64,000 nucleotides of DNA from Sediminibacterium sp. C3 (GTDB taxonomy: Bacteria; Bacteroidota; Bacteroidia; Chitinophagales; Chitinophagaceae). The stretch is taken from contig NZ_KI669560.1 in the NCBI RefSeq assembly GCF_000508085.1, positions 1,260,464 through 1,324,463 on the forward strand. Reading direction: 5' to 3'. The translations under genes and the position numbers were made by a program. The notes beneath the pieces are model-generated. The model ran no database searches, was not told the DNA's origin, and saw only the letters and a program-made list of their open reading frames with translations. This document shows positions 1 through 64,000 of this stretch, in pieces. The stretch's first letter is position 1. Each line of letters opens with the position of its first letter.

Positions 1-677
1 TAGACGTACCTGCTTATAAAATTGCATCTTTTGAAATTACAGATATTCCATTGATTGAATATGTAGCATCCAAAGGAAAACCAATCATTATATCTACAGG
101 AATTGCTGAATTGGAAGATATAGAATTAGCCTTAGACGCTTGTAGAAGGATGGGAAACAATGACATCGCTTTGTTAAAGTGTACTTCAAGTTATCCTGCG
201 CCCATTAATGAGGCAAATATGGTTATGGTAAAAGATTTAGCAGAACGATTTAATGTAATTAGTGGTTTGTCAGACCATACCATGGGAGTAACTGTTCCTG
301 TTGTAGCTACTTGTTTTGGTGCTAAAATAATTGAAAAGCATTTCATTTTGGACAGATCAATTGGTGGTCCGGATGCTTCATTTTCTATGAATGAAGAAGA
401 GTTCACAGCTATGGTTAAAGCGGTTCGTGAAGCTGAAAATGCTATAGGGGTAATTGATTATACTTTGACAGAAAAACAACTAAAAGGGAAAGATTTTTCA
501 AGATCTTTATATGTGGTTGAAGATATGAATGCTGGTGATATTGTTACTGAAAAAAATGTGCGTTCGATTAGACCTGGATTTGGGTTGCACCCTAAACATT
601 ATAACGAAATATTAGGTAAAAAAGTTTTGGAAAATATCAAAAAGGGTACCAGGTTAGATCAAAACTCAATTAGTTAA
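1..677 (+). CDS. pseI: Pseudaminic acid synthase PseI, 3' part (5' end outside window)
   Basis: The reading frame is already open at base 3 (DVPAYKIASFEIT...), so the gene starts upstream of the window and about 224 residues are visible. PseI is a NeuB-family enzyme that condenses a 2,4-diacetamido-trideoxyhexose with phosphoenolpyruvate to make pseudaminic acid in the cytoplasm. The visible part holds the second half of the NeuB TIM barrel (LLKCTSSYPAP, GLSDHTMG, EKHFILDRS) and a C-terminal SAF/antifreeze-like domain in about the last 60 residues (SLYVVEDMNAGD, SIRPGFGLHPKHY). The GLHPKxY and RSLYVV wording favours PseI over NeuB or LegI. The next gene starts inside the stop codon (TAATG), so they are co-transcribed. 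The other pse genes would have to lie upstream. Confidence 0.9.
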   Translation, partial: DVPAYKIASFEITDIPLIEYVASKGKPIIISTGIAELEDIELALDACRRMGNNDIALLKCTSSYPAPINEANMVMVKDLAERFNVISGLSDHTMGVTVPVVATCFGAKIIEKHFILDRSIGGPDASFSMNEEEFTAMVKAVREAENAIGVIDYTLTEKQLKGKDFSRSLYVVEDMNAGDIVTEKNVRSIRPGFGLHPKHYNEILGKKVLENIKKGTRLDQNSIS

Positions 678-2020
678 TGAAGCCAAAAATTCTTTTTTTT
701 GCAAGGGATTATCAATCTTTTTTTTTCCCGTTATTAAAATCTGATAAATACGACTCAATTTATATTGTAAAAACTATTCAAGAGAAGAAGAATGTTTTAA
801 AGAATGGAGGCGATAATGTTTTTTGTTTTGAGGAAGAATTCGAATACTTGAACACCAACTTTTTATTAGAATCTTATTTAGAATATTCCTATGGCTGTGA
901 TAGGTTTTATAAAGGATTAAGCTTATTAGAACGTGAACAAATTTTAAAAAAAGAAATTTCATTTGTCCGAAGTATATTAGAACGTTTTGAGCCTAAATAT
1001 ATAATTAATGAGACTGTAGCAATTGAACTAGCAGAGGTATTAGCGATTGAAGCAAAAAAACTAAATATTAAATATTTGTCGTGGATGAGTTTTCCCAAAA
1101 AAAACACATTTTATTGGCAAGAAAATCCATTTCATAACTCACTAAAGAAAAGTCTAGATAAAATAATTCCAACAGAAAAGGAACTGAGTGAAGCTCAATT
1201 GTTTATTGATGGAATCAAAGATGGTTTAATTAAACCATTTTATGTTGAAAAAACAAGCAAAAGAACTTCAATATTTAAATTATTTCAATTAGTAAAATCC
1301 TTATTGCTTGAAATGATTATTTTTATCACAAACTCAAAATTAAAACGAAAAGTTATTTTAGGTGGTTCGTTGAGTCTTAAGTTCAGAGATTTAAAGTTAT
1401 TCGCTAATTCACTTTTTTATAGTCACTTTTATGATAATATCGATGATTTTAATGATAAGGAATTAATATTCTATCCGCTTCATTTTGAACCCGAAGCTTT
1501 ATTATTTTACATGGCTTATTTTTTTGACAATCAGGTCACTGTAATTGAAAATGCATTAAAATGTTTAAATCAAAATCAATTTCTCGTTGTCAAAGAACAT
1601 CCACAGCAATTAGGGATGTTATTGGAAAAAAGATTTAGGAAAATTAAGCAGAGGTATCCAAATTTGCTGTTTATTAGAGGTGAAGAAAAAACAGTTCAAG
1701 TAATTAATAAGTGCACTGTGGTGATTACCTTAGGAAGTACCGCTGGGTTTGAAGCAATTGCTTTAGGAAAAAAAGTAATTAATTTAGGACGTATTTTTTA
1801 TGATTCCTTTGAAGGCGTAAATAATTGTAAATCTTTTGAAGAAGTATACGATTTATTTCGAGGAAATAAGTTGTTTAATAAACAGGAAAATTTCGAAATA
1901 TTTGTTGCAAAAATGCTACAGTATGTAAACAAGGGCAATCCTTTTCCTCATTCTGATTTGTATTCTGATTCGAATATAGAATTGGTTAGAAAAGCTATCG
2001 AAAATGAGCTTATTAAATAA
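677..2020 (+). CDS. Capsule polysaccharide biosynthesis-type glycosyltransferase
   Basis: A 447-residue cytosolic protein with the two C-terminal signatures of the KpsS/KpsC-like capsule synthesis superfamily (PF05159-like): an HFEPEA box near residue 267 and a GSTAGFEAIALGKKV box near residue 352, followed by GRIFYDSFEGV. Members use nucleotide sugars, classically CMP-Kdo. The N-terminal 250 residues show no motif I recognise. Its ATG overlaps the pseI stop codon by one base. That placement makes transfer of pseudaminic acid a reasonable hypothesis, but this is inference from position and family only. The alternative is a transferase for another sugar of the same polymer. Confidence 0.7.
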   Translation: MKPKILFFARDYQSFFFPLLKSDKYDSIYIVKTIQEKKNVLKNGGDNVFCFEEEFEYLNTNFLLESYLEYSYGCDRFYKGLSLLEREQILKKEISFVRSILERFEPKYIINETVAIELAEVLAIEAKKLNIKYLSWMSFPKKNTFYWQENPFHNSLKKSLDKIIPTEKELSEAQLFIDGIKDGLIKPFYVEKTSKRTSIFKLFQLVKSLLLEMIIFITNSKLKRKVILGGSLSLKFRDLKLFANSLFYSHFYDNIDDFNDKELIFYPLHFEPEALLFYMAYFFDNQVTVIENALKCLNQNQFLVVKEHPQQLGMLLEKRFRKIKQRYPNLLFIRGEEKTVQVINKCTVVITLGSTAGFEAIALGKKVINLGRIFYDSFEGVNNCKSFEEVYDLFRGNKLFNKQENFEIFVAKMLQYVNKGNPFPHSDLYSDSNIELVRKAIENELIK

Positions 2021-2999
2021 AATAGTCGGACGTTTCACAAACTATTTTGAGAAATTGTGGCTTTTCTATATTAGATTTTCGCTTGGGAAAAAATTGGAAT
2101 TGGGGGCATTATCAAAGGTGAGGCAATCATCAAGGATTCAGAGTTTTGGAACTGGAACAATCAAAATCGGCTCATATTTTTACATCGGATATAACTCTGA
2201 ATTGTATGTATGGAATAAGCATCTAATTATTGGGAACAATACCTCCATTAATGATAATTGTAAAATTTACGGTGAAGTATCCATAGGTTCAAACTGCTTG
2301 TTTGCATCCAATATTTTTGTTTCCTCAGGTTCGCATACATATGATCATTCTCCGTTTTTACCAATCAAAGCGCAGGATAAGTTAGTCGGTTTAAATTCTC
2401 AAGTGATTATTGAAGATGATTGCTGGATAGGACATGGAGTAGTCATTATGCCAGGTGTGTATATAGGAAAAGGTTCAATTATTGGCTCCAATTCAGTTGT
2501 TACAAAGAATATTTATCCCTATACCATCTGTGCAGGAGCACCCTCAAAAGAAATAGGAAAACGTATCGATTTTTCAAATTCATTCATCGGATTAAGCAGC
2601 AGCGTACCAGAACATTGGCCATTTTTTTATAGGGGAATTGACTATCGCCAGTTTGAATTAGCAGAAACATTGCCTGATGGTATTGCAGTAGTGAACGACG
2701 TTTCAGTGTATCTTCTCGCAAGGGAATTTTGTAATGGTGTTACAATATCAGGAATAGCCAATGTATCATTGCAGTTCGAAGTATATGTGAATAATCTTAA
2801 ATCTGAGATAATAAGTGTTAATAAGGGAGAATTCAACATTGAGGTGTACACTATCCTTTCACATAAGCATATTCTTGATGAATTCATAAACCTTCCAGCT
2901 AATATAAAAAGTAACTTTAATGTAGTTATAATCAAAACTTTGGAGGTTAATCAATCAAATGCAGAATTATTCAAAGTTAGTTCAATTATTCTGATATGA
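2004..2999 (+). CDS. Hexapeptide-repeat acyltransferase with unrecognised C-terminal domain
   Basis: A 331-residue protein. Residues ~45-190 form a left-handed beta-helix O-acyltransferase (LbH/DapH-like) with repeats such as IGNNTSI, IGSNCLF and IGKGSIIGSNSVV, a catalytic-type histidine in SSGSHTYDHSP, and the closing phrase AGAPSKEIGKRI. Such enzymes acetylate sugars or aminosugar nucleotides. From about residue 195 to the end there is a beta-rich stretch of ~135 residues (starting near SSSVPEHWPFFYRG) that ordinary ~200-residue family members lack and that I do not recognise. It overlaps the upstream gene by 17 bases and ends in an ATGA overlap with the flippase gene, so the genes are translationally coupled. 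Confidence 0.8.
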   Translation: MSLLNKIVGRFTNYFEKLWLFYIRFSLGKKLELGALSKVRQSSRIQSFGTGTIKIGSYFYIGYNSELYVWNKHLIIGNNTSINDNCKIYGEVSIGSNCLFASNIFVSSGSHTYDHSPFLPIKAQDKLVGLNSQVIIEDDCWIGHGVVIMPGVYIGKGSIIGSNSVVTKNIYPYTICAGAPSKEIGKRIDFSNSFIGLSSSVPEHWPFFYRGIDYRQFELAETLPDGIAVVNDVSVYLLAREFCNGVTISGIANVSLQFEVYVNNLKSEIISVNKGEFNIEVYTILSHKHILDEFINLPANIKSNFNVVIIKTLEVNQSNAELFKVSSIILI

Positions 3000-4216
3000 C
3001 ATTTTTGGACTTAATTTTCAATCCTAAATCAAAGTTTATAGTAATAACCTTTCTTGTTAGTGTAATTGGCTTTTTTAAAAGCTTTATTATCTTAAAAATT
3101 TTTGATCTTGAAGCGTTAGGGTTGGTTACTTTATCACAGACAATCGTCACTTCAATATCATTATTGCAACTTGGTGTAGTTACAGGAGGATACAGACTGT
3201 TTTCATATAAGAAAGAGTTCGTACTTAATGGCGTTAATTCTGCAGTTTTAGTGTTTTTTATACTGCTGAGTATTTTACTGATAATAGGAGGTTTTTTTGT
3301 AAAGCTTTTATTAAAACCAGGAATAGACACGTTGGTTATTCTTTTTTTTATAGTGATTGGAATTATTTCTCTTTATGCAAATTGGGTAACCTGTAAATTA
3401 TTAGGGATAAAGAACATTGCCTTATTAAATAAGGCTCAACTTGCATCTGCGATTGTATCGTTTATTGTTACTGGGTTTGCATTTTATTTTGGTCTTTTGG
3501 CAGTTTTTTTAGGTATTATTCTTCAGCCTATAATTTTAATACTTGTTATATATATTGCTGTTCCATCTTTACGACCAGTATATAATTTAAAAAGTTTCAA
3601 AAAAATTATTTTGAAAGTCATTGCACTTGGATTCATCCCATACCTTACTACGGCCTTGAATTATCTAAATACCCAATTAGGGAGATGGGTTATTACAATT
3701 AGTTTAGGGACGATTTTTCTGGGTAAAACCTTTTTGGTGACACTATTCATATCATTGGTAAGTGTATTTCCAGTAGCTGTAAGTAACCTCTTTTTTCCTT
3801 CTATAATTGAGAAATTTGAAATGAATTTGAAAGAAGAAGTGATCTTATCGTTGAAACGTCAATTTCTATTATTGTTTATTTATTTTTTAGGAGTAACTTT
3901 ATTTACATTACTTCTAGCGAAGGTGCTAGTTTCCTATTTTTTCCCAAAGCATCTTGATTCAGTATATCTTATTTATGCAATAATTCCTTGTGTTATACTT
4001 CTGAATCTAAGTAGTCCTGCCATTATATTTTTTAATGCAGCAAAGAAATTTAAACAGATTCTCGTTGGAAGTATCGTTTCGGTACTTTCTTATATTATTC
4101 TTTTGATGTTGTATATTGCTTTCTTTAGAACCAAAATTGTTGGATTTTTAGTAATTGAAAGCATTGCAGCCTCTTTTTTTTTCTATACAATAGCTATTAT
4201 TTTTTTTACTTCTTAA
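2996..4216 (+). CDS. Polysaccharide flippase, Wzx/MATE-like
   Basis: A 406-residue, very hydrophobic protein with about twelve predicted membrane segments and little else, fitting the Wzx/PST branch of the MOP superfamily that flips undecaprenyl-linked repeat units across the inner membrane. Family-like features are the N-terminal segment with GFFKSFIILKIFDLEALG, the GVVTGGYRLFSYKKE loop and a C-terminal pair of hairpins. It begins in an ATGA overlap with the acyltransferase gene. It is one of two flippases in the window (the other lies at 38189-39472), in keeping with two separate polymers. Confidence 0.8.
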   Translation: MTFLDLIFNPKSKFIVITFLVSVIGFFKSFIILKIFDLEALGLVTLSQTIVTSISLLQLGVVTGGYRLFSYKKEFVLNGVNSAVLVFFILLSILLIIGGFFVKLLLKPGIDTLVILFFIVIGIISLYANWVTCKLLGIKNIALLNKAQLASAIVSFIVTGFAFYFGLLAVFLGIILQPIILILVIYIAVPSLRPVYNLKSFKKIILKVIALGFIPYLTTALNYLNTQLGRWVITISLGTIFLGKTFLVTLFISLVSVFPVAVSNLFFPSIIEKFEMNLKEEVILSLKRQFLLLFIYFLGVTLFTLLLAKVLVSYFFPKHLDSVYLIYAIIPCVILLNLSSPAIIFFNAAKKFKQILVGSIVSVLSYIILLMLYIAFFRTKIVGFLVIESIAASFFFYTIAIIFFTS

Positions 4217-4228
4217 AAACTTATAGAC

Positions 4229-5122
4229 ATGCTAACCAGAATATTTAAAAAAGCAGGTTTCGTTATCCAGCGTAATTTTTACAATGTTCAAATAAGAAAT
4301 TTATTGTCTGGGATTGTCAAAATTTTTCTTCCTATTGGAAGTCGAAACGAAGGAATCGAGTATCTCAATATTAATCGAACCGAAAATGAAATAGCCGATG
4401 ACCTCAAACAATATGGATTCTCTAATCTTGGACTAGTCATTTCTAACGATAAAATCACTTCAATATTTGAAAAGCTCAGTAAGTTAAAAAGCTATGATAC
4501 GAATAGGTCAGGTCATCCAATTGTAGATTTAAATAACCCAGACGATGAAACTCAGCTAGCACATTATACCCGAACAGACTTGTCAAATTTTGAAGAGGTT
4601 CTGATGATTGCAAATGATTCAAAGATTTTGAATGTTGTTACGAGTTATTTTGGAGCTAAACCAACCATATCTAATATAAATTGTTGGTGGTCGTTTAGTG
4701 GCAGACAGTCTGCCAAGGAAGCTCAGTTCTTTCATCGAGATATGGATGACTATAAGTTTTTGAAAATGTTTATCTATTTAACAGATGTTACGGAAGACAG
4801 TGGGCCGCATATCTATGTAAAAGGATCGCATAAGTCTAACAAACTTGCTCAGCTTAAGAGGTTTAGTGATCAGGAGGTAATAGATCAGTATGGGGATGAA
4901 GAGATATTGACACTTGTTTATCCGAAAGGTTATGGTTTTATTGAGGACACGTATGGCATACATAAGGGGCAACTACCTTCAAACGGCAGAAGATTATTAC
5001 TTCAGATTCAGTATTCATACCTTCCATTATTTGTGGAAAAATACGAGCCTGTGAAAAGCAACAATGTTGAGAGAATGGGTTTAGATCCTTATATTAACAG
5101 ACTTATAGTTCAACAGAAATAA
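4229..5122 (+). CDS. Phytanoyl-CoA dioxygenase (PhyH)-like Fe(II)/2-oxoglutarate oxygenase
   Basis: A 297-residue soluble protein with the HxD...H iron-binding pattern of PhyH-family oxygenases: HRD near residues 169-171 in FFHRDMDDYKFLK, then a distal histidine near residue 245 in DTYGIHKG, and an arginine shortly after (NGRRLLLQ) of the kind that binds 2-oxoglutarate. SGPHIYVKGSHKSN is also typical. The family hydroxylates diverse small molecules; inside a glycan cluster a modified sugar, lipid or acyl group is likely, but the substrate cannot be read from sequence. It sits 12 bases after the flippase gene in the same operon. Confidence 0.75.
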   Translation: MLTRIFKKAGFVIQRNFYNVQIRNLLSGIVKIFLPIGSRNEGIEYLNINRTENEIADDLKQYGFSNLGLVISNDKITSIFEKLSKLKSYDTNRSGHPIVDLNNPDDETQLAHYTRTDLSNFEEVLMIANDSKILNVVTSYFGAKPTISNINCWWSFSGRQSAKEAQFFHRDMDDYKFLKMFIYLTDVTEDSGPHIYVKGSHKSNKLAQLKRFSDQEVIDQYGDEEILTLVYPKGYGFIEDTYGIHKGQLPSNGRRLLLQIQYSYLPLFVEKYEPVKSNNVERMGLDPYINRLIVQQK

Positions 5123-5129
5123 GAACGCA

Positions 5130-5696
5130 TTGAATATATTTAGACTTTACGAATCTTTTTCCGGAATTTTTTGGGGGAACGTACTAAAGTATTTTTTTAA
5201 GGAACATGGTGATAAATTAAGGATTATTAAACCTCTAAAATTTATTAACATGAAGGGAATGTACTTTGGTGATTATGTACGTATAAATTCAGGCGGATGG
5301 CTTCAGGTTCATGATAATAACGGGGTGCTTAAGATTGGTTCCAGCTCAACGATAGGACATTTCAGTCATATATATGCTTATCGTGAAATTATTATTGGAG
5401 AAAGTGTTCTTATAGCTGATAAGGTCTATATTTCTGATTGCCTTCATGGATACACGAATGTTCAAGTGCCAATAATGCTTCAGGATTTGAAAGCGATTCA
5501 GAAGGTTTATATTGGAGATAATAGTTGGCTTGGAGAAAATGTAGTGGTTCTGGGCTCAAGAATTGGCAGGCATTGTATTATTGGTTCTAACAGTGTGGTA
5601 ACTAAAGATATTCCGGATTATAGCATAGCAGTTGGAATACCAGCAAGAGTGATAAAGAGATATAATTTGGAACTTCAAATCTGGGAAAAAATTTAA
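5130..5696 (+). CDS. Hexapeptide-repeat acyltransferase (LbH)
   Basis: 188 residues from a TTG start 7 bases after the preceding stop codon; the next in-frame ATG would remove the first ~40 residues. The repeats run from about residue 60 to 170 (IGSSSTIGHFSHI, IGESVLIADKVYI, IGDNSWLGENVVVLG, IGRHCIIGSNSVVTKDI), with a DCLHGYTN loop carrying the likely catalytic histidine and the closing phrase AVGIPARVIKRYN. This is a normal-length xenobiotic/LbH-type acetyltransferase and probably acetylates a sugar of the repeat unit. Confidence 0.8.
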   Translation: MNIFRLYESFSGIFWGNVLKYFFKEHGDKLRIIKPLKFINMKGMYFGDYVRINSGGWLQVHDNNGVLKIGSSSTIGHFSHIYAYREIIIGESVLIADKVYISDCLHGYTNVQVPIMLQDLKAIQKVYIGDNSWLGENVVVLGSRIGRHCIIGSNSVVTKDIPDYSIAVGIPARVIKRYNLELQIWEKI

Positions 5697-5708
5697 TTTA
5701 TAAAGAGT

Positions 5709-6857
5709 ATGGGAAAATTAGTTTTGATAACCGGCGGTGCTGGATTTATTGGTTCGAATTTGGCACTTAAGCTTCTTGCTAAAGGTTATAGAGTAAGGAT
5801 TTTAGATAATTTGTCGCCTCAGATTCATGGTGCTAATCCTGAGGTTACGTCCTTCCTGTATGGAACAATAAAGAATAAATGTGAGTTCATACTCGGATCA
5901 GTTATTAATGACAAAGATATTGCGACCGCAATGAGTGGGGTGAACTATGTGATTCACTTAGCTGCAGAAACTGGAACAGGTCAGTCAATGTATCAGATTG
6001 CAAAGTATGTTGAAATAAATTCGATTGGCACAGCTAAATTGTTAGACTACATAGTTAATCACAAAAATGAAGTTGAGAAGTTTATTATTGCATCTTCAAG
6101 GTCTATCTACGGTGAAGGCAAATATTATTCTGCTGAGCTCGGGAAATTTGTTTTTCCTTTATCTAGGTCACCTCAGCAGTTAGAAGCCGGAGATTTTGAT
6201 GTTAAATATAACGGGGTCAATTCTCCTTTGAGTCTTTGTGCAACTGATGAGGATTCAGCAATTAATACGGAATCATTATATGCTGTAACTAAATTTAATC
6301 AAGAGCAAATGGCTCTTACTGTTTGCAAGTCAATTGGGATCTCTTGTGTAGCATTTCGTTATCAAAATGTATATGGACCAGGCCAGTCGCTGATTAATCC
6401 TTACACTGGAATATTGGCAATATTCTCTTCACTAATAAATAGTGGGAGTACAATCAGAATATTTGAGGATGGATTAGAGAGTAGAGACTTTGTATATATT
6501 GACGATGTAACGGATGCTACTATTATGGGGATGGAAGCCAATATTTTTAATGAGGTGTTCAATATTGGGTATGGAGAGCCTATAAGCGTCATTAGGGTAG
6601 CTAATACATTAATGGACTGTTATAATAGAAAAACAGAGATGATTATTACTGGTGAATTCAGACTTGGTGACATACGGCACAACTATGCTGATATTACAAA
6701 AATCAAAAAGGTTCTTGGGTTTACTCCGAAAATCAATTTTGAGGAAGGAATCAGAAAATTTGCAAGTTGGGTAAAGATTCAAAGACCGGTAAGTTCCTCA
6801 TCCGAAAGTTATGAAAGATCTCTTGAGGAACTGAGAGAAAAGGGATTAATGAAATAG
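5709..6857 (+). CDS. NAD-dependent sugar epimerase/dehydratase (extended SDR)
   Basis: A 382-residue extended SDR. The nucleotide-binding GGAGFIGSN motif is at residues ~8-16, the active-site serine region at SSRSIYGEG, and YAVTKFNQ supplies the Tyr/Lys pair near residues 191/195. The ~45-residue insert between the serine and the YxxxK (KFVFPLSRSP...) and the CATDEDS phrase resemble dTDP-L-rhamnose 4-epimerases (WbiB/Tll-like), so a 6-deoxy-hexose epimerase is a fair guess but not proven. It lies 12 bases after the acyltransferase gene and is co-directional with its neighbours. Confidence 0.75.
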   Translation: MGKLVLITGGAGFIGSNLALKLLAKGYRVRILDNLSPQIHGANPEVTSFLYGTIKNKCEFILGSVINDKDIATAMSGVNYVIHLAAETGTGQSMYQIAKYVEINSIGTAKLLDYIVNHKNEVEKFIIASSRSIYGEGKYYSAELGKFVFPLSRSPQQLEAGDFDVKYNGVNSPLSLCATDEDSAINTESLYAVTKFNQEQMALTVCKSIGISCVAFRYQNVYGPGQSLINPYTGILAIFSSLINSGSTIRIFEDGLESRDFVYIDDVTDATIMGMEANIFNEVFNIGYGEPISVIRVANTLMDCYNRKTEMIITGEFRLGDIRHNYADITKIKKVLGFTPKINFEEGIRKFASWVKIQRPVSSSSESYERSLEELREKGLMK

Positions 6858-6863
6858 GTATCT

Positions 6864-7850
6864 ATGAGTGATAAGAACATCCTTTTTATTGGGCCGATAT
6901 TTCACGACTATCATAAAAAAATTATACACCAATTAGAAGAATCAGGGTATATCGTTACGTTTGTACCTGATTTCTCTCGTGACATAGTTTACTTCTTTCT
7001 AAAGTCATTTTTCCCATTGTATCTCTCTAAGTACTGTATCAACAAGAGTAAAGATTTGCTCGGAGACATTAAAGTTGTGGAATTTGACAGGGTCTTTGTT
7101 GTAAAAGGAGAAGGATTCTCAAATTGTTTCTGGAAGGACCTGAGAACCAAATATAAGTTGGCTAAATTTTATTTGTATCAATGGGATTCCTTAGCTAATT
7201 ATAGGTATGAAAATATTTTGCAATATTTTGATCATTGTTATTCTTTTGATAGTATTGATGTTATTCAACTAAATCAAGAGAAGTTAAAATATCTTCCATT
7301 ATTCTATGATGACAGTCTTTCTTCTCAGCATCTGGATAAATCATATGATTATGATATTACATTTATTGGTGGTGTAACCCTAGAGCGATACTACTGGCTT
7401 ACCGACTTCAAATATAAATGTGATAAGATAGGTTTGAATGTCCATCTGTTTATGTACCTTCCTTTCTTTACTTACATGAGTCTCGTAATAAGGGGTAAGG
7501 TTATTAATTTCAATAAGATCCATTTCAGACCAATTTCTTTACAACAGATTAAGGATATTTATTCCAGGACAAATACGATTATAGATATCCACAGTCCCAA
7601 ACAAAGCGGACTAACCATGCGCACATTTGAAGCACTTGGTTCCGGCAAAAAGTTAATGACCACTAACTTCAATATAACGAAAGAGCCTTTTTTTAACACT
7701 GATTATATTTTCACATTCAAATTATTGGATGATATTAAGCCAAAAGAAATCATTGACTTTGTAAGAAGCAATAGGAATAGAATTAGTCTAGATCAATATA
7801 AGCTTAGCTCATGGCTGAATAACATATTTAATGTACCAGCTGAATCTTAA
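6864..7850 (+). CDS. Glycosyltransferase, CgeB / GT1-like
   Basis: A 328-residue cytosolic protein. The N terminus (NILFIGPIFHDYHKKI) has the start of a GT-B Rossmann domain, YDITFIGGV begins the linker to the second domain, and HSPKQSGLTMRTFEALGSGKKL near residue 250 is the donor-site motif of the CgeB-like group (PF13524-like). These enzymes transfer a sugar from a nucleotide donor to the growing lipid-linked repeat. The 3' end overlaps the polymerase gene by 20 bases. Confidence 0.65.
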   Translation: MSDKNILFIGPIFHDYHKKIIHQLEESGYIVTFVPDFSRDIVYFFLKSFFPLYLSKYCINKSKDLLGDIKVVEFDRVFVVKGEGFSNCFWKDLRTKYKLAKFYLYQWDSLANYRYENILQYFDHCYSFDSIDVIQLNQEKLKYLPLFYDDSLSSQHLDKSYDYDITFIGGVTLERYYWLTDFKYKCDKIGLNVHLFMYLPFFTYMSLVIRGKVINFNKIHFRPISLQQIKDIYSRTNTIIDIHSPKQSGLTMRTFEALGSGKKLMTTNFNITKEPFFNTDYIFTFKLLDDIKPKEIIDFVRSNRNRISLDQYKLSSWLNNIFNVPAES

Positions 7851-9066
7851 AAGGTTAATAATAAAAGTGTTAGTATTTCTCCTTGTCCTAAGCAGTGGAG
7901 GGATATTGCATATTGTGTTTGGTGCAATTCTCAGTCCTCTTTTTTATTTACTTCTCTGTGTATTGTATGTAAAATATAATCATGGATTTCATAGAGATTT
8001 ATTGATCAGATTGGGAATTTCTCAGTTAATAGTAGGAGCATTCATGGCTCTCAATTGGATTATTGTGCCTTTTTACAATGACTTATGGTTTTATGTAAAG
8101 CTGTATCTCAGGATAACATCGGTGAATATTTTTCTTATGTACCTCTTGAATGAAAAAGAAGATATTCAAAGACATCTATTCGGAGTAATGAAATTCATAT
8201 CGTGGCATGCAGTAATTAACTTTGTGCTTGCCCCTTTATTCATTCTGATAGCCTATCGCTATGAAAATGAAATTAATGTAAACACTTTACTCTTCATATT
8301 TAATTACGAATCTCTTATTACATTTGGGCCATTGGAATTGTTTAGGAATCAATCGTTTTTTTGGGAACCGGGAATTCTGCAGATTTACCTGAACATTTTG
8401 TTTTATCTTTCTGTTTTCGTATTCGACAGTAAGTTCTACCGCTGGCTTTCAGCATTGTTAATTATCTCAACATTTTCAACAACTGGGTTCATTATACTAG
8501 TTTTACAAATCTTATTCTTTTATTGGAAGTATTTATTTCACGGAAAGTCAGTATGGGGGCGATTGGTTTTATTATTGCTCATTCCTGTCATTTTTATTCT
8601 TGCTTATGAGAACGTGATGTTAAAGACAAAAGGAGATGGGGTGGCTTCATTTGATATGAGAACATATGACTTGCTGAATGCCGTAAACCTTATTAGGATT
8701 TTTCCCATGACAGGAATTGGTATGGATATGAATGTGTACAAAGAAATTCAGAGTGCCTATTTATCAAGCGATTTACCTGATTTCACCGTTAATGTTTTCG
8801 ATATGATAGGGGAGCGTGGAAATACAAATTCTACCATTATGTTATTTGCTTCAACTGGGCTGATATTAGGTGGTATTTACTATGTCACGTTATTAAAGCA
8901 ACATGTTTTTACAAAAAAAAAGGTTGTTGTGTTCCTAATTATTTTATTAGGAAACATGTCCGAACCGTTGCTTTTGGGAAATTTCTTTTTGTTATTTGTG
9001 TGTTCAACTTTTTACGGCCCAAAATTTTTTGAAAATAAGAATGAAAGTCTTGTATATTATCAATAA
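7831..9066 (+). CDS. O-antigen polymerase Wzy-like membrane protein
   Basis: A 411-residue protein with about ten hydrophobic segments and a large periplasmic loop between about residues 270 and 330 (TGIGMDMNVYKEIQ to MIGERGNTNSTIML), the layout of Wzy polymerases. Wzy proteins join repeat units in the periplasm and are poorly conserved, so the call rests on topology and on the Wzx gene in the same cluster. It starts inside the preceding glycosyltransferase gene and its 3' end overlaps the next glycosyltransferase by 26 bases. Confidence 0.65.
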   Translation: MYQLNLKRLIIKVLVFLLVLSSGGILHIVFGAILSPLFYLLLCVLYVKYNHGFHRDLLIRLGISQLIVGAFMALNWIIVPFYNDLWFYVKLYLRITSVNIFLMYLLNEKEDIQRHLFGVMKFISWHAVINFVLAPLFILIAYRYENEINVNTLLFIFNYESLITFGPLELFRNQSFFWEPGILQIYLNILFYLSVFVFDSKFYRWLSALLIISTFSTTGFIILVLQILFFYWKYLFHGKSVWGRLVLLLLIPVIFILAYENVMLKTKGDGVASFDMRTYDLLNAVNLIRIFPMTGIGMDMNVYKEIQSAYLSSDLPDFTVNVFDMIGERGNTNSTIMLFASTGLILGGIYYVTLLKQHVFTKKKVVVFLIILLGNMSEPLLLGNFFLLFVCSTFYGPKFFENKNESLVYYQ

Positions 9067-10147
9067 CCTTTCAAAAGGTGGAGCCGAGTCGTTGCTTGTT
9101 GATTTTTTGAGAGAGGTAAGGCAGAACCAACAATTTGAGTTTGAATTGTTATTATTAGAGAACACTGGACATAGCTCAAATTTCGAAGTTCTGGCAGCTA
9201 ATCATATCAAAGTTCATTATTTATCCGAAACTGGGATGTACAATTTTTTTTCGATTATGAAAAAAATGGTGCACTTTATAAAGAAAAGTGACTTTTCATG
9301 TGTTCACGCTCATTTATTTCCATCACTTTATTATCTGGCTTTTTTGAAATTACTGGGTTTTATCAAAATCCCTATTATCGTTACGGAGCATACAACCAAA
9401 ACTAACCGAATGAATAAGCTGGTTTTTAGAATGCTGGATAAGGTTGTATATGGACAGTTTGAAAGGATAATTTGTGTTTCTTCATCGGTAATGCTCAAAT
9501 TGTCGGATTATCTCAAATCCATTAAGAGTTTGTTGGTCATTTCTAATGGAGTAACAAGTTGGAATGAAATTGTAAAGACACCTATACGTAATGAGTTAAA
9601 AATTCTACCCAATAAAAAGCTTGTATTGATGACTGCAAGGTTTCAACCGGGGAAAGATCAGCTTACGGTAATAAAGGCACTTGGCTTATTATCAGACAAA
9701 GATATTTGTTTATTATTTGCCGGCGAGGGTCCCTTAAGAACGAAAGCAGAACTGTTGATTGAAGAACTTGGTTTAGAGGGTCAGGTCTTTTTTTTGGGCG
9801 TCAGGAAGGATGTCCGTTCAATCATGTCGCAAGTTGATCTAAATATCCTCTCTACCGAGTTCGAAGGTTTATCGGGTGTTACATTGGAAAATATGTATGC
9901 TGCAAAACCATTCTTAGGTACTAGAGTGCCTGGTGTTGAAGAGCTTGTAGGTGATGAAAATAGCTTGTTCACATATATGGATTTCATAGAATTGTCAAAA
10001 CGTATGAAAGAATTTTTAACAAATGAACAGGCTATGCGTATTAATGTAGAACTTAATCTTAAAAAAGTTGCAGGATTTGGAATGAATAGTATGGTAAATG
10101 AACATTATAAAGTCTATGAAGAAGTTTGCGGAATTAGACAAAATTAA
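9041..10147 (+). CDS. Glycosyltransferase family 4
   Basis: 368 residues from the ATG at 9041. An upstream in-frame TTG at 8996 would add 15 residues, but MKVLYIINNLSKGGAES is the standard GT4 beginning, with the acceptor-loop GGAE. The C-terminal donor-binding E-x7-E motif is EFEGLSGVTLENMYAAKP, followed by TRVPGVEELVG. It is a retaining, cytoplasmic GT-B enzyme. It overlaps the polymerase gene by 26 bases, so it is translationally coupled. Confidence 0.85.
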   Translation: MKVLYIINNLSKGGAESLLVDFLREVRQNQQFEFELLLLENTGHSSNFEVLAANHIKVHYLSETGMYNFFSIMKKMVHFIKKSDFSCVHAHLFPSLYYLAFLKLLGFIKIPIIVTEHTTKTNRMNKLVFRMLDKVVYGQFERIICVSSSVMLKLSDYLKSIKSLLVISNGVTSWNEIVKTPIRNELKILPNKKLVLMTARFQPGKDQLTVIKALGLLSDKDICLLFAGEGPLRTKAELLIEELGLEGQVFFLGVRKDVRSIMSQVDLNILSTEFEGLSGVTLENMYAAKPFLGTRVPGVEELVGDENSLFTYMDFIELSKRMKEFLTNEQAMRINVELNLKKVAGFGMNSMVNEHYKVYEEVCGIRQN

Positions 10148-10186
10148 CATATACCTATTTAAGTAAGAATCAAATTCAAATATGTA

Positions 10187-12100
10187 ATGTGTAGAATTGT
10201 AGGATGGAAAAAAAAAGGACAGTACTATGATAATTCTGTTGATGATCAATTGATTTATAGTATGATTGGTTCATTAATTCATGGTGGACCTGATGGAGAA
10301 GGTGTTTATATTGATCACGATGAAGGAGTTGCGTTGGGGCATACAAGGCTTGCAGTTCTTGATCTATCAGATTGTGGACATCAGCCGATGAGCTGGGAAA
10401 ATTGGGTTATAACATTCAATGGTGAGATTTATAACTTTCGCTCTATTAAGGACGAGCTCATTTCATTGGGATATACATTTAATTCCAATTCTGATACAGA
10501 AGTAGTGCTTAAGGCCTTCAATTGTTGGAATTTTGCGGCAATTGATAAGTTTAGAGGTATGTTTGCATTTGCATTATGGAATAAATTAACAAAGAAGTTA
10601 ATTCTTTGTCGTGACAGAGTAGGTGTAAAACCACTCTACTATTATCATAAAGATGGATTGTTCATGTTCTCCTCAGAGCTGAAAGCATTTCATATGCATC
10701 CTGATTTTGACAAGGAGATTGACGTTTCGGGTTTGCCTTTTTATTTTAAAAAAGGATATTTTAATGAGAGCAGTTGTATCTATAAATATGTAAAAAAAGT
10801 TCCTCCGGCGTCTATTTTGGAGTTCGGCAAAGAAAGCAAGATTAAGATTTATAAATACTGGGATATTAATCAAGTCGCTGAGAATGCAGTGATAAAAGTA
10901 AAAAGTGAGCAAGAATGTATTAATGAACTTGAAATTAAAATGCAGGAAGCCTTCAATCTGAGAATGATTTCAGACGTTGAAGTGGGGGTTTTTTTAAGTG
11001 GTGGGATCGATTCATCAGTAGTTGCTGCACTTTTACAAAAGGACAGAGTTACACCAATAAGAACATTTACAATTGGGTTTGAAGATAAAAAGTATGATGA
11101 ATCAGTGATAGCTGAAGAAATTGCACAACAACTTGGCACTAATCATACCAGTGTAATATGTACGGATGAGGACTTGAAAATAGCTCTTCCCGAATTGCCC
11201 TATATTTATGATGAGCCGTTTGGAGATATTTCAGCAATACCTACCATCCTTGTTTCTAAAATAGCAAGAAAAAATGTAAAAGTTGCCCTTTCAGGTGACG
11301 GTGGTGATGAGTTATTTGGGGGATATTCAAAGTATAAATTTATCTATCAGAATCGAGGTATACTAAATGTTCCAATAGGTGTACGAAAGATGTTGTATGA
11401 TTTTTCAAAACATGTTGAACCTGGAGTGATTGAGAAAATTGCTTCTAAGTTAAGTTATAAAGGGTACTCGCAGATAGGAGATAAGTATCATAAGCTTAAA
11501 GAGACACTGCTTGCAAAAAACTTGGATGATTTGTTTGATCGATCATCATCATTTTGTAACGATCAATTGATTTCAGAATTTACTTCTCAGGAGATAAGTT
11601 CTATTATTTCTAAAAAACTTAATGGTAGTGAAGGTTTAATCAGTTATATGGGTCTGAAAGATATGGTCTCATATTTACCGGGAGATATATTAACTAAGGT
11701 TGACAGGGCTTCGATGAGTGTAGCTTTGGAAGCTCGGGAACCATTTCTTGATCATAAGCTGATCGAGTATAGTTTTACAATTCCTGACCATTTAAAAATT
11801 TCTAAAGAAGGGAAGAATAAATATCTTGTTAGAAGGGTGCTTGAAAAGTATGTAGATAGAGAATTAATTGATCGACCGAAACAGGGATTCTCCGTATCAA
11901 TAAAAAATTGGTTGAAAACATACCTGAGACACGAAATTGAAGCAATGAGCTTTGATTATGAATTTTTTAGAGTATTTGGGCTTAATCAGAGTTTTTTTCA
12001 AAAACTTTTAACAGGTTTTTTTCAAGGTCAAGATGCTGTTAATGCACATTTCATTTGGTTTGTTTTTACCCTATATAAATGGCATAAACAATGGAAGTAG
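10187..12100 (+). CDS. AsnB-type glutamine amidotransferase (asparagine synthase-like)
   Basis: 637 residues with the full class-II layout: after removal of Met the N-terminal Cys2 is the glutaminase nucleophile (MCRIVGW, where MCGI is usual), NGEIYNF and RDRVGVKPLYY follow in the Ntn domain, and the synthetase domain has the PPi loop SGGIDSS near residue 270 and SGDGGDELFGGY. In polysaccharide clusters such enzymes (WbpS-like) amidate uronic acid carboxyls rather than make asparagine. A likely UDP-glucuronate 4-epimerase lies two genes downstream, which supports that role (inference). The 3' end overlaps the next gene by 10 bases. Confidence 0.85.
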   Translation: MCRIVGWKKKGQYYDNSVDDQLIYSMIGSLIHGGPDGEGVYIDHDEGVALGHTRLAVLDLSDCGHQPMSWENWVITFNGEIYNFRSIKDELISLGYTFNSNSDTEVVLKAFNCWNFAAIDKFRGMFAFALWNKLTKKLILCRDRVGVKPLYYYHKDGLFMFSSELKAFHMHPDFDKEIDVSGLPFYFKKGYFNESSCIYKYVKKVPPASILEFGKESKIKIYKYWDINQVAENAVIKVKSEQECINELEIKMQEAFNLRMISDVEVGVFLSGGIDSSVVAALLQKDRVTPIRTFTIGFEDKKYDESVIAEEIAQQLGTNHTSVICTDEDLKIALPELPYIYDEPFGDISAIPTILVSKIARKNVKVALSGDGGDELFGGYSKYKFIYQNRGILNVPIGVRKMLYDFSKHVEPGVIEKIASKLSYKGYSQIGDKYHKLKETLLAKNLDDLFDRSSSFCNDQLISEFTSQEISSIISKKLNGSEGLISYMGLKDMVSYLPGDILTKVDRASMSVALEAREPFLDHKLIEYSFTIPDHLKISKEGKNKYLVRRVLEKYVDRELIDRPKQGFSVSIKNWLKTYLRHEIEAMSFDYEFFRVFGLNQSFFQKLLTGFFQGQDAVNAHFIWFVFTLYKWHKQWK

Positions 12101-13242
12101 TAGGTGCAAAACGTGTATTGTTGATTGAAAATTTTTCCTCTGATTTTTTTAAAGCTAGATTACCACTTGCTAAATTTCTACAGAAGCAGGGCTACGAGGT
12201 TTTTGCTTTAGTTCCGAATGATGGTTACCTCGAGAACATCAAGGATGCAGGTATTCACGTTATAGGGTATGATCTTGATAGAAAGAATAAAGGAATACGT
12301 CAAATTATTAGGTTAACTAAGATTTACAAAATTGTTGCAGAAGAAAACAGTATAGATATTGTGCATTCATTTCGTTTTCAGCCCAACTTGTTAAATGTAT
12401 TGGCTAATTTTTTTAATAGAAGAAGAGTGGTATTGCATGTGACTGGTCTGGGAATAGCATTTTCAAATTTTTCAGTATACTATTTGGCACTCCGGTTTAT
12501 CAGTCAATTAATTTTCCAATTAAAATTGATAAGAGCCAATGCCTTGATTGTTCAGAATGAAGATGATAAAACTGAACTTTGGTTTAGTGGGTATTGGGAA
12601 AAAAAAATTTATTTAATAAATGGTAGTGGTGTTAATACTAGTATATTCGACCAATCTCTGTATGATAGAAAGTCATTAAGAAAAGAGTTTGGTATTTCAG
12701 AGCAAGATTTTATATTCATTTGTGTAACAAGACTAATATTGGAAAAAGGAATAGTTGAAATGACAACGGCCTTCCAGCAGTTAAACGACCTTAATCCTAA
12801 TATTAAATTATGGATTGTGGGATGGGCTGATATTGACAACCCTCGGCATGTTCAGGAGTCCTACATAGAGAAATATAAAAACAGTCCAGCAGTGAAATTT
12901 TTAGGACGAAAGGACAATGTTAAGGAGTTGCTTGCAGCAGTTGATGGCTTTATCTACCCAAGTTATTATCGCGAAGGTATTCCGCGAGGTATTCTGGAAG
13001 CACTATCAATGGGTTTACCTATATTGACTACAGATACTCCAGGCTGTAAAACGACAGTAAGGGAAGATCAGAATGGTTATCTTTTCAAACCCCGTTCTTC
13101 AGAAGAAATAAAAAAACATGTGCTTAAATTGATAAGTAACCCAAAGCTTAAAGCGTTTGGCTTACAAAGTAGAGCAATGGCTAATTCTAAGTTTTCAGAA
13201 ACCATTATTTTTTCACAAATCGAAATGTTGTATTCAAAATGA
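12091..13242 (+). CDS. Glycosyltransferase family 4
   Basis: 383 residues, GT-B fold. The N-terminal half has FSSDFFKARLPLAKFLQKQGYEV and HSFRFQPNL, and the C-terminal half has TRLILEKGIVEM and the donor-site motif REGIPRGILEALSMGLP, as in PglA/WbnH-like GT4 enzymes that add HexNAc or hexuronic residues to a lipid-linked precursor. The gene overlaps the amidotransferase gene by 10 bases and the epimerase gene by 4 (ATGA), so the three are coupled. The donor sugar is unknown. Confidence 0.85.
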   Translation: MEVVGAKRVLLIENFSSDFFKARLPLAKFLQKQGYEVFALVPNDGYLENIKDAGIHVIGYDLDRKNKGIRQIIRLTKIYKIVAEENSIDIVHSFRFQPNLLNVLANFFNRRRVVLHVTGLGIAFSNFSVYYLALRFISQLIFQLKLIRANALIVQNEDDKTELWFSGYWEKKIYLINGSGVNTSIFDQSLYDRKSLRKEFGISEQDFIFICVTRLILEKGIVEMTTAFQQLNDLNPNIKLWIVGWADIDNPRHVQESYIEKYKNSPAVKFLGRKDNVKELLAAVDGFIYPSYYREGIPRGILEALSMGLPILTTDTPGCKTTVREDQNGYLFKPRSSEEIKKHVLKLISNPKLKAFGLQSRAMANSKFSETIIFSQIEMLYSK

Positions 13243-14246
13243 AAGTGCTTATAACTGGTGCGGCTGGTTTCATTGGTTTTCATACCGTTGAGTGTTATGC
13301 AAATCTAAACTATGAAGTAATAGGGATTGATAATATTAACGACTATTATCCGACTAGCTTAAAGTATGACAGATTAAGAGAAAGTGGAATAAATGAGTCA
13401 GATATTCACTACAATGCTTTAACTCAAAGCTCCAGATTGCCTAATTACAAGTTTATGAAAATGGACTTGGAAGATGCGGGTGGGATAATGCAGTTGTTTC
13501 AAACAGAGAAGTTTGATTTGGTAATTAATCTGGCTGCTCAGGCTGGAGTACGGTATAGCCTTGAAAATCCGAAAGCATATATTAATAGCAATATAGTTGG
13601 GTTTCTTAATATTCTGGAAGCTTGCCGGTATAATGGAGTGGTAAAGCTTATATATGCGAGCAGCTCTAGTGTTTATGGTATGAGTGATAAGGAATTATTA
13701 TCGGTTGAAGATAGAACTGATCATCAAGTTAGCTTATATGCTGCGACTAAAAAATCAAATGAATTAATGGCTCATGTTTATAGTCATTTGTATGATCTAA
13801 AGACAATTGGACTCCGTTTTTTTACCGTTTACGGCCCATGGGGAAGACCCGATATGGCACCTTTTCTATTTGCTGATAGGATTATTAACAATCAACTTCT
13901 TCAGGTTTTTAATCATGGTGATATGCGTCGTGATTTTACTTTCATTGATGATATTGTCGAGGGTATTTTAAAGGTATCAGTAGCAGATATTAATGAAAAG
14001 TATAAATTATTCAATATCGGTAATAACTCACCGGTGAACTTAATGGATTTCATTAGTTGCCTTGAATCTGAATTAAATATCAGTGCAAGGTTGGAGATGC
14101 TCGGAATGCAACAAGGAGATGTTATTGCAACTTGGGCGGACACAACCGAATTGATTTCTGCTACAGGCTATTCGCCTAAAACTTCAATTCAGGATGGAGT
14201 GAAGTCTTTTGTAAAGTGGTATAAGGAATATTATAGAATAATTTAG
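13239..14246 (+). CDS. UDP-glucuronate 4-epimerase-like SDR
   Basis: 335 residues. GAAGFIGFH is the NAD-binding loop, AAQAGVRYSLENPKAYINSN and SSSVYGMS are the family signatures, YAATKKSNE supplies Tyr/Lys near residues 167/171, and RFFTVYGPWGRPDMAPFLF is the diagnostic phrase of UDP-glucuronate 4-epimerases (CapI/LspL/GAE). The early NINDYY motif also fits. It would interconvert UDP-GlcA and UDP-GalA and so supply a uronic acid to the cluster. It begins in an ATGA overlap with the GT4 gene. Confidence 0.85.
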   Translation: MKVLITGAAGFIGFHTVECYANLNYEVIGIDNINDYYPTSLKYDRLRESGINESDIHYNALTQSSRLPNYKFMKMDLEDAGGIMQLFQTEKFDLVINLAAQAGVRYSLENPKAYINSNIVGFLNILEACRYNGVVKLIYASSSSVYGMSDKELLSVEDRTDHQVSLYAATKKSNELMAHVYSHLYDLKTIGLRFFTVYGPWGRPDMAPFLFADRIINNQLLQVFNHGDMRRDFTFIDDIVEGILKVSVADINEKYKLFNIGNNSPVNLMDFISCLESELNISARLEMLGMQQGDVIATWADTTELISATGYSPKTSIQDGVKSFVKWYKEYYRII

Positions 14247-14248
14247 TA

Positions 14249-15229
14249 ATGATATCTAATAATAATTTTATGTTTGGACCTGGTAACTTACCAATAACAA
14301 ATTTTATTTGCCCAAATTGTCTGAACCATGGTCTCAAAATTGTAAATAAGAAGTATTATTGCATTAATGCAGATTGTACAAATTCAGATAATGCATATCT
14401 GTCAGTTGATGGCAAACCTGTTTTAATTAATTTTACTTACTCATTGGTTAATGAAAACATTTTTGCAAATGAGGGAGGTGAGAGCAATGTAGTACGAACC
14501 AGCTCAAGACTTATTTTATCAATTCGAAAATTAATTAATGGCGTAAGTCCTATTACTAGGAAAAATATTTCTAGGCTTTGTGGGGAAATTGAAGTTTTGA
14601 AAGATCCTAAAATCTTGATTGTAGGAGGTGGAGAAATTGGTAGCGGAATTGCTGAGTTGTACAGTAAATTCTCAAATAATATAGTTTCTTTTGATATTTA
14701 TAACTCTAAACATGTTGACTTTATCGCTGACGGTCATTTTATTCCGATAATTGATGCTGTTTTTGATGTTGTGATTATACAGGCAGTTTTAGAGCATGTT
14801 CTAATTCCGCATGATGTAGTTGCAGAAATACATCGTGTATTAAAGCCCAATGGGATTGTTTATGCTGAAACCCCTTTTATGCAGCAGGTACATGAGGGTC
14901 CGTATGATTTTACGAGATTTTCTGAATCTGGGCATAGGTATTTATTTAGGGATTTTCAATTGATTTCATCTGGCTACACTGCGGGTGCCGGATCTTCTTT
15001 ATTGTGGTCGCTTGACTTTTTTTTCTCAGGAATTTTTCGAACAAGAAAAGCAGGAAAACTATTCAGATTTGTTTTTTTTTGGCTTAGAAAATTCGACATT
15101 TTAATACCTCAAAGTTTTAATATAGATGCTGCATCAGGTATTTATTTCTTCGGAAGAAAAAGTCATTCACAAATGCCGCAAAAACAAATCATTGATCACT
15201 ATATGGGGAATCAGCGAACCAATTTTTAA
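14249..15229 (+). CDS. SAM-dependent methyltransferase with N-terminal Cys-rich segment
   Basis: 326 residues. Residues ~20-45 contain a CPNC...C...C pattern resembling a small zinc ribbon (Trm112-like). The class-I methyltransferase domain follows, with motif I ILIVGGGEIGSG near residue 125, the acidic post-strand FDIYNSKHVDFIADGHFIP and the QAVLEHVLIPHDVVAEIHRVLKPNG signature of the Methyltransf_11 group. Probably it methylates a sugar or terminates the chain. It starts 3 bases after the epimerase stop and is the last gene before a long gene-free stretch. Confidence 0.8.
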   Translation: MISNNNFMFGPGNLPITNFICPNCLNHGLKIVNKKYYCINADCTNSDNAYLSVDGKPVLINFTYSLVNENIFANEGGESNVVRTSSRLILSIRKLINGVSPITRKNISRLCGEIEVLKDPKILIVGGGEIGSGIAELYSKFSNNIVSFDIYNSKHVDFIADGHFIPIIDAVFDVVIIQAVLEHVLIPHDVVAEIHRVLKPNGIVYAETPFMQQVHEGPYDFTRFSESGHRYLFRDFQLISSGYTAGAGSSLLWSLDFFFSGIFRTRKAGKLFRFVFFWLRKFDILIPQSFNIDAASGIYFFGRKSHSQMPQKQIIDHYMGNQRTNF

Positions 15230-16049
15230 TACTTATTTGATTATATAACTAGCTAAATAGTTTTTTCTAATTACATTTAAAATAGTAATTCTTCCAATTA
15301 ATTATATTCTCCAACATAATCGAATAATAATCTTGATAATGAATATAGCCTAGTTTATTACAGGCATTTTATTTATTTTGTCATGATGAATTTGTATTTG
15401 TGTATGTTTTCTTTGTCAAAAATATGCAGATAGACATAGCAAACTGAATGAAATTAGTATCTTTTCTCACGTTTAGAATTTAATGGAGTCGGCAATATCC
15501 GTAATTTTTATTCTTTCTATTTGTTTAAACATTGCATAAAATGAATAAGTATTGGTTGAAATTTTAAAAGCAGTTGGCATTTAAGTGAATAATTTTCTCG
15601 AAACGGAAATTTTTAAGAGAAGTTGTTAACGTTAGATGAAATATATTTTTGCCGCTTGTATTGATTATGAAATCGTTTACATATTGCTTGGGATTTTTCT
15701 TACATATAATTAAGCACATTGTTTTGTTTGGTCATCTGAATCAAACAAATCGATTTTAGATTTTTTTAGCCTGCTTGCCCCCCTCAAATATTGAAGCCCT
15801 TCAATGTATTTAATGAAAGTAATATTTATCCTCAGCCAAAATATAAAGAAAAGCAATCGATTACAGAAAGAGTAGTGTAGTACGCTTTAATGCTGAAACC
15901 TAGTTCCTATAATTAACTTTAAAAGATGAGCAAATTGTAAAAGTTAATTTGCTGCTGATTAGCTTTCCTATTTTTTAGGGTATAAGTCAAAAGAAATAAT
16001 GCTTTTGAACAATACCAAATGATAATAGTGTGAAAAAATATATTTATTG
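15230..16049. other. 820-base gene-free AT-rich stretch
   Basis: No open frame with coding character, tRNA or insertion sequence was seen on either strand. The stretch separates the sugar-building genes from the initiating-transferase block. A possible Bacteroidota promoter is present at 15623-15651 (TTG, 18 bases, TATTTTTG), which would give a leader of about 400 bases for the downstream genes. Around 15577 there is GGCATTTAAG followed by a weak hairpin, possibly a degraded relative of the nested hairpins near 40.8 kb. It could also be the remains of decayed genes. Confidence 0.5.
15623..15651 (+). promoter_or_regulatory. Candidate Bacteroidota-type promoter
   Basis: TTG at 15623-15625 and TATTTTTG at 15644-15651 match the Bacteroidota -33/-7 pattern (TTG, ~18-21 bases, TAnnTTTG). 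It points toward the reductase/transferase/dehydratase block at 16050 and implies an unusually long 5' leader. In such AT-rich DNA a chance match is quite possible. Confidence 0.3.
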
Positions 16050-16991
16050 ATGGTTAAAAAAATTGTTATTACCGGTGCAAGTGGGTTTGTAGGACAAAAT
16101 GCGCTCCATTTTTTTGAAGATTCTGGATATGAATGTATTTCTGTTTCACGCAAGTCTCATAAATTTTCGAATTCCCGGAATATTGGATATGATAATCTTG
16201 AATCTGTTCTTAAAACCGATTATTCAGTCTTAGCTATTATACATTCAGCTGGAAAAGCTCACGATATTAGAGAAAATTCAAATTCAGTCGAATATTATAG
16301 AGCTAATACCGTATTAACACAGCAAGTATTTGATGCTTTTTTACAATCAAATGCGTCAGTTTTTATATATTTAAGTTCTGTAAAGGCATTGGCAGATAAA
16401 GCAGATAGTATCTTAACTGAAGATATGCAACCTAAACCTTTTACGGATTATGGTAAATCTAAATTAGCGGCTGAAGAATATTTACAAAAACAAATATTGC
16501 CTTTTGGGAAACGGCTCTATATTTTGAGACCATCAATGATATATGGTCCTGGAAATAAGGGGAATTTGAATCTACTATATAAATTTGTTAACAAAGAAAT
16601 TCCATGGCCATTAGGAGCTTTTGAAAATCAACGCTCATATTGCAGTATTGAAAACCTTTTATTCGTAGTAAATGAATTAATTGAACGTGACAGTATTCCT
16701 TCAGGCGTTTATCATGTTGCTGATGATATTTCTTTATCGACAAATGATTTAATTTCAATAATTGCAGAATCACTAAATCGAAAACCCAAAATATGGGAAA
16801 TATCCAAATTTTTTATTCGATCAATTGCAAAATTCGGAAGTCTATTTAGGCTTCCTCTGAATGAAGAACGTTTACAAAAGCTAACTGAATCTTATGTGGT
16901 GAGCAATGCAAAAATCAAGTCAGCAATTGGCAAACCTTTTCCAGTAATTAGTAAAGATGGGTTATTAAAAACATTTAAATCTTTTCAATAA
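16050..16991 (+). CDS. SDR-family 4-keto-sugar reductase/epimerase, WbpV/WreQ-like
   Basis: 313 residues from the ATG at 16050 (a TTG directly before it is also in frame). GASGFVGQN near residue 9 binds NAD(P), SSVKAL carries the active-site Ser, and YGKSK gives Tyr/Lys near residues 134/138. RPSMIYGPGNKGNL is typical of the group that sits beside initiating sugar-phosphate transferases. Together with the next two genes (PGT and WbpM-like 4,6-dehydratase) it forms the known set that makes and loads a 2-acetamido-2,6-dideoxyhexose (QuiNAc or FucNAc). It would reduce the 4-keto intermediate, and which epimer it makes cannot be told from sequence. Confidence 0.75.
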   Translation: MVKKIVITGASGFVGQNALHFFEDSGYECISVSRKSHKFSNSRNIGYDNLESVLKTDYSVLAIIHSAGKAHDIRENSNSVEYYRANTVLTQQVFDAFLQSNASVFIYLSSVKALADKADSILTEDMQPKPFTDYGKSKLAAEEYLQKQILPFGKRLYILRPSMIYGPGNKGNLNLLYKFVNKEIPWPLGAFENQRSYCSIENLLFVVNELIERDSIPSGVYHVADDISLSTNDLISIIAESLNRKPKIWEISKFFIRSIAKFGSLFRLPLNEERLQKLTESYVVSNAKIKSAIGKPFPVISKDGLLKTFKSFQ

Positions 16992-16994
16992 AAA

Positions 16995-17546
16995 ATGGTA
17001 CGTTTTTTCGACATAATTTTTTCTTTTATAGGGCTTTTAATTTTAAGCCCAGTTATTCTATTATTACTTGTAATCGGTTTTTTTGATACAGGTTCCCCTA
17101 TATTTAAGCAAGAACGAATAGGCGTCAACAAAAAAGTTTTTAGACTTTTGAAATTTCGTTCTATGGATATTAACACCCAAGCAGTTGCCACACATTTGGT
17201 ACAAGTAAGTGCGATTACTAGATGGGGCTCCTTTTTACGTAAGTCTAAGTTAGATGAGATACCTCAACTATTTAATGTACTAATAGGTGATATGAGTTTT
17301 GTTGGCCCAAGACCTAATTTATATAACCAAGTAGAATTAATAAAAGAGCGTGATATTAGAAATGTATATCGGGTTCGACCTGGAATTACAGGGTTGGCAC
17401 AAATCAGTAAAATAGATATGTCAACCCCTGCATTGTTGGCTACCACTGATGCAAAAATGATTGCCGAATTTAGTCTGCTACAATACTTCAAATACATCTT
17501 CTTGACTCTATTAGGTAAGGGCTTTGGAGACAGGGTGGGAAAATAG
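16995..17546 (+). CDS. Small initiating phosphoglycosyl transferase (PglC-like)
   Basis: 183 residues, the size of a minimal monotopic PGT (PF02397). One N-terminal membrane-inserted helix (IIFSFIGLLILSPVILLLLV) is followed by KQERIGVNKKVFRLLKFRSM, the catalytic Asp-Glu pair in KSKLDEIPQLFN, then MSFVGPRPNL and RPGITGLAQI. It transfers a sugar phosphate from a UDP-sugar to undecaprenyl phosphate at the inner membrane. It begins 3 bases after the reductase gene. The second initiating enzyme of the window, a long WcaJ-type one, is at 27567-28976. Confidence 0.88.
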   Translation: MVRFFDIIFSFIGLLILSPVILLLLVIGFFDTGSPIFKQERIGVNKKVFRLLKFRSMDINTQAVATHLVQVSAITRWGSFLRKSKLDEIPQLFNVLIGDMSFVGPRPNLYNQVELIKERDIRNVYRVRPGITGLAQISKIDMSTPALLATTDAKMIAEFSLLQYFKYIFLTLLGKGFGDRVGK

Positions 17547-17616
17547 CTCATTTTTATTTCATTTTATTGAATTCTTTCTTATCTTAGACATCCCCTTCTA
17601 TCCCAATTAATTGTGT

Positions 17617-19569
17617 ATGCTTAAACGTTATCGTTTAAAAAGGATTAAAAATTTATCCATAATACCAAGGTGGGTAATTTTCATTTTAGATATTCTAATC
17701 AGTTCCACTTGTTTTTTATTGGCATATTTAATTAGATCTGATTTTAATTTCAGTGTTTTTAATGAGTCTCAATTACTTATTAATTTACTTATTCTAATTG
17801 CATTTAATATTACTTTATTTACACTTTTTAAAGTATATGCAGGTATCATCAGATTCACTGGGCTGCAGGATACCTTCCGAATATTTTATGTAGTATTTTT
17901 TGCGAATGTGGGTTTTTATTTGTTGAATCTGTTTATGATTCAATGGTTTGAATTGAAGGTGATTTCTGCTTCGGTATTAGTCATCAATACCCTTTTATCT
18001 TTTGTTGCTTTAAGTTCTTATAGAGTTATAATTAAATATTTATTTTCATACATTACAACTATTAATGTAGACAAAAAAAGAGTAGCTATTTATGGGGCAG
18101 GTGATGTAGGTATTTCTACTAAAAGAGCTTTGGAGCATGATATGACGGCCAATATTCAAATGGTTTTATTTTTGGAGGATGACCAGCGTAAAGTGGGTAA
18201 GAATATTGATGGAATTAAAATCTGCTTATCTACCCAGTTAGAAGTTTTGTTGAAACAATATTCCATTGACGAATTAATCATTGCTACTAAAAAATTGCCT
18301 TCAAAGCGTAAAAATGAAATTGTTGATTTTTGTTTAGATAATAAAATCGAAGTATTTACAGTACCACCTTTAAAAAGTTGGATTAATGGGCAATTAAGTA
18401 CTAAACAATTGCAGAATGTAAAAATTGAAGACTTATTAGAGAGAGAACAAATCAAAATTTACAATGAAATCTTGTTTAAACAGCTCAATAATAAAACAGT
18501 TTTGGTTACCGGTGCTGCGGGTTCTATTGGGAGTGAAATAGTACGCCAATTATTGCAATACAGACCCAAATACATTGTGTTAAATGATCATGCAGAAACC
18601 CCTTTGCACGATTTAAAATTAGAATTAGAGGAATTGGGCTGCAATTATTTTATCTTGGCTTTGGGTGATGTTCGAAATGAATTATTTGTTGAAAAAATAT
18701 TCCAAAAACACCAACCTGATTTTGTATACCATGCAGCTGCCTACAAGCATGTGCCAATGATGGAAAATAGTCCATTAGAAGCAGTTAGTACAAATGTGGG
18801 CGGCACTAAATTATTAGCTGATTTATCCATAAAATATGGTGTAGAGCGTTTTGTTATGATTTCTACAGACAAAGCTGTGAATCCAACTAATGTAATGGGG
18901 GCATCAAAACGCATTGCAGAAATGTATGTACAGAGCTTGTACCAAAACCAGGAAATTTTATTTCAAGCAGGTCTAACTTTATCTAGAACTAAATTTATTA
19001 CTACCCGTTTTGGAAATGTTTTGGGATCGAATGGGTCGGTAATTCCTCGGTTTAAGAAACAGATTGAAGCAGGTGGACCTGTTACTGTGACTCATCCCGA
19101 TATTACACGTTATTTTATGACTATACCTGAAGCATGCCAACTTGTTTTAGAAGCGGGCTCTATGGGTAATGGTGGGGAGATATTTGTATTTGATATGGGG
19201 CAGCCAGTTAAAATAGCAGATTTGGCTCGTAAAATGATTAAACTCTCTGGTTTAGAGCCAGATGAGGATATTAAAATTGAATACAGTGGACTCCGTCCCG
19301 GTGAAAAATTATATGAAGAGCTTTTGAATAATGCAGAAAATACTTTGGCAACTTATCATGAAAAAATTCTTATTGCAAAGACTAGAACGTTGGAGTACGC
19401 TAGTTTATCATTACAGATTGATGCCCTGATTAATCCTGCAAAAATTCAGGCATCTGTAATTGAAATAGTAGCTGCTATGAAATCATTAGTGCCAGAATTT
19501 ATCAGCAATAATTCTGAATTTGAAAAATTAGATTCCCCGATTGTCGTAAACATGAATAATGTGGGGTAA
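17617..19569 (+). CDS. Membrane-bound UDP-GlcNAc 4,6-dehydratase-like protein (WbpM/CapD/FlaA1 family)
   Basis: 650 residues from the ATG at 17617; a TTG two codons upstream is in frame but less likely. Four N-terminal membrane helices occupy about residues 15-140. A first Rossmann fold (VAIYGAGDVG near residue 160) and the catalytic SDR domain (TGAAGSIGSEIVRQ near 298) follow. The active site reads STDKAVNPTNVMGASKR, with Met in place of the usual Tyr, as is characteristic of WbpM-type inverting or retaining 4,6-dehydratases. It feeds the reductase at 16050. Its stop overlaps the start of the first Wzi gene by one base. Confidence 0.9.
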   Translation: MLKRYRLKRIKNLSIIPRWVIFILDILISSTCFLLAYLIRSDFNFSVFNESQLLINLLILIAFNITLFTLFKVYAGIIRFTGLQDTFRIFYVVFFANVGFYLLNLFMIQWFELKVISASVLVINTLLSFVALSSYRVIIKYLFSYITTINVDKKRVAIYGAGDVGISTKRALEHDMTANIQMVLFLEDDQRKVGKNIDGIKICLSTQLEVLLKQYSIDELIIATKKLPSKRKNEIVDFCLDNKIEVFTVPPLKSWINGQLSTKQLQNVKIEDLLEREQIKIYNEILFKQLNNKTVLVTGAAGSIGSEIVRQLLQYRPKYIVLNDHAETPLHDLKLELEELGCNYFILALGDVRNELFVEKIFQKHQPDFVYHAAAYKHVPMMENSPLEAVSTNVGGTKLLADLSIKYGVERFVMISTDKAVNPTNVMGASKRIAEMYVQSLYQNQEILFQAGLTLSRTKFITTRFGNVLGSNGSVIPRFKKQIEAGGPVTVTHPDITRYFMTIPEACQLVLEAGSMGNGGEIFVFDMGQPVKIADLARKMIKLSGLEPDEDIKIEYSGLRPGEKLYEELLNNAENTLATYHEKILIAKTRTLEYASLSLQIDALINPAKIQASVIEIVAAMKSLVPEFISNNSEFEKLDSPIVVNMNNVG

Positions 19570-21026
19570 TGCACATGAAATCATTTTTTATTTCTTTTTA
19601 CATTTTTCTTTTTTTTAGTGGAAAATTAAATGCCCAAGGATACAATCTAGAACAATTAAATCTCAATTCTGCTAGAAATCAACAACTATTGATAAATAAT
19701 GATTCCGGAGTTTCATTTTCAGTTCGATATAATACTATACTTGCTGGTGCAAAACCATCTTGGATAAAGCCATCTTTCTCAATACTTCCATTTATTTTAA
19801 CCCAACAGGTAAACTCGCGTAATTCCTATGGATGGAATGATGCGTCTTTGATGCAGGTTAAGGGATATCAAGCATTTTTTAGACCAGGTGTAAATATCCG
19901 TTATGGAGTTTTTGAAGTCCAGGCTGCTCCAGAATTTTTGCTTGTTGGGGCAAATAAGTATACGAATGTACTTCTTGGTCAGTCCTCTATAAAGACTCAT
20001 TTAGGACCATTATCAATAGGAGTCTCATCAGAAAATTTGTGGTGGGGTCCAGGTATTTATAGCTCATTATTAATGAGTAATAATTCGCCCGGTTTTAAAC
20101 ATGCATTTATTGGATCAAATAAACCAATTAAAACACCTATTGGTCGTTTTGAATTCAATATAATTGGAGCAAAACTTACTTCAGACAAAAATCTAACTTA
20201 TGAAAATAATTACAATCAACTTAGGAATATAAATGATGATTGGCGCTACCTAAATGCTTATGTGATTAGTTGGCAGCCCAAATGGATAAAAGGGCTATTT
20301 CTGGGGATGACTCGATCACTTCAACAGTATGGTGAACAAGTACAATCCCAGTCTGCTGGATTTGTAAATAAATATCTACCCGTTCTTGGGTTGGCTTTGC
20401 AGAAGCAGAATAATCCGGGGGATGATACTTTATACAGAGATCAATTAGCCTCCTTTTTCCTTCGTTGGGTTTTGCCCAAATCAAATGCTGAAATTTATGT
20501 TGAATATGGAAAAAATGATTATGGAGTGAATATCAGGGACTATTTAATGGCACCATCTCATTCTTATGCTTATACCGTTGGTGTTAGAAAATTGCTTCCA
20601 AAGACAAAGGAGAATTATGTCCAATTGGAAGCTGAAATAACACAAATGAGTCAATCGCCGGATGCAATCGTAAGAAATGCAGGTAATTGGTATGTACATA
20701 GTCAAATATTTCAAGGATATACACACCAAAATCAGATACTAGGAGCTGGCGCTGGTTTTGGGGCGAATGTGCAAACAGTATCTGCTACTTGGATTAATGG
20801 AGATATTCGCAATGGATTTTTGATGCAAAGAGTGGAAAGAGATCCTGAAGGAAGGCTCAATAAATGGACAGACATAAGCATTGGTTGGATGCCCCAATGG
20901 AAATACAAAAATATGCTCTTGGGTGCTAAGGTTCAATTGATCCGCTCCAATAATTATAATTGGGAGAAAGGGAATCATAGTTTTAATCTGCATTCCCGTT
21001 TAATGATTCAATACAATTTCAAATAG
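19569..21026 (+). CDS. Capsule assembly Wzi-family outer-membrane protein (copy 1)
   Basis: 485 residues with an N-terminal signal peptide ending near GKLNAQG; starts at 19569 or 19575 are both in frame. The body is rich in alternating beta strands with aromatic ends and carries the Wzi-type phrase SSENLWWGPGIYSSLLMSNNSPGFKHAF, matching the equivalent phrase in the next gene. Wzi proteins are outer-membrane barrels that hold capsule at the surface. It overlaps the dehydratase stop by one base and the second Wzi gene by one base. Confidence 0.85.
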   Translation: MHMKSFFISFYIFLFFSGKLNAQGYNLEQLNLNSARNQQLLINNDSGVSFSVRYNTILAGAKPSWIKPSFSILPFILTQQVNSRNSYGWNDASLMQVKGYQAFFRPGVNIRYGVFEVQAAPEFLLVGANKYTNVLLGQSSIKTHLGPLSIGVSSENLWWGPGIYSSLLMSNNSPGFKHAFIGSNKPIKTPIGRFEFNIIGAKLTSDKNLTYENNYNQLRNINDDWRYLNAYVISWQPKWIKGLFLGMTRSLQQYGEQVQSQSAGFVNKYLPVLGLALQKQNNPGDDTLYRDQLASFFLRWVLPKSNAEIYVEYGKNDYGVNIRDYLMAPSHSYAYTVGVRKLLPKTKENYVQLEAEITQMSQSPDAIVRNAGNWYVHSQIFQGYTHQNQILGAGAGFGANVQTVSATWINGDIRNGFLMQRVERDPEGRLNKWTDISIGWMPQWKYKNMLLGAKVQLIRSNNYNWEKGNHSFNLHSRLMIQYNFK

Positions 21027-22522
21027 TGAGAGGTAAAGGGCTAGTCATATTCTTAAGCAGCATATTTTTTTTGCATTTGGCTTTGCATGCCCAATGGGTA
21101 AATAAAGATATTAATAGAGAGTTAGCCATTACGCAGCAATTATTGGGTAACGATAACGATTCGGATTCAATTTTATACCAATCCAAACAAATCATTAATA
21201 AAAAGAAACTAAAGATAGAGCTACTACCCATTGGGATGACACATCTTTATCATTCTGCTTTACCAACTGGCTATAACTTGGGTTCGGTCATTGCAGCCAA
21301 AGGATATCAGATACAAGTTACAGGAGGCTTTAAAGCAAGTGTTGGGGATAAATGGAAGGTCCAATTGAATCCGGAATGGGTAGAAGCCAAGAATCAGGAT
21401 TTTGAACAGCTATCTCAAACATTAGGAGATAGGACTTGGGCTGATTATTATCGCTTCGCCAATAATATTGACCTGCCAGCTAAAATAGGAGAAGGCCCAT
21501 ATTCCAGAGCATTTTTAGGACAATCCTTTATCAAATACCAGTGGAATAAAAACTGGGAAGCAGGCATATCTTCTGAAAATATATGGTGGGGGCCAGGATG
21601 GAAGAATGCGCTTATCATGAGTTACAATGCACCAGGGTTTTTGCATGCAACCATCAATACCCGAAAACCAATTGATACCAAATGGGGCAAAATTTCTTTT
21701 CAATGGATAGGCGGAAATCTAAAAGAGTCTGGCGTATTGCCAATGCGCATCAATAGTGTTTACAATGGTAATTTTGTCTACCAACCCAAGATGCAGGAAG
21801 ACCGTTTATTAACTGCCATTCATCTAAGCTGGACACCCAAATGGACGCCCAACTTAACCTTGGGTTATTCGGGAGCTGCTTATTTCTACGCCAATGATTG
21901 GGGAACTAAAGCCAGTTTAGGGGCAATTTATGCCAGATACCGCATGCCTGAAGATTTGGCGGAACTCTATATGGAGTTTGGTGCATTAAAGGATTTCAGA
22001 AGAGCCTATGTTACCGGATTCAGAAAATTATTCCCTACTACTAATAATGCCCATATTCAGTTTGCTGCTGAACTAACGCAGATGCAGGCACAGACAGCAG
22101 AATTAATCCGGGACCCTAATAGCTGGTACACCAGCGATAAAGTCAGACATGGCTATACCCATTTAGGGAGAACTATCGGGGCGGGTATTGGTCCCGGTAG
22201 CAATAGCCAGAACATTGAAATTGCCTGGGTAAAAAAGAACAACAAGATTGGATTGCAGTTTGAAAGACTAAGACACAATAGCGATTTCTATTATTTTGCT
22301 TTTGAACGAATTGGAGATTTTAGAAGACATTGGATCGATCTTTCCTCTAGCGCTTTTGCCAGCTGGCAATTCAACAATATCTGGATTAATGCCAGACTGC
22401 AATGGATGCGAACCTTTAATTATCAATGGTTGATTATTCAAACAGAGCCCAATAATTATTTTCAACCGGGTAATGAATATCGCAATATTAGCGCATCCCT
22501 CTCGGCCATTCTCCGCCTGTGA
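21026..22522 (+). CDS. Capsule assembly Wzi-family outer-membrane protein (copy 2)
   Basis: 498 residues from a GTG that overlaps the preceding TAG. Signal peptide (GLVIFLSSIFFLHLALHAQW), then a beta-barrel body with SSENIWWGPGWKNALIMSYNAPGF, the same signature as copy 1, so the two are tandem paralogues that have diverged clearly. The last 35 bases overlap, on the opposite strand, the 3' end of the chain-length gene. Here the two polysaccharide operons converge. Confidence 0.85.
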   Translation: MRGKGLVIFLSSIFFLHLALHAQWVNKDINRELAITQQLLGNDNDSDSILYQSKQIINKKKLKIELLPIGMTHLYHSALPTGYNLGSVIAAKGYQIQVTGGFKASVGDKWKVQLNPEWVEAKNQDFEQLSQTLGDRTWADYYRFANNIDLPAKIGEGPYSRAFLGQSFIKYQWNKNWEAGISSENIWWGPGWKNALIMSYNAPGFLHATINTRKPIDTKWGKISFQWIGGNLKESGVLPMRINSVYNGNFVYQPKMQEDRLLTAIHLSWTPKWTPNLTLGYSGAAYFYANDWGTKASLGAIYARYRMPEDLAELYMEFGALKDFRRAYVTGFRKLFPTTNNAHIQFAAELTQMQAQTAELIRDPNSWYTSDKVRHGYTHLGRTIGAGIGPGSNSQNIEIAWVKKNNKIGLQFERLRHNSDFYYFAFERIGDFRRHWIDLSSSAFASWQFNNIWINARLQWMRTFNYQWLIIQTEPNNYFQPGNEYRNISASLSAILRL

Positions 22523-23552
22523 GGAACAACCATATCCCTCCTGCTATAAAGGCTGCCAGCATCCCGCTCAAAGCTTTTACCCACCAATTTTCTTCTGTTG
22601 AATTCAAGGGTAAATCTGGATAATCCACCACTTGAACGGTTGGGGTTTCCTGTATCATCGCCGTCTTACTGATTTCCAGGTTCTTGATAATCTCTCCATA
22701 AATAGTAGATTGTACATATTTATCCCTGGAAGAAATTTCAGCAGACACAGTTGGGGCTGCATAAACCGGATTTACATTCAACAACAATTTATTGGTTTCT
22801 GCGGTTGAGTAGGTTTTCCTGTTCAGCATCAATTCCAGGCTATCCGCCTTGGCCTGTAAGCGCAGCACATTAGATTGCAATCTTCTGGTCTTGGTATTTA
22901 CATAAAAATCAGTAGCCACTTTCAATAAACGGGTACAGAACAATTGGCTGAAATTTTCATCCTTGCTGATGACACTGAGTTCAAAAAAGCCCAGCTTTCG
23001 ATCGGGCTTTAATACCGATAAGTTCTTTTCTGTAATTTTCTTAACGACTATTTTTAATAAACTATCCTGCAAGCGATCCATTTTCTTCCCAACAGGAAAA
23101 TCAATCCACTTACCCACTTTTTTCTTGCCCTCCCATTTCTTCTTTAGATCTTCCGTTTCTGCATACACATCTGCCAGACTTCTTTTTCCATCATAATCAG
23201 TAAGCAGGGTTTGTTTAATCAAGGTCCCGCTCTTTAAAAGCTGTAACACATTGTCTCCCGCCAACACCCCACTGGTGCCCGACAAACTTCCCAAATCAAA
23301 TCCAAATTGACCTGCCAGGGCAGACATTAAATTTCCGCTTCCCGCTTTGGATTCTTCTACCACAAAACTGGTGCGGGCAATATATTCAACGGGTTTTGCC
23401 CAATGATAAATCAATCCCCCCCCAAATCCAATAACAGCCAGTGTAAATAGGAATTTCCATTTAGCTAAGAGAAGGCTAATAAAAGCCTGAATCTGTGCCT
23501 GATAGGGCTTGGTTTCAAAAGCAGGATCTTCGGGTAATATCTTGGATTGCAT
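22488..23552 (-). CDS. Chain-length determinant (Wzz/GumC-like) inner-membrane protein
   Basis: 354 residues. A cytoplasmic N terminus, a first membrane helix near residues 33-50 (FLFTLAVIGFGGGLIYHW), a periplasmic region with coiled-coil character (LQSNVLRLQAKADSLELMLNRK), a proline-bearing stretch (VVDYPDLPLNSTEENWW) and a second helix near 325-345 form the Wzz (PF02706) layout. There is no C-terminal tyrosine kinase domain. It sets polymer length and works with the SLBB exporter encoded 9 bases upstream. It is the last gene of the minus-strand operon. Confidence 0.85.
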   Translation of the reverse strand: MQSKILPEDPAFETKPYQAQIQAFISLLLAKWKFLFTLAVIGFGGGLIYHWAKPVEYIARTSFVVEESKAGSGNLMSALAGQFGFDLGSLSGTSGVLAGDNVLQLLKSGTLIKQTLLTDYDGKRSLADVYAETEDLKKKWEGKKKVGKWIDFPVGKKMDRLQDSLLKIVVKKITEKNLSVLKPDRKLGFFELSVISKDENFSQLFCTRLLKVATDFYVNTKTRRLQSNVLRLQAKADSLELMLNRKTYSTAETNKLLLNVNPVYAAPTVSAEISSRDKYVQSTIYGEIIKNLEISKTAMIQETPTVQVVDYPDLPLNSTEENWWVKALSGMLAAFIAGGIWLFLTGGEWPRGMR

Positions 23553-23561
23553 AGGTTGTTT

Positions 23562-25886
23562 TTAGTTCCTTAAAATACTTACCATACTCACAATGGCCGT
23601 TAGGATACCGGTTAAAGCTGACAATTCAAAAACAGTTAGTCCTTTCTTTTCATTCGGATTGATTTCAGGTACGATGATTTTACTGCCTGGTTGTACTTTG
23701 GGGTAGAAGCGGACAAACAAAAAGGATTTGATTTTCTTGTTCACCCCATTGCTGTATTGGATATAGGCTTTTTTCAGGTTTCCCTTATCGGTAATACCAC
23801 CTGCATCTGAAATATACGACCTGAATCTTCTGGACTCAAAAGCAAAAATCTGCTGGTTAAATACCTGTCCCTGCACTTCCACAAAAGATTCATTTCTCGG
23901 AATATGTATGCTATCGCCGGGTAATAACAAGAATCGCCCATCGCTTCCCATTTCATTCTCTGATAAAATGGTTGTGGCTACTCTTAACTTATTGCGATAC
24001 ACTTGTGCATTGGCAAATGAACCATTTGGCGTTACCCCCCCCGCTCTTTTAATAATTTCCTGTACGGTTTCGTCTCTTCTTTCCAATGAATAGTCTCCGG
24101 AATACAATACTTCCCCTCTTACTTTTACACCCCCTAAATTTCTATAGTTCAACAAACGGGGAACAAAAATATAATCCTGTGGTTCCAATAATGCCTGTGT
24201 GCCCAATCGCTTACTCAGGCTGGAATCTACTTCCACTTTAATCAAATCAATGAGTTTATTGGCTAGTGTATCCGATTTGTTTTTTTCCAATCGGGATATT
24301 TCAACTTTGTGCGTGGCCGCATCATTGGTAAATCCACCTGCCAGTAAAATGGCATCTTCCACTGAAATCCCTTTTTTGAAACTAAATGTTCCTGGGTTTT
24401 TTACATTGCCCCCTACGGTGATGGTGAATTTGTCTTCCATTTGGTCCTTGGCGTAAATATGTATGGAATCATCTTTTGCCAGAAGAATATCAGCTGTTTT
24501 GCCACTCAACAAATCGCTTACTTCAAAACTGATAATGGATTGCTCATAACTCTGAGGGTTTCTTCTGAAAATAGCAGCACGGTTGGTATAAGCTTTTTCC
24601 AGAATGCCGTTGGCTTTCTGTATTAGTTTCACCAGGCTTAGATCTTTAGTGAGTTCATAGTTGCCAGGTCTGTTCACGGCTCCGGCCAAAATTATCCGGT
24701 TATTGTAAATGGTAGGTACTTTCTCTATATAGATGGAATCGGCATTGCGGGGAATAAAATAGGCAAAATCGGCAGCAGGTACATCTCTTAATACCCGCTC
24801 TTTGCTGTTAATCTGCACCACTTTCACTGCATCCTTAAATGCAGTGTCGCCCATGCCTCCGGCAATAGTAATTAGATCCTGCAGGGTTTCTTTTTCCTGT
24901 AATTCATAAATGGCTGCTCTTTTAATTTGTCCGTTTACCGATACCCTTTTTTGATATACGGGAAAACGTATTATATCCTGGTGTTCCAGTTGCAGCGTTT
25001 TAGACATTGTCCCCTTTAATAGGAATTCATAAAAATCAATTTGTGCAATTACTTTGTTATTGCGGATGAGTTCAATATTTCTCAATGACCCATTCGCAGA
25101 AGGCCCCCCCGAAGCATACAATACATTGAAAAGATTGGCAATAGAACTCACCGTATAGGTACCTGGTTTTTCTGCCTCACCAATTACATGGATTTGCATC
25201 GACTTCACATTGTCTACCGTTACCAGTACCTGGGTTTTACCAGAGCTTATAAAAGGGTAGGCAATTTTTAGTTTCTGTTTTATTTTTTGAGTAGCCTGTT
25301 CCAGGGTTAACCCATTTAAGTTGACCACCCCGGCGTAGGGCAGCAAATAATTACCTTCTTTGGAAATGGTATTGGTAAAATCAGTTTCATTGGCACCTGT
25401 AATGGTAACGGTTAGTTCATCACCTGGTCCTACCAGATAATTTTTGGGAGGCGCCATCGCAAAATTGGCTTCAAAACGAATATCAGGGTTACTGAAAAAA
25501 TCATATCCAAAATAAGGGGAAACTTTTTTTACCTGGGGTACGGCCAATATCCAGCTGCTATCTCTTAAAAAGCCCGCAGTATCCCGAATACTATTCTGTG
25601 CGCTGAACGATGATTTATTGGCAGTTTGTACCTGTATCAATCTTTGTTTGAATTGATTCACTTCAGCTGCTGACAATCCTCTTTTTACTAATTCTTCTAT
25701 GGCTTCATTTTCAGACATACCTGCTTTCTGGGCACGTTGCCACAATTGGGTAATCTGCTTATCAGACAACTGAGAAACTTTAAGCGTACTGGAGCCAGGT
25801 ATTTGGGCCCTTACAGCAATGCTGATTCCAAGGAAAAAGAACAGCGTTATGCAAAATATGATCAGTGTACGATTCATCAATTTCAT
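23562..25886 (-). CDS. Polysaccharide export protein, Wza-like, multiple SLBB domains
   Basis: 774 residues from the ATG at 25886, chosen because MKLMNRTLIIFCITLFFFLG is a clean signal peptide; in-frame starts at 25901 and 25928 would lengthen it. There is no lipobox. A short helical segment precedes the poly-export domain (YLVGPGDELTVTITG), then comes a chain of SLBB repeats (VIGEAEKPGTY, VNGQIKRAAIYELQ, LAGAVNRPGNYEL, VGGNVKNPGTFSF, VRGEVLYSGDYSLE, VQGQVFNQQIF). A C-terminal membrane segment ends in VSMVSILRN. It is longer than Escherichia coli Wza (~380), as is usual in Bacteroidota. It forms the outer-membrane or periplasmic exit channel. Confidence 0.9.
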   Translation of the reverse strand: MKLMNRTLIIFCITLFFFLGISIAVRAQIPGSSTLKVSQLSDKQITQLWQRAQKAGMSENEAIEELVKRGLSAAEVNQFKQRLIQVQTANKSSFSAQNSIRDTAGFLRDSSWILAVPQVKKVSPYFGYDFFSNPDIRFEANFAMAPPKNYLVGPGDELTVTITGANETDFTNTISKEGNYLLPYAGVVNLNGLTLEQATQKIKQKLKIAYPFISSGKTQVLVTVDNVKSMQIHVIGEAEKPGTYTVSSIANLFNVLYASGGPSANGSLRNIELIRNNKVIAQIDFYEFLLKGTMSKTLQLEHQDIIRFPVYQKRVSVNGQIKRAAIYELQEKETLQDLITIAGGMGDTAFKDAVKVVQINSKERVLRDVPAADFAYFIPRNADSIYIEKVPTIYNNRIILAGAVNRPGNYELTKDLSLVKLIQKANGILEKAYTNRAAIFRRNPQSYEQSIISFEVSDLLSGKTADILLAKDDSIHIYAKDQMEDKFTITVGGNVKNPGTFSFKKGISVEDAILLAGGFTNDAATHKVEISRLEKNKSDTLANKLIDLIKVEVDSSLSKRLGTQALLEPQDYIFVPRLLNYRNLGGVKVRGEVLYSGDYSLERRDETVQEIIKRAGGVTPNGSFANAQVYRNKLRVATTILSENEMGSDGRFLLLPGDSIHIPRNESFVEVQGQVFNQQIFAFESRRFRSYISDAGGITDKGNLKKAYIQYSNGVNKKIKSFLFVRFYPKVQPGSKIIVPEINPNEKKGLTVFELSALTGILTAIVSMVSILRN

Positions 25887-25933
25887 GGTTATTACATACA
25901 TGGTACGAATATCGGAAATAATGGTCAATCCCC

Positions 25934-27577
25934 TTAGAATCCATAGCGGAAGCCTAAGAAGCCCTGGGTAAATCCATTGTTCTGGGTACGGTAACTGCCG
26001 GTAATATATAAGTTATTATATAGTTCGTATTGGCTCTGCAAAAACAACTCGCTCTGGTTAAACATATAATTAAACAGGAATGGCGGTTGGGGTTGCTGAA
26101 AATATTGTTGGTCCAATGTACCTGCACCTCCTTTTCGGATATATTGGTATTGAGCCAATAGTTTTAAACGGGGGATCGGGGTGTATTTTACATTGAACAA
26201 AAAACGGTCAGCATTACTACCCATCCAGTCGCCTAAAGAGTAACCAAAATGGGTATAATTCTGGGCAGGCAATAAATTACGGTATACAAAGGGATTGATT
26301 CTGGTGTATTCCACCGTAGCGGTTAAATAGGGTAGCCCAATATCGGTTACACTGGCTCCCAGTGTAAAGCCTAGTTGGTTGCGGCTTTTTTCACTGTTGG
26401 CAATGGCGCTCAGTCTTACTTCATCAATAAAAATGGTTCCGTATAAATGGGTGTTTTTAATATTGTTTCTGGAGCTGACACTTAAGAATAATTGGCTATT
26501 GGCACCGGCATTGATATTGTTATTGGCTGTTTGAATTTCAAATGCTTTAAAAAAGGAAATGGGGATTAAATAGCCTGCATTCAGTTGATCACTGTACACG
26601 ACGGATTCTCCCAGTGAAACATGCAATCCTCTTTTGATTCGGATGTCTATGCTATGCTGGACCATGTATTTATTAATGTATTGCTCCCTTCTACCACCGT
26701 AGGTGGTGGTACCCGTATTATAGGTTCTGCTGGAATCAATTAAATCAGAGTTCAGCCAGGCATGGGTATAATTGAAACTCAGCCAGGGCAAAGGTCGATA
26801 ATCAAATCTTAAATAGGGATAAGTAGGTGCTTTATTGGATAGCACAATTCTTCCGTTTTCTCCATACCCATAAGACAACTGATCCTGTCCAAATCCAATG
26901 CTGCCATTCTTAAACTGGTAATAAATACCCGCTCTTAGCTGAGAATAGTTATGGCTTTTTTGGTTCAGGGCAATCCGTGTAGAATGACCTGTTTGCGGGC
27001 TAAAACTCCAGGTAGTATCAATACCCTTTCCCTTTTCATTTACATCATTAAAGGAAAGATAGAAACCCCAATGTTTGCCTGCATAGCCGTATAAATTAAA
27101 TCCGGAACCGTATTGGGTAACAGACTGGTCTTTGCCTTGAAATGTGCCGTATTGCAAAATAGGGTCAACGCGCATGCTAAAGTCCTTGCTCTGCAAAGCA
27201 ATGGATCGGAAACGGCCAAAAGGGTCTTTGGTAAAATAAGTATTTCGGTTCTCTGCTGATCCGTCTGGAAGCGGCTTCCCATCTGTAAAGTCTCTGAGAT
27301 AGAATTCCAGTTCTTGTTTTTCAATCTCACTGAGTTGTTGCGATTTGGTTTGCAAACTGTCCAGACAGGCTTTGATATATACTCTGCTTAGTGGTCTGAT
27401 GAGATCATGAAAAGCAACCAATCCCTTCTGGTCCATACGGCTCAGGTAATTGTAGACTTCATTCTGAGAATATTCAGTGACAATCTGTGCAGTGGCAGGT
27501 AGGTTATAGAACGACAGTATAACTAAAGTGTAAAAAATGCGTTTTCTCAATTGCATGAATGGTATTTTAATAGGCAT
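25934..27577 (-). CDS. Wzi-like capsule assembly outer-membrane protein (third copy)
   Basis: 547 residues from ATG 27577; ATG 27556 (MQLRKRIFYTLVILSF) also gives a good signal peptide ending at PATAQ. The protein is a predicted beta barrel. The central phrase SIGFGQDQLSYGYGENGRIVLSNKAPTYP corresponds to the Wzi-family region that reads GKQxxxWGxG in relatives. It is more distant from the two tandem Wzi proteins at 19569-22522 than those are from each other. The start overlaps the WcaJ-type gene by 11 bases and the gene is followed closely by the SLBB exporter, so it probably serves the minus-strand polymer. Confidence 0.7.
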   Translation of the reverse strand: MPIKIPFMQLRKRIFYTLVILSFYNLPATAQIVTEYSQNEVYNYLSRMDQKGLVAFHDLIRPLSRVYIKACLDSLQTKSQQLSEIEKQELEFYLRDFTDGKPLPDGSAENRNTYFTKDPFGRFRSIALQSKDFSMRVDPILQYGTFQGKDQSVTQYGSGFNLYGYAGKHWGFYLSFNDVNEKGKGIDTTWSFSPQTGHSTRIALNQKSHNYSQLRAGIYYQFKNGSIGFGQDQLSYGYGENGRIVLSNKAPTYPYLRFDYRPLPWLSFNYTHAWLNSDLIDSSRTYNTGTTTYGGRREQYINKYMVQHSIDIRIKRGLHVSLGESVVYSDQLNAGYLIPISFFKAFEIQTANNNINAGANSQLFLSVSSRNNIKNTHLYGTIFIDEVRLSAIANSEKSRNQLGFTLGASVTDIGLPYLTATVEYTRINPFVYRNLLPAQNYTHFGYSLGDWMGSNADRFLFNVKYTPIPRLKLLAQYQYIRKGGAGTLDQQYFQQPQPPFLFNYMFNQSELFLQSQYELYNNLYITGSYRTQNNGFTQGFLGFRYGF

Positions 27578-28976
27578 TCTGATCGCCTCTGATCATATTA
27601 ATGATGGTTTGTAAAATAATCTGACAATCAAACCAGAATGTCCAGCGATGTATATAGTACAAATCAAAATTCACTCTCTTCTGCATAGAACCGGGTACTT
27701 TGGTTTCTCCTCTGTATCCATTCACCTGGGCCCATCCGGAAATACCCGGTCTCACTACGTGTCGCAACATATAGTTGTCAATGGTCTGCATCGATTCTAA
27801 GTTGAGTGGAGTAGGGTGTGGTCTGGGTCCAATCACCGACATATTGCCCAATAGCACATTCCAGAATTGGGGCAATTCATCCAGATTGCTTCTTCTTAAG
27901 ATGGCGCCTATAGGTGTTATACGTGGATCGTGTTTATGTGCTTGCTGATATTGTCCTTTTTCGTCTAGATCCTTGCTTTCCTTCACCATCGTTCTGAACT
28001 TATAGCAGGTAATCTTTTCATTGTTCAGTCCCCATCTTTCCTGCGTAAAAAATACCGGCCCCTTAGATGTGAGCTTGATTAATAAAATTAAAATGGGGAA
28101 AAGCCAACTGGCAATCAGTATAAAAAACAAAATAGAAAATACAATATCAAAACTTCTTTTCAGCAAACGGTTGGCGGCTTTATCTAGCGGCAGCTCACGA
28201 ATATTGATCACCGACAACAAACCAATATTATTTACCTGCAAATTGGAGGAAGTGTATTGTTCAAAATCGGGTAAGATCCTGGTTTGCGTAGCATACTGAT
28301 CACAGATATCAATGCACTCTTGTATTTCTTTGTTGCGGTGCGTAGGTAAGGCAATCACCACTTCATCTATTTGCGTTTCCTTAATGGTTCGGGCCAATTC
28401 CTTTACGCCTCCCTTATAGGGGCAACCATTCATTTTGGTTACCTGATCATCTAAGAATCCCACACATTTGTATCCGTAATAATAGTAGCGGTTAATGGCT
28501 TCGTAAAAATCCTGTGCTGCAGGAGTAACGCCTACAATCAGAATATTGTCCAGCAATTTCCCATGCGAAATGGCAGAGTGTAAATATTTCCTGATAATGT
28601 ATTTGGTAAAACTTAGCAGCACAAATAAAATACCATCCAGGCTTACAAAAAAGTTGGTACTATGCTCCCTGCCTAAACTATCCCCAACAAAGAAAAAGAC
28701 AGAGCTCAGCATGATCGTATAAAGCCCCAACGTGTAAATAATGAAAATAATTTCTTCTGAATATTTATTGGATCGGCGATCGGTGTATAAATGAGAAAAG
28801 TTGGTGGTAATATACCAAACCGTAATAGCAATCAGTACAAATAAATAGGTTGTCCACTCATTGTTCCAGATACTATTATTGAGGCTGATGGCAGAAGCCA
28901 ACAGATAGGACATGCCCACAATGGCCCCGTCTGTGATATAGCGAATAATGGAATATTGATTAATTTTTCTGGGCAT
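27567..28976 (-). CDS. Undecaprenyl-phosphate sugar phosphotransferase, WcaJ/CpsE family
   Basis: 469 residues: four N-terminal membrane helices (about residues 10-130), a CoA-binding-3-like Rossmann region (NILIVGVTPAAQDFYEAI near 145), a further helix near 280 (SFDIVFSILFFILIAS) and the C-terminal PF02397 catalytic domain with QERWGLNNEKITCYKFRTM, SNLDELPQFWNVLLG, MSVIGPRPHP and RPGISGWAQVNGYRGET. The last phrase is typical of glucose/galactose-1-phosphate transferases. It starts the lipid-linked repeat for the minus-strand polymer. Confidence 0.92.
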   Translation of the reverse strand: MPRKINQYSIIRYITDGAIVGMSYLLASAISLNNSIWNNEWTTYLFVLIAITVWYITTNFSHLYTDRRSNKYSEEIIFIIYTLGLYTIMLSSVFFFVGDSLGREHSTNFFVSLDGILFVLLSFTKYIIRKYLHSAISHGKLLDNILIVGVTPAAQDFYEAINRYYYYGYKCVGFLDDQVTKMNGCPYKGGVKELARTIKETQIDEVVIALPTHRNKEIQECIDICDQYATQTRILPDFEQYTSSNLQVNNIGLLSVINIRELPLDKAANRLLKRSFDIVFSILFFILIASWLFPILILLIKLTSKGPVFFTQERWGLNNEKITCYKFRTMVKESKDLDEKGQYQQAHKHDPRITPIGAILRRSNLDELPQFWNVLLGNMSVIGPRPHPTPLNLESMQTIDNYMLRHVVRPGISGWAQVNGYRGETKVPGSMQKRVNFDLYYIHRWTFWFDCQIILQTIINMIRGDQNAY

Positions 28977-28994
28977 ACTTTGTTCGGAAATCCT

Positions 28995-29792
28995 TTATTT
29001 ATTCGCAAATTTTTGTTTAAGTAAAATAGGAAGAATAGCAGGAGCTTCCACAAAATAACGACGAAACAATCTTCGGGGCTCCTTTATAAATCGGTACAAC
29101 CATTCCAGCCCATTTTTTTGCATCCAGACAGGTGCTCTGTTAAATTTTCCAACCGCTACATCCAATGCACCGCCAATCCCAATATTCAATACGCTTTTGA
29201 GTTGAGGTAAGTTTTGGGCAATCCAGTAGTCCTGCTTGGGGGCGGTTAAGCTCACCCATAAAATATCTGGTGCTGCCGCATTAATCATTTCCACCATTTT
29301 CTGGTTCTCCTCTGCACTAAATTGGGCTGCATAAGGAGGACTATAAACGCCTACCACTTCTATACCGGGATACTTTGCTTCCAGTTGTTCCTTGTATTGT
29401 GCGGCTACTCCAGGGGCTGACCCTAAAAAAAATACGGTATACTTTTTTTGATAAGCCCGCTCCATGTATTGGGGCAATAAATCCAGACCCGTTACTCTTC
29501 CCCTTAATTTTTGTTTTCCAATAAAAGAAGAAGCCCAAATCAGGGGCACCCCATCGCATAGGGTAAGGTCTGAATCGTTATAAATTTTTTGCAGCCTGTT
29601 GTTTTGGTAGGCCCATACGACACAGTTCACGGGGGTCACACAAATTTGCCGGGGCTTCTTTTCGGCAATCCATTGATCAAATAAATCCATGGTCTCATGC
29701 AGGGTAATATCACTGATACCCGTACCCCCAATATTAATCTTGGGAATCCTTCCTTGCTGCTGCTCCTGAAATGTGTTTTGCCCTGGATTCAA
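28995..29792 (-). CDS. WecG/TagA/CpsF-family glycosyltransferase (GT26)
   Basis: 265 residues from a TTG; no ATG is available before residue ~34, inside the conserved domain. The family landmarks are TPVNCVVWAYQN, LTLCDGVPLIWA, RVTGLDLLPQ, VFFLGSAPGVA, ILWVSLTAPKQDYWI and IGIGGALDVAVGKFNRAPVWMQKNGLEWLYRFIKEPRR. These membrane-associated enzymes transfer a sugar such as ManNAc or glucuronic acid to an undecaprenyl-PP-sugar. The gene overlaps the upstream GT4 gene by 59 bases and ends 18 bases before the WcaJ-type gene. Confidence 0.9.
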   Translation of the reverse strand: MNPGQNTFQEQQQGRIPKINIGGTGISDITLHETMDLFDQWIAEKKPRQICVTPVNCVVWAYQNNRLQKIYNDSDLTLCDGVPLIWASSFIGKQKLRGRVTGLDLLPQYMERAYQKKYTVFFLGSAPGVAAQYKEQLEAKYPGIEVVGVYSPPYAAQFSAEENQKMVEMINAAAPDILWVSLTAPKQDYWIAQNLPQLKSVLNIGIGGALDVAVGKFNRAPVWMQKNGLEWLYRFIKEPRRLFRRYFVEAPAILPILLKQKFANK

Positions 29793-31002
29793 AATGATAC
29801 AACAACTTTAAAGCGTTAATATGCTGGTTGATGGTATAAGACCGCTGAAACCGACCGTATGCAGCCTTAGAAAGGGCATCTTTGGTTTCGTTGGAACGGG
29901 CTTCAAATATACTAATAACCTCGTTTAGTTGATTGGTTGGATTTATAGCGTATAAATATCCGTCTTCCTCATGGGAAATCATGCCCCGCATATTGGCAGA
30001 ATCTGCCGAAATCACAATCGTACCCTTGCTCTGGGCCTCAATCACAGTCATAGGCTGCCCCTCGAACCAGCGGGAGGGGAGAATCAATGCTGCACAGGTC
30101 TGGTAGAGTTGTGCCAGGGATTCCCGGGGGACGGCAGCTAAGTATTCAATATTTGATTTGTTATGATTTTGTGACTTTTCATGAACGGCACCTTGATTTT
30201 GATCCTGAATCCGCTCTTTAACCCAGTCCGCCAACGGTCCATCTCCCACAATTTTCAGAGGCTTTCCATTTTGAATAAACGCTTCTACCAAATCACGGAT
30301 TCCCTTTTCCTCACTTAACCGACCTACATACAAGTAAAAATTTTCTCTTTGCTCAAATGGGATAGGGGTAGCATCTGAAAATCCCAGCAGAAAATTGGGC
30401 TTAGCAAATATTTTTTCCTGGGGGATGCCGCTGTTCAATAAAAATTGTTCCTGCAAAGGATTGATAACAATGTACCGGTCTATTTTATTCGAAAAAGTTT
30501 TAAGCTTTTTATGGAAACCATAGGAAGCTGCCAGCACCCTGGAAAACAAACCTGAATTTTTAAAACATTTTCGCTCAATCCCTGCTGTAAAATTTTTATC
30601 ATCATAGCACTTTGTACAAGGCTGGTTGTTATAATACATAAATCCATTCAGGCAAAACAGGCGGTAATTGTGTATGGTTAAAATTGTTTGCGCACCAGCT
30701 GCTTTGGCTGCCCAGAATACAGAAGGTGAGGCACGGTAATAAAAATTATGTACGTGCACCATTTGTATCCGATGTTTTTTAACCAGTCGGTACACTTTGT
30801 AAAAAGCAGATAGGTTAAAGAACAACTGAAAGGGATACTGAAAAATGGGTCTTAGCCCTGCGGATTGATTTTCGAAATACAGAGGTACAACGTTATAGCC
30901 CGTATTTTGTAAATAGGAAAGTTCCTGTGCTACTACCGTGTCTTCTCCTCCTTTGTTCAGGTAGCGATTGTGTATCAGTAGTATACTAGGCTTTGCTTCC
31001 AT
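29734..31002 (-). CDS. Glycosyltransferase family 4
   Basis: 422 residues, GT-B fold. The N-terminal domain begins SILLIHNRYLNKGGEDTVV, with VHVHNFYYRASPSVFWAAK; the C-terminal domain has YVGRLSEEKGIRDLVEAF and the donor motif WFEGQPMTVIEAQSKGT. A cysteine-bearing insert (KCYDDKNFTAGIERKCFK) is typical of GT4 enzymes in exopolysaccharide clusters. Its start overlaps the acyltransferase gene by 17 bases and its end overlaps the WecG-type gene by 59 bases. Confidence 0.88.
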   Translation of the reverse strand: MEAKPSILLIHNRYLNKGGEDTVVAQELSYLQNTGYNVVPLYFENQSAGLRPIFQYPFQLFFNLSAFYKVYRLVKKHRIQMVHVHNFYYRASPSVFWAAKAAGAQTILTIHNYRLFCLNGFMYYNNQPCTKCYDDKNFTAGIERKCFKNSGLFSRVLAASYGFHKKLKTFSNKIDRYIVINPLQEQFLLNSGIPQEKIFAKPNFLLGFSDATPIPFEQRENFYLYVGRLSEEKGIRDLVEAFIQNGKPLKIVGDGPLADWVKERIQDQNQGAVHEKSQNHNKSNIEYLAAVPRESLAQLYQTCAALILPSRWFEGQPMTVIEAQSKGTIVISADSANMRGMISHEEDGYLYAINPTNQLNEVISIFEARSNETKDALSKAAYGRFQRSYTINQHINALKLLYHFESRAKHISGAAARKDSQD

Positions 31003-32077
31003 ATTTTTTCCTGAGCCCTACAAAAGGTTGTTCAATAAAATAGTAAGACCCGATGGATAATAGTAAAGTTAAGGGCCAGAAGAACAACTGCCATTGCCAG
31101 CTCCATTCCTCAAAATAATGATTCCCCAGTTTAGCAGCGATCCAATGAAACAAATACAAGCTATAACTGATCTTCCCTACAAAAATCATGGCAGGGTTGC
31201 TCAGGATATTTTTGATCCACGGGTTATTGAACAAGCCAATGGCTGGAATCGTCAGAAATAATCCTATGCCCTGCAAACTATAATGCAGGCTTTGTCTGAA
31301 TCCTTCGTTTCTAATAACAAGGGACAACAAAATGAACAAAATGCCCAGAACGAATACCCAGGTATTTTTTATTTGTTCTATGTATTGTTTGCTTTCAACA
31401 CCAAATAAAAGGATGGCTGCCAGACAGCCCCAGATAATGGAATCCAATCGGGTATGGGTAGAGAAATAAATGCGACCGGCAGCGTCTTCAACAGCAGGAT
31501 AGAATTGCTGATAGGTAAACCAGCGAATGGCGAGGCTGGCGATGCAGAGTACCAAGAGAAACCATGCAAATTTTACCAACTTTTCATCATTCAGTTTCGC
31601 TTCGCTGGATTTTATAAAAAACTGCAGCAGCAAAGGAAATGCCAGATAAAAATGTTCCTCCACAGACAAAGACCAAAGGATATCCAGAATTCTTCCCGGA
31701 TCTTCCACAGGCGTTCGGAACCAGCCTATATAATAATTGGTATAATAAAAAAGGGAAGCCCAGATATCGTTCATCGGCAGTGCATACTGCATAATCTTGG
31801 TGGCAATCACACTGCAACCAATCATGACCAATAAAGCAGGGTACAAGCGGAACAACCTGCGCAAATAAAAAGAACCAAAATCAATCCCGCCTTTTTCCTG
31901 CATTTCAGCCAACAGCAATCGCGTGATTAAAAAACCACTCAGAAAGAAAAACAGCGTAACACCAAATTTTCCGGGAATAATATGACCCAGCCCTGCATGC
32001 GACAAGACTACAAAAGCAATGGCAATGCCTCTGGCACCATCTATATAAGGTATGTAGCCTGTTTTATGCGTTGCCAT
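30986..32077 (-). CDS. Membrane acyltransferase 3 family (OafA/YrhL-like)
   Basis: 363 residues from the ATG at 32077; an in-frame TTG at 32101 lies deeper inside the upstream gene. About ten membrane helices. DGARGIAIAFVVLSHAGLG carries the R-x10-H signature of the Acyl_transf_3 family (PF01757), and FFLSGFLITRLLL and WSLSVEEHFYLAFPLLLQF are also typical. It transfers acetyl or another acyl group to a sugar of the polymer at the inner membrane. There is no C-terminal SGNH domain. The start lies inside the end of the upstream GT4 gene. Confidence 0.9.
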   Translation of the reverse strand: MATHKTGYIPYIDGARGIAIAFVVLSHAGLGHIIPGKFGVTLFFFLSGFLITRLLLAEMQEKGGIDFGSFYLRRLFRLYPALLVMIGCSVIATKIMQYALPMNDIWASLFYYTNYYIGWFRTPVEDPGRILDILWSLSVEEHFYLAFPLLLQFFIKSSEAKLNDEKLVKFAWFLLVLCIASLAIRWFTYQQFYPAVEDAAGRIYFSTHTRLDSIIWGCLAAILLFGVESKQYIEQIKNTWVFVLGILFILLSLVIRNEGFRQSLHYSLQGIGLFLTIPAIGLFNNPWIKNILSNPAMIFVGKISYSLYLFHWIAAKLGNHYFEEWSWQWQLFFWPLTLLLSIGSYYFIEQPFVGLRKKYGSKA

Positions 32078-33242
32078 GGGCTGCTTTTTTAAATACTTCA
32101 ATCAATTCCTTGCTTGCTTTTTCCCAGGAAAAATACGCCAATCTTTTTTTGCCTTTTTCTTTTAAAAATTCCTGTAAAGCAGCATCAGTTAGTACTTGCT
32201 GCATAAGGGTTGCCAATGCATGTACATCATTGGGATCAAACCCGAGTACTGCATCACCACCTACTTCAGGCAAACAGGAATTATTCGCAACCAATACAGG
32301 CAATTGGTAACTGAAAGCTTCCAGCACTGGAATGCCAAAGCCCTCGTTATAAGAAGGGAATACATAGAGGCTGGCTCCTGCATATACTTTTGCCAGATCC
32401 TCATCCGATAAATATCCGGTACAAATTACATGTTTTGAAAGCCCCAATTCGCCAATGGTTGATTCAATGGCTTCTGTGTCATCGGAAAACATTCGCTGAT
32501 TTCCTGCACCTGCCAACACCAGTTGATAATTCAGATTGGACGTATTTAAAAATTGGCTGAATGCCCTTAATAGAAAGGGGATATTTTTTCTTTTTTCCCA
32601 TACTCCAACGTGCAATAAATAAGGAGCTCTTATCTTTTTGAAGTGAGTTGTAAAATCTTCTTCTTCTTCTGTAGACTTCTTTACAGCGTTAAAAGTTTCT
32701 CTTTCTTCTGTTTTATTGGATAAACTTTTTGGCCCTGGATAAATGGGTACAATTTTCGATAAAGGAATATCAACAAATGCGTTTATTTTATTTTTCGCAT
32801 ACTGCGAAGTCGTAATGATAAACGCTGATTTCTTTGCTGCAGGTAGTGCAATCGTTTTAAAGAGTTTTAGCCATAGCTGATTGTAATGTTGTGGATATTC
32901 AAAGAAAAATGCATCATGAAAAACCTGGACATTTTTAAAGCCGGGTGTTAAAAGGGGTGCAAAGTAATCGTTGCAAAATAAAATATCGGCTCTCTTGAAA
33001 AATGTTTTCAAGGGTAATAAAATCTGTTTCCATAATTGAAACACAAGGTGATTGCCAATAATCCCTATTCTGGTATTTCTGGAAAACCGAGGAAGTCTAG
33101 GTGAAAAAAAAACAAATTCAATTGTAGGATCCTGATGTATTAAAAACTGTTTATAATATTCCTCCAGAATTGTTTTCTGACCTGTTTTGGCAAACTGTAA
33201 GTCCAGAAGATCTACCGCAATTGTTACTTTATCTCTCCCCAT
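32064..33242 (-). CDS. Glycosyltransferase family 4
   Basis: 392 residues. GT-B enzyme with VGVWEKRKNIPFLLRAF at the start of the C-terminal domain, CTGYLSDEDLAKVYAGASLYVFPSYNEGFGIPVLEAFSYQLPV as the donor-site region (E-x7-E) and SCLPEVGGDAVLGFDP after it, as in mannosyl- or rhamnosyltransferases of the WbdA/MtfB type. Its first base coincides with the last base of the polymerase fragment, so translation is coupled. The sugar is not known. Confidence 0.88.
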   Translation of the reverse strand: MGRDKVTIAVDLLDLQFAKTGQKTILEEYYKQFLIHQDPTIEFVFFSPRLPRFSRNTRIGIIGNHLVFQLWKQILLPLKTFFKRADILFCNDYFAPLLTPGFKNVQVFHDAFFFEYPQHYNQLWLKLFKTIALPAAKKSAFIITTSQYAKNKINAFVDIPLSKIVPIYPGPKSLSNKTEERETFNAVKKSTEEEEDFTTHFKKIRAPYLLHVGVWEKRKNIPFLLRAFSQFLNTSNLNYQLVLAGAGNQRMFSDDTEAIESTIGELGLSKHVICTGYLSDEDLAKVYAGASLYVFPSYNEGFGIPVLEAFSYQLPVLVANNSCLPEVGGDAVLGFDPNDVHALATLMQQVLTDAALQEFLKEKGKKRLAYFSWEKASKELIEVFKKAAHGNA

Positions 33243-33763
33243 TACTTCAATTTTAAAGGATCTTCACTTTCATACCAACTCATGGTGTTCAATAAACCTG
33301 CACAGAACCAGGTAATATAGGAGATATATACATAGGATTCTGTGTTTGCAGTAAAGGTAGGAATGATCATGCCTATTTTTACCAATAAAACACAGAGGGC
33401 AAGTTGCTTGATTTTCCCTTTTTTCTGTTTGAATTGCTGAATACTCAAGCGAATCAATCCAATATAAATAGCCAGATAAATAAGTACGGCAATAATACCT
33501 GCCTGTACACCAATAATGACTAACTGGTTTTCTCCACCAATATTATCACCTACTGCTCCTGATACTCTTCCCGACATACCCAACCCCAATCCCAATGGGC
33601 TTGAAATCATTGCTTCCACACCATCCAACCATTGTACTACGTGGAATGCACTGGAACTGTCACTGAAATTGATGGTGTTGATGATAAATTCATAGATGTC
33701 GCCTTGTAAATAAAATAAAACAGCAATGCTGATTGCAGCAACTCCCGCGTAAAATAATTTCAA
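33242..33763 (-). pseudogene. O-antigen ligase/polymerase, C-terminal part after a frameshift
   Basis: 173 residues from a TTG that overlaps the TGA of the upstream piece. The frame remains open upstream of that TTG: read back from it, the codons give CFYVYAIITHKKQW and join smoothly to the membrane segment of the upstream piece at a run of seven T. The fragment holds the second half of a Wzy_C/O-antigen ligase domain (SSPLGLGLG, GGENQLVIIGVQAG) and the last two or three membrane helices. It is either a broken gene, an indel error in the run, or a product of frameshifting. It could still be made separately by reinitiation at the overlapping TTG. Confidence 0.75.
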
Positions 33764-34608
33764 CCATTGTTTTTTATGAGTGATGATTGCATATACATAA
33801 AAACAAAAAAATAACTTACAAGGGAAGCACGGGAAATGGCTAGAAAGATAGATAGAATGCTAACAACTATAGCAATCCTTCCTAATTGATTAGGTATAAA
33901 ATCCTCATTTCGTTGTGTGTACAAAACCAAAATAGCAGCAAGTGTAAAAATGCTATTCACACCCAATTCCAAAGGTCCTCCATAAAAACTTGCATATCTT
34001 TTGAGCCCGTTACTGGTTTCAAAAGTCCAGCTTAGTCCGTAGTTTCCAGTTGGTTCGGTATCAAAAAAGCGAACATGGAATTCAGCATAACCCGTTAAGG
34101 TTTGCAAATGAGTATTAGTAAAATATTCGCCTAATAAAACGATACCCGCAGCAATTGATACCAGTAAAATATGACTGAAACTGGTTTTTAGATTGACCAG
34201 TTTGGGGTTCATCAGTCTTCCTGTAAAATAAATAAACGGGAAAAAGCTCAGGCTTTTCAAAGCTAGAAGCTTTTGAACGAATCCATAATTGCCCAATGGC
34301 AATACCAAATAAATACTGGTATAAATAAAATAGAAGAGAACCAGTTTGTCTATCTGGGTAAATTGTATTTTTTCAGTTTGATGGTAAATCAAATAGCCCA
34401 GGGTGCTAATAACAATGATTTCCTTAAATCCTTGGAACAAAGTCATTAGATTACCCAGCCCCAGCTGGTTCAACAAAGACAATGCCGTAATATAGACGGG
34501 CAATCCAAAAACAAAAAAACGAAGGATTAACTGAGGTTTATGCTGAATCAGCTGATGCATGGAATAGAGAAAGGAAAATACGTATGCACATGAGATGATA
34601 TACAGCAT
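33760..34608 (-). pseudogene. O-antigen ligase/polymerase, N-terminal part before a frameshift
   Basis: 282 residues with seven or eight membrane helices and the start of the Wzy_C domain (FLAISRASLVSYFF, the SRA motif typical of O-antigen ligases and polymerases). The sequence after YFF (VFMYMQSSLIKNNG) looks like out-of-frame tail. A -1 shift at the T7 run at 33805-33811 would continue into the next piece and give one protein of about 455 residues, a normal Wzy/ligase length. The gene sits in a complete export operon where an intact polymerase is expected. Confidence 0.75.
33805..33811 (-). other. T7 run at the frameshift point (slippery heptamer)
   Basis: On the coding strand the zero-frame codons read TAT TTT TTT GTT, so the seven T form a perfect X XXY YYZ heptamer for -1 slippage. 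One extra T here also restores the long frame. A simple indel is the most economical explanation. Confidence 0.6.
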
Positions 34609-34617
34609 GTTCGTGAA

Positions 34618-35610
34618 TTATTTTTTCCAGAATCCGTACATACCTTTTTCTAATTCATATTGATCCCACTCTTTTCTGGTTCTTTTAGGTTGTTGCTGAG
34701 CCCAATTCCACATGATTTGCAAACCCTCTTTTAAAGGCGTAATATCTTTATACCCTAAGATGGTCTTAGCTTTTTCATGTGTAGAGTAAGCATTTATTAC
34801 TTCATGTCTTTCTTCCAGGTGTTCTATTTCGGCCCCACCTACAATCTCCTGCAATTGATAAGCAGCATCAATTACTCTGGTTTCAATAGAACTACCCAGA
34901 TTGATGATTTGTTTGGAAGCCTTTTCGTTAACGGCACATTGCCAAAGTGGTTCTAAACAGTCATCAATAAAAGTAAAAGCTCTTTTCTGATGCCCTTTGC
35001 CAATTACGGTAAAAGCCTCGTTGTTGAGTTTCTGATACATCCAGATACCCAAAACATTGCGGTATTTGTCCCAGATATTCTGATGTTGGCCATACACATT
35101 GTGCGGCCTCACAATACACCAATCCAGGCCATGTTGCTCTCCTGCAATTTGTATATCCATTTCGCAGGCATATTTTGCTACACCATAAGGATCTACCGGA
35201 TTGGGTTGGTGAGCCTCGCTGAAGGGGGGAGTGCCAATTCCATATACAGCCATGCTCGAAGTAAAGACCAATCTTTTTACGCCGTATTTAATACAGGCAT
35301 TCACTACATTGGCAGTGGCAACCAAATTATTGGTATAATTAAAACAACGAATAAACGGGCTCAAGCCTTCAGCAGCATATGCTGCCAGGTGATATACATA
35401 GTCCACGTTTTGGTTTGCAAGCAATCCATCCAATGAATCGGTTGACAAATCAAGTTGTGTAAACTGAACTTTGTCAGGAATGTTTTCTGTGTAGCCACCA
35501 GATAAATTGTCAACCCCAATTACTTCATAGGAAGGGTGTTTTTCAATAATGTATGCCGCCAGTCGGGATCCAATCATGCCTGCAACCCCTGTTATCAAAA
35601 CTTTCTTCAT
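34618..35610 (-). CDS. NAD-dependent epimerase/dehydratase (GalE-like extended SDR)
   Basis: 330 residues. GVAGMIGSRLA at residues ~8-18 is the NAD-binding loop, LAAYAAEGLSPFIRCFNYTNN follows, SSMAVYG holds the catalytic Ser and YGVAKYACE the Tyr/Lys pair near residue 147. RPHNVYGQHQNI and GKGHQKRAFTFIDD are typical of UDP-glucose/GlcNAc 4-epimerases and related enzymes. It supplies a nucleotide sugar for the minus-strand polymer. It lies 9 bases from both neighbours in the operon. Confidence 0.82.
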   Translation of the reverse strand: MKKVLITGVAGMIGSRLAAYIIEKHPSYEVIGVDNLSGGYTENIPDKVQFTQLDLSTDSLDGLLANQNVDYVYHLAAYAAEGLSPFIRCFNYTNNLVATANVVNACIKYGVKRLVFTSSMAVYGIGTPPFSEAHQPNPVDPYGVAKYACEMDIQIAGEQHGLDWCIVRPHNVYGQHQNIWDKYRNVLGIWMYQKLNNEAFTVIGKGHQKRAFTFIDDCLEPLWQCAVNEKASKQIINLGSSIETRVIDAAYQLQEIVGGAEIEHLEERHEVINAYSTHEKAKTILGYKDITPLKEGLQIMWNWAQQQPKRTRKEWDQYELEKGMYGFWKK

Positions 35611-35619
35611 GCTTTTTGC

Positions 35620-36552
35620 TTATTCGTATTGGATGGAACCTTTTATTCCGTCCTTCACACCATTTACAATGGCCATGAATTTTTTTGGCCTTCTACGGAC
35701 TGCAAAATACCCTAAAATGAGCGTAGTATAAAAAAAATTAAACAGGATTACCGTTGGAATTGCGTACCAGGGAGTGTATTTTTTCTGGATCCAGATTCGG
35801 TTTCGCTGGTTGAGATAATGAACGATGGGATTAACGATTCCTTCTTTATCTTTTACCTTTTTTTTGTTGGATGATCCTGCTATATGGTAAATGATAGAAT
35901 CAGGAATATAGACCAGATCGTAGCCTTTTTGCCGAATTCTGAAAGAGAGATCTACATCTTCAGAATAGATAAACATGTTTTCTGCCAATAACCCTGTCTC
36001 TTTTAGCACAGATGTTCGAACCATAAAAGCGCAACCTGTAATCCAGCTCATCTTCTTTTGCTTCAAATGTCTGGGTTTGGGTAGTTGATTTTCTCCGCTG
36101 GTATTTGCCCATCCTGTAAAATAGTTGAACCCATTGCCCCCATTCCATAAAAGAGTGCGGTCGTGGTTAAAATAAATACGGGATTGAACAGCTCCTGTTT
36201 CCGGATTTGCTTCCAAGTGTGCTACCAGTGGTTCCAGAAAATCGGGTTCAACAAATGTGTCGTTATTCAATAACATGGCATAGGTGAAACCATGTTCAAT
36301 AGCATACCGAAAGCCAATATTATTGCCGCCTGTAAATCCTTTGTTGTCCGGAGAAAATAAAACGATAATATCCGGATGTTCAGCCTGTAAACGTTTGCCT
36401 GATTCGTCTTGGGAACCGTTGTCTACAACGATGATAGAAAAATCAGCCGAACGGGCTTTTTTAAGCGATTGAATACAATCGTTGGTAAAATCAAAACTAT
36501 TCCAGTTTACTAAAATGATGGCTATTCGGTTGGATACAATTCCCTCGTTCAT
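35620..36552 (-). CDS. Glycosyltransferase family 2 (rhamnosyltransferase-like)
   Basis: 310 residues, GT-A fold. IILVNWNSFDFTNDCIQSL begins the nucleotide-binding domain, VVDNGSQD and GFTGGNNIGFRYA follow, LLNNDT is the metal-binding DxD equivalent, and ENMFIYSEDVDLSFRIRQKGY holds the catalytic ED. The C-terminal ~60 residues contain one hydrophobic segment (IPTVILFNFFYTTLILGYFAV) that probably anchors it to the inner membrane. The family (WbbL/RfbN-like) often adds rhamnose. Confidence 0.88.
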   Translation of the reverse strand: MNEGIVSNRIAIILVNWNSFDFTNDCIQSLKKARSADFSIIVVDNGSQDESGKRLQAEHPDIIVLFSPDNKGFTGGNNIGFRYAIEHGFTYAMLLNNDTFVEPDFLEPLVAHLEANPETGAVQSRIYFNHDRTLLWNGGNGFNYFTGWANTSGENQLPKPRHLKQKKMSWITGCAFMVRTSVLKETGLLAENMFIYSEDVDLSFRIRQKGYDLVYIPDSIIYHIAGSSNKKKVKDKEGIVNPIVHYLNQRNRIWIQKKYTPWYAIPTVILFNFFYTTLILGYFAVRRRPKKFMAIVNGVKDGIKGSIQYE

Positions 36553-36565
36553 TTGATTCTTTATA

Positions 36566-37234
36566 CTAATTATAGATAGCCGTGATTTTTAAGTTATCAA
36601 TTGACCAACTTTTACTACACAAATTCCCGGCACTGAAGTTGACATCTTGTAAACTAATTTCCAGTGAACCAGTGTGCCCTGTTATGTATTCAATTTTATA
36701 CCAGCTGGTGCCATTCGAAAGATTTTGTTTAGCACATACGCCCGGGAAAACACCCCATGAATTGGCTAATGCTGGGTTATTGATCATGTTGTTTTGATAA
36801 TCATTGGGGAAGGATTGAGGATTACTATCATTTGAAAAGGTTGTAACAATTATTGGGTTGTTATGCAACTTCATTTGCCAGATGTCAGGAAACTGGCTGC
36901 CAGGTGCAAGAAAGTTACCCTTCCAGTTGTCATGAAGAAATAAATCAAACTCAATTTTTACCACATTATGTTTTGGAAGACTGTCTAATTTAAAAAGTAT
37001 TGCATTATCCCTAAAGCGCCCAAATACTTTGTTATTATTAAAATTATATATAGTTGATGTGTCTACCCTTCCAGCAGAACCAAATACAACTAATTGATGG
37101 CTTGAGTCCCCTTCGAAATCATTGAAATAAGCTGTCTGTCTTTGTGTAACATTTTTTGAGCAAGCAGAAATTACCATAACCAGCAATATCATTCCGCCCA
37201 TAATTCCAAAATGAAACAAATTCTTACGAGTCAT
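36566..37234 (-). CDS. Predicted lipoprotein of unknown function, first gene of the minus-strand operon
   Basis: 222 residues with a lipoprotein signal (VMVISACSKN, lipobox cysteine near residue 25). The mature part is beta-rich, with FNDFEGDSSHQL, VKIEFDLFLHDNWKG, WQMKLHNNPIIVTTF and WSIDNLKITAIYN, a pattern like the concanavalin-type jelly-roll domains found in many surface carbohydrate-binding proteins. I do not recognise a named family. It is 13 bases upstream of the GT2 gene and divergent from the FkbM-like gene, so the operon promoter should lie in 37235-37269. Confidence 0.6.
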   Translation of the reverse strand: MTRKNLFHFGIMGGMILLVMVISACSKNVTQRQTAYFNDFEGDSSHQLVVFGSAGRVDTSTIYNFNNNKVFGRFRDNAILFKLDSLPKHNVVKIEFDLFLHDNWKGNFLAPGSQFPDIWQMKLHNNPIIVTTFSNDSNPQSFPNDYQNNMINNPALANSWGVFPGVCAKQNLSNGTSWYKIEYITGHTGSLEISLQDVNFSAGNLCSKSWSIDNLKITAIYN

Positions 37235-37269
37235 GTTATCGAAGGTACAATTTTATCTATTTTGCGTCT

Positions 37270-38220
37270 ATGAATTTAATTCAAAAGATACTCCAAAGTC
37301 CGATAATGCAGTCACAGCCACTTGTTTTGATTGATATTGGCGCTTCTGGTGCTATTCATCCAATCTGGAAACAGTTGGCACCCTATGCTACCTGCATTGC
37401 TTTTGATGCTGATGAAAGGGACTTTGATCCAAACCGTTCTGAGAAGAAAAGCTTTCAAAAATTGCTGATAAAAAATAGTTTGGTAAGTGATACTATTGCC
37501 AAAGATCAGCCCTTTTATTTAACGGCTTCTCCACATTGCTCCAGTTTATTAAAGCCAAATAAGTCTTCGCTAGCCAATTGGTCTTATGCACCTTTTTTTG
37601 AAGTGATAAAAACCCTCCATTTTAATACTACCACTATTGAAGCTACGCTGCAGGAATTTGGTATAGAATATATTGATTGGTACAAATCGGATTCGCAGGG
37701 CATTGATTTACGATTGTTTAAAAGTTTACCGGAAAACATCCGCAATGGAATAACGGTTGCAGAGTTTGAGCCTGGTATTGTAGACGCATATGAGGGAGAA
37801 GATAAGCTAAAAGACATGTTGCAGTATCAGGAAGAGAATAATACGTTTTGGCTGGCGAATCTAAAAGTTAAGGGGCGCGTGCGAATGCCTTCTGCTGCTT
37901 TTCAGCAATTGGTGCCCAATGGTTTCTTGCAAAAAGTGCTTAGTCAAATTGGACCTATTGCTCCGGGATGGGCAGAAATGACTTATTTGAATGCTTGTAA
38001 ATCGCCTGAAACCCAATCACAGAGGACATTAATGGTAGCATGGATTGCGGCTACTCTTCTAGGGCAGCATGGTTTTGCTTTTACCCTTGCCGAAAAAGGC
38101 ATGGACTTTTATGATGATTCCTTGTTTTCAGAGATGAAAGCCTATTCAACCAGGAAATTAAAAGGCAGCTTTTTTACATTTAAATATTTTAGTTGGATGA
38201 TGGAAAAGATGGGGAAATGA
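37270..38220 (+). CDS. FkbM-like SAM-dependent methyltransferase
   Basis: 316 residues. LVLIDIGASGAIHPIW near residue 19 is the SAM-binding motif I of FkbM-type enzymes, CIAFDADERDF follows as motif II, and IDWYKSDSQGIDLRLFKSL matches the FkbM phrase with LKIDVEGxE. The C-terminal ~100 residues are extra compared with a minimal FkbM domain. It probably O-methylates a sugar of one of the two polymers. Its 3' end overlaps the convergent flippase gene by 32 bases. Confidence 0.7.
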   Translation: MNLIQKILQSPIMQSQPLVLIDIGASGAIHPIWKQLAPYATCIAFDADERDFDPNRSEKKSFQKLLIKNSLVSDTIAKDQPFYLTASPHCSSLLKPNKSSLANWSYAPFFEVIKTLHFNTTTIEATLQEFGIEYIDWYKSDSQGIDLRLFKSLPENIRNGITVAEFEPGIVDAYEGEDKLKDMLQYQEENNTFWLANLKVKGRVRMPSAAFQQLVPNGFLQKVLSQIGPIAPGWAEMTYLNACKSPETQSQRTLMVAWIAATLLGQHGFAFTLAEKGMDFYDDSLFSEMKAYSTRKLKGSFFTFKYFSWMMEKMGK

Positions 38221-39472
38221 TATTTGCGCTACTTTTTCGTAGGAAGTATAAGCTGATTGGGATAGAAGCTAATTCTACAATTACGAGGTAATATCCAAAT
38301 AATTCACTTTGGTTGGTATAAATAAAAAATGCAGTAGAGACAAGAACAAAGACTAATAGGCATAAGCTGTTTAGAAATATGAATTGATATTTATTTCTTA
38401 TTAATAGCTCGATTGTGTTCATAGAATTCATGGCTGCAAATAAAGGAGCCAATGCAATTGAACGAATATAGAGAGCAGCAGAATCATTTTGTTGTCCTGC
38501 CAATAAATGTACTATGGATTCATTGAACAAATAAATAACTATGGTTATTAATAAGAAGGAATAAAATAATAGTTTATTCATTTTGATTTTAAAATTAGTC
38601 CAGTATTCTTTTTGGTTTTCATACATTATTGCTGCTTTTGGATATAATGCACTTGAAAATGCCACTAATAAAATCCGAAAAGAAGAAATGAGCTTGTCAG
38701 CTAAAGAATATGCACCAACTACTATGGGGGTGCTCACAAGTGGTAATAAAATCAGGAATAAAGACTGCTGTAAGTGTACAGTTAAGTTGTTGCAGACAAG
38801 AAAAAAATTTGTTTTTATTATGTGCAAAATGTGTTGAATATTGAATGCAGGAGGAATTAGTTTATTTTTCTGAATTGCATATAACATTAGTAATCCGAAA
38901 AAAATAAAATTTCCAATACCCATATAAAAATTCACCATCCAGGCCGGTGTTAAAGGATTTATGAATAATATAATTAAAGCAAATGAACACAGTTTGCCTA
39001 AAAAATTCCCCAAATTATATATAGTTAGTTTTTCAATACCATTAAAGTAAAACAATGGGTTAATTAATTCTGCAAGGATTATAGGAGTGGAAAATAGTAA
39101 ATACTTGATCTGTTTATATTCAAAAATAAAAAGTATGATTGGAAGGACACTTGCAACTATAAAAAGCGTAATTCTTGTATAATAGATGTTGTAAAATAGT
39201 GTTTCAAGAATGGATTTATTGCTTTTATTAATTGCGATATCTTTTATGCCAGATAAATTTGTACCGTAATTAATAAACAATCCAATGAAACTTGCGATTG
39301 AAGTTGCCACGATAATATAACCAAAGGATTCTATACCAACCAGCCTGATAATAATTGGAAATAATATCAATTGGATTAATATGTTCGAGGCTTGAATAAA
39401 GCCAAGGTTGACAAAATTTGCAAATAAGCTAGTATTTTTTTGAGTAAATTGTATAATCCTTTTCTTGTTCAT
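38189..39472 (-). CDS. Oligosaccharide flippase, Wzx/PST family
   Basis: 427 residues, about twelve membrane helices, with the family N-terminal arrangement FVNLGFIQASNILIQLILFPIIIRLVGIESFGYI and the loop YGTNLSGIKDIAINK. It would flip the lipid-linked repeat built by the minus-strand operon, which itself has no flippase. It is convergent with the FkbM-like gene and divergent from the acyltransferase gene at 39630. Confidence 0.88.
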   Translation of the reverse strand: MNKKRIIQFTQKNTSLFANFVNLGFIQASNILIQLILFPIIIRLVGIESFGYIIVATSIASFIGLFINYGTNLSGIKDIAINKSNKSILETLFYNIYYTRITLFIVASVLPIILFIFEYKQIKYLLFSTPIILAELINPLFYFNGIEKLTIYNLGNFLGKLCSFALIILFINPLTPAWMVNFYMGIGNFIFFGLLMLYAIQKNKLIPPAFNIQHILHIIKTNFFLVCNNLTVHLQQSLFLILLPLVSTPIVVGAYSLADKLISSFRILLVAFSSALYPKAAIMYENQKEYWTNFKIKMNKLLFYSFLLITIVIYLFNESIVHLLAGQQNDSAALYIRSIALAPLFAAMNSMNTIELLIRNKYQFIFLNSLCLLVFVLVSTAFFIYTNQSELFGYYLVIVELASIPISLYFLRKSSANIISPSFPSSN

Positions 39473-39629
39473 TCTTATTAATAGGCAATTACCTAATAAA
39501 TATCTGATTTATCAATTTTTAAAGAGAAATTCAATTATAATAATTCTTTCTGTATTTTCAATTTTTTGATGATTCTAGTGCCATTTTTATGGTTTTACAA
39601 TCTTTAAAGCAAATCAATAGGAAACTGAT

Positions 39630-40295
39630 ATGAAACAGATTGGTCGATTTTTTCAGAAAATGAATGTCAGAACCCTATACTTCAATTTTAAGTATCTACC
39701 CTTTAATCAGGCTATTAAATTGCCAATACTACTATCGAGTAATCTTTGTCTAAAAAAATGTTCTGGTCAGATTTATATAGATGCACCCGTTAAAACGGGT
39801 ATGATTCAAATAGGTTTTGGAGATGTTGGTTTATTTGATAAAAAGAAATCAAGAAGCATCTGGGAAGTTTCTGGAATTGTTCGATTTAAAGGAGAATGTC
39901 ATATTGGGCATGGAAGTAAAATTTCAGTTGGACCAAAAGGGAAATTAATCTTTGGAAAAAATTTTTTGATGACAGCAGAATCAACTATTGCTTGTTTCCA
40001 TCATGTGGAATTTGGCGATAATTCTTTGTTGTCCTGGGATATCTTAATAATGGACACAGATTATCATTCAATCATAGATGAATCAGGTAAGGTCGTAAAT
40101 CCTGATAAGCCAGTAATTATTGGCAGTAAGGTATGGATTGGCTGCAGATGTTTAATTCTAAAAGGAACAGTTATACCCAATAATTGTGTGATTGGGGCTA
40201 ATACAACCGTAACGGGTACCTTAGAAATTGAAAATGCATTATATGCAGGGAATCCTTGTAAACTCCTAAAACAAAATATAACTTGGAAACTATAA
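39630..40295 (+). CDS. Hexapeptide-repeat acyltransferase
   Basis: 221 residues. The first ~60 residues are basic and lack repeats; the beta-helix runs from about residue 80 (VRFKGECHIGHGSKISVGPKGKLIFGKN) to 205, with DTDYHSIID carrying the probable catalytic histidine and IGSKVWIGCRCLILKGTVIPNNCVIGANTTVTG as late repeats; YAGNPCKLLK closes the fold. It resembles serine/maltose-type O-acetyltransferases of polysaccharide loci. The stop lies 13 bases inside the dut frame. Confidence 0.82.
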   Translation: MKQIGRFFQKMNVRTLYFNFKYLPFNQAIKLPILLSSNLCLKKCSGQIYIDAPVKTGMIQIGFGDVGLFDKKKSRSIWEVSGIVRFKGECHIGHGSKISVGPKGKLIFGKNFLMTAESTIACFHHVEFGDNSLLSWDILIMDTDYHSIIDESGKVVNPDKPVIIGSKVWIGCRCLILKGTVIPNNCVIGANTTVTGTLEIENALYAGNPCKLLKQNITWKL

Positions 40296-40720
40296 AAATC
40301 ATCAATCAATCCAATAATCCCTTACCCGAATACGCTACTTTGGGTTCCTCGGGGATGGACATTCGCGCCTATATGGAAGAGCCGATGGTCTTACAGCCCT
40401 CTGCCCGTGTGTTGGTACCAACGGGTTTGTTTGTGGAGATTCCTTTGGGCTATGAAATTCAGATACGACCCAGAAGTGGACTGGCCATTAAGCAGGGCAT
40501 TACTTGTTTGAATACACCCGGCACGATTGATGCAGATTACAGGGGAGAAATCAAAGTGATTCTGATTAATCTTTCTTCGGAGCCGCAGACCCTAATGCCC
40601 GGCGACCGCATAGCACAAATGGTCTTGCAAAAAGTAGAGCAAATTCAATGGGTTCCTGCTACGGAATTAGCTGCCTCAGATAGAGGTACAGGAGGATTCG
40701 GCAGTACCGGGAAAATTTGA
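40283..40720 (+). CDS. dut: Deoxyuridine 5'-triphosphate nucleotidohydrolase (dUTPase)
   Basis: 145 residues, the usual length of a trimeric dUTPase, from a TTG start that overlaps the previous gene by 13 bases. The five motifs are visible: SGMDIRA, PRSGLAIKQG, NTPGTIDADYRGEIKVILIN (uracil pocket and catalytic Asp), GDRIAQMVL and RGTGGFGSTG (the C-terminal arm that closes over the phosphates). It hydrolyses dUTP to dUMP and pyrophosphate. Its overlap with the acyltransferase gene suggests read-through transcription from the glycan cluster. Confidence 0.95.
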   Translation: METIKIINQSNNPLPEYATLGSSGMDIRAYMEEPMVLQPSARVLVPTGLFVEIPLGYEIQIRPRSGLAIKQGITCLNTPGTIDADYRGEIKVILINLSSEPQTLMPGDRIAQMVLQKVEQIQWVPATELAASDRGTGGFGSTGKI

Positions 40721-40723
40721 TTT

Positions 40724-40800
40724 TTGAAGCATATTCAAATTCTCGTTAGCTAATTTTTGCGCAGCAAAAATTAAATGCCTCGAATTTATATATGCTTCAA
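40724..40800 (-). repeat. REP-like nested hairpin, copy 1
   Basis: Outer arms 40724-40742 and 40782-40800 pair at 17 of 19 positions. The 39-base core 40743-40781 contains an inner 9-bp stem (AATTTTTGC/GCAAAAATT) with a three-base loop. On the minus strand the core begins GAGGCATTTAA and ends TTAGCTAACGA, as in copy 2, with 36 of 39 positions identical. It lies between the convergent dut and TIM-barrel genes and may also end transcription. Confidence 0.7.
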
Positions 40801-40820
40801 AGCAAACTATTTCCTTGCTT

Positions 40821-40897
40821 AAAGGAGTGAGCGGAAATTTGGCATTTAAGATTTTCCGAAGGAAAAGATTGCAGCCGAATTTTCGCTCACCCTTTAA
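40821..40897 (+). repeat. REP-like nested hairpin, diverged copy 3
   Basis: Outer arms (40827-40843 with 40874-40890, extended by AAGG/CCTT) pair at about 15 of 17 positions. Inside are GGCATTTAA, then an inner stem TTTTCC-GAA-GGAAAA. It shares the GGCATTTAA flank and the GAA loop with copy 2, while both stems have a different sequence that is still self-complementary. It faces copy 1 as an inverted pair and covers the end of the TIM-barrel gene's downstream region. Confidence 0.55.
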
Positions 40898-40898
40898 A

Positions 40899-41759
40899 CT
40901 ATGAATACTTTTGTGAGCTTAAAAATTGGTGGCTTGATTTTAGGCTTTCGAAAATGTCCCCTTTGCTAATGTCCTGCTCCACAAACCAATGCTTCAAACC
41001 TGCTTTCTTGCGGGCAGCAAAGATCTTGGCAAAGTCAATAGTACCATTGCCCACTTCGGTAATTTCTCCTGCAGTAGACATATCTTTTACATGCCATAGC
41101 GGGAATCGGCCCGGGTACTTGTCAAAATACGCCAACGGATCCTTGCCGGCTTTATAAATCCAGTACAGGTCTAACTCCATCTTTACCAAATTGGCATCTG
41201 TTTTATTCAGCAAATGGTCATAAGCCAGTGTGTCTCCGAACTTTTCAAATTCAAACTCATGGTTATGATAAATAAACTGAATGCCTGATCCCTTGGTTAC
41301 TTCTCCGCAGCTATTTAATAAATCGGGTAATGCGGTATAAATTTCATTGGTTCTTTCATTGGGGAATAAGTAAGAACAGCCCATGTATTTCGCATCAATC
41401 GCTGCCAGATCATCCACGGTTTGTTTCCAATTGTCCTGTAAACTGCCCTTCATTTTCATGCCATACCCCGAAACATGGTGAGAGCTGATCACTTTCATGT
41501 CTGTATTGGCCAAAATGGTCTTGAACTCCTTGGGTGTTTTGCCAAAGAAAGTTCCGTTGTAGCCATATATTTCCAATTGGTTATAACCAATACTGCGCAG
41601 CTTTCTCAGCGTTCCTTCTAAATCTTTGGCAACGGCATCTCTTACCGAAAAGAGCTGCATGGCAAAGTTTTTGGGCTTTTTGGATTGAGCAAACACGTCG
41701 CCCAGGCCAACACTAAGCGCTCCAAGGGCAACAGACTGGATAAATTGACTTCTTTTCAT
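40899..41759 (-). CDS. Sugar phosphate isomerase/epimerase-like TIM-barrel protein, exported
   Basis: 286 residues. The N terminus MKRSQFIQSVALGALSVGLGDVFAQ is a signal peptide, with KRSQF recalling the 'KRRxF' Tat-like leaders of Bacteroidota secreted oxidoreductases but lacking the full twin-arginine. The mature part is an AP-endonuclease-2/xylose-isomerase-like TIM barrel with metal-binding residues in FIYHNHEFEFE, KMELDLYWIYKAG, LWHVKD and HWFVEQD. It probably acts in the periplasm on a sugar or cyclitol; the substrate is unknown. It is convergent with dut. Confidence 0.8.
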   Translation of the reverse strand: MKRSQFIQSVALGALSVGLGDVFAQSKKPKNFAMQLFSVRDAVAKDLEGTLRKLRSIGYNQLEIYGYNGTFFGKTPKEFKTILANTDMKVISSHHVSGYGMKMKGSLQDNWKQTVDDLAAIDAKYMGCSYLFPNERTNEIYTALPDLLNSCGEVTKGSGIQFIYHNHEFEFEKFGDTLAYDHLLNKTDANLVKMELDLYWIYKAGKDPLAYFDKYPGRFPLWHVKDMSTAGEITEVGNGTIDFAKIFAARKKAGLKHWFVEQDISKGDIFESLKSSHQFLSSQKYS

Positions 41760-41840
41760 GTCCTCAATTTAGTTAATTCTGTTCAAATATGGGGGCAGAC
41801 AATACATCGCAGCCCCAACTGGTTTTTTCAAAAAATGAAT

Positions 41841-42437
41841 TTATGATCTCGCAAATTTCATTAGTAAATCATATTCACCTTTATCTGCTTTCCTAATTGC
41901 CGTAAGATATTGTTCTCTAATATCCAAGTTATCCGAAAGATTTGCTCCACCCCAAGAAAATACAGATTGTTTGTAGATTTTTTCTATAACTAAATCTGCT
42001 ATCATACGGCTATGACGTCCGTTGCCATTTGGGAAGCAATGTATACTTACTATTCTATGTTTTATTCGTATTGCAACTTCATCGGGTTCATATATATTGT
42101 GTTCAACCCAATATTTGGCATCGTCTAATAATGTCCTTAATGCAATAGCAATTTCTTGTTTGTCTACACCTATGTTCTTATTTGTTTTTCTGAATTTACC
42201 AGCCCAACTCCAAACCCTACCGTACATTTTTCTATGGAGATCCTGAATAAATGATTCTGAAAGAATTTGTTCCAGTTTAAATTTTCTAGTCAAGCTCCAC
42301 TGTATTGCATCTTCTATGTTTTGTTGTTCAAACTCGTCTAATTCTTCTCTTGTAGAAATAGATTTTATCAATAGACCATCTTTCTCATCTTCGTCGAGTG
42401 GGGTTTGGCCATCATTGTATATCATATTTAGTCCCAT
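41841..42437 (-). CDS. Mobile mystery protein B: Fic-domain protein
   Basis: 198 residues. The Fic motif is complete (HCFPNGNGRHSR near residues 132-143, family HxFx[D/N]GNGRxxR), which predicts AMP- or other nucleotide transfer to a target protein. The upstream helix region LHRKMYGRVWSWAGKFRKTNKNIG is typical of the Doc/Fic core. I see no clear inhibitory S/TxxxE[G/N] helix within the chain. The pairing with an HTH protein whose gene overlaps by 10 bases is the 'mobile mystery A/B' arrangement, a toxin-antitoxin-like pair found scattered in bacterial genomes. Confidence 0.88.
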   Translation of the reverse strand: MGLNMIYNDGQTPLDEDEKDGLLIKSISTREELDEFEQQNIEDAIQWSLTRKFKLEQILSESFIQDLHRKMYGRVWSWAGKFRKTNKNIGVDKQEIAIALRTLLDDAKYWVEHNIYEPDEVAIRIKHRIVSIHCFPNGNGRHSRMIADLVIEKIYKQSVFSWGGANLSDNLDIREQYLTAIRKADKGEYDLLMKFARS

Positions 42438-42886
42438 AGAATTTTAGGTGTATTTTTAATAATTTCTGCTGCCCTTTCTTTTATTGCAGTTTCAATACGT
42501 TTTTTTGAATTTGCTTGATCTTCTAATTTCATAGAAGTGGAAGTTCGTAACACAATTTTTGTAGCGATTTCTAAAGCCTTCTTTTCAATCATTAGTTCCA
42601 GGCTTCCCTCGGTAGGAATAAATCCATAAACAAACTTCATATCCATAGCATTTGCGATTTCTTGCATTGCTTTTATTGTGATAGCACCTTCTTTTTCGCG
42701 TTTTTCTATATCCATAACAGCTTGTTTGGTAATGGATAGTTTTTTGCCTAATTGTTCCATAGACATGCCAATCCCAGTGCGAATTGTTTTAATCCAACCT
42801 AAAGAAGGCAATATAAAATGCTGTAAATCAGTAAATTTTGCCATTTTTTCATTCAGTTGCTGAAACTGAAGCTTTGTATTTTTCAT
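42428..42886 (-). CDS. Mobile mystery protein A: HTH (XRE-type) regulator
   Basis: 152 residues. A helix-turn-helix sits near residues 30-75 (LGWIKTIRTGIGMSMEQLGKKLSITKQAVMDIEKREKEGAITIKAMQEIANAMDMKF). The family phrase FVYGFIPTEGSLELMIEKKALEIA follows, with a charged helical tail. It precedes and overlaps the Fic gene, and probably represses the pair by binding the palindromes at 42920-42978; whether it also neutralises the Fic protein is not known from sequence. Confidence 0.88.
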   Translation of the reverse strand: MKNTKLQFQQLNEKMAKFTDLQHFILPSLGWIKTIRTGIGMSMEQLGKKLSITKQAVMDIEKREKEGAITIKAMQEIANAMDMKFVYGFIPTEGSLELMIEKKALEIATKIVLRTSTSMKLEDQANSKKRIETAIKERAAEIIKNTPKILWD

Positions 42887-42919
42887 AAAGTAAAGTTTAA
42901 GCTTGACTTATTCATTACA

Positions 42920-42978
42920 AAAGTAAATATATTACTTTACATAAACAAATAAAAAGTAAAGTCATGTATTTACTTTTT
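42920..42978. promoter_or_regulatory. Paired operator palindromes upstream of the mobile mystery A/B genes
   Basis: Two inverted repeats with the same half-site: AAAGTAA-N5-TTACTTT at 42920-42938, and a perfect 10-bp repeat AAAAAGTAAA-N8-TTTACTTTTT at 42951-42978. A single half-site AAAGTAAAG also lies against the start codon near 42888. Autoregulation by the HTH protein is the natural reading. Confidence 0.65.
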
Positions 42979-43059
42979 AAGCATTGTTAATTGCCAAATA
43001 AAAAGTGAATCTCGAATTATCATTAATTAAATAAAGTTTTTCTTAAATATCTTTAAATC

Positions 43060-43224
43060 ATGAAAGCTAAACAGTCATTGAAGTTGGGTAAAGTAGATCT
43101 GAATATCAAAACTGAAAACATTAGTCCTAAGGTTAAAAGCTTATCAGGCATTGTGAAATTGCCTAAAAACTTTGATGAGAAAAAGGAGTATCAGAATCAT
43201 TTAGAAAAAAAATACGGGGTATGA
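43060..43224 (+). pseudogene. DUF6364-like antitoxin remnant (54 residues)
   Basis: A short open frame from ATG 43060 to TGA 43224. Residues ~21-54 (ISPKVKSLSGIVKLPKNF, then DEKKEYQNHLEKKYGV) match my recollection of the C-terminal tail of DUF6364-type antitoxins, which normally bind a PIN-domain (VapC) toxin. The N-terminal ribbon-helix-helix expected in a ~90-residue antitoxin is missing and replaced by an unrelated basic 20 residues. No PIN gene follows. It may be a decayed module or a small orphan antitoxin. The family assignment is from memory of the motif and needs a profile search. Confidence 0.55.
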
Positions 43225-43275
43225 TTTGCTAATTCTTTTCAGTGATCTGTCAATTTTCACTTTAAAATTCAACAC

Positions 43276-43914
43276 TCACTTTTCTGTAATTTGAGCGATA
43301 GTTGAAGTAATTATTGGTAAGTTTAAGGTAAACCATTCTGGAAGTTCATTTATTGCAACAGAAGAAAAGCATTTCCCCTTTTTCATCACAGCTAATCCTA
43401 TATGTTCAATACCAGAAGTATCAAGAATTGTAACAGAATCAAAAATCTTAAAATACTGGTCTAATTTTTCTAGATTCCCATAAAAATTAGAAGATAAGGT
43501 AAAAGGGTCAACATAATGACCGCCTTCTTGAGCTCTTCCGATTACACGAGTTTCAGAAAGAGCAGTGTCCGTTAAACCAAAAAAAATTAGATGTATTTTA
43601 TATCCAGACTCCATAAACTTTTGAGGTATACTCCAAGTTGCATCATTCGTAAAGTGACCTTCATATGCAAAATCTTGATTGTATTCTAAAGCAGTATTGA
43701 CTAATTGGTCAAAGGTAGTTTCAACAAATTCTGCTGCAAGTTTTTTACACTCTTTGTGTGACTTTATGCCATTTACCCAAAACTCGCTTCTTTTCTTCAT
43801 AAAGAGTTTATCACCATCAAAAATCGAGCTTCTTAAATGAGTGGGAATATATTCAGGCCCTACAGATGATTTACCGGCACCATTAGAACCCGTTATGATG
43901 TAAAGAAGGGGCAT
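43276..43914 (-). CDS. Zeta-toxin-like P-loop ATPase
   Basis: 212 residues. Walker A is GSNGAGKSS at residues ~8-16, followed by FDGDKLF (zeta-type Asp in the substrate region), and EGHFTND and GRAQEGGHYVDPFTLSSNFYGNLEKL, which correspond to the Arg-rich lid and substrate region of zeta/UDP-GlcNAc-kinase-like proteins. Zeta toxins phosphorylate UDP-N-acetyl sugars and block cell-wall synthesis; whether this one does is unproven. The start is one base from the end of an 86-residue gene that may encode its partner. Confidence 0.8.
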   Translation of the reverse strand: MPLLYIITGSNGAGKSSVGPEYIPTHLRSSIFDGDKLFMKKRSEFWVNGIKSHKECKKLAAEFVETTFDQLVNTALEYNQDFAYEGHFTNDATWSIPQKFMESGYKIHLIFFGLTDTALSETRVIGRAQEGGHYVDPFTLSSNFYGNLEKLDQYFKIFDSVTILDTSGIEHIGLAVMKKGKCFSSVAINELPEWFTLNLPIITSTIAQITEK

Positions 43915-43915
43915 C

Positions 43916-44176
43916 TTACTTTACTTCTGAGAAGTGAAAACGTTTTCTTAAATGTGTGGCCTCTGTCTTTGATAATTCACGAACCACATCAATGTCTCTT
44001 GATGAATGAACAACAGTAATTAATTTAATACTGCCATTTGGGTATTCAAGGTAGCATTGGTTGGTGGATAATTCTTTTACGTTAATCATAAATGGAAGAC
44101 CACTTCTGAGTTTATGTTCACGAAGTTTTTTTACTGCATTGGTCCCTTTTTTACTAGCTATTTTAACTATAGACAT
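43916..44176 (-). CDS. Small protein upstream of the zeta-like ATPase, possible antitoxin
   Basis: 86 residues, basic N terminus (VKIASKKGTNAVKKLREHKLRSGLPFMI) followed by a beta-rich part (CYLEYPNGSIKLITVV) and a helical tail (VVRELSKTEATHLRKRFHF). It does not look like epsilon or PezA. The position one base upstream of a zeta-like ATPase in the same direction suggests it is the cognate regulator or antitoxin (inference). Confidence 0.6.
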   Translation of the reverse strand: MSIVKIASKKGTNAVKKLREHKLRSGLPFMINVKELSTNQCYLEYPNGSIKLITVVHSSRDIDVVRELSKTEATHLRKRFHFSEVK

Positions 44177-44350
44177 AACGCGAATTTACTATTAATTAGC
44201 CATTTTTTTGAGAAATAAATTGTCAAAGTAAACCTAATTATGAGTTGTTAGAAAGGTATATACACATTAAAATAAGTCTTTTGACATAAAAACCTTTAAA
44301 CCTGTCTAAAAGCCTTGTTTTTTGTGTTTCTGGAGGCTATTAAATTGGCT

Positions 44351-44358
44351 ATCTTTGC
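44351..44358 (+). promoter_or_regulatory. Candidate -7 box for the DUF4292-EnvC genes
   Basis: TATCTTTG matches the Bacteroidota -7 pattern TAnnTTTG, 118 bases upstream of the DUF4292 start. No well-spaced TTG (-33) is clear. If used, the nested hairpin at 44384-44454 lies in the 5' untranslated region of the transcript. Confidence 0.35.
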
Positions 44359-44383
44359 AGCCGCTTAATCCTTTTGGGGATGT

Positions 44384-44454
44384 TTGAATTTTAGTTTTGA
44401 GGCATTTAATTTTTGCGAAGCAAAAATTAGCTAACGAAAAACTGAAATTCAAAT
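44384..44454 (+). repeat. REP-like nested hairpin, copy 2
   Basis: Outer arms 44384-44399 and 44439-44454 pair at 15 of 16 positions. The 39-base core 44400-44438 starts GAGGCATTTAA, forms the inner stem AATTTTTGC-GAA-GCAAAAATT and ends TTAGCTAACGA. The core is 36/39 identical to copy 1 in the opposite orientation, but the arms have unrelated sequence. It ends 21 bases before the DUF4292 start codon. Confidence 0.7.
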
Positions 44455-44475
44455 ACCTCAAAGAAATTTAAATAC

Positions 44476-45303
44476 ATGAAATATTTAAAAATACTACTAC
44501 TAATCACTATCGCAGCCAGCTGTAAGACAGTGAAGAAAGTAGCCACCATCCAAGAAGCCATCGACAAAAAAGACACTACCCAAACCGTAGTCATCACCGA
44601 AACCCCCAAAGTAGACTCCGCCGCTATTGTCCGCAATATCATGGAGAAAGTGGTGACCAACAATATTCAGTTCAAGACCTTCAATGCCAAAATAAAAGTG
44701 GACTATGAAAGTGCAGAGAACAGTGATAGCTATACAGGATATTTAAGCATTGCCAAAGACTCATTGATTTATATCAGAATCCGCGGCTCATTCCTGGGCA
44801 TTTCTGCGGAGGGATTACAGGTAAAAATTACCAAAGACTCTGTGGTACTGGTGAAGAAAGTGGGAGAGAAATATGTACAATATCGCACCATCGATTACCT
44901 GAAGGAAGCTACTCAGATTCCCTTTGACTTTTCTACTTTACAAGACCTGTTGATTGGCAATCCCGTTTTCATGACCAACAATATTGTTTCCTACAGAGAT
45001 GGTCCTACTACTTTGTCGGTATTGATGGTGGGTGAAATTTTTAAACACCTGATTTCTCTTTCGAACGAAGACTTTAAAGTGGTGCACAGCAAGCTCGACG
45101 ACGTGGATATTCAGCGGAATCGTACTTGTGCCATCAGTTTCAGCAATTATCAGCCCATGGGAACGTATCAGTTTGCCACACAGCGTAAAATAGTGGTGGC
45201 TGAAAAGAGTAAACTCGATATCAACCTTGATTTTAAAGAGTTCTCCTTAAACGAACCGTTAAAATATGCTTTCGAAATTCCTAAAAATTACAAACGAAAG
45301 TAA
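44476..45303 (+). CDS. DUF4292 lipoprotein (LolA/LolB-like fold)
   Basis: 275 residues with a lipoprotein signal (MKYLKILLLITIAASCKTVKK, lipobox Cys near residue 16). The body has FKTFNAKIKVDYESAEN, SYTGYLSIAKDSLIYIRIRGSFLGISAEGLQV and LLIGNPVF, which are the hallmark phrases of DUF4292. This Bacteroidota family adopts a beta-clam fold related to LolB and is thought to help place lipoproteins in the outer membrane. The EnvC-type gene follows after 93 bases, a pairing common in this phylum. Confidence 0.85.
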   Translation: MKYLKILLLITIAASCKTVKKVATIQEAIDKKDTTQTVVITETPKVDSAAIVRNIMEKVVTNNIQFKTFNAKIKVDYESAENSDSYTGYLSIAKDSLIYIRIRGSFLGISAEGLQVKITKDSVVLVKKVGEKYVQYRTIDYLKEATQIPFDFSTLQDLLIGNPVFMTNNIVSYRDGPTTLSVLMVGEIFKHLISLSNEDFKVVHSKLDDVDIQRNRTCAISFSNYQPMGTYQFATQRKIVVAEKSKLDINLDFKEFSLNEPLKYAFEIPKNYKRK

Positions 45304-45396
45304 TTTAGGGATAGTTTTAACGTTTATTGTTTGAACTTGGGGCAGTGAGAATCTGGAATCATCAAAATCTTTACAAATCTTTTTTAATAAATAGCT

Positions 45397-46842
45397 ATGT
45401 TGAAACAAGTCTTTTCTCTTTTGGTAGTGCTGCTGGTGAGTGGCTTTGCAGCCGTGGCGCAAAACAGAGAAGAATTGCAGAAACAAAAGCAGAGCATTGA
45501 AAGAGAACTGGCCGAACTCAACCAATTGTACCGCGAAACCCAGAAGAACACCAAATCTTCTGTGAAGCAACTGGCCATCATCAAAAGAAAAATCAATGCG
45601 CGTGAAGCCCTGATCAATGGTATCAACCGTGAAGTAAAGCAACTGGATGAAACCATTTATTTAAACGAGCGCGACATCTACAGACTCCGCAAGGAATTGG
45701 ATACCCTGAAAGTGAAATACGCCAAGAGCATTGTATTCGCTTATAAAAACAGAAGTAGCTACGAATACCTGAATTTTCTTTTTTCTGCCAGCAATTTTAA
45801 TGATGCTTTAAAGCGTGCTGCTTATTTGAAAAGTTATCGCCAGAACCGCGAAACCCAGGCCAGTGCCATTGTGCAGAGCGAGAAAATGTTGCAGGATAAA
45901 ATTGGTGTATTGAGTGCCAATAAAAAAGAGCGTTTGAGCACGCTGGAAGTGCAGAACAAGCAATTGTTGGATCTGGAGCAGGATAAAAAAGAACAGGACC
46001 AGGTGGTTGCTCAATTAAAAGGAAAAGAGAAAGAACTGAATAAACAGATTCGCGATAAAGAGAACCAGCGTCAGAAAGTGGCCGTTGCCATCAATGCGGT
46101 GATCCGTCGTGAAATTGAAGAGGCTAAAAAGAGGGAAGAAGCCAAGCGTTTGAAAGCGTTGGAAGATGCCCGTAAATTAAAAGCGGCCCAGGATGCAGCA
46201 GCAGCGCAGGCTGCGGCCGATAAGAAAAGTGCTGCTGGCAAACCTGGGAGTGGCAATGCTGCTGGAAACAATGCCGCCAATACAGTGGCCGCCAACGGTT
46301 CAAGTGCAGGCAATAGCGGCAGTTCTAATCCCCCCAAACCAACTTTAAATGACGCTACTACAGGCGTTGCTTCTGCTTCCAAAGACAGAACCTATTCTCC
46401 GTTAGAATCTACGCCGGAGGGCATGGAGTTGTCGCTGAATTTTGAGAACAATAAAGGTCGCTTGCCCTGGCCGGTAAGCAATGGGGTTGTTACGGTTGGA
46501 TTTGGAACGCAGAGTTATGCGGGCACCAAGTTGATGCAGAAATCGGATGGTTTAGAGATTGCCGTTCCAGTTGGTTCTGCGGTACGTTGTGTAGCTGACG
46601 GGGAAGTAGTTTATGCAGGAGAAGTGGCCGATGAAAATATTGTACTCGTTAAGCATGGTAAATATTTTACGGGCTATAAAAATTTATCTTCTGTTGCCGT
46701 ATCCCGCGACCAGAAAGTAAAAGCGGGAACCGTATTGGGTAAGTCGGGTACTTCCATTGATGGAGAAGGCGGCATCTTATTCATGATCATGAACGATAAG
46801 AGTGTGGCACAGAATCCTGCGCCTTGGTTGCGGTCGAAGTAA
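45397..46842 (+). CDS. EnvC-type murein hydrolase activator (degenerate M23)
   Basis: 481 residues: a signal peptide (LLVVLLVSGFAAVAQN), a long coiled coil at about residues 25-260, an Ala/Gly/Asn/Ser-rich linker (about 262-320), then a LytM/M23 domain (about 360-481). The M23 metal ligands are missing: the usual H-x-G-x-D site reads KSDGLEIAV and the HxH site reads ILFMIM. It is therefore an activator of amidases at the septum rather than a peptidase. The usual family partner, an FtsEX complex, is not in the window. Confidence 0.9.
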   Translation: MLKQVFSLLVVLLVSGFAAVAQNREELQKQKQSIERELAELNQLYRETQKNTKSSVKQLAIIKRKINAREALINGINREVKQLDETIYLNERDIYRLRKELDTLKVKYAKSIVFAYKNRSSYEYLNFLFSASNFNDALKRAAYLKSYRQNRETQASAIVQSEKMLQDKIGVLSANKKERLSTLEVQNKQLLDLEQDKKEQDQVVAQLKGKEKELNKQIRDKENQRQKVAVAINAVIRREIEEAKKREEAKRLKALEDARKLKAAQDAAAAQAAADKKSAAGKPGSGNAAGNNAANTVAANGSSAGNSGSSNPPKPTLNDATTGVASASKDRTYSPLESTPEGMELSLNFENNKGRLPWPVSNGVVTVGFGTQSYAGTKLMQKSDGLEIAVPVGSAVRCVADGEVVYAGEVADENIVLVKHGKYFTGYKNLSSVAVSRDQKVKAGTVLGKSGTSIDGEGGILFMIMNDKSVAQNPAPWLRSK

Positions 46843-46869
46843 TTTCTGTATCTTGTTGCAAAGCTTTTT

Positions 46870-48354
46870 ATGCAACAATATATTCTTTCTTTTGATCAGG
46901 GAACCACGAGTAGCCGTGCCATTTTATTTGATAAAAACGGTGCGATTTTTTCTACTGCACAAAAAGAATTTACGCAAATATTTCCGCAACCCGGTTGGGT
47001 AGAGCACGATGCCAATGAAATCTGGAGCACGCAAATTGGTGTGGCTGCGGAAGCCATTACCAAAGCGGGTTTGAGCATTCAGAATATCGCAGCCATTGGC
47101 ATTACCAATCAGCGGGAGACCACTGTGGTTTGGAATAAAACAACAGGTGTGCCGGTGTACAATGCCATTGTGTGGCAGGACAGAAGAACAGCCAATTATT
47201 GTGATCAGCTCAAAGCAGCCGGACATGCGGCTACCATTCAGGAAAAAACAGGGTTGATTGTAGACGCCTATTTTTCTGCGACCAAAGTAAAATGGATTTT
47301 AGATAATGTAGTTGGTGCACGAGCCATGGCAGAGCAAGGCGAACTGATCATGGGTACGATTGATACCTGGCTGGTTTGGAAACTCACGAATGGTCAAGTG
47401 CATGTAACCGATGTGTCGAATGCATCACGCACCATGCTATACAATATTCATTCCCTGCAGTGGGATGCCGATTTGCTGAAGCTCTTCGATATTCCGGCAG
47501 CCATGCTCCCCCAGGTAAAAAGTTCCAGTGAAGTATACGGAGTTACCCAAAGCATTCTGACTTCGCATCCCGTACCCATTGCAGGCATTGCGGGCGATCA
47601 GCAGGCAGCTTTATTTGGTCAGCAATGCACCCAACCTGGTATGGTGAAGAATACTTACGGAACGGGTTGTTTTATGTTGATGAATACGGGAGAGAAGCCC
47701 GTTCGTTCCACCAATCAATTGCTTACGACCATTTCCTGGCAAGTGAATGGGGCGACGCAATACGCACTGGAAGGTTCGGTGTTTATTGCAGGGGCCGTGG
47801 TGCAATGGTTGCGCGATGGCTTACAGATTATTCGTTCTTCTTCGGAAGTGGAAACCCTTGCTTCGCAAGTATCTTCATCCGATGGCGTATATGTGGTTCC
47901 GGCTTTTGCGGGATTAGGAGCGCCCTATTGGAATCAACATGCACGCGGTACCATTGTGGGTATTACGCGTGGCACTACGCGTGCGCATATTGCCCGTGCT
48001 GCGGTGGATAGTATTGCTTATCAAACCATGGATGTGCTCAAAGCGATGGAAGCCGATGCAGGCATTTCAATTAAAGAATTACGTGTTGATGGCGGTGCTA
48101 CGGTTAACAATAGCTTAATGCAGTTTCAAAGCGATTTATTGCAAACTTCGGTGGTGCGTCCTACTACGGTGGAAACCACTGCACTGGGTGCGGCTTATTT
48201 AGCCGGATTGGCTGTGGGCTACTGGGGCTCTGTTTCAGAGATTCAAAGCATCTGGGAGCGTGACCGTGTGTTTACGCCTGCCATGTCTTTGGCTTCACGC
48301 GACGAACTCGCGGCTGGCTGGGCCAAAGCGGTTGGGGCGGCGATGAATTATTGA
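46870..48354 (+). CDS. glpK: Glycerol kinase
   Basis: 494 residues, the standard length. [14 protein letters not shown] at the N terminus is the FGGY-family ATP-binding phosphate-1 motif, [13 protein letters not shown] and IVWQDRRT line the glycerol site, [15 protein letters not shown] and [17 protein letters not shown] are family signatures, and [20 protein letters not shown] is the C-terminal FGGY signature. It phosphorylates glycerol to sn-glycerol 3-phosphate, which is oxidised by the GlpD encoded 1.8 kb downstream after uptake by the aquaglyceroporin. A HipBST set separates glpK from glpD. Confidence 0.96.
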
Positions 48355-48407
48355 TAAATTATATGTAAATAGATATAAATTTGGATATTTTTATATAATT
48401 ATATCTA
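48351..48407 (+). promoter_or_regulatory. Promoter and operator of the hipBST genes
   Basis: TTG at 48351-48353 and TAAATTTG at 48376-48383 fit a Bacteroidota promoter with a 22-base spacer. A perfect 9-bp inverted repeat (TAGATATAA at 48370-48378, TTATATCTA at 48399-48407) overlaps the -7 box, so binding of the HTH protein there would block transcription. The TTG touches the glpK stop region. Confidence 0.5.
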
Positions 48408-48459
48408 AAAGCGTATAATTAAACTAAAATCACTAAATTTATATTCAAAAGCATATAGA

Positions 48460-48657
48460 ATGAATCCCATTGCCGTATTTGTAAAGCAAAGAAGAAAGCA
48501 ATTAAAACTGACACAGGAAGAATTTGCCTTGCGCGCAGGGGTGGCATTGGTGGTCATTAGAAAAATTGAACAAGGGAAGGATAACCTGAACTTATCTAAA
48601 GTAAATCAAGTATTGAAAATGTTTGGACATACTGTAGGTCCTGTAAGTGAGAAATAA
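48460..48657 (+). CDS. hipB: HipB-like XRE antitoxin/repressor
   Basis: 65 residues, nearly all a single XRE helix-turn-helix: VKQRRKQLKLTQEEFALRAGVALVVIRKIEQGKDNLNLSKVNQVLKMFG. Short HTH proteins of this sort (Y4mF/HipB type) lead hip operons. The stop codon directly abuts the next ATG. It probably binds the inverted repeat at 48370-48407 to autoregulate. The antitoxin role may be shared with the next protein. Confidence 0.85.
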   Translation: MNPIAVFVKQRRKQLKLTQEEFALRAGVALVVIRKIEQGKDNLNLSKVNQVLKMFGHTVGPVSEK

Positions 48658-48993
48658 ATGAGACAAGCAATTATTAAATACAACGATGCTGAATGTGGTA
48701 CACTAAAAGAGTTGGATAATGGTGAATACGAATTTACCTACAGTGAAATGCATGTAAAAAATCATCCAGATTTATTTGTCAGTTTTACTATGCCTGTTCG
48801 CAAACAACCCTATGTAAGTAAGAGGTTGTTCCCTTTTTTTGATGGACTGATTCCTGAGGGTTGGTTGTTGAATATTGCATCAGAAAGTTGGAAAATTAAT
48901 AAGTTAGACCGCATGGGACTATTATTGGCCTGCTGTCAAAATACGATTGGTGCAGTGAGTGTTCATCCAATAAATGAATCAGTTGATGCGTAA
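48658..48993 (+). CDS. hipS: HipS-like protein: isolated HipA N-terminal subdomain
   Basis: 111 residues corresponding only to the N-subdomain-1 of HipA (AGTL-like phrase CGTLKELDNGEYEFTYSEMH, then SFTMPVRKQPYVSKRLFPFFDGLIPEGWLLNIASESWKI and ISLLACCQNTIGAVSVHP-like end). In the known HipBST system this piece is a separate protein that acts as the antitoxin of the kinase. It overlaps the kinase gene by 20 bases. Confidence 0.85.
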   Translation: MRQAIIKYNDAECGTLKELDNGEYEFTYSEMHVKNHPDLFVSFTMPVRKQPYVSKRLFPFFDGLIPEGWLLNIASESWKINKLDRMGLLLACCQNTIGAVSVHPINESVDA

Positions 48994-49933
48994 ATGTTTG
49001 TATTGTTATGCTGAATTAGAGGATACAGTAGTAGGCGATTATCATGCCGCCTGTAGTAAAAAATTTTACGGAATAGCTGTTGCGCCCAAGCTTCCATACC
49101 AATTAGATGAAATGGAAAAATTGGCAAAAGATATTGTTGATTTATCCATTACAGTTCCTGGGGTTCAGCCCAAATTGTCCTTGGGTTCATTAAAAGAGAA
49201 ATTGGAAAATGGTCAGGTAAATCGGTTGACCATTTTGAATGCGTTGGATGGTAGCTATATTTTAAAACCTCCGAATACATTGTATAGTGAAATGCCAGAG
49301 AATGAACATCTGTCGATGAAACTGGCGGAGCTATTTAAAATAACTGTTGTTCCTTCAAGCTTAATCAGACTGGCTTCTGGCGAATTGTGTTATATCACCA
49401 AACGAATTGATCGGAAAGCCAATGGTGCAAAAGTGCATATGATTGACTTTTTGCAAATATTTGAATTAGAAGATAAATACCTGGGAACAATGGAAATGCT
49501 GGGTAAAAAAATTGGCGAATTATCCGTGAATACTTTAATGGATAAACTACGCTTTTTTGAACTGGCTGTTTTCAATTTTATCATTGGAAACAACGATATG
49601 CACTTGAAAAACTTTTCTATGATTTTAAGTGAGTATGGGTGGACCTTATCTCCAGCTTATGATTTGATCAATGTTAAAATAATACTACCTAAAGATCAAG
49701 AGGATACTGCTTTAAAATTGGGCGGTAAAAAGAAGAATTTCAACAGAGGTTATTTTGATCGATTGGGGAAAGTGCTAGAACTGAATGATAAACAGATTGG
49801 ATCTGTTTATCAAAAATCACAAACCTGGTTGCCAGATGCTGTCCATTTAATTGAGCAATCATTTTTAGAGAAAGCTGCTAAGAAAGGATATATTGATTTG
49901 ATTGAGAAAAGGGTTTTAACCTTCGAAGTATGA
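48974..49933 (+). CDS. hipT: HipT-like Ser/Thr kinase toxin (HipA kinase core)
   Basis: 319 residues lacking the HipA N-subdomain. An N-terminal CLYCYAEL...YHAACSKKFYG segment (C-x2-C, H-x3-C) may bind zinc. The kinase core begins at VPGVQPKLSL (glycine-rich loop with phosphorylatable Ser), and has YILKPPN with the ATP-binding Lys, FNFIIGNNDMHLKNFSMI as the catalytic loop, and LSPAYDLINVKI as the Mg-binding Asp. HipT phosphorylates aminoacyl-tRNA synthetases in the studied case (TrpS); the target here is unknown. Confidence 0.87.
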   Translation: MNQLMRKCLYCYAELEDTVVGDYHAACSKKFYGIAVAPKLPYQLDEMEKLAKDIVDLSITVPGVQPKLSLGSLKEKLENGQVNRLTILNALDGSYILKPPNTLYSEMPENEHLSMKLAELFKITVVPSSLIRLASGELCYITKRIDRKANGAKVHMIDFLQIFELEDKYLGTMEMLGKKIGELSVNTLMDKLRFFELAVFNFIIGNNDMHLKNFSMILSEYGWTLSPAYDLINVKIILPKDQEDTALKLGGKKKNFNRGYFDRLGKVLELNDKQIGSVYQKSQTWLPDAVHLIEQSFLEKAAKKGYIDLIEKRVLTFEV

Positions 49934-49966
49934 ATTTGAAAATGGAGCTCCTAAGGGTGCTTAAGA

Positions 49967-50010
49967 TTTACTCAATATGTTGAGTAATTTTACTCAGTAC
50001 ATTGAGTAAA
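49967..50010. promoter_or_regulatory. Two abutting 22-bp palindromes (operator array)
   Basis: TTTACTCA-N6-TGAGTAAT at 49967-49988 is followed without a gap by TTTACTCA-N6-TGAGTAAA at 49989-50010. Each is a palindrome and the repeat period is 22 bp, two helical turns, as for cooperative binding by a dimeric repressor. It lies between hipT and glpD; the regulator is not known. Confidence 0.6.
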
Positions 50011-50065
50011 AACGGTGGCCTGCTCCAACTATATGATAATCAATTTCTTATAAACATGCTTCTAT

Positions 50066-50123
50066 TTTATCAATCAATAGAATTCAATTTATCGATCATA
50101 AAGAACTTCTATTGATTGATAAA
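50066..50123. repeat. Perfect 17-bp inverted repeat upstream of glpD
   Basis: Arms 50066-50082 and 50107-50123 (TTTATCAATCAATAGAA and its complement) with a 24-base loop, ending 30 bases before the glpD start. There is no T tract, so it is more likely an operator or a leader hairpin than a terminator. Confidence 0.6.
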
Positions 50124-50153
50124 TGATAGTTTTATGAGCGATAAATTAGAATA

Positions 50154-51632
50154 TTGGATACTATATATGATATTGTGATTATTGGCGGCGGCGCAACGGG
50201 TTGCGGCGCCGCGGTAGATGCAGCTTCGCGCGGATACAAAACTTTACTCGTTGAACAATACGACTTTGGGAAAGGCACTTCCAGCCGCTCCACTAAGTTG
50301 GTGCATGGGGGAGTGCGGTATTTGGCGCAGGGGAATATTAAATTGGTGCGCGAGGCGTTAGCCGAGCGCGGTAGGTTACTCAAAAATGCGCCGCATGTGA
50401 CCGGTACACAACCCTTTGTGGTGCCGGTTTTCAGCCTCTGGGAAAAATTCTATTATAGTGTTGGATTAAAAGTGTACGATATTCTTTCGGGTAAATTATC
50501 GCTGGGCAAAACCCAATTGCTATCAAAGAAAAAAACTTTGGAACTATTGCCCGCGTTGAATCCTACAAAATTGGTGGGCGGTATTTTATATTACGATGGT
50601 CAATTCAACGATGCAGAACTTTGCATTGATTTGGTGCATACGGCCGTGCGTCATGGTGCGGAAGTAATCAATTATACCAAGGCCGTTGGGTTTGTTAAAG
50701 AGAAGGGCGTGATTGTAGGGGTGGAGTTGGAAGACACGCTGGGTGGGGCGCGACGGGTGGTGCGCTGTAAAACGGTGATTAACGCAACGGGTGTTTTTAC
50801 TGATGCGGTTTTACAAATGGATGATCCGCATGCCGATACGCTTGTATATCCTTCGCAGGGCATTCACTTAGTAATTGATGCCAAACATTTTAAGGGAACC
50901 AATGCCCTCATGATTCCCAAGACCGATGATGGAAGAGTATTGTTCGCGGTTCCCTGGCAGGGCAAAGTGGTGGTGGGTACCACCGATACCCATGTAGATC
51001 ATATTGACGCCGAGCCACTGCCGCTCGCAGAAGAAATTATTTTTTTACTCGATCATTTCAATCGCTATTGCAATGCACAACTCACCAAAGCAGATGTGCT
51101 TAGTGTTTTTGTGGGATTAAGACCGCTCGTAAAAGCAGCGGGCACAACGGTTTCGTCCATGCTCTCTCGCGATCATACTTTGGTGGTTTCTCCGAGTAAA
51201 ATGGTGACCATCACGGGCGGCAAGTGGACCACCTACCGAAAAATGGCGGAAGATGCAGTGAACAATGCGGTGTTTGTGGGGAAACTCGATGGCGCCGGAT
51301 GCGTGACCAAAGAGTTGCCGATTGGGGATATGGGTGCGGCAAAGAAATTGGCGGAGCAATTGGTGGCGGCGGATCCTGCGATGGACGTGCAACTAGCCTC
51401 CGCAATTCGTGTAGTGGATGTGGTGGTTGCGGCGCGCTGCAACTATGTTAAAACCGTGGAAGATTTTCTAGCGCGCCGCAATAGACTGCTCTTCCTAGAT
51501 GCCAGAGCCGCCATTGAATTAGCTCCTGCTGTCGCCAAAATTTTACAGAAAGAATTGGGCTGGTCCGATGCACAAACAGAAGCACAGGTTCAATCCTTTA
51601 TTCAATTGGCCCAACAGTATATCGTCCATTAA
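50154..51632 (+). CDS. glpD: Glycerol-3-phosphate dehydrogenase (FAD, respiratory)
   Basis: 492 residues from a TTG start (MDTIYDIVIIGGGATGCG). An ATG at 50134 is in another frame. GGGATGCGAAVDAASRG is the FAD dinucleotide-binding motif, SSRSTKLVHGGVRYL the family signature, WQGKVVVGTTDT follows in the substrate domain, and the DAO_C-like helical domain fills the last ~120 residues. It oxidises glycerol 3-phosphate at the inner membrane and passes electrons to quinone. The aquaglyceroporin gene follows after 41 bases. Confidence 0.95.
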   Translation: MDTIYDIVIIGGGATGCGAAVDAASRGYKTLLVEQYDFGKGTSSRSTKLVHGGVRYLAQGNIKLVREALAERGRLLKNAPHVTGTQPFVVPVFSLWEKFYYSVGLKVYDILSGKLSLGKTQLLSKKKTLELLPALNPTKLVGGILYYDGQFNDAELCIDLVHTAVRHGAEVINYTKAVGFVKEKGVIVGVELEDTLGGARRVVRCKTVINATGVFTDAVLQMDDPHADTLVYPSQGIHLVIDAKHFKGTNALMIPKTDDGRVLFAVPWQGKVVVGTTDTHVDHIDAEPLPLAEEIIFLLDHFNRYCNAQLTKADVLSVFVGLRPLVKAAGTTVSSMLSRDHTLVVSPSKMVTITGGKWTTYRKMAEDAVNNAVFVGKLDGAGCVTKELPIGDMGAAKKLAEQLVAADPAMDVQLASAIRVVDVVVAARCNYVKTVEDFLARRNRLLFLDARAAIELAPAVAKILQKELGWSDAQTEAQVQSFIQLAQQYIVH

Positions 51633-51673
51633 AATGCGACGCACCGCAATAGAATAATCGCTAAATTCAAACC

Positions 51674-52375
51674 ATGAATGCATTCATCGCTGAACTTTTA
51701 GGAACGGCCATCATCATTGCTTTTGGTAATGGGGTGGTGGCCAATGTGGTTTTACAAAAAACCAAAGGAAACAATGGAGGGTTAATTGCCATTACTTTTG
51801 GCTGGAGCATGGCCGTTTTTATTGGGGTGTATATAGCAGCTGCTTCCAGCGGAGCACACTTGAATTCGGCTGTTACCATTGGGTTAGCGGCTTTGGGAAA
51901 ATTTGAATGGTCCCTGGTGCCAACTTATTTGTTGGCGCAATTGTTGGGTGCTATGCTCGGCCAGTTAGTGGTCTTCATTATGTACAAAGATCATTTTAAT
52001 AGCAGCGAAGGATTGGCTCAAAGAGTTTGCTTCTGCACCGATCCTGCGATTCGCAATCCAACCCAAAATTTTATCACCGAATTTTTAGCTACGATGATTT
52101 TCATGATCGCCGTTTTGTTTATCACAAAAGGAGAACATGCACTGGGGTCTTTTGATGCACTGCCCGTTGCGTTGGTGGTATTGGGAATCGGCTTAAGTTT
52201 TGGCGGCCCTACGGGTTATGCCATCAATCCCGCCAGAGACCTGGGTCCTCGTATCATGCACGCCATTTTGCCCATGAAAAATAAAGCAGACACCGATTGG
52301 GGCTATGCTTGGGTTCCTATAGCGGGCCCTATTCTTGGCGCATTGGCAGCAGGTTTTATTTTTAGTGCTATTTAA
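51674..52375 (+). CDS. glpF: MIP-family aquaglyceroporin (GlpF-like) with an NSA first motif
   Basis: 233 residues, six membrane helices plus the two half-helices. The first signature reads GAHLNSAVTIG (NSA in place of NPA) and the second is GYAINPARDLGPR, with the Asp after NPAR that marks glycerol facilitators. The position right after glpD supports glycerol uptake. The 3' end overlaps the convergent AI-2E-family gene by 8 bases. Confidence 0.9.
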   Translation: MNAFIAELLGTAIIIAFGNGVVANVVLQKTKGNNGGLIAITFGWSMAVFIGVYIAAASSGAHLNSAVTIGLAALGKFEWSLVPTYLLAQLLGAMLGQLVVFIMYKDHFNSSEGLAQRVCFCTDPAIRNPTQNFITEFLATMIFMIAVLFITKGEHALGSFDALPVALVVLGIGLSFGGPTGYAINPARDLGPRIMHAILPMKNKADTDWGYAWVPIAGPILGALAAGFIFSAI

Positions 52376-53432
52376 TGAAAGGCAACTTAAACTGCATCTT
52401 GCTCACTTTCTTTTTCTTGATTACGGTTGGATGGTGTTGAAATTCCTGGTAATAGATTTTCAATAGTATCAGAAAGTAAGAAATAATTAAGGGGCCGAAG
52501 ATTAATCCCGTTATGCCAAAATATTGCAAGCCCATGATTACCCCCAACAGGGTAACCAATGGATGAACGTCTGCCATTTTTTTAGCCAGTACAAATCTTA
52601 CTACATTGTCCATTACGCCCATTACCAGTGAACCCCAGGCGATTAATCCAATGCCCAATCCTAGATCGATATTGGCCATGATATATATACTTACCGGTAC
52701 CCAAATTACACCCGCACCTACAATGGGAATTACCGATGCCAAGCCAGTGAGTACACCCCAGAAACCAGGCTCTGGTAATCCCACCCATAAATAATACAAC
52801 CAGGCTAAACCTCCTTGTATCAAAGCAATAAGCGGAACTCCAATGGCATTGCTCACGGTCTGCGCCCTGAGTTCGTTGGCAAACAACATGATTTTCTCGC
52901 GCTTGAAGGGCAAATAAAATACAATGGCGGCTTCCATTCTGTTCAGATTCGTAATCATAAAGAACAAAATAAAATACATCATGCCCATGGCACTTAACAA
53001 GTGCAGCCCCTGATTTAAAATACTACTAATAAAATCGGTAAAATAGTTTTGGATTCCACTTAGGTTTTTTTCGGACAAGAGTTCAAATTGGTATTCTACT
53101 TTTAGTTTTTCATCCAGCTGTTTCAAAGGAGCTAAAAATGCATCGGTATTTCCCACAATCAACAATGCTTTTTGATACAACATGCCCGCTAAAAAAGACA
53201 ATGGGAGTAGGATGATAAAAAAGGAGATCACAATGACTAAAATGGCGGCAGCTGTTTTGCTCCAGTTTCTTTTCTTCACCAAAATTTCTACACTGGGCTT
53301 ACTCAATACGTAGAAAATAACAGCAGCAAGGAATGCAGTGAAAAATTGCTTCAGCGTATAAAACAAAAACGCAGCGAACAACAACATGACGCCGAGAAAA
53401 ATATAGCGGTTTATTTTATGGTCTTGGAGCAT
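52368..53432 (-). CDS. AI-2E family transporter (PerM/YdiK-like)
   Basis: 354 residues with the seven- to eight-helix arrangement of the PF01594 family: an N-terminal hairpin (YIFLGVMLLFAAFLFYTLKQFFTAFLAAVIFYVLSKP), a helical periplasmic region, and the C-terminal IALIQGGLAWLYYLWVG, GVLTGLASVIPIVGAGVIWVPVSIYI and PLVTLLGVIMGLQYFGITGLIFGPLI. The family name reflects one member; most are permeases of unknown substrate, some acting as Na+/H+ antiporters. It is convergent with glpF and divergent from the YtxH gene, with only 30 bases between starts. Confidence 0.9.
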   Translation of the reverse strand: MLQDHKINRYIFLGVMLLFAAFLFYTLKQFFTAFLAAVIFYVLSKPSVEILVKKRNWSKTAAAILVIVISFFIILLPLSFLAGMLYQKALLIVGNTDAFLAPLKQLDEKLKVEYQFELLSEKNLSGIQNYFTDFISSILNQGLHLLSAMGMMYFILFFMITNLNRMEAAIVFYLPFKREKIMLFANELRAQTVSNAIGVPLIALIQGGLAWLYYLWVGLPEPGFWGVLTGLASVIPIVGAGVIWVPVSIYIMANIDLGLGIGLIAWGSLVMGVMDNVVRFVLAKKMADVHPLVTLLGVIMGLQYFGITGLIFGPLIISYFLILLKIYYQEFQHHPTVIKKKKVSKMQFKLPFIK

Positions 53433-53462
53433 TTTTCGTAACTTGTATCAAATGTATTATTT

Positions 53463-53705
53463 ATGAGCGAGAACAATAAATTCATTTCTGGTTTATTACT
53501 GGGAGTGTTGGCGGGTTCAGCATTGGCTTTGTACCTGAGTTCCGATAAAGGAAAAGAGTTATTGGCGAATATGAATATTGATACGGACGAAATAAAAGAA
53601 GATATGCAGGAAACCTATGGTAAAGCCAAGGAGAATGTGGAAGAGCTGCTGGCCAAAGCCAAACAGCTGGTGAAAGAATTAGAAAATAAAGTTTCAGAAG
53701 CCTAA
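53463..53705 (+). CDS. YtxH-domain small membrane protein
   Basis: 80 residues: one N-terminal glycine-rich membrane helix (FISGLLLGVLAGSALALYLSS), the SSDKGKEL phrase typical of YtxH (PF12732), and a charged helical tail (KAKENVEELLAKAKQLVKELENKV). The general family is linked to envelope stress, but its job is not defined. It is followed after 8 bases by a holin-X-like gene. Confidence 0.8.
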   Translation: MSENNKFISGLLLGVLAGSALALYLSSDKGKELLANMNIDTDEIKEDMQETYGKAKENVEELLAKAKQLVKELENKVSEA

Positions 53706-53713
53706 TCTTTTAT

Positions 53714-54052
53714 ATGTCCGACAATCAAAATTTTTTTAACGAAGCCAAACAGGAACTGGAAGATTATATTCAGAACCGGATCCTGCTTGCGAAAATGCAG
53801 GTGGCCGATAAAGTCAGTGATAAAGTGGCGGCTGGCGCCCTCATGACCATTCTGGGTGTTTTGCTTGTCTTTGCCCTTATTTTCGGGGGGATCATGACTG
53901 CCTACTATCTAACGGACCTTACGGGCAGCCTGGTGAAGGGCTTCGGGTATGTGGCTGCTTTTTTCCTGGGATTGGCCTTATTAGTGCTGATTTTCCGGAA
54001 AGCCATTGCTGGAGGGGTCCGCAATTCCATCATCAAGAATCTTTTTAAGTAA
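53714..54052 (+). CDS. Phage holin family / holin-X-like membrane protein
   Basis: 112 residues. An amphipathic N terminus (FFNEAKQELEDYIQNRILLAKMQVADKVSDKVAA) leads into two membrane helices joined by a short loop (MTILGVLLVFALIFGGIMTAYYL and GFGYVAAFFLGLALLVLIF). This is the putative Actinobacterial holin-X (PF07332-like) layout common in Bacteroidota chromosomes. There is no phage context, so a lysis role is unlikely. It shares a transcript with the YtxH gene. Confidence 0.65.
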   Translation: MSDNQNFFNEAKQELEDYIQNRILLAKMQVADKVSDKVAAGALMTILGVLLVFALIFGGIMTAYYLTDLTGSLVKGFGYVAAFFLGLALLVLIFRKAIAGGVRNSIIKNLFK

Positions 54053-54071
54053 CCAACCTCATTGCAATAAC

Positions 54072-55891
<1,820 letters not shown>

Positions 55892-55894
55892 TTT

Positions 55895-56146
55895 ATGATT
55901 CTAGAAATATTAACGCCTGAAAAAAAATTATACAGTGGTGAAGTGTACGGTGTACAGTTGCCAGGTATAAGTGGTTTATTCGAAATCCTTGATAAGCACG
56001 CGCCATTGGTGAGTGCCTTGGGTAAGGGTAACCTGAAAATTTTAAAGGATAAGAAAGAAATAGAGAAGTATTCTATCCAAAGCGGTTTTGTTGAGGTTTT
56101 GAACAACAAAGTAACCGTGCTGGTAGAAGGTGCAGTGGCCATATAA
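55895..56146 (+). CDS. atpC: F0F1 ATP synthase subunit epsilon
   Basis: 83 residues, only the N-terminal beta-sandwich domain of the usual ~135-residue epsilon subunit (LEILTPEKKLYSGEVYGVQLPGISGLFEILDKHAPLVSALGKGNLKI...). The C-terminal inhibitory helical hairpin is missing, which is common in Bacteroidota. It sits in the central stalk of F1. A strong terminator lies 50 bases after the stop. Confidence 0.95.
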   Translation: MILEILTPEKKLYSGEVYGVQLPGISGLFEILDKHAPLVSALGKGNLKILKDKKEIEKYSIQSGFVEVLNNKVTVLVEGAVAI

Positions 56147-56196
56147 TTGCTGCGGCCCTCATTGCTGAAACACAGTAAGTTTTCTAATAAAGTTTG

Positions 56197-56229
56197 AACA
56201 GTCCCGAATTTATTCGGGACTGTTTTTTT
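56197..56229 (+). terminator. Intrinsic terminator after atpDC
   Basis: A perfect 11-bp stem (ACAGTCCCGAA at 56198-56208 pairing with 56213-56223), a four-base loop TTTA, and a run of seven T at 56223-56229. Confidence 0.92.
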
Positions 56230-56312
56230 GTGGGGTACTTTCTGTGGCGGGGAGAGTGGGTTTGCCAGTTTGAAAATGGCGAAAAAATGTACTGAAAATG
56301 TTTTTACGATTT

Positions 56313-56346
56313 ATTGTACAAAATAACGTACATTTGAGTGTACAAT
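56313..56346. promoter_or_regulatory. YefM-type operator
   Basis: ATTGTACA at 56313-56320 and TGTACAAT at 56339-56346 form a perfect 8-bp inverted repeat, with another GTACA between them. TGTACA is the known YefM core site. The array ends 10 bases before the yefM start. Confidence 0.7.
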
Positions 56347-56355
56347 ATCAAAACC

Positions 56356-56604
56356 ATGCAAGCAGTTTCAATATCTCAGCTAAGAAATAACATGAAGAAG
56401 TATTTAGATGAAGTCACTAATTCTTCAGATACCCTTATCGTGTCTAGAACTGTTGAAGAAGAGGCGGTTGTAATCATTTCTTTAAAAGAATACAATGCAC
56501 TTACAGAAACAGGCCACTTATTGTCTACTGCAGCAAATAGAAACAGGCTTAGAGAATCAATAGATCAATTAGAAAGTGGACGTACAGGAAAATTTGATTT
56601 ATAG
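56356..56604 (+). CDS. yefM: YefM/Phd-type antitoxin
   Basis: 82 residues from ATG 56356 ([20 protein letters not shown]). The Phd/YefM N-terminal DNA-binding domain includes [49 protein letters not shown], and the C-terminal tail ([21 protein letters not shown]) is the segment that wraps the toxin. It neutralises the YoeB toxin encoded 3 bases downstream and autoregulates through the TGTACA sites. It is the usual length for YefM (~83). Confidence 0.93.
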
Positions 56605-56607
56605 AGT

Positions 56608-56880
56608 ATGAATTTTGAGTTTACTGATAATGGATGGGATGATTTTCAATTCTGGATTGAGACAGATAATGATGTTGTGCTAAAAATTACAGACCTACTT
56701 CAAGAGATTAAAAAAACACCATTCAAAGGAACTGGAAAACCAGAGCCTCTTAGATACGACTTAAAAGGATATTGGTCCAGACGAATTACTGGAGAACATC
56801 GGCTTGTGTATAAAGTGGAAGGTAAAAAAGGGGTTGATCAGAAATGTATAATCATTCAATGTCGCTTCCACTACGATTAA
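56608..56880 (+). CDS. yoeB: Txe/YoeB-family mRNA interferase toxin
   Basis: 90 residues (Escherichia coli YoeB is 84). The RelE-fold C-terminal motif is intact: GTGKPEPLRYDLKGYWSRRITGEHRLVYKV and IIIQCRFHYD, holding the catalytic Glu/His/Arg set (E of TGEHR, H, R) and the terminal Tyr. YoeB binds the ribosomal A site and cleaves mRNA. A short insert KVEGKKGVDQKC lies before the last strand. It forms a pair with the yefM gene upstream. Confidence 0.93.
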   Translation: MNFEFTDNGWDDFQFWIETDNDVVLKITDLLQEIKKTPFKGTGKPEPLRYDLKGYWSRRITGEHRLVYKVEGKKGVDQKCIIIQCRFHYD

Positions 56881-56915
56881 GTTTTCGCGTAACAGTATTT
56901 TAAGCTGCTTCTTTC

Positions 56916-57143
56916 ATGACTATTCCGGGTGTTAATGAAAGAATGGCTTTGTTAATTAAGTTATTAAAAGATGATCCTGAAAGACTTCTTATGGTTAAAG
57001 AAGTCGAGTCAAGATTTAGCATATCTAATTTTACTGCCAGGTCTGATTTGAAAGCATTAGTGCAGTTAGGACTACTTAATGTTATTCAGGTTAACAAAAA
57101 AATCAAAGTTTTATCAGGTCAAATAATTTCGAGACAGTTTTGA
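56916..57143 (+). CDS. Winged-helix fragment, possibly from a Fic or ATPase family protein
   Basis: 75 residues carrying one winged helix-turn-helix (LLMVKEVESRFSISNFTARSDLKALVQLGLLNVIQVNKKIKVL). This kind of domain usually ends Fic-family proteins or DeoR-like regulators; the preceding ~300 residues are absent here. It could be a decayed remnant or a small stand-alone regulator. It is 35 bases after yoeB. The start ATG is assumed. Confidence 0.5.
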   Translation: MTIPGVNERMALLIKLLKDDPERLLMVKEVESRFSISNFTARSDLKALVQLGLLNVIQVNKKIKVLSGQIISRQF

Positions 57144-57461
57144 AAAAACTCTCCGTTAATAAACTATAATTCATCTACCGTGAAATAACGATGTAAATTC
57201 AGTATAAACACGCTTTGAAATCTCTGTAATTTTTTATTTATTGGCTCTAAGTATCTATCCTATGAGTCAAGTAGCACCGTTAAATAACCCCTTTTTTAGG
57301 TTACAACTGCCTTTTCGTTTGTTGGATCTTATGGGTTCCTTCGTACTGTTCAGAACAAAACCTTGTTGCAACAAGTACAAAACCCGAGTTCACGGTAGCG
57401 GGACTTCTGCGTGACGCTGAAATTACCATGGCGAAAGACAGGTCTACTAAATTTTATAAAA
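57144..57461. other. 318-base leader region before the double-glycine peptides
   Basis: No gene with coding character is visible. A perfect 14-bp palindrome CTTGTTGCAACAAG is at 57362-57375, and the following ~80 bases (57375-57450) are clearly richer in G+C than the surroundings and contain several short complementary segments such as CCCG/CGGG and AGCG/CGCT. This suggests a structured leader or regulatory element for the peptide genes, but no RNA family was recognised. Confidence 0.4.
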
Positions 57462-57650
57462 ATGAAAAAAGTATCATTAGACCAACTTGGACTAAAGAGT
57501 CTAAGTATGGAGGAATCACTGGAGATTAATGGTGGAGATTTTTCAGCCTTCCTGAAGAAAGCAGGTTTAGCTGGACTAGTGTATGATGTGATTGACAATT
57601 GGAGTACCATTAAGAAAGGTTTTTCCAATGGATGGAATTCATTAAAATAA
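57462..57650 (+). CDS. Double-glycine leader peptide 1 (bacteriocin-like)
   Basis: 62 residues from ATG 57462; the frame is open further upstream but only this start gives a standard leader. Residues 1-25 (MKKVSLDQLGLKSLSMEESL + EINGG) are a GG-type leader with the LxxLSxEExxxINGG pattern recognised by C39 peptidases. The predicted mature part is 37 residues, DFSAFLKKAGLAGLVYDV followed by a Trp/Lys-rich tail, small and slightly positive, with a G/A-rich amphipathic stretch. The neighbouring exporter has a C39 domain. Antibacterial activity is inference. Confidence 0.75.
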   Translation: MKKVSLDQLGLKSLSMEESLEINGGDFSAFLKKAGLAGLVYDVIDNWSTIKKGFSNGWNSLK

Positions 57651-57668
57651 CCAAGAAAACTTTCAACT

Positions 57669-57869
57669 ATGAAATCAAATGCTATCGACCTTTCAAACTT
57701 TAAAGGTCTTCAGGAATTGTCAATTGATCAAATGCAATCAATTGATGGTGGCGGTGAATTTTGGGATATAGTTTCCTATGCTGCTGGAGTAACTGCAAAA
57801 GTTATTTACACATTTGCTAAGGATGCAATTACCTATCAACAATCCTTACCTCCGAATTTGAAAAAATAG
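57669..57869 (+). CDS. Double-glycine leader peptide 2 (bacteriocin-like)
   Basis: 66 residues. The leader ends at GG in residues 27-28 (LSIDQMQSIDGG), with the LxxLSxxQMxxIxGG pattern. The predicted 38-residue mature part is GEFWDIVSYAAGVTAKVI followed by YTFAKDAITYQQ and a PPNLKK tail, hydrophobic with G/A turns. It begins 18 bases after peptide 1, so the two may work as a two-peptide bacteriocin. A hairpin follows directly. Confidence 0.75.
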   Translation: MKSNAIDLSNFKGLQELSIDQMQSIDGGGEFWDIVSYAAGVTAKVIYTFAKDAITYQQSLPPNLKK

Positions 57870-57903
57870 AATAATGGGGAGGGATTTAACCTTCCCCATT
57901 ATT
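57870..57903 (+). terminator. Hairpin after the peptide genes, likely terminator or RNA stabiliser
   Basis: AATAATGGGGAGG at 57870-57882 pairs with CCTTCCCCATTATT at 57890-57903, with one bulged base and a seven-base loop. There is no long T tract. Placed at this point it could make the peptide messages more abundant than those of the export genes. Confidence 0.5.
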
Positions 57904-57949
57904 TGAAGTACTCAATTTGTTTTTTGAAAATTAATTAAAAACATATGAA

Positions 57950-58438
57950 ATGCTTTATCAGTTAAATCGCCTGAATAATTTGTATGAGAATTGGTTAATT
58001 CAATTTTCTAAATTGAGTATTAGTAAGCTTATTATATTGACTGTCGTAGTTGAAATTACGGTAACACTAATTTTCTCACATTTGCTTTTCCCAAATCATT
58101 CGGCAGGTCCATCATTCGAAAATAAAATAGAAGAATTCTTTACAGCTGTTGTCTTTGCCCCTTTAATAGAAACTTTAATTTTTCAATATGCATTTATATC
58201 ATACATACTTGGTAAATGGTCAAATGCATATTTGGTTAGCTGTTTCGTAACAGCTTCTCTTTTTGGATTATCACATTTCTATTCGCCAGAATATGTATTT
58301 AAAACATTTATCTCTGGGTTGTTATTTGGAACACTTTACTTGGTGATAGTTAAAAAGAATCGAAATGCATTTATCGTCGTTGCGATTGCACATTCTCTTT
58401 ATAATTTCATCGGATTTTGTATTCGAAATTTATTATAA
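57950..58438 (+). CDS. CPBP-family intramembrane protease (Abi/CAAX-like)
   Basis: 162 residues with about four or five membrane helices. The three CPBP motifs are present in weakened form: APLIETLIFQ (family EExxxR, here only one Glu and no Arg), FGLSHFYSPEY and AHSLYNFIGF. Such proteins often sit in bacteriocin loci as immunity factors or processing proteases. With the first motif incomplete, catalysis is uncertain and immunity is the more cautious idea. The HlyD-type gene starts 5 bases later. Confidence 0.75.
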   Translation: MLYQLNRLNNLYENWLIQFSKLSISKLIILTVVVEITVTLIFSHLLFPNHSAGPSFENKIEEFFTAVVFAPLIETLIFQYAFISYILGKWSNAYLVSCFVTASLFGLSHFYSPEYVFKTFISGLLFGTLYLVIVKKNRNAFIVVAIAHSLYNFIGFCIRNLL

Positions 58439-58442
58439 TCCC

Positions 58443-59585
58443 ATGCTCCCCCCAATAGATCATATTATATACTTCCGCCAAAGGCCATTACTTTACTGGA
58501 TTATTATGACTATGGTTATAGGCGCTGTTTTAGCTTTGCCATTTATAAAAACCACTGTTTCAATCAGGGCATCTGGACTTATTCGTCCAGCTAATGAGCG
58601 AACGGAAGTGAAATCTGTAATGAGTGGTTATATTCATTATTTGTATGTTAAGGAAGGCGACACCGTTAAACAAGGACAGTTGATTGCAGCTATCAGAGAC
58701 AATACGAATCAGCCTAAAGCCGACCTCAATCAAATTGAATACCAACAAAAAAATGCTTTTGTAAAAGATCTTCTTTTACTTACTAAATCTGATACTTCAA
58801 GTATAAAATCTTCATTAGGAATTGATGATTTATCTACGCCACTTTACAAAGAGCAATTAAGTAAATATCAATACCAGTTAGCCGATCAGAAAGCGTCATT
58901 AAGAAAAGTGGCAAATGAGCTTAAAACCTATACTTCGCTTTTTAAAGACAAAGTAATTTCAAGTAAGGAATTCTTTGATAAGGAAATTGAATTTGAAAAG
59001 TTACAAGCTTCTTTCAATGCTTTTAAAAATAATCAGTTGGTTTCATGGCAGCATGATTTGCAGGAATTTCAGTTGAATATTTCTCAATTCAATGCTCAAA
59101 GAAGGCAAATTGAAGCAGATCAGTCGAATCATTTTATTCATGCACCTGTTTCGGGTGTTATTCAGAATGTGAGTGCAAGATATAAAGGGAATATCCTTTC
59201 AGCTGGTGAATCTGTCTGTTTAATTTCTCCGCTCACTGAATTATTGGCCGAGTGTTATCTTTCTACAAAAGATGTTGGTTTGCTCACAGTGGGTCATTCT
59301 GTTAAGTTTCAGATTGATGCTTTTGATTACCAGTATTTTGGTGTACTTACTGGTAAAGTCAATCGCATCGATAATGATTATTCTATAATTGACAATAAGC
59401 CTGTTTTTAAAGTACAATGTTATTTTGACCGAGCTCAGTTGTCTCTCAAAAATGGATTCAAAGGGTCATTGAAAAAAGGGTTAAGCCTTCAAGCCCGTTT
59501 TGTAGTGGCTGAAAGAACACTCTGGAACTTGCTTTACGATACCATGGATGATTGGTTTAATCCAAATGCGCATGTTAAAAGCTAA
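58443..59585 (+). CDS. HlyD-family secretion adaptor (bacteriocin exporter)
   Basis: 380 residues from ATG 58443 (MLPPIDHIIYFRQRP); the frame is open upstream into the protease gene. There is one membrane helix near residues 20-42 (YWIIMTMVIGAVLALPFI). A biotinyl-lipoyl half-motif follows (VMSGYIHYLYVKEGDTVKQGQLIA), then a long coiled coil (about 130-230), the second half-motif (IHAPVSGVIQNVSARYKGNIL) and a beta-barrel region (TKDVGLLTVGHSVKFQIDAFDYQYFGVLTGKV). It links the C39 ABC exporter to the outer envelope. It overlaps the ABC gene by 20-38 bases. Confidence 0.88.
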   Translation: MLPPIDHIIYFRQRPLLYWIIMTMVIGAVLALPFIKTTVSIRASGLIRPANERTEVKSVMSGYIHYLYVKEGDTVKQGQLIAAIRDNTNQPKADLNQIEYQQKNAFVKDLLLLTKSDTSSIKSSLGIDDLSTPLYKEQLSKYQYQLADQKASLRKVANELKTYTSLFKDKVISSKEFFDKEIEFEKLQASFNAFKNNQLVSWQHDLQEFQLNISQFNAQRRQIEADQSNHFIHAPVSGVIQNVSARYKGNILSAGESVCLISPLTELLAECYLSTKDVGLLTVGHSVKFQIDAFDYQYFGVLTGKVNRIDNDYSIIDNKPVFKVQCYFDRAQLSLKNGFKGSLKKGLSLQARFVVAERTLWNLLYDTMDDWFNPNAHVKS

Positions 59586-61734
59586 ACTAAAGGTTAAACA
59601 AAGAGATATTACGGATTGTGGTGCTGCCTGCCTCGCATCAGTGGCATTGCATTTTAATTTATCAATTCCGGTTAGCCGAATCAGACAATATGCAGGTACA
59701 GATAAAAAGGGAACCAATGTTTTGGGTTTGATTGAAGCTGCTGAGAAATTGGGTTTCCAGGCTAAGGGCGCCAGAGGCTCGATTCAAAGCCTTTCTAATA
59801 TTCCAATCCCAGCTATTGTTCATCTGGTTCTAAAGAATGGTCTCCATCATTATGTGGTGCTTTATAAAGTTAAATCTAAAGCTATTGTTTATATGGATCC
59901 TGGTGATGGGCAGTTTCATTCCATATCCAATAAAGAATTTACAGATCGTTGGTCAGGTGTAATTGTTTTATTGTTACCAGGGGATAGTTTTGTAACTGGT
60001 TCTCAAAAAACATCCAATTTGCTAAGATTCTGGCAATTGATGTTACCCCATTCTTCTTTTTTACTGCAGGCTTTATTGGGGGCCTTGGTCTATACCATTT
60101 TAGGCCTTTCTACTTCTATTTACATGCAAAAGTTAATTGATTTTGTTCTGGTAGAAGGGAACCTACAACTCTTGAACCTGATGAGCATTGGAATGATTTT
60201 TATACTAATTTTTCAAATGGTTATTGGAGCCTACAAATCGGTGTTGGGTATGCAAACCGGGCAAATGATTGATGCCCGATTAATTCTTGGGTATTACAAA
60301 CATTTATTGCAGTTGCCGCAAAGATTTTTCGATACTATGAGAGTAGGCGAAATAATGAGTAGAATAAATGATGCGGTTAAAATCAGGGAATTTATCAATA
60401 CAGTTGCCCTGAATTTAGTAGTCAATTTATTTATCGTCCTTTTTAGTATTGGTGTTATGTTTCTTTACTATTGGAAGCTAGCAATCATTATGCTTTGCTT
60501 AATTCCAATTTATGTTTTATTGTATTGGATTAGTAATAGAATCAATCAAAAGTGGCAGCGTAAATTAATGGAAGAAAGTGCTGATTTAGAAAGCCATTTA
60601 GTGGAAAGTCTGAATGCGGTTGGTACAGTTAAACGATTTGGATTAGAATCCTATTCAAATGAAAAAACAGAATCCAGGTTTGTTCATTTATTGCGAACAA
60701 TTTACAGAACCAGTATTTATGCATTGTCAATTGGAAACAGTGTTGAATTTTTTACACGCCTCTTTACTATTTTGTTATTATGGTTGGGAGCTTATTTTGT
60801 AATTCAACGGGAACTTACTCCTGGTGAATTATTGTCTTTTTATGCGTTGGTTGGTTATTTTACAGGTCCTGCTTCTTCACTAATCGGTGCCAATAAATCT
60901 ATTCAGGAAGCCTTGATTGCCGCAGACCGTTTGTTTGAAATTATAGATTTAGAAACCGAAACCAATACTGATTCAAAAGTTGAGCTCACAACTGAATTAG
61001 TAGGAGATATACTATTGCAGAATATACATTTTAGATATGGAACCAGAGCTACTGTTTTCGAGAACCTGAATTTATTAATTGAGAAAGGTAAGAGTACTGC
61101 ACTGGTGGGGGAGAGCGGTAGTGGAAAGTCAACGCTTCTTTCTCTTTTGCAGAACCTTTACCCTTTAAACAAAGGTAATATCACCATAGGTGGGTTAGAT
61201 TTACAATACATCTGCAATAAAAGTTTGCGTAAGAGAATTAGCGTAGTGCCTCAGCAAATTGATTTGTTTTCCGGAACGGTTATTGAAAATATTGCATTGG
61301 GCGACTATCAACCTGATATGCAGAGAATCTTATTTCTGTCAAAACTATTGGGTATTGATGAGTTTATTGAACAGTTGCCCAATTCTTATCATAGTATTGT
61401 AAATGAGCAGGGCTCTAATTTTTCTGGTGGACAGAAACAACGAATTGCAATTGCCCGAGCTTTATACAGAGATCCCGATATTTTAATATTAGACGAAGCA
61501 ACCAGCAGTTTAGATCCTGCCAATGAGAAAAAAGTGAAAGAAGCTCTCGACTGGTTTAAGCATCAAATTAAAACCATTATCATCATTGCTCATAGATTAA
61601 CAACTATTCAATATTGTGATAATATAGTTGTGTTGAATAAAGGGCAATTAATAGAGCAGGGTTCTCATGCGCATTTATTAAGCTTAAATGGTCACTATGC
61701 CAATCTTTGGAATTATAATCGTTCATCAATTTAA
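59566..61734 (+). CDS. C39 peptidase-containing ABC transporter (bacteriocin processing and export)
   Basis: 722 residues from ATG 59566 (ATG 59548 and 59572 are also possible). The C39 domain covers about residues 1-140: the catalytic Cys is in QRDITDCGAACLAS, the His in LKNGLHHYVVLYK, and the Asp in IVYMDPGDGQF. A six-helix ABC exporter domain follows (about 150-440), then the nucleotide-binding domain with Walker A GESGSGKST, signature NFSGGQKQR, and Walker B ILILDEATSS. It should cleave GG leaders and export the two peptides. Confidence 0.93.
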   Translation: MRMLKAKLKVKQRDITDCGAACLASVALHFNLSIPVSRIRQYAGTDKKGTNVLGLIEAAEKLGFQAKGARGSIQSLSNIPIPAIVHLVLKNGLHHYVVLYKVKSKAIVYMDPGDGQFHSISNKEFTDRWSGVIVLLLPGDSFVTGSQKTSNLLRFWQLMLPHSSFLLQALLGALVYTILGLSTSIYMQKLIDFVLVEGNLQLLNLMSIGMIFILIFQMVIGAYKSVLGMQTGQMIDARLILGYYKHLLQLPQRFFDTMRVGEIMSRINDAVKIREFINTVALNLVVNLFIVLFSIGVMFLYYWKLAIIMLCLIPIYVLLYWISNRINQKWQRKLMEESADLESHLVESLNAVGTVKRFGLESYSNEKTESRFVHLLRTIYRTSIYALSIGNSVEFFTRLFTILLLWLGAYFVIQRELTPGELLSFYALVGYFTGPASSLIGANKSIQEALIAADRLFEIIDLETETNTDSKVELTTELVGDILLQNIHFRYGTRATVFENLNLLIEKGKSTALVGESGSGKSTLLSLLQNLYPLNKGNITIGGLDLQYICNKSLRKRISVVPQQIDLFSGTVIENIALGDYQPDMQRILFLSKLLGIDEFIEQLPNSYHSIVNEQGSNFSGGQKQRIAIARALYRDPDILILDEATSSLDPANEKKVKEALDWFKHQIKTIIIIAHRLTTIQYCDNIVVLNKGQLIEQGSHAHLLSLNGHYANLWNYNRSSI

Positions 61735-61743
61735 ACAGTATTA

Positions 61744-62337
61744 ATGTCTAACAGTAAAAATCCTATTGTAATCCTCCTTATGCTCCAGGGCATTGTATTT
61801 AATTTAATACTACTTCCCATAGCTATCCTATTCCCTGATTTAACTTCTTCAATATTTGTTTCGAAGCAATTTTATTTTCAGGATTGGGTTAATTCAGTTT
61901 GCATCAATTTATTAGCTTGGCAGCTTTTATATACAGTTTTTAAAAGCAAGTTATTCTTTAAAACACCCAGACGTTTAAGAGACGAATTAAAAAAGTTTGA
62001 TTGGATCGTACGAATTGAAAGTTGGCTCTATAAACAAATCAAAGATTTTCCAGCAAAGAATAAAGCACTCCTTTATTTAATTGGGCTTGTAATTCTTGTA
62101 AATATTATTGTTCCAATCATTTTCAGCACCATATTCGGACATAAACTTGCCTATCGTTCACTCGGATTATCCTTTATTAGCATTCAGTTCATCTCTTTTA
62201 TTGCATTTTATTGTTACAATAAATTTCCTGAGGAAACAATTGGAAAAGATGAACCCATTCCGTCACCATGGTTACTAGAAATCCTTTTTAGTAAAAATCA
62301 GAAAAAAGCCAAGCCTAATTCAACTGCGGATCAATAG
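61744..62337 (+). CDS. Unknown membrane protein of the bacteriocin-like locus
   Basis: 197 residues, four predicted membrane segments (VILLMLQGIVFNLILLPIAIL, SVCINLLAWQLLYTVF, LLYLIGLVILVNIIVPIIF, LGLSFISIQFISFIAFY) in two pairs separated by a basic cytoplasmic loop (KTPRRLRDELKKFDW). No family is recognised. Starting 9 bases after the exporter, it may be an immunity protein or an accessory to export (inference). The 3' end overlaps the convergent YqgE gene by 23 bases. Confidence 0.6.
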   Translation: MSNSKNPIVILLMLQGIVFNLILLPIAILFPDLTSSIFVSKQFYFQDWVNSVCINLLAWQLLYTVFKSKLFFKTPRRLRDELKKFDWIVRIESWLYKQIKDFPAKNKALLYLIGLVILVNIIVPIIFSTIFGHKLAYRSLGLSFISIQFISFIAFYCYNKFPEETIGKDEPIPSPWLLEILFSKNQKKAKPNSTADQ

Positions 62338-62863
62338 GGTAGTTGGTCATTTGCGCATATTCGCCGCCCAGCTGTTGTAGGCTGCGCTTCCATATTTGAT
62401 GTGGCTCGTCTATAAAGAGTATGCCTGGATCTGCCTGTGTTAGAATCCAGCTTTTCTCCTCAATCTCTTCCTGTAGTTGACCACTGCTCCATCCGCTATA
62501 GCCGATGAAAAAGCGAATCTGGTTTTCTGTGATTTCTTTATTGTGTAGTGCAGCTACAGCTACATCAAAATCGCCACCCCAATAAATACCTTTGGTGATT
62601 TCTATCCCTTCATGAATAATATCGGGTCTGCGATGAATAAAGTGCAGGGTATGTTGTTCTACCGGACCGCCTTCGAATACCGGCAATGCTATTCCCTCTG
62701 CCATTTCTACCAGATCTCCCAGGTATTGATTGGTTTTTTTGTTGAGAATAAATCCAACATCGCCCTCTTCATTGTGTTCACAGATTAACACGGCGGTTCT
62801 GATAAAATTTGGATCCTTTAAAAATGGGTCCGACAATAATAGTATTCCTTTGTTTAATTCCAT
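62315..62863 (-). CDS. YqgE/AlgH family protein
   Basis: 182 residues from ATG 62863 (MELNKGILLLSDPF, the family's usual start); the frame extends 14 codons upstream. Signature phrases: SDPFLKDPNFIRTAVLICEHNEEGDVGFILNK, VFEGGPVEQHTLHFIH, YWGGDFD and RFFIGYSGWSSGQLQEEIEEKSW. The family is conserved and its exact role is undefined (links to regulation and envelope functions exist in Pseudomonas). The gene is divergent from the histidine kinase gene. Confidence 0.93.
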   Translation of the reverse strand: MELNKGILLLSDPFLKDPNFIRTAVLICEHNEEGDVGFILNKKTNQYLGDLVEMAEGIALPVFEGGPVEQHTLHFIHRRPDIIHEGIEITKGIYWGGDFDVAVAALHNKEITENQIRFFIGYSGWSSGQLQEEIEEKSWILTQADPGILFIDEPHQIWKRSLQQLGGEYAQMTNYPIDPQLN

Positions 62864-62987
62864 AGGTATACAAAAGATAAGAATTTTATTTATTTTTCGG
62901 AGCAATTGTTAAAAATTCTCGTTAAAAAAGTCTGCCTTTGGATAGATAGCCCCGGGTCTGGTCTTTTTCAATTTATATTTGCTCCGC

Positions 62988-64000
62988 ATGAAGAGAACCT
63001 TCCCCATAATCGTTATACTCATTTCACTTTCGCTCTGCGGCTTGTTTCTGTTACAGGCTTCCTGGTTTGATAACCTGATGGAAGTAACAAAGAATCAGTT
63101 GGTTGAGAAAATAAATATGGTAGGAGTGAATGTAGCTACAGATATTGGGAAGTCGACCCGATCATCTCAGCCGCTGCGTTTAAACAGACGGGGTGGCCTT
63201 TTACTGGGTACAGAATTACAAATCAAACTCTTTCGTCAGCCTACTGTTGAAGAGCGCTTCACCATGGAAGAAGTACGGGAGAAAATTTCCAAGGAATTCC
63301 AGCGGGTTAAACTAAGTAACCTGAAGTTTGAATTTGCCATCTCAGATGTGGAAGGAGACTATGAATTTTATTCTAACGGCTATGAGCAGGAGTTCTGGGA
63401 TACGGTTAACAACAAGCGAAATTATTATCCGATTCTGCGGGAAACAGATAACCTGGCTTTGAATGAAACCAACGAGTTGTTGATTATTATTGTTCCTGAT
63501 GTTGATAAGCAGGTTTGGTATTCGCTTCGCTGGATCCTGGTTGGCGCCATTACTTTCTTCCTGATTATTTTGGCCGCTTTCTATGTAACGGTAAAGACCT
63601 TATTGAATCAGAAAAGATTATCACAAATTAAAAGTGATTTCATCAACAATATGACCCATGAGTTCAAGACGCCGCTGGCAACTATTTCGCTGGCAGTGGA
63701 TGCACTCAGGAGTCCTAAAGTGCAATCCAATCCTGAAAAGGGGGCCTACTTTACCAATATTATTAAGGAAGAAAACATCCGCATGAACAAACATGTGGAG
63801 ACCATTCTGCAGGCTGCATTTTTAGAGAAGCAAGAACTGAATCTGAATCTTTCTAAAGTATCTGTTCATGAAATGGTGCAAGAAGTGGCTGGTACTTTTG
63901 AACTGCAATTGCAGGATAAAAATGGTCAGATTGATTTTCTGCTGAATGCTTCCAATGATAGCATCAGTGCCGATGATACGCATTTCAGAAACATGCTTTC
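62988..64000 (+). CDS. Sensor histidine kinase, 5' part (cut by window end)
   Basis: A frame open from ATG 62988 to the window edge, 337 codons. There is an N-terminal membrane helix (FPIIVILISLSLCGLFLLQ), a ~160-residue periplasmic sensor region with no motif recognised, a second helix near residues 178-200 (LVGAITFFLIILAAFYV), and the HisKA dimerisation domain with the phospho-accepting His in FINNMTHEFKTPLATI near residue 224. The ATPase domain lies beyond the window. A TATATTTG box at 62974-62981, only seven bases before the ATG, resembles a Bacteroidota -7 element. Confidence 0.93.
   Translation, partial: MKRTFPIIVILISLSLCGLFLLQASWFDNLMEVTKNQLVEKINMVGVNVATDIGKSTRSSQPLRLNRRGGLLLGTELQIKLFRQPTVEERFTMEEVREKISKEFQRVKLSNLKFEFAISDVEGDYEFYSNGYEQEFWDTVNNKRNYYPILRETDNLALNETNELLIIIVPDVDKQVWYSLRWILVGAITFFLIILAAFYVTVKTLLNQKRLSQIKSDFINNMTHEFKTPLATISLAVDALRSPKVQSNPEKGAYFTNIIKEENIRMNKHVETILQAAFLEKQELNLNLSKVSVHEMVQEVAGTFELQLQDKNGQIDFLLNASNDSISADDTHFRNML

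Follow-up and report, generated by a model that had tools for sequence, protein, structure and literature searches.

What are the hairpins that stand at both borders of a block of variable genes between dut and a DUF4292 gene in Sediminibacterium sp. C3, and what do they do there? In the window (the whole stretch of 64,000 nucleotides that was analysed), the dUTPase gene dut (40283..40720, +) and the DUF4292 lipoprotein gene (44476..45303, +) are the left and right flanking core genes of a variable cargo block (40899..44176, -). This block holds a sugar-isomerase-like gene (40899-41759), a Fic/DOC gene (41841-42437), an HTH gene (42428-42886), a zeta-toxin-like gene (43276-43914) and an 86-aa ORF (43916-44176). 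The Fic/DOC and HTH genes (41841-42886) and the zeta-toxin-like gene with the 86-aa ORF (43276-44176) form two probable toxin-antitoxin modules within the hairpin-bracketed block. Further along the window (48658-49933), two neighbouring ORFs resemble, by eye, the separated halves of a HipA-type kinase.

Hairpin w1 (type A; outer arms and core, 40723..40801) is read on the minus strand and begins 2 nt past the dut stop codon, with its core GAGGCATTTAATTTTTGCTGCGCAAAAATTAGCTAACGA at 40743..40781 (-). Hairpin w2 (type A; outer arms and core, 44372..44464, +; core GAGGCATTTAATTTTTGCGAAGCAAAAATTAGCTAACGA at 44399..44437, +) follows a promoter-like site and precedes the start codon of DUF4292, from which its 3' end is ~12 nt away. 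The site 5' of w2 is TATCTTTG (44350..44357, +), which we take to be a Bacteroidetes-type motif resembling the promoter -7 element; it precedes the hairpin on the DUF4292 side in each of the seven genomes carrying such hairpins, with one copy reading TATCTTCG. The type A core consists of GAGGCATTTAATTTTTGC, a TGC (w1) or GAA (w2) loop and GCAAAAATTAGCTAACGA. In the folded hairpin, a 10-bp inner stem is joined through an 8/8 internal loop (GAGGCATT/GCTAACGA) to an outer stem of at least 16 pairs.

The first-pass annotation had placed w1 and w2 correctly and had described a common 39-base core matching at 36/39 positions, which was borne out, the 3-base loop being the sole difference. Its claim that the arms are unrelated between the two copies and self-complementary within each also held: in the 16 nt adjoining the core, 14/16 (w1) and 15-16/16 (w2) positions were paired, and the arms covaried across species. 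The third, diverged member that it proposed is real (w3, 40823..40894, +, between w1 and the isomerase-like gene), its core GGCATTTAAGATTTTCC-GAA-GGAAAAGATTGCAGCC being of a second type, B; the GAA loop is present only in w2 and w3, however. It was also right that w1 and w3 form an inverted pair between convergent genes, but w1/w2 is the more telling inverted pair, since it brackets the variable gene block with a geometry repeated at other loci. Coding DNA aside, w1 and w2 are the most stable simple hairpins in the window, and a hairpin scan that tolerated mismatches, run on the window and a further 400 kb of this genome, ranked them first and joint fifth of 15.

We have then investigated whether changes in the arms are compensated. 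Among seven distinct type A copies, two-sided changes were found in 18 of the 26 pairs, with 97.8% of the cells paired, and the covariation score was 0.667 against 0.209 in shuffled alignments (0/500 shuffles). Sliding the partners by one column lowered the pairing to about 56%. Aligning types A and B together (11 sequences) gave 18 two-sided pairs with 69 such cells and a score of 0.730 vs. 0.206 when shuffled (0/500), and here the slide reduced pairing from 95.8% to about 55%. One-sided changes amounted to 3 cells in the A/B arms, as compared with the 69 two-sided ones. Eleven copies of a further type, C (see below), showed 25 two-sided pairs with 68 cells (0/500), the outer and inner stems behaving alike. 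In type C the internal loop is fixed and runs G.A, A.G, usually G-C, C-G, A.A or A.C, T.C, T.G and T.G; G.A/A.G was present in 10-11 of the 11 copies, and C-G and T.G in all of them. This strongly supported the earlier proposal of selection for structure: at orthologous sites the arms have changed on both sides and still pair, and the inner core is nearly constant. These alignments show a hairpin structure under constraint. Covariation further shows that constraint on sequence is limited to the internal motif, with both stems needing only to pair.

The exact type A core occurs twice in the 3.2-Mb genome of strain C3, so the family is not a high-copy repeat. Elsewhere the exact core was found in a few Sediminibacterium genomes, always at the same two sites. 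Exact-core and model searches together placed all type A and B cores in the interval from dut to DUF4292; the genomes concerned are seven of Sediminibacterium (G000, G011, G017, G037, G061, G066 and G076, with G037 being S. salmoneum NBRC 103935). In G076 both sites hold type B in place of type A, and in G061 the DUF4292 site does. Across 30 genomes of the genus, the A+B model gave no convincing match beyond dut/DUF4292, the weak ones being unrelated palindromes. In the Chitinophagaceae at large, a loose core pattern matched mostly coding DNA, apparently by chance. Viral contigs held no type A or C match, and their 70 matches to the short type B pattern were close to chance expectation; plasmids and phages gave no match. 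No Rfam 15 covariance model matched above its gathering score in the window or in the stretches L247 and L248, and a permissive Rfam search with the window copies and one copy from L287 returned chance-level matches only. A literature search yielded no description of such an element, the one useful paper being that on the REP framework (PMC3733652).

The dut/DUF4292 locus was compared across strains. In the seven carriers, an insert with hairpins at its flanks separates dut from DUF4292, and in the eight outgroup members of the genus inspected the two genes lie ~50-250 bp apart, with neither such a hairpin nor an insert. The cargo is a 284-aa protein in G011; in G061 and G076 this protein is accompanied by small toxin-antitoxin-like genes, and in G017 the insert is about 400 bp long. 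The hairpins themselves have also changed: S. salmoneum has lost the dut-side copy, the DUF4292-side copy of G076 is nested within the remains of an older hairpin, several orphan left halves of the hairpin are present in G011/G066, and the 39-nt cores are the only part shared by the two hairpins of G017.

Stretches totalling 1.26 Mb, window included, were taken from the own genome and searched for long stems with a GA...GA closure. The common fold, made of a long arm, a tandem G.A, G-C/C-G, a short mismatch and an inner stem, recurred at two further loci of this genome; the models found in it w1-w3, two type C hairpins and two radC hairpins. At the second locus, two type C hairpins surround an 802-aa TonB-receptor-like gene between the amidohydrolase and fumarase genes. 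Other carriers have type C copies in the same gap (110-112 nt over the compared stretch), as inverted pairs in 6 of the 7, G017 being without the amidohydrolase-side hairpin. The gap state was compared with outgroups here as at dut/DUF4292: in G021, G079 and G010 the amidohydrolase and fumarase genes are 60-90 bp apart and type C hairpins are absent. The third locus, radC/DUF3467 (names read from the protein sequences, not from a family search), was found with the type C model, which also picks up w1 in w1's own orientation. It has minus...plus pairs in G000, G017, G037 and G011, with 0.8-7.5 kb between the paired hairpins in these four carriers. The type C model also turned up relatives in genome G473, their cores reading GAGCCTTT...GCAGCGA; these include an inverted pair without cargo whose hairpins are separated by 112 bp. 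Further copies and compensatory arm changes were both obtained in the genome searches, at the same sites in relatives and at further loci.

Inverted minus/plus pairs are present at the dut, amidohydrolase/fumarase, radC and G473 loci, and orientation was inverted at every pair seen except for two tandem copies in G059. The comparison has shown, at three loci, inverted pairs with the 5' side inwards, standing just outside a stretch that is short or gene-filled depending on the strain. The cargo varies between strains at each of the three loci, and some pairs enclose little or nothing, as with the near-empty pair at amidohydrolase/fumarase in G066. We found no exchange of cargo between loci, and the spacers between hairpin pairs showed no significant similarity to each other. 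The TonB-receptor-like cargo (67% identical between L185:11860-14268 and L245:5665-8082) has opposite orientations relative to its flanks in G000 and G017. The G059 copies (G059:C61, L285, 3153-3376) are two family hairpins in the same orientation adjoining an amidohydrolase gene, in a genome where the dut/DUF4292 hairpins are absent.

Other palindromes were noticed during the scans. In G000:C4:2350000-2369999 (L219, 14950-16060), two opposed hairpins with GA...GA-closed loops (GAGGGCGTC...AAGACCGA; GAGCGTTGG...GTTGGA) lie directly 3' of a tRNA-Leu-like sequence and near DNA-methylase-like genes. A long imperfect hairpin with a GA..GA closure and no family core is found at L210:15621-15792 (GAAAGAACAAGGGGCGGAATAA...). 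The long near-perfect inverted repeats of G088 and G476 (L168, L170, L174, L176), with low-complexity arms (ATTTTGGAATTTTGG...), are a different kind of palindrome.

Our tentative preference is to regard w1-w3 as members of a low-copy nested-hairpin family of Sediminibacterium, acting as a REP-dimer/MITE-like structural DNA element that marks insertion-prone borders; we rank this above an RNA element. The members share a layout in which a long outer stem leads to a tandem G.A step and usually one to three G-C/C-G pairs; further in come a short, asymmetric mismatch, with ATTT facing GGCA or a variant of it, and finally the inner stem-loop. A single strand would fold as the hairpin, whose motif may be the binding site of a protein from the host or from a mobile element; such a protein would read the folded core, and the acting form may be DNA or RNA. 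The hairpin pair could then, as a unit, stall replication or act as a recombination substrate, which would leave local half-copies and make the interval between the hairpins a site of gain and loss of cargo such as toxin-antitoxin genes and outer-membrane receptors. Arm complementarity would be maintained by selection on the fold, possibly also by intrastrand template switching in which one arm is copied from the other.

This DNA-element reading is favoured by the joint presence of hairpins and insert in seven carriers and their joint absence from eight outgroups at dut/DUF4292, by the corresponding contrast between carriers and G021, G079 and G010 at amidohydrolase/fumarase, by the covariation and the fixed motif, by the radC/DUF3467 pairs and the strain-to-strain differences in cargo, and by the near-empty pairs (G066, G473), the orphan half hairpins and the nested hairpin of G076. 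The half copies and the inverted outer repeats of G066 (46 nt, 93%) show DNA-level duplication around the hairpins; in G473 the terminal inverted repeats measure 50 nt at 76%. As in MITEs, there are inverted ends (in G066) and a short non-coding empty form; unlike in MITEs, both ends form hairpins of their own, with arms differing from one end to the other, no target duplication was recognised and a parent transposase is not known. Against the DNA-element reading, inspection of the outer ends by eye revealed no target-site duplication, the outgroup gaps being too diverged to define an empty site, the element has no known dedicated recombinase and no cargo gene has shifted between loci. The arms at each site look vertically inherited and gradually compensated, so that any current mobility would be hypothetical, and one hairpin is missing at amidohydrolase/fumarase in G017 and at dut in S. 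salmoneum. Since single hairpins and cargo-free pairs (G473) exist, the family cannot be explained simply as the termini of a cargo element.

The strongest rival, which we hold to be somewhat unlikely, is a cis-acting RNA whose tandem-GA core would be a protein- or RNase III-binding motif in outward transcripts or in the DUF4292-envC mRNA, shielding the core genes against transcription out of the variable block or regulating DUF4292 translation. On the element strand, G.T oppositions outnumber A.C (85 vs. 28; 13 vs. 5 in the outer arms; counts include inherited copies), which points to folding of one of the two strands. This G.T preference is counted in favour of both readings, being compatible with RNA and single-stranded DNA equally, which limits its weight for the DNA-element reading. 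The compensatory evolution resembles that of structured RNAs, and w2, lying between the carrier-wide promoter-like motif and the DUF4292 start, would be transcribed in element orientation. At 5 of the 6 flank positions of the three loci, however, the flanking gene's own mRNA contains the reverse complement. One-sided wobble intermediates are nearly absent from the A/B arms (the 3 cells above), Rfam holds no relative, and the orphan halves and terminal inverted repeats favour DNA-level events.

We consider it rather unlikely that these nested hairpins, with their tandem-GA motif and interchangeable arms, are the structure-defined paired ends of an undescribed recombination/insertion system in which variable gene cassettes would enter and leave fixed chromosomal sites through a trans-acting enzyme that recognises the folded strand and not its sequence. 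The folded single strand, conserved unpaired positions, variable stems and cassette-like cargo including toxin-antitoxin genes recall integron attC sites, but the orientation is inverted instead of direct and the variable outer stem has no room for a fixed R-box pair at its base. Site-specific inversion between the w1 and w2 cores was considered and rejected because it would scramble the arms, which remain matched within each copy; mismatched arms were never seen.

Ordinary intrinsic (bidirectional) terminators that are long by chance are an improbable explanation. Most of the hairpins do lie ~5-30 nt past stop codons, in many cases where genes converge; some arms have a T-rich end (fumarase side of G066), and plain hairpins occupy this gap in the outgroups G079 and G021. 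Neither w1-w3 nor the G066 pair showed a terminator-like site (GC-rich stem plus T run), though, the window copies having no T tract; w2 lies within a 5' UTR, the G473 pair is preceded by a normal terminator (GCCCC..GGGGC-TTTTTT), and termination does not require the conserved internal mismatch motif.

The REP/BIME-type mobile palindrome suggested by the first-pass annotation stands as an analogy: these too are intergenic palindromes in inverted pairs, mostly just past stops here, at times with DNA inserted between dimer partners (PMC3733652). REP/BIME sequences are high-copy, 20-40 bp long, with conserved stems, a fixed tag at one end (GTAG and CGTC families) and, for the GTAG type, a linked RAYT gene (PMC3733652), whereas the present units number a handful per genome, measure 70-130 nt and have freely varying arms. 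Among 31 hairpins, CGTC was found in none and GTAG in 4, within the core or an arm and never as a shared end tag. The RAYT (TnpA_REP) gene looked for in the same genome was missing: Y1/RAYT proteins (PF01797) are absent from all 7 carriers, two of which are single-contig, and present in G010 and 5 of 14 control genomes. Mobilisation by a RAYT transposase was rejected on this ground and is highly improbable. The DUF4292/dut gap of G010 (G010:C1:141700-149700, L090) holds a CGTC-tagged repeat (CGTCATCCTGAGCG...GGGATGACG), with a Y1 transposase elsewhere (G010:C1:252884), which speaks for the REP idea; this copy contains CCTGA.GC..GC.GA.AGG, resembling the tandem-GA step of the present hairpins. 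Finally, a simple recent duplication of one hairpin or terminator sequence, with pairing by chance or inheritance, could explain two near-identical cores in one genome but is refuted by the lack of arm similarity between the copies, by the compensatory arm changes from species to species and by the loss of pairing upon the one-column slide.

These hairpins offer a clear example of compensatory evolution in low-copy hairpins outside Rfam and the REP framework. Bacterial genomes have gene-content hot spots, and what sets their borders is usually unknown; the borders described here carry a conserved structural element with arms that vary freely and yet match, which makes it testable whether structure alone, as DNA or RNA, defines them.
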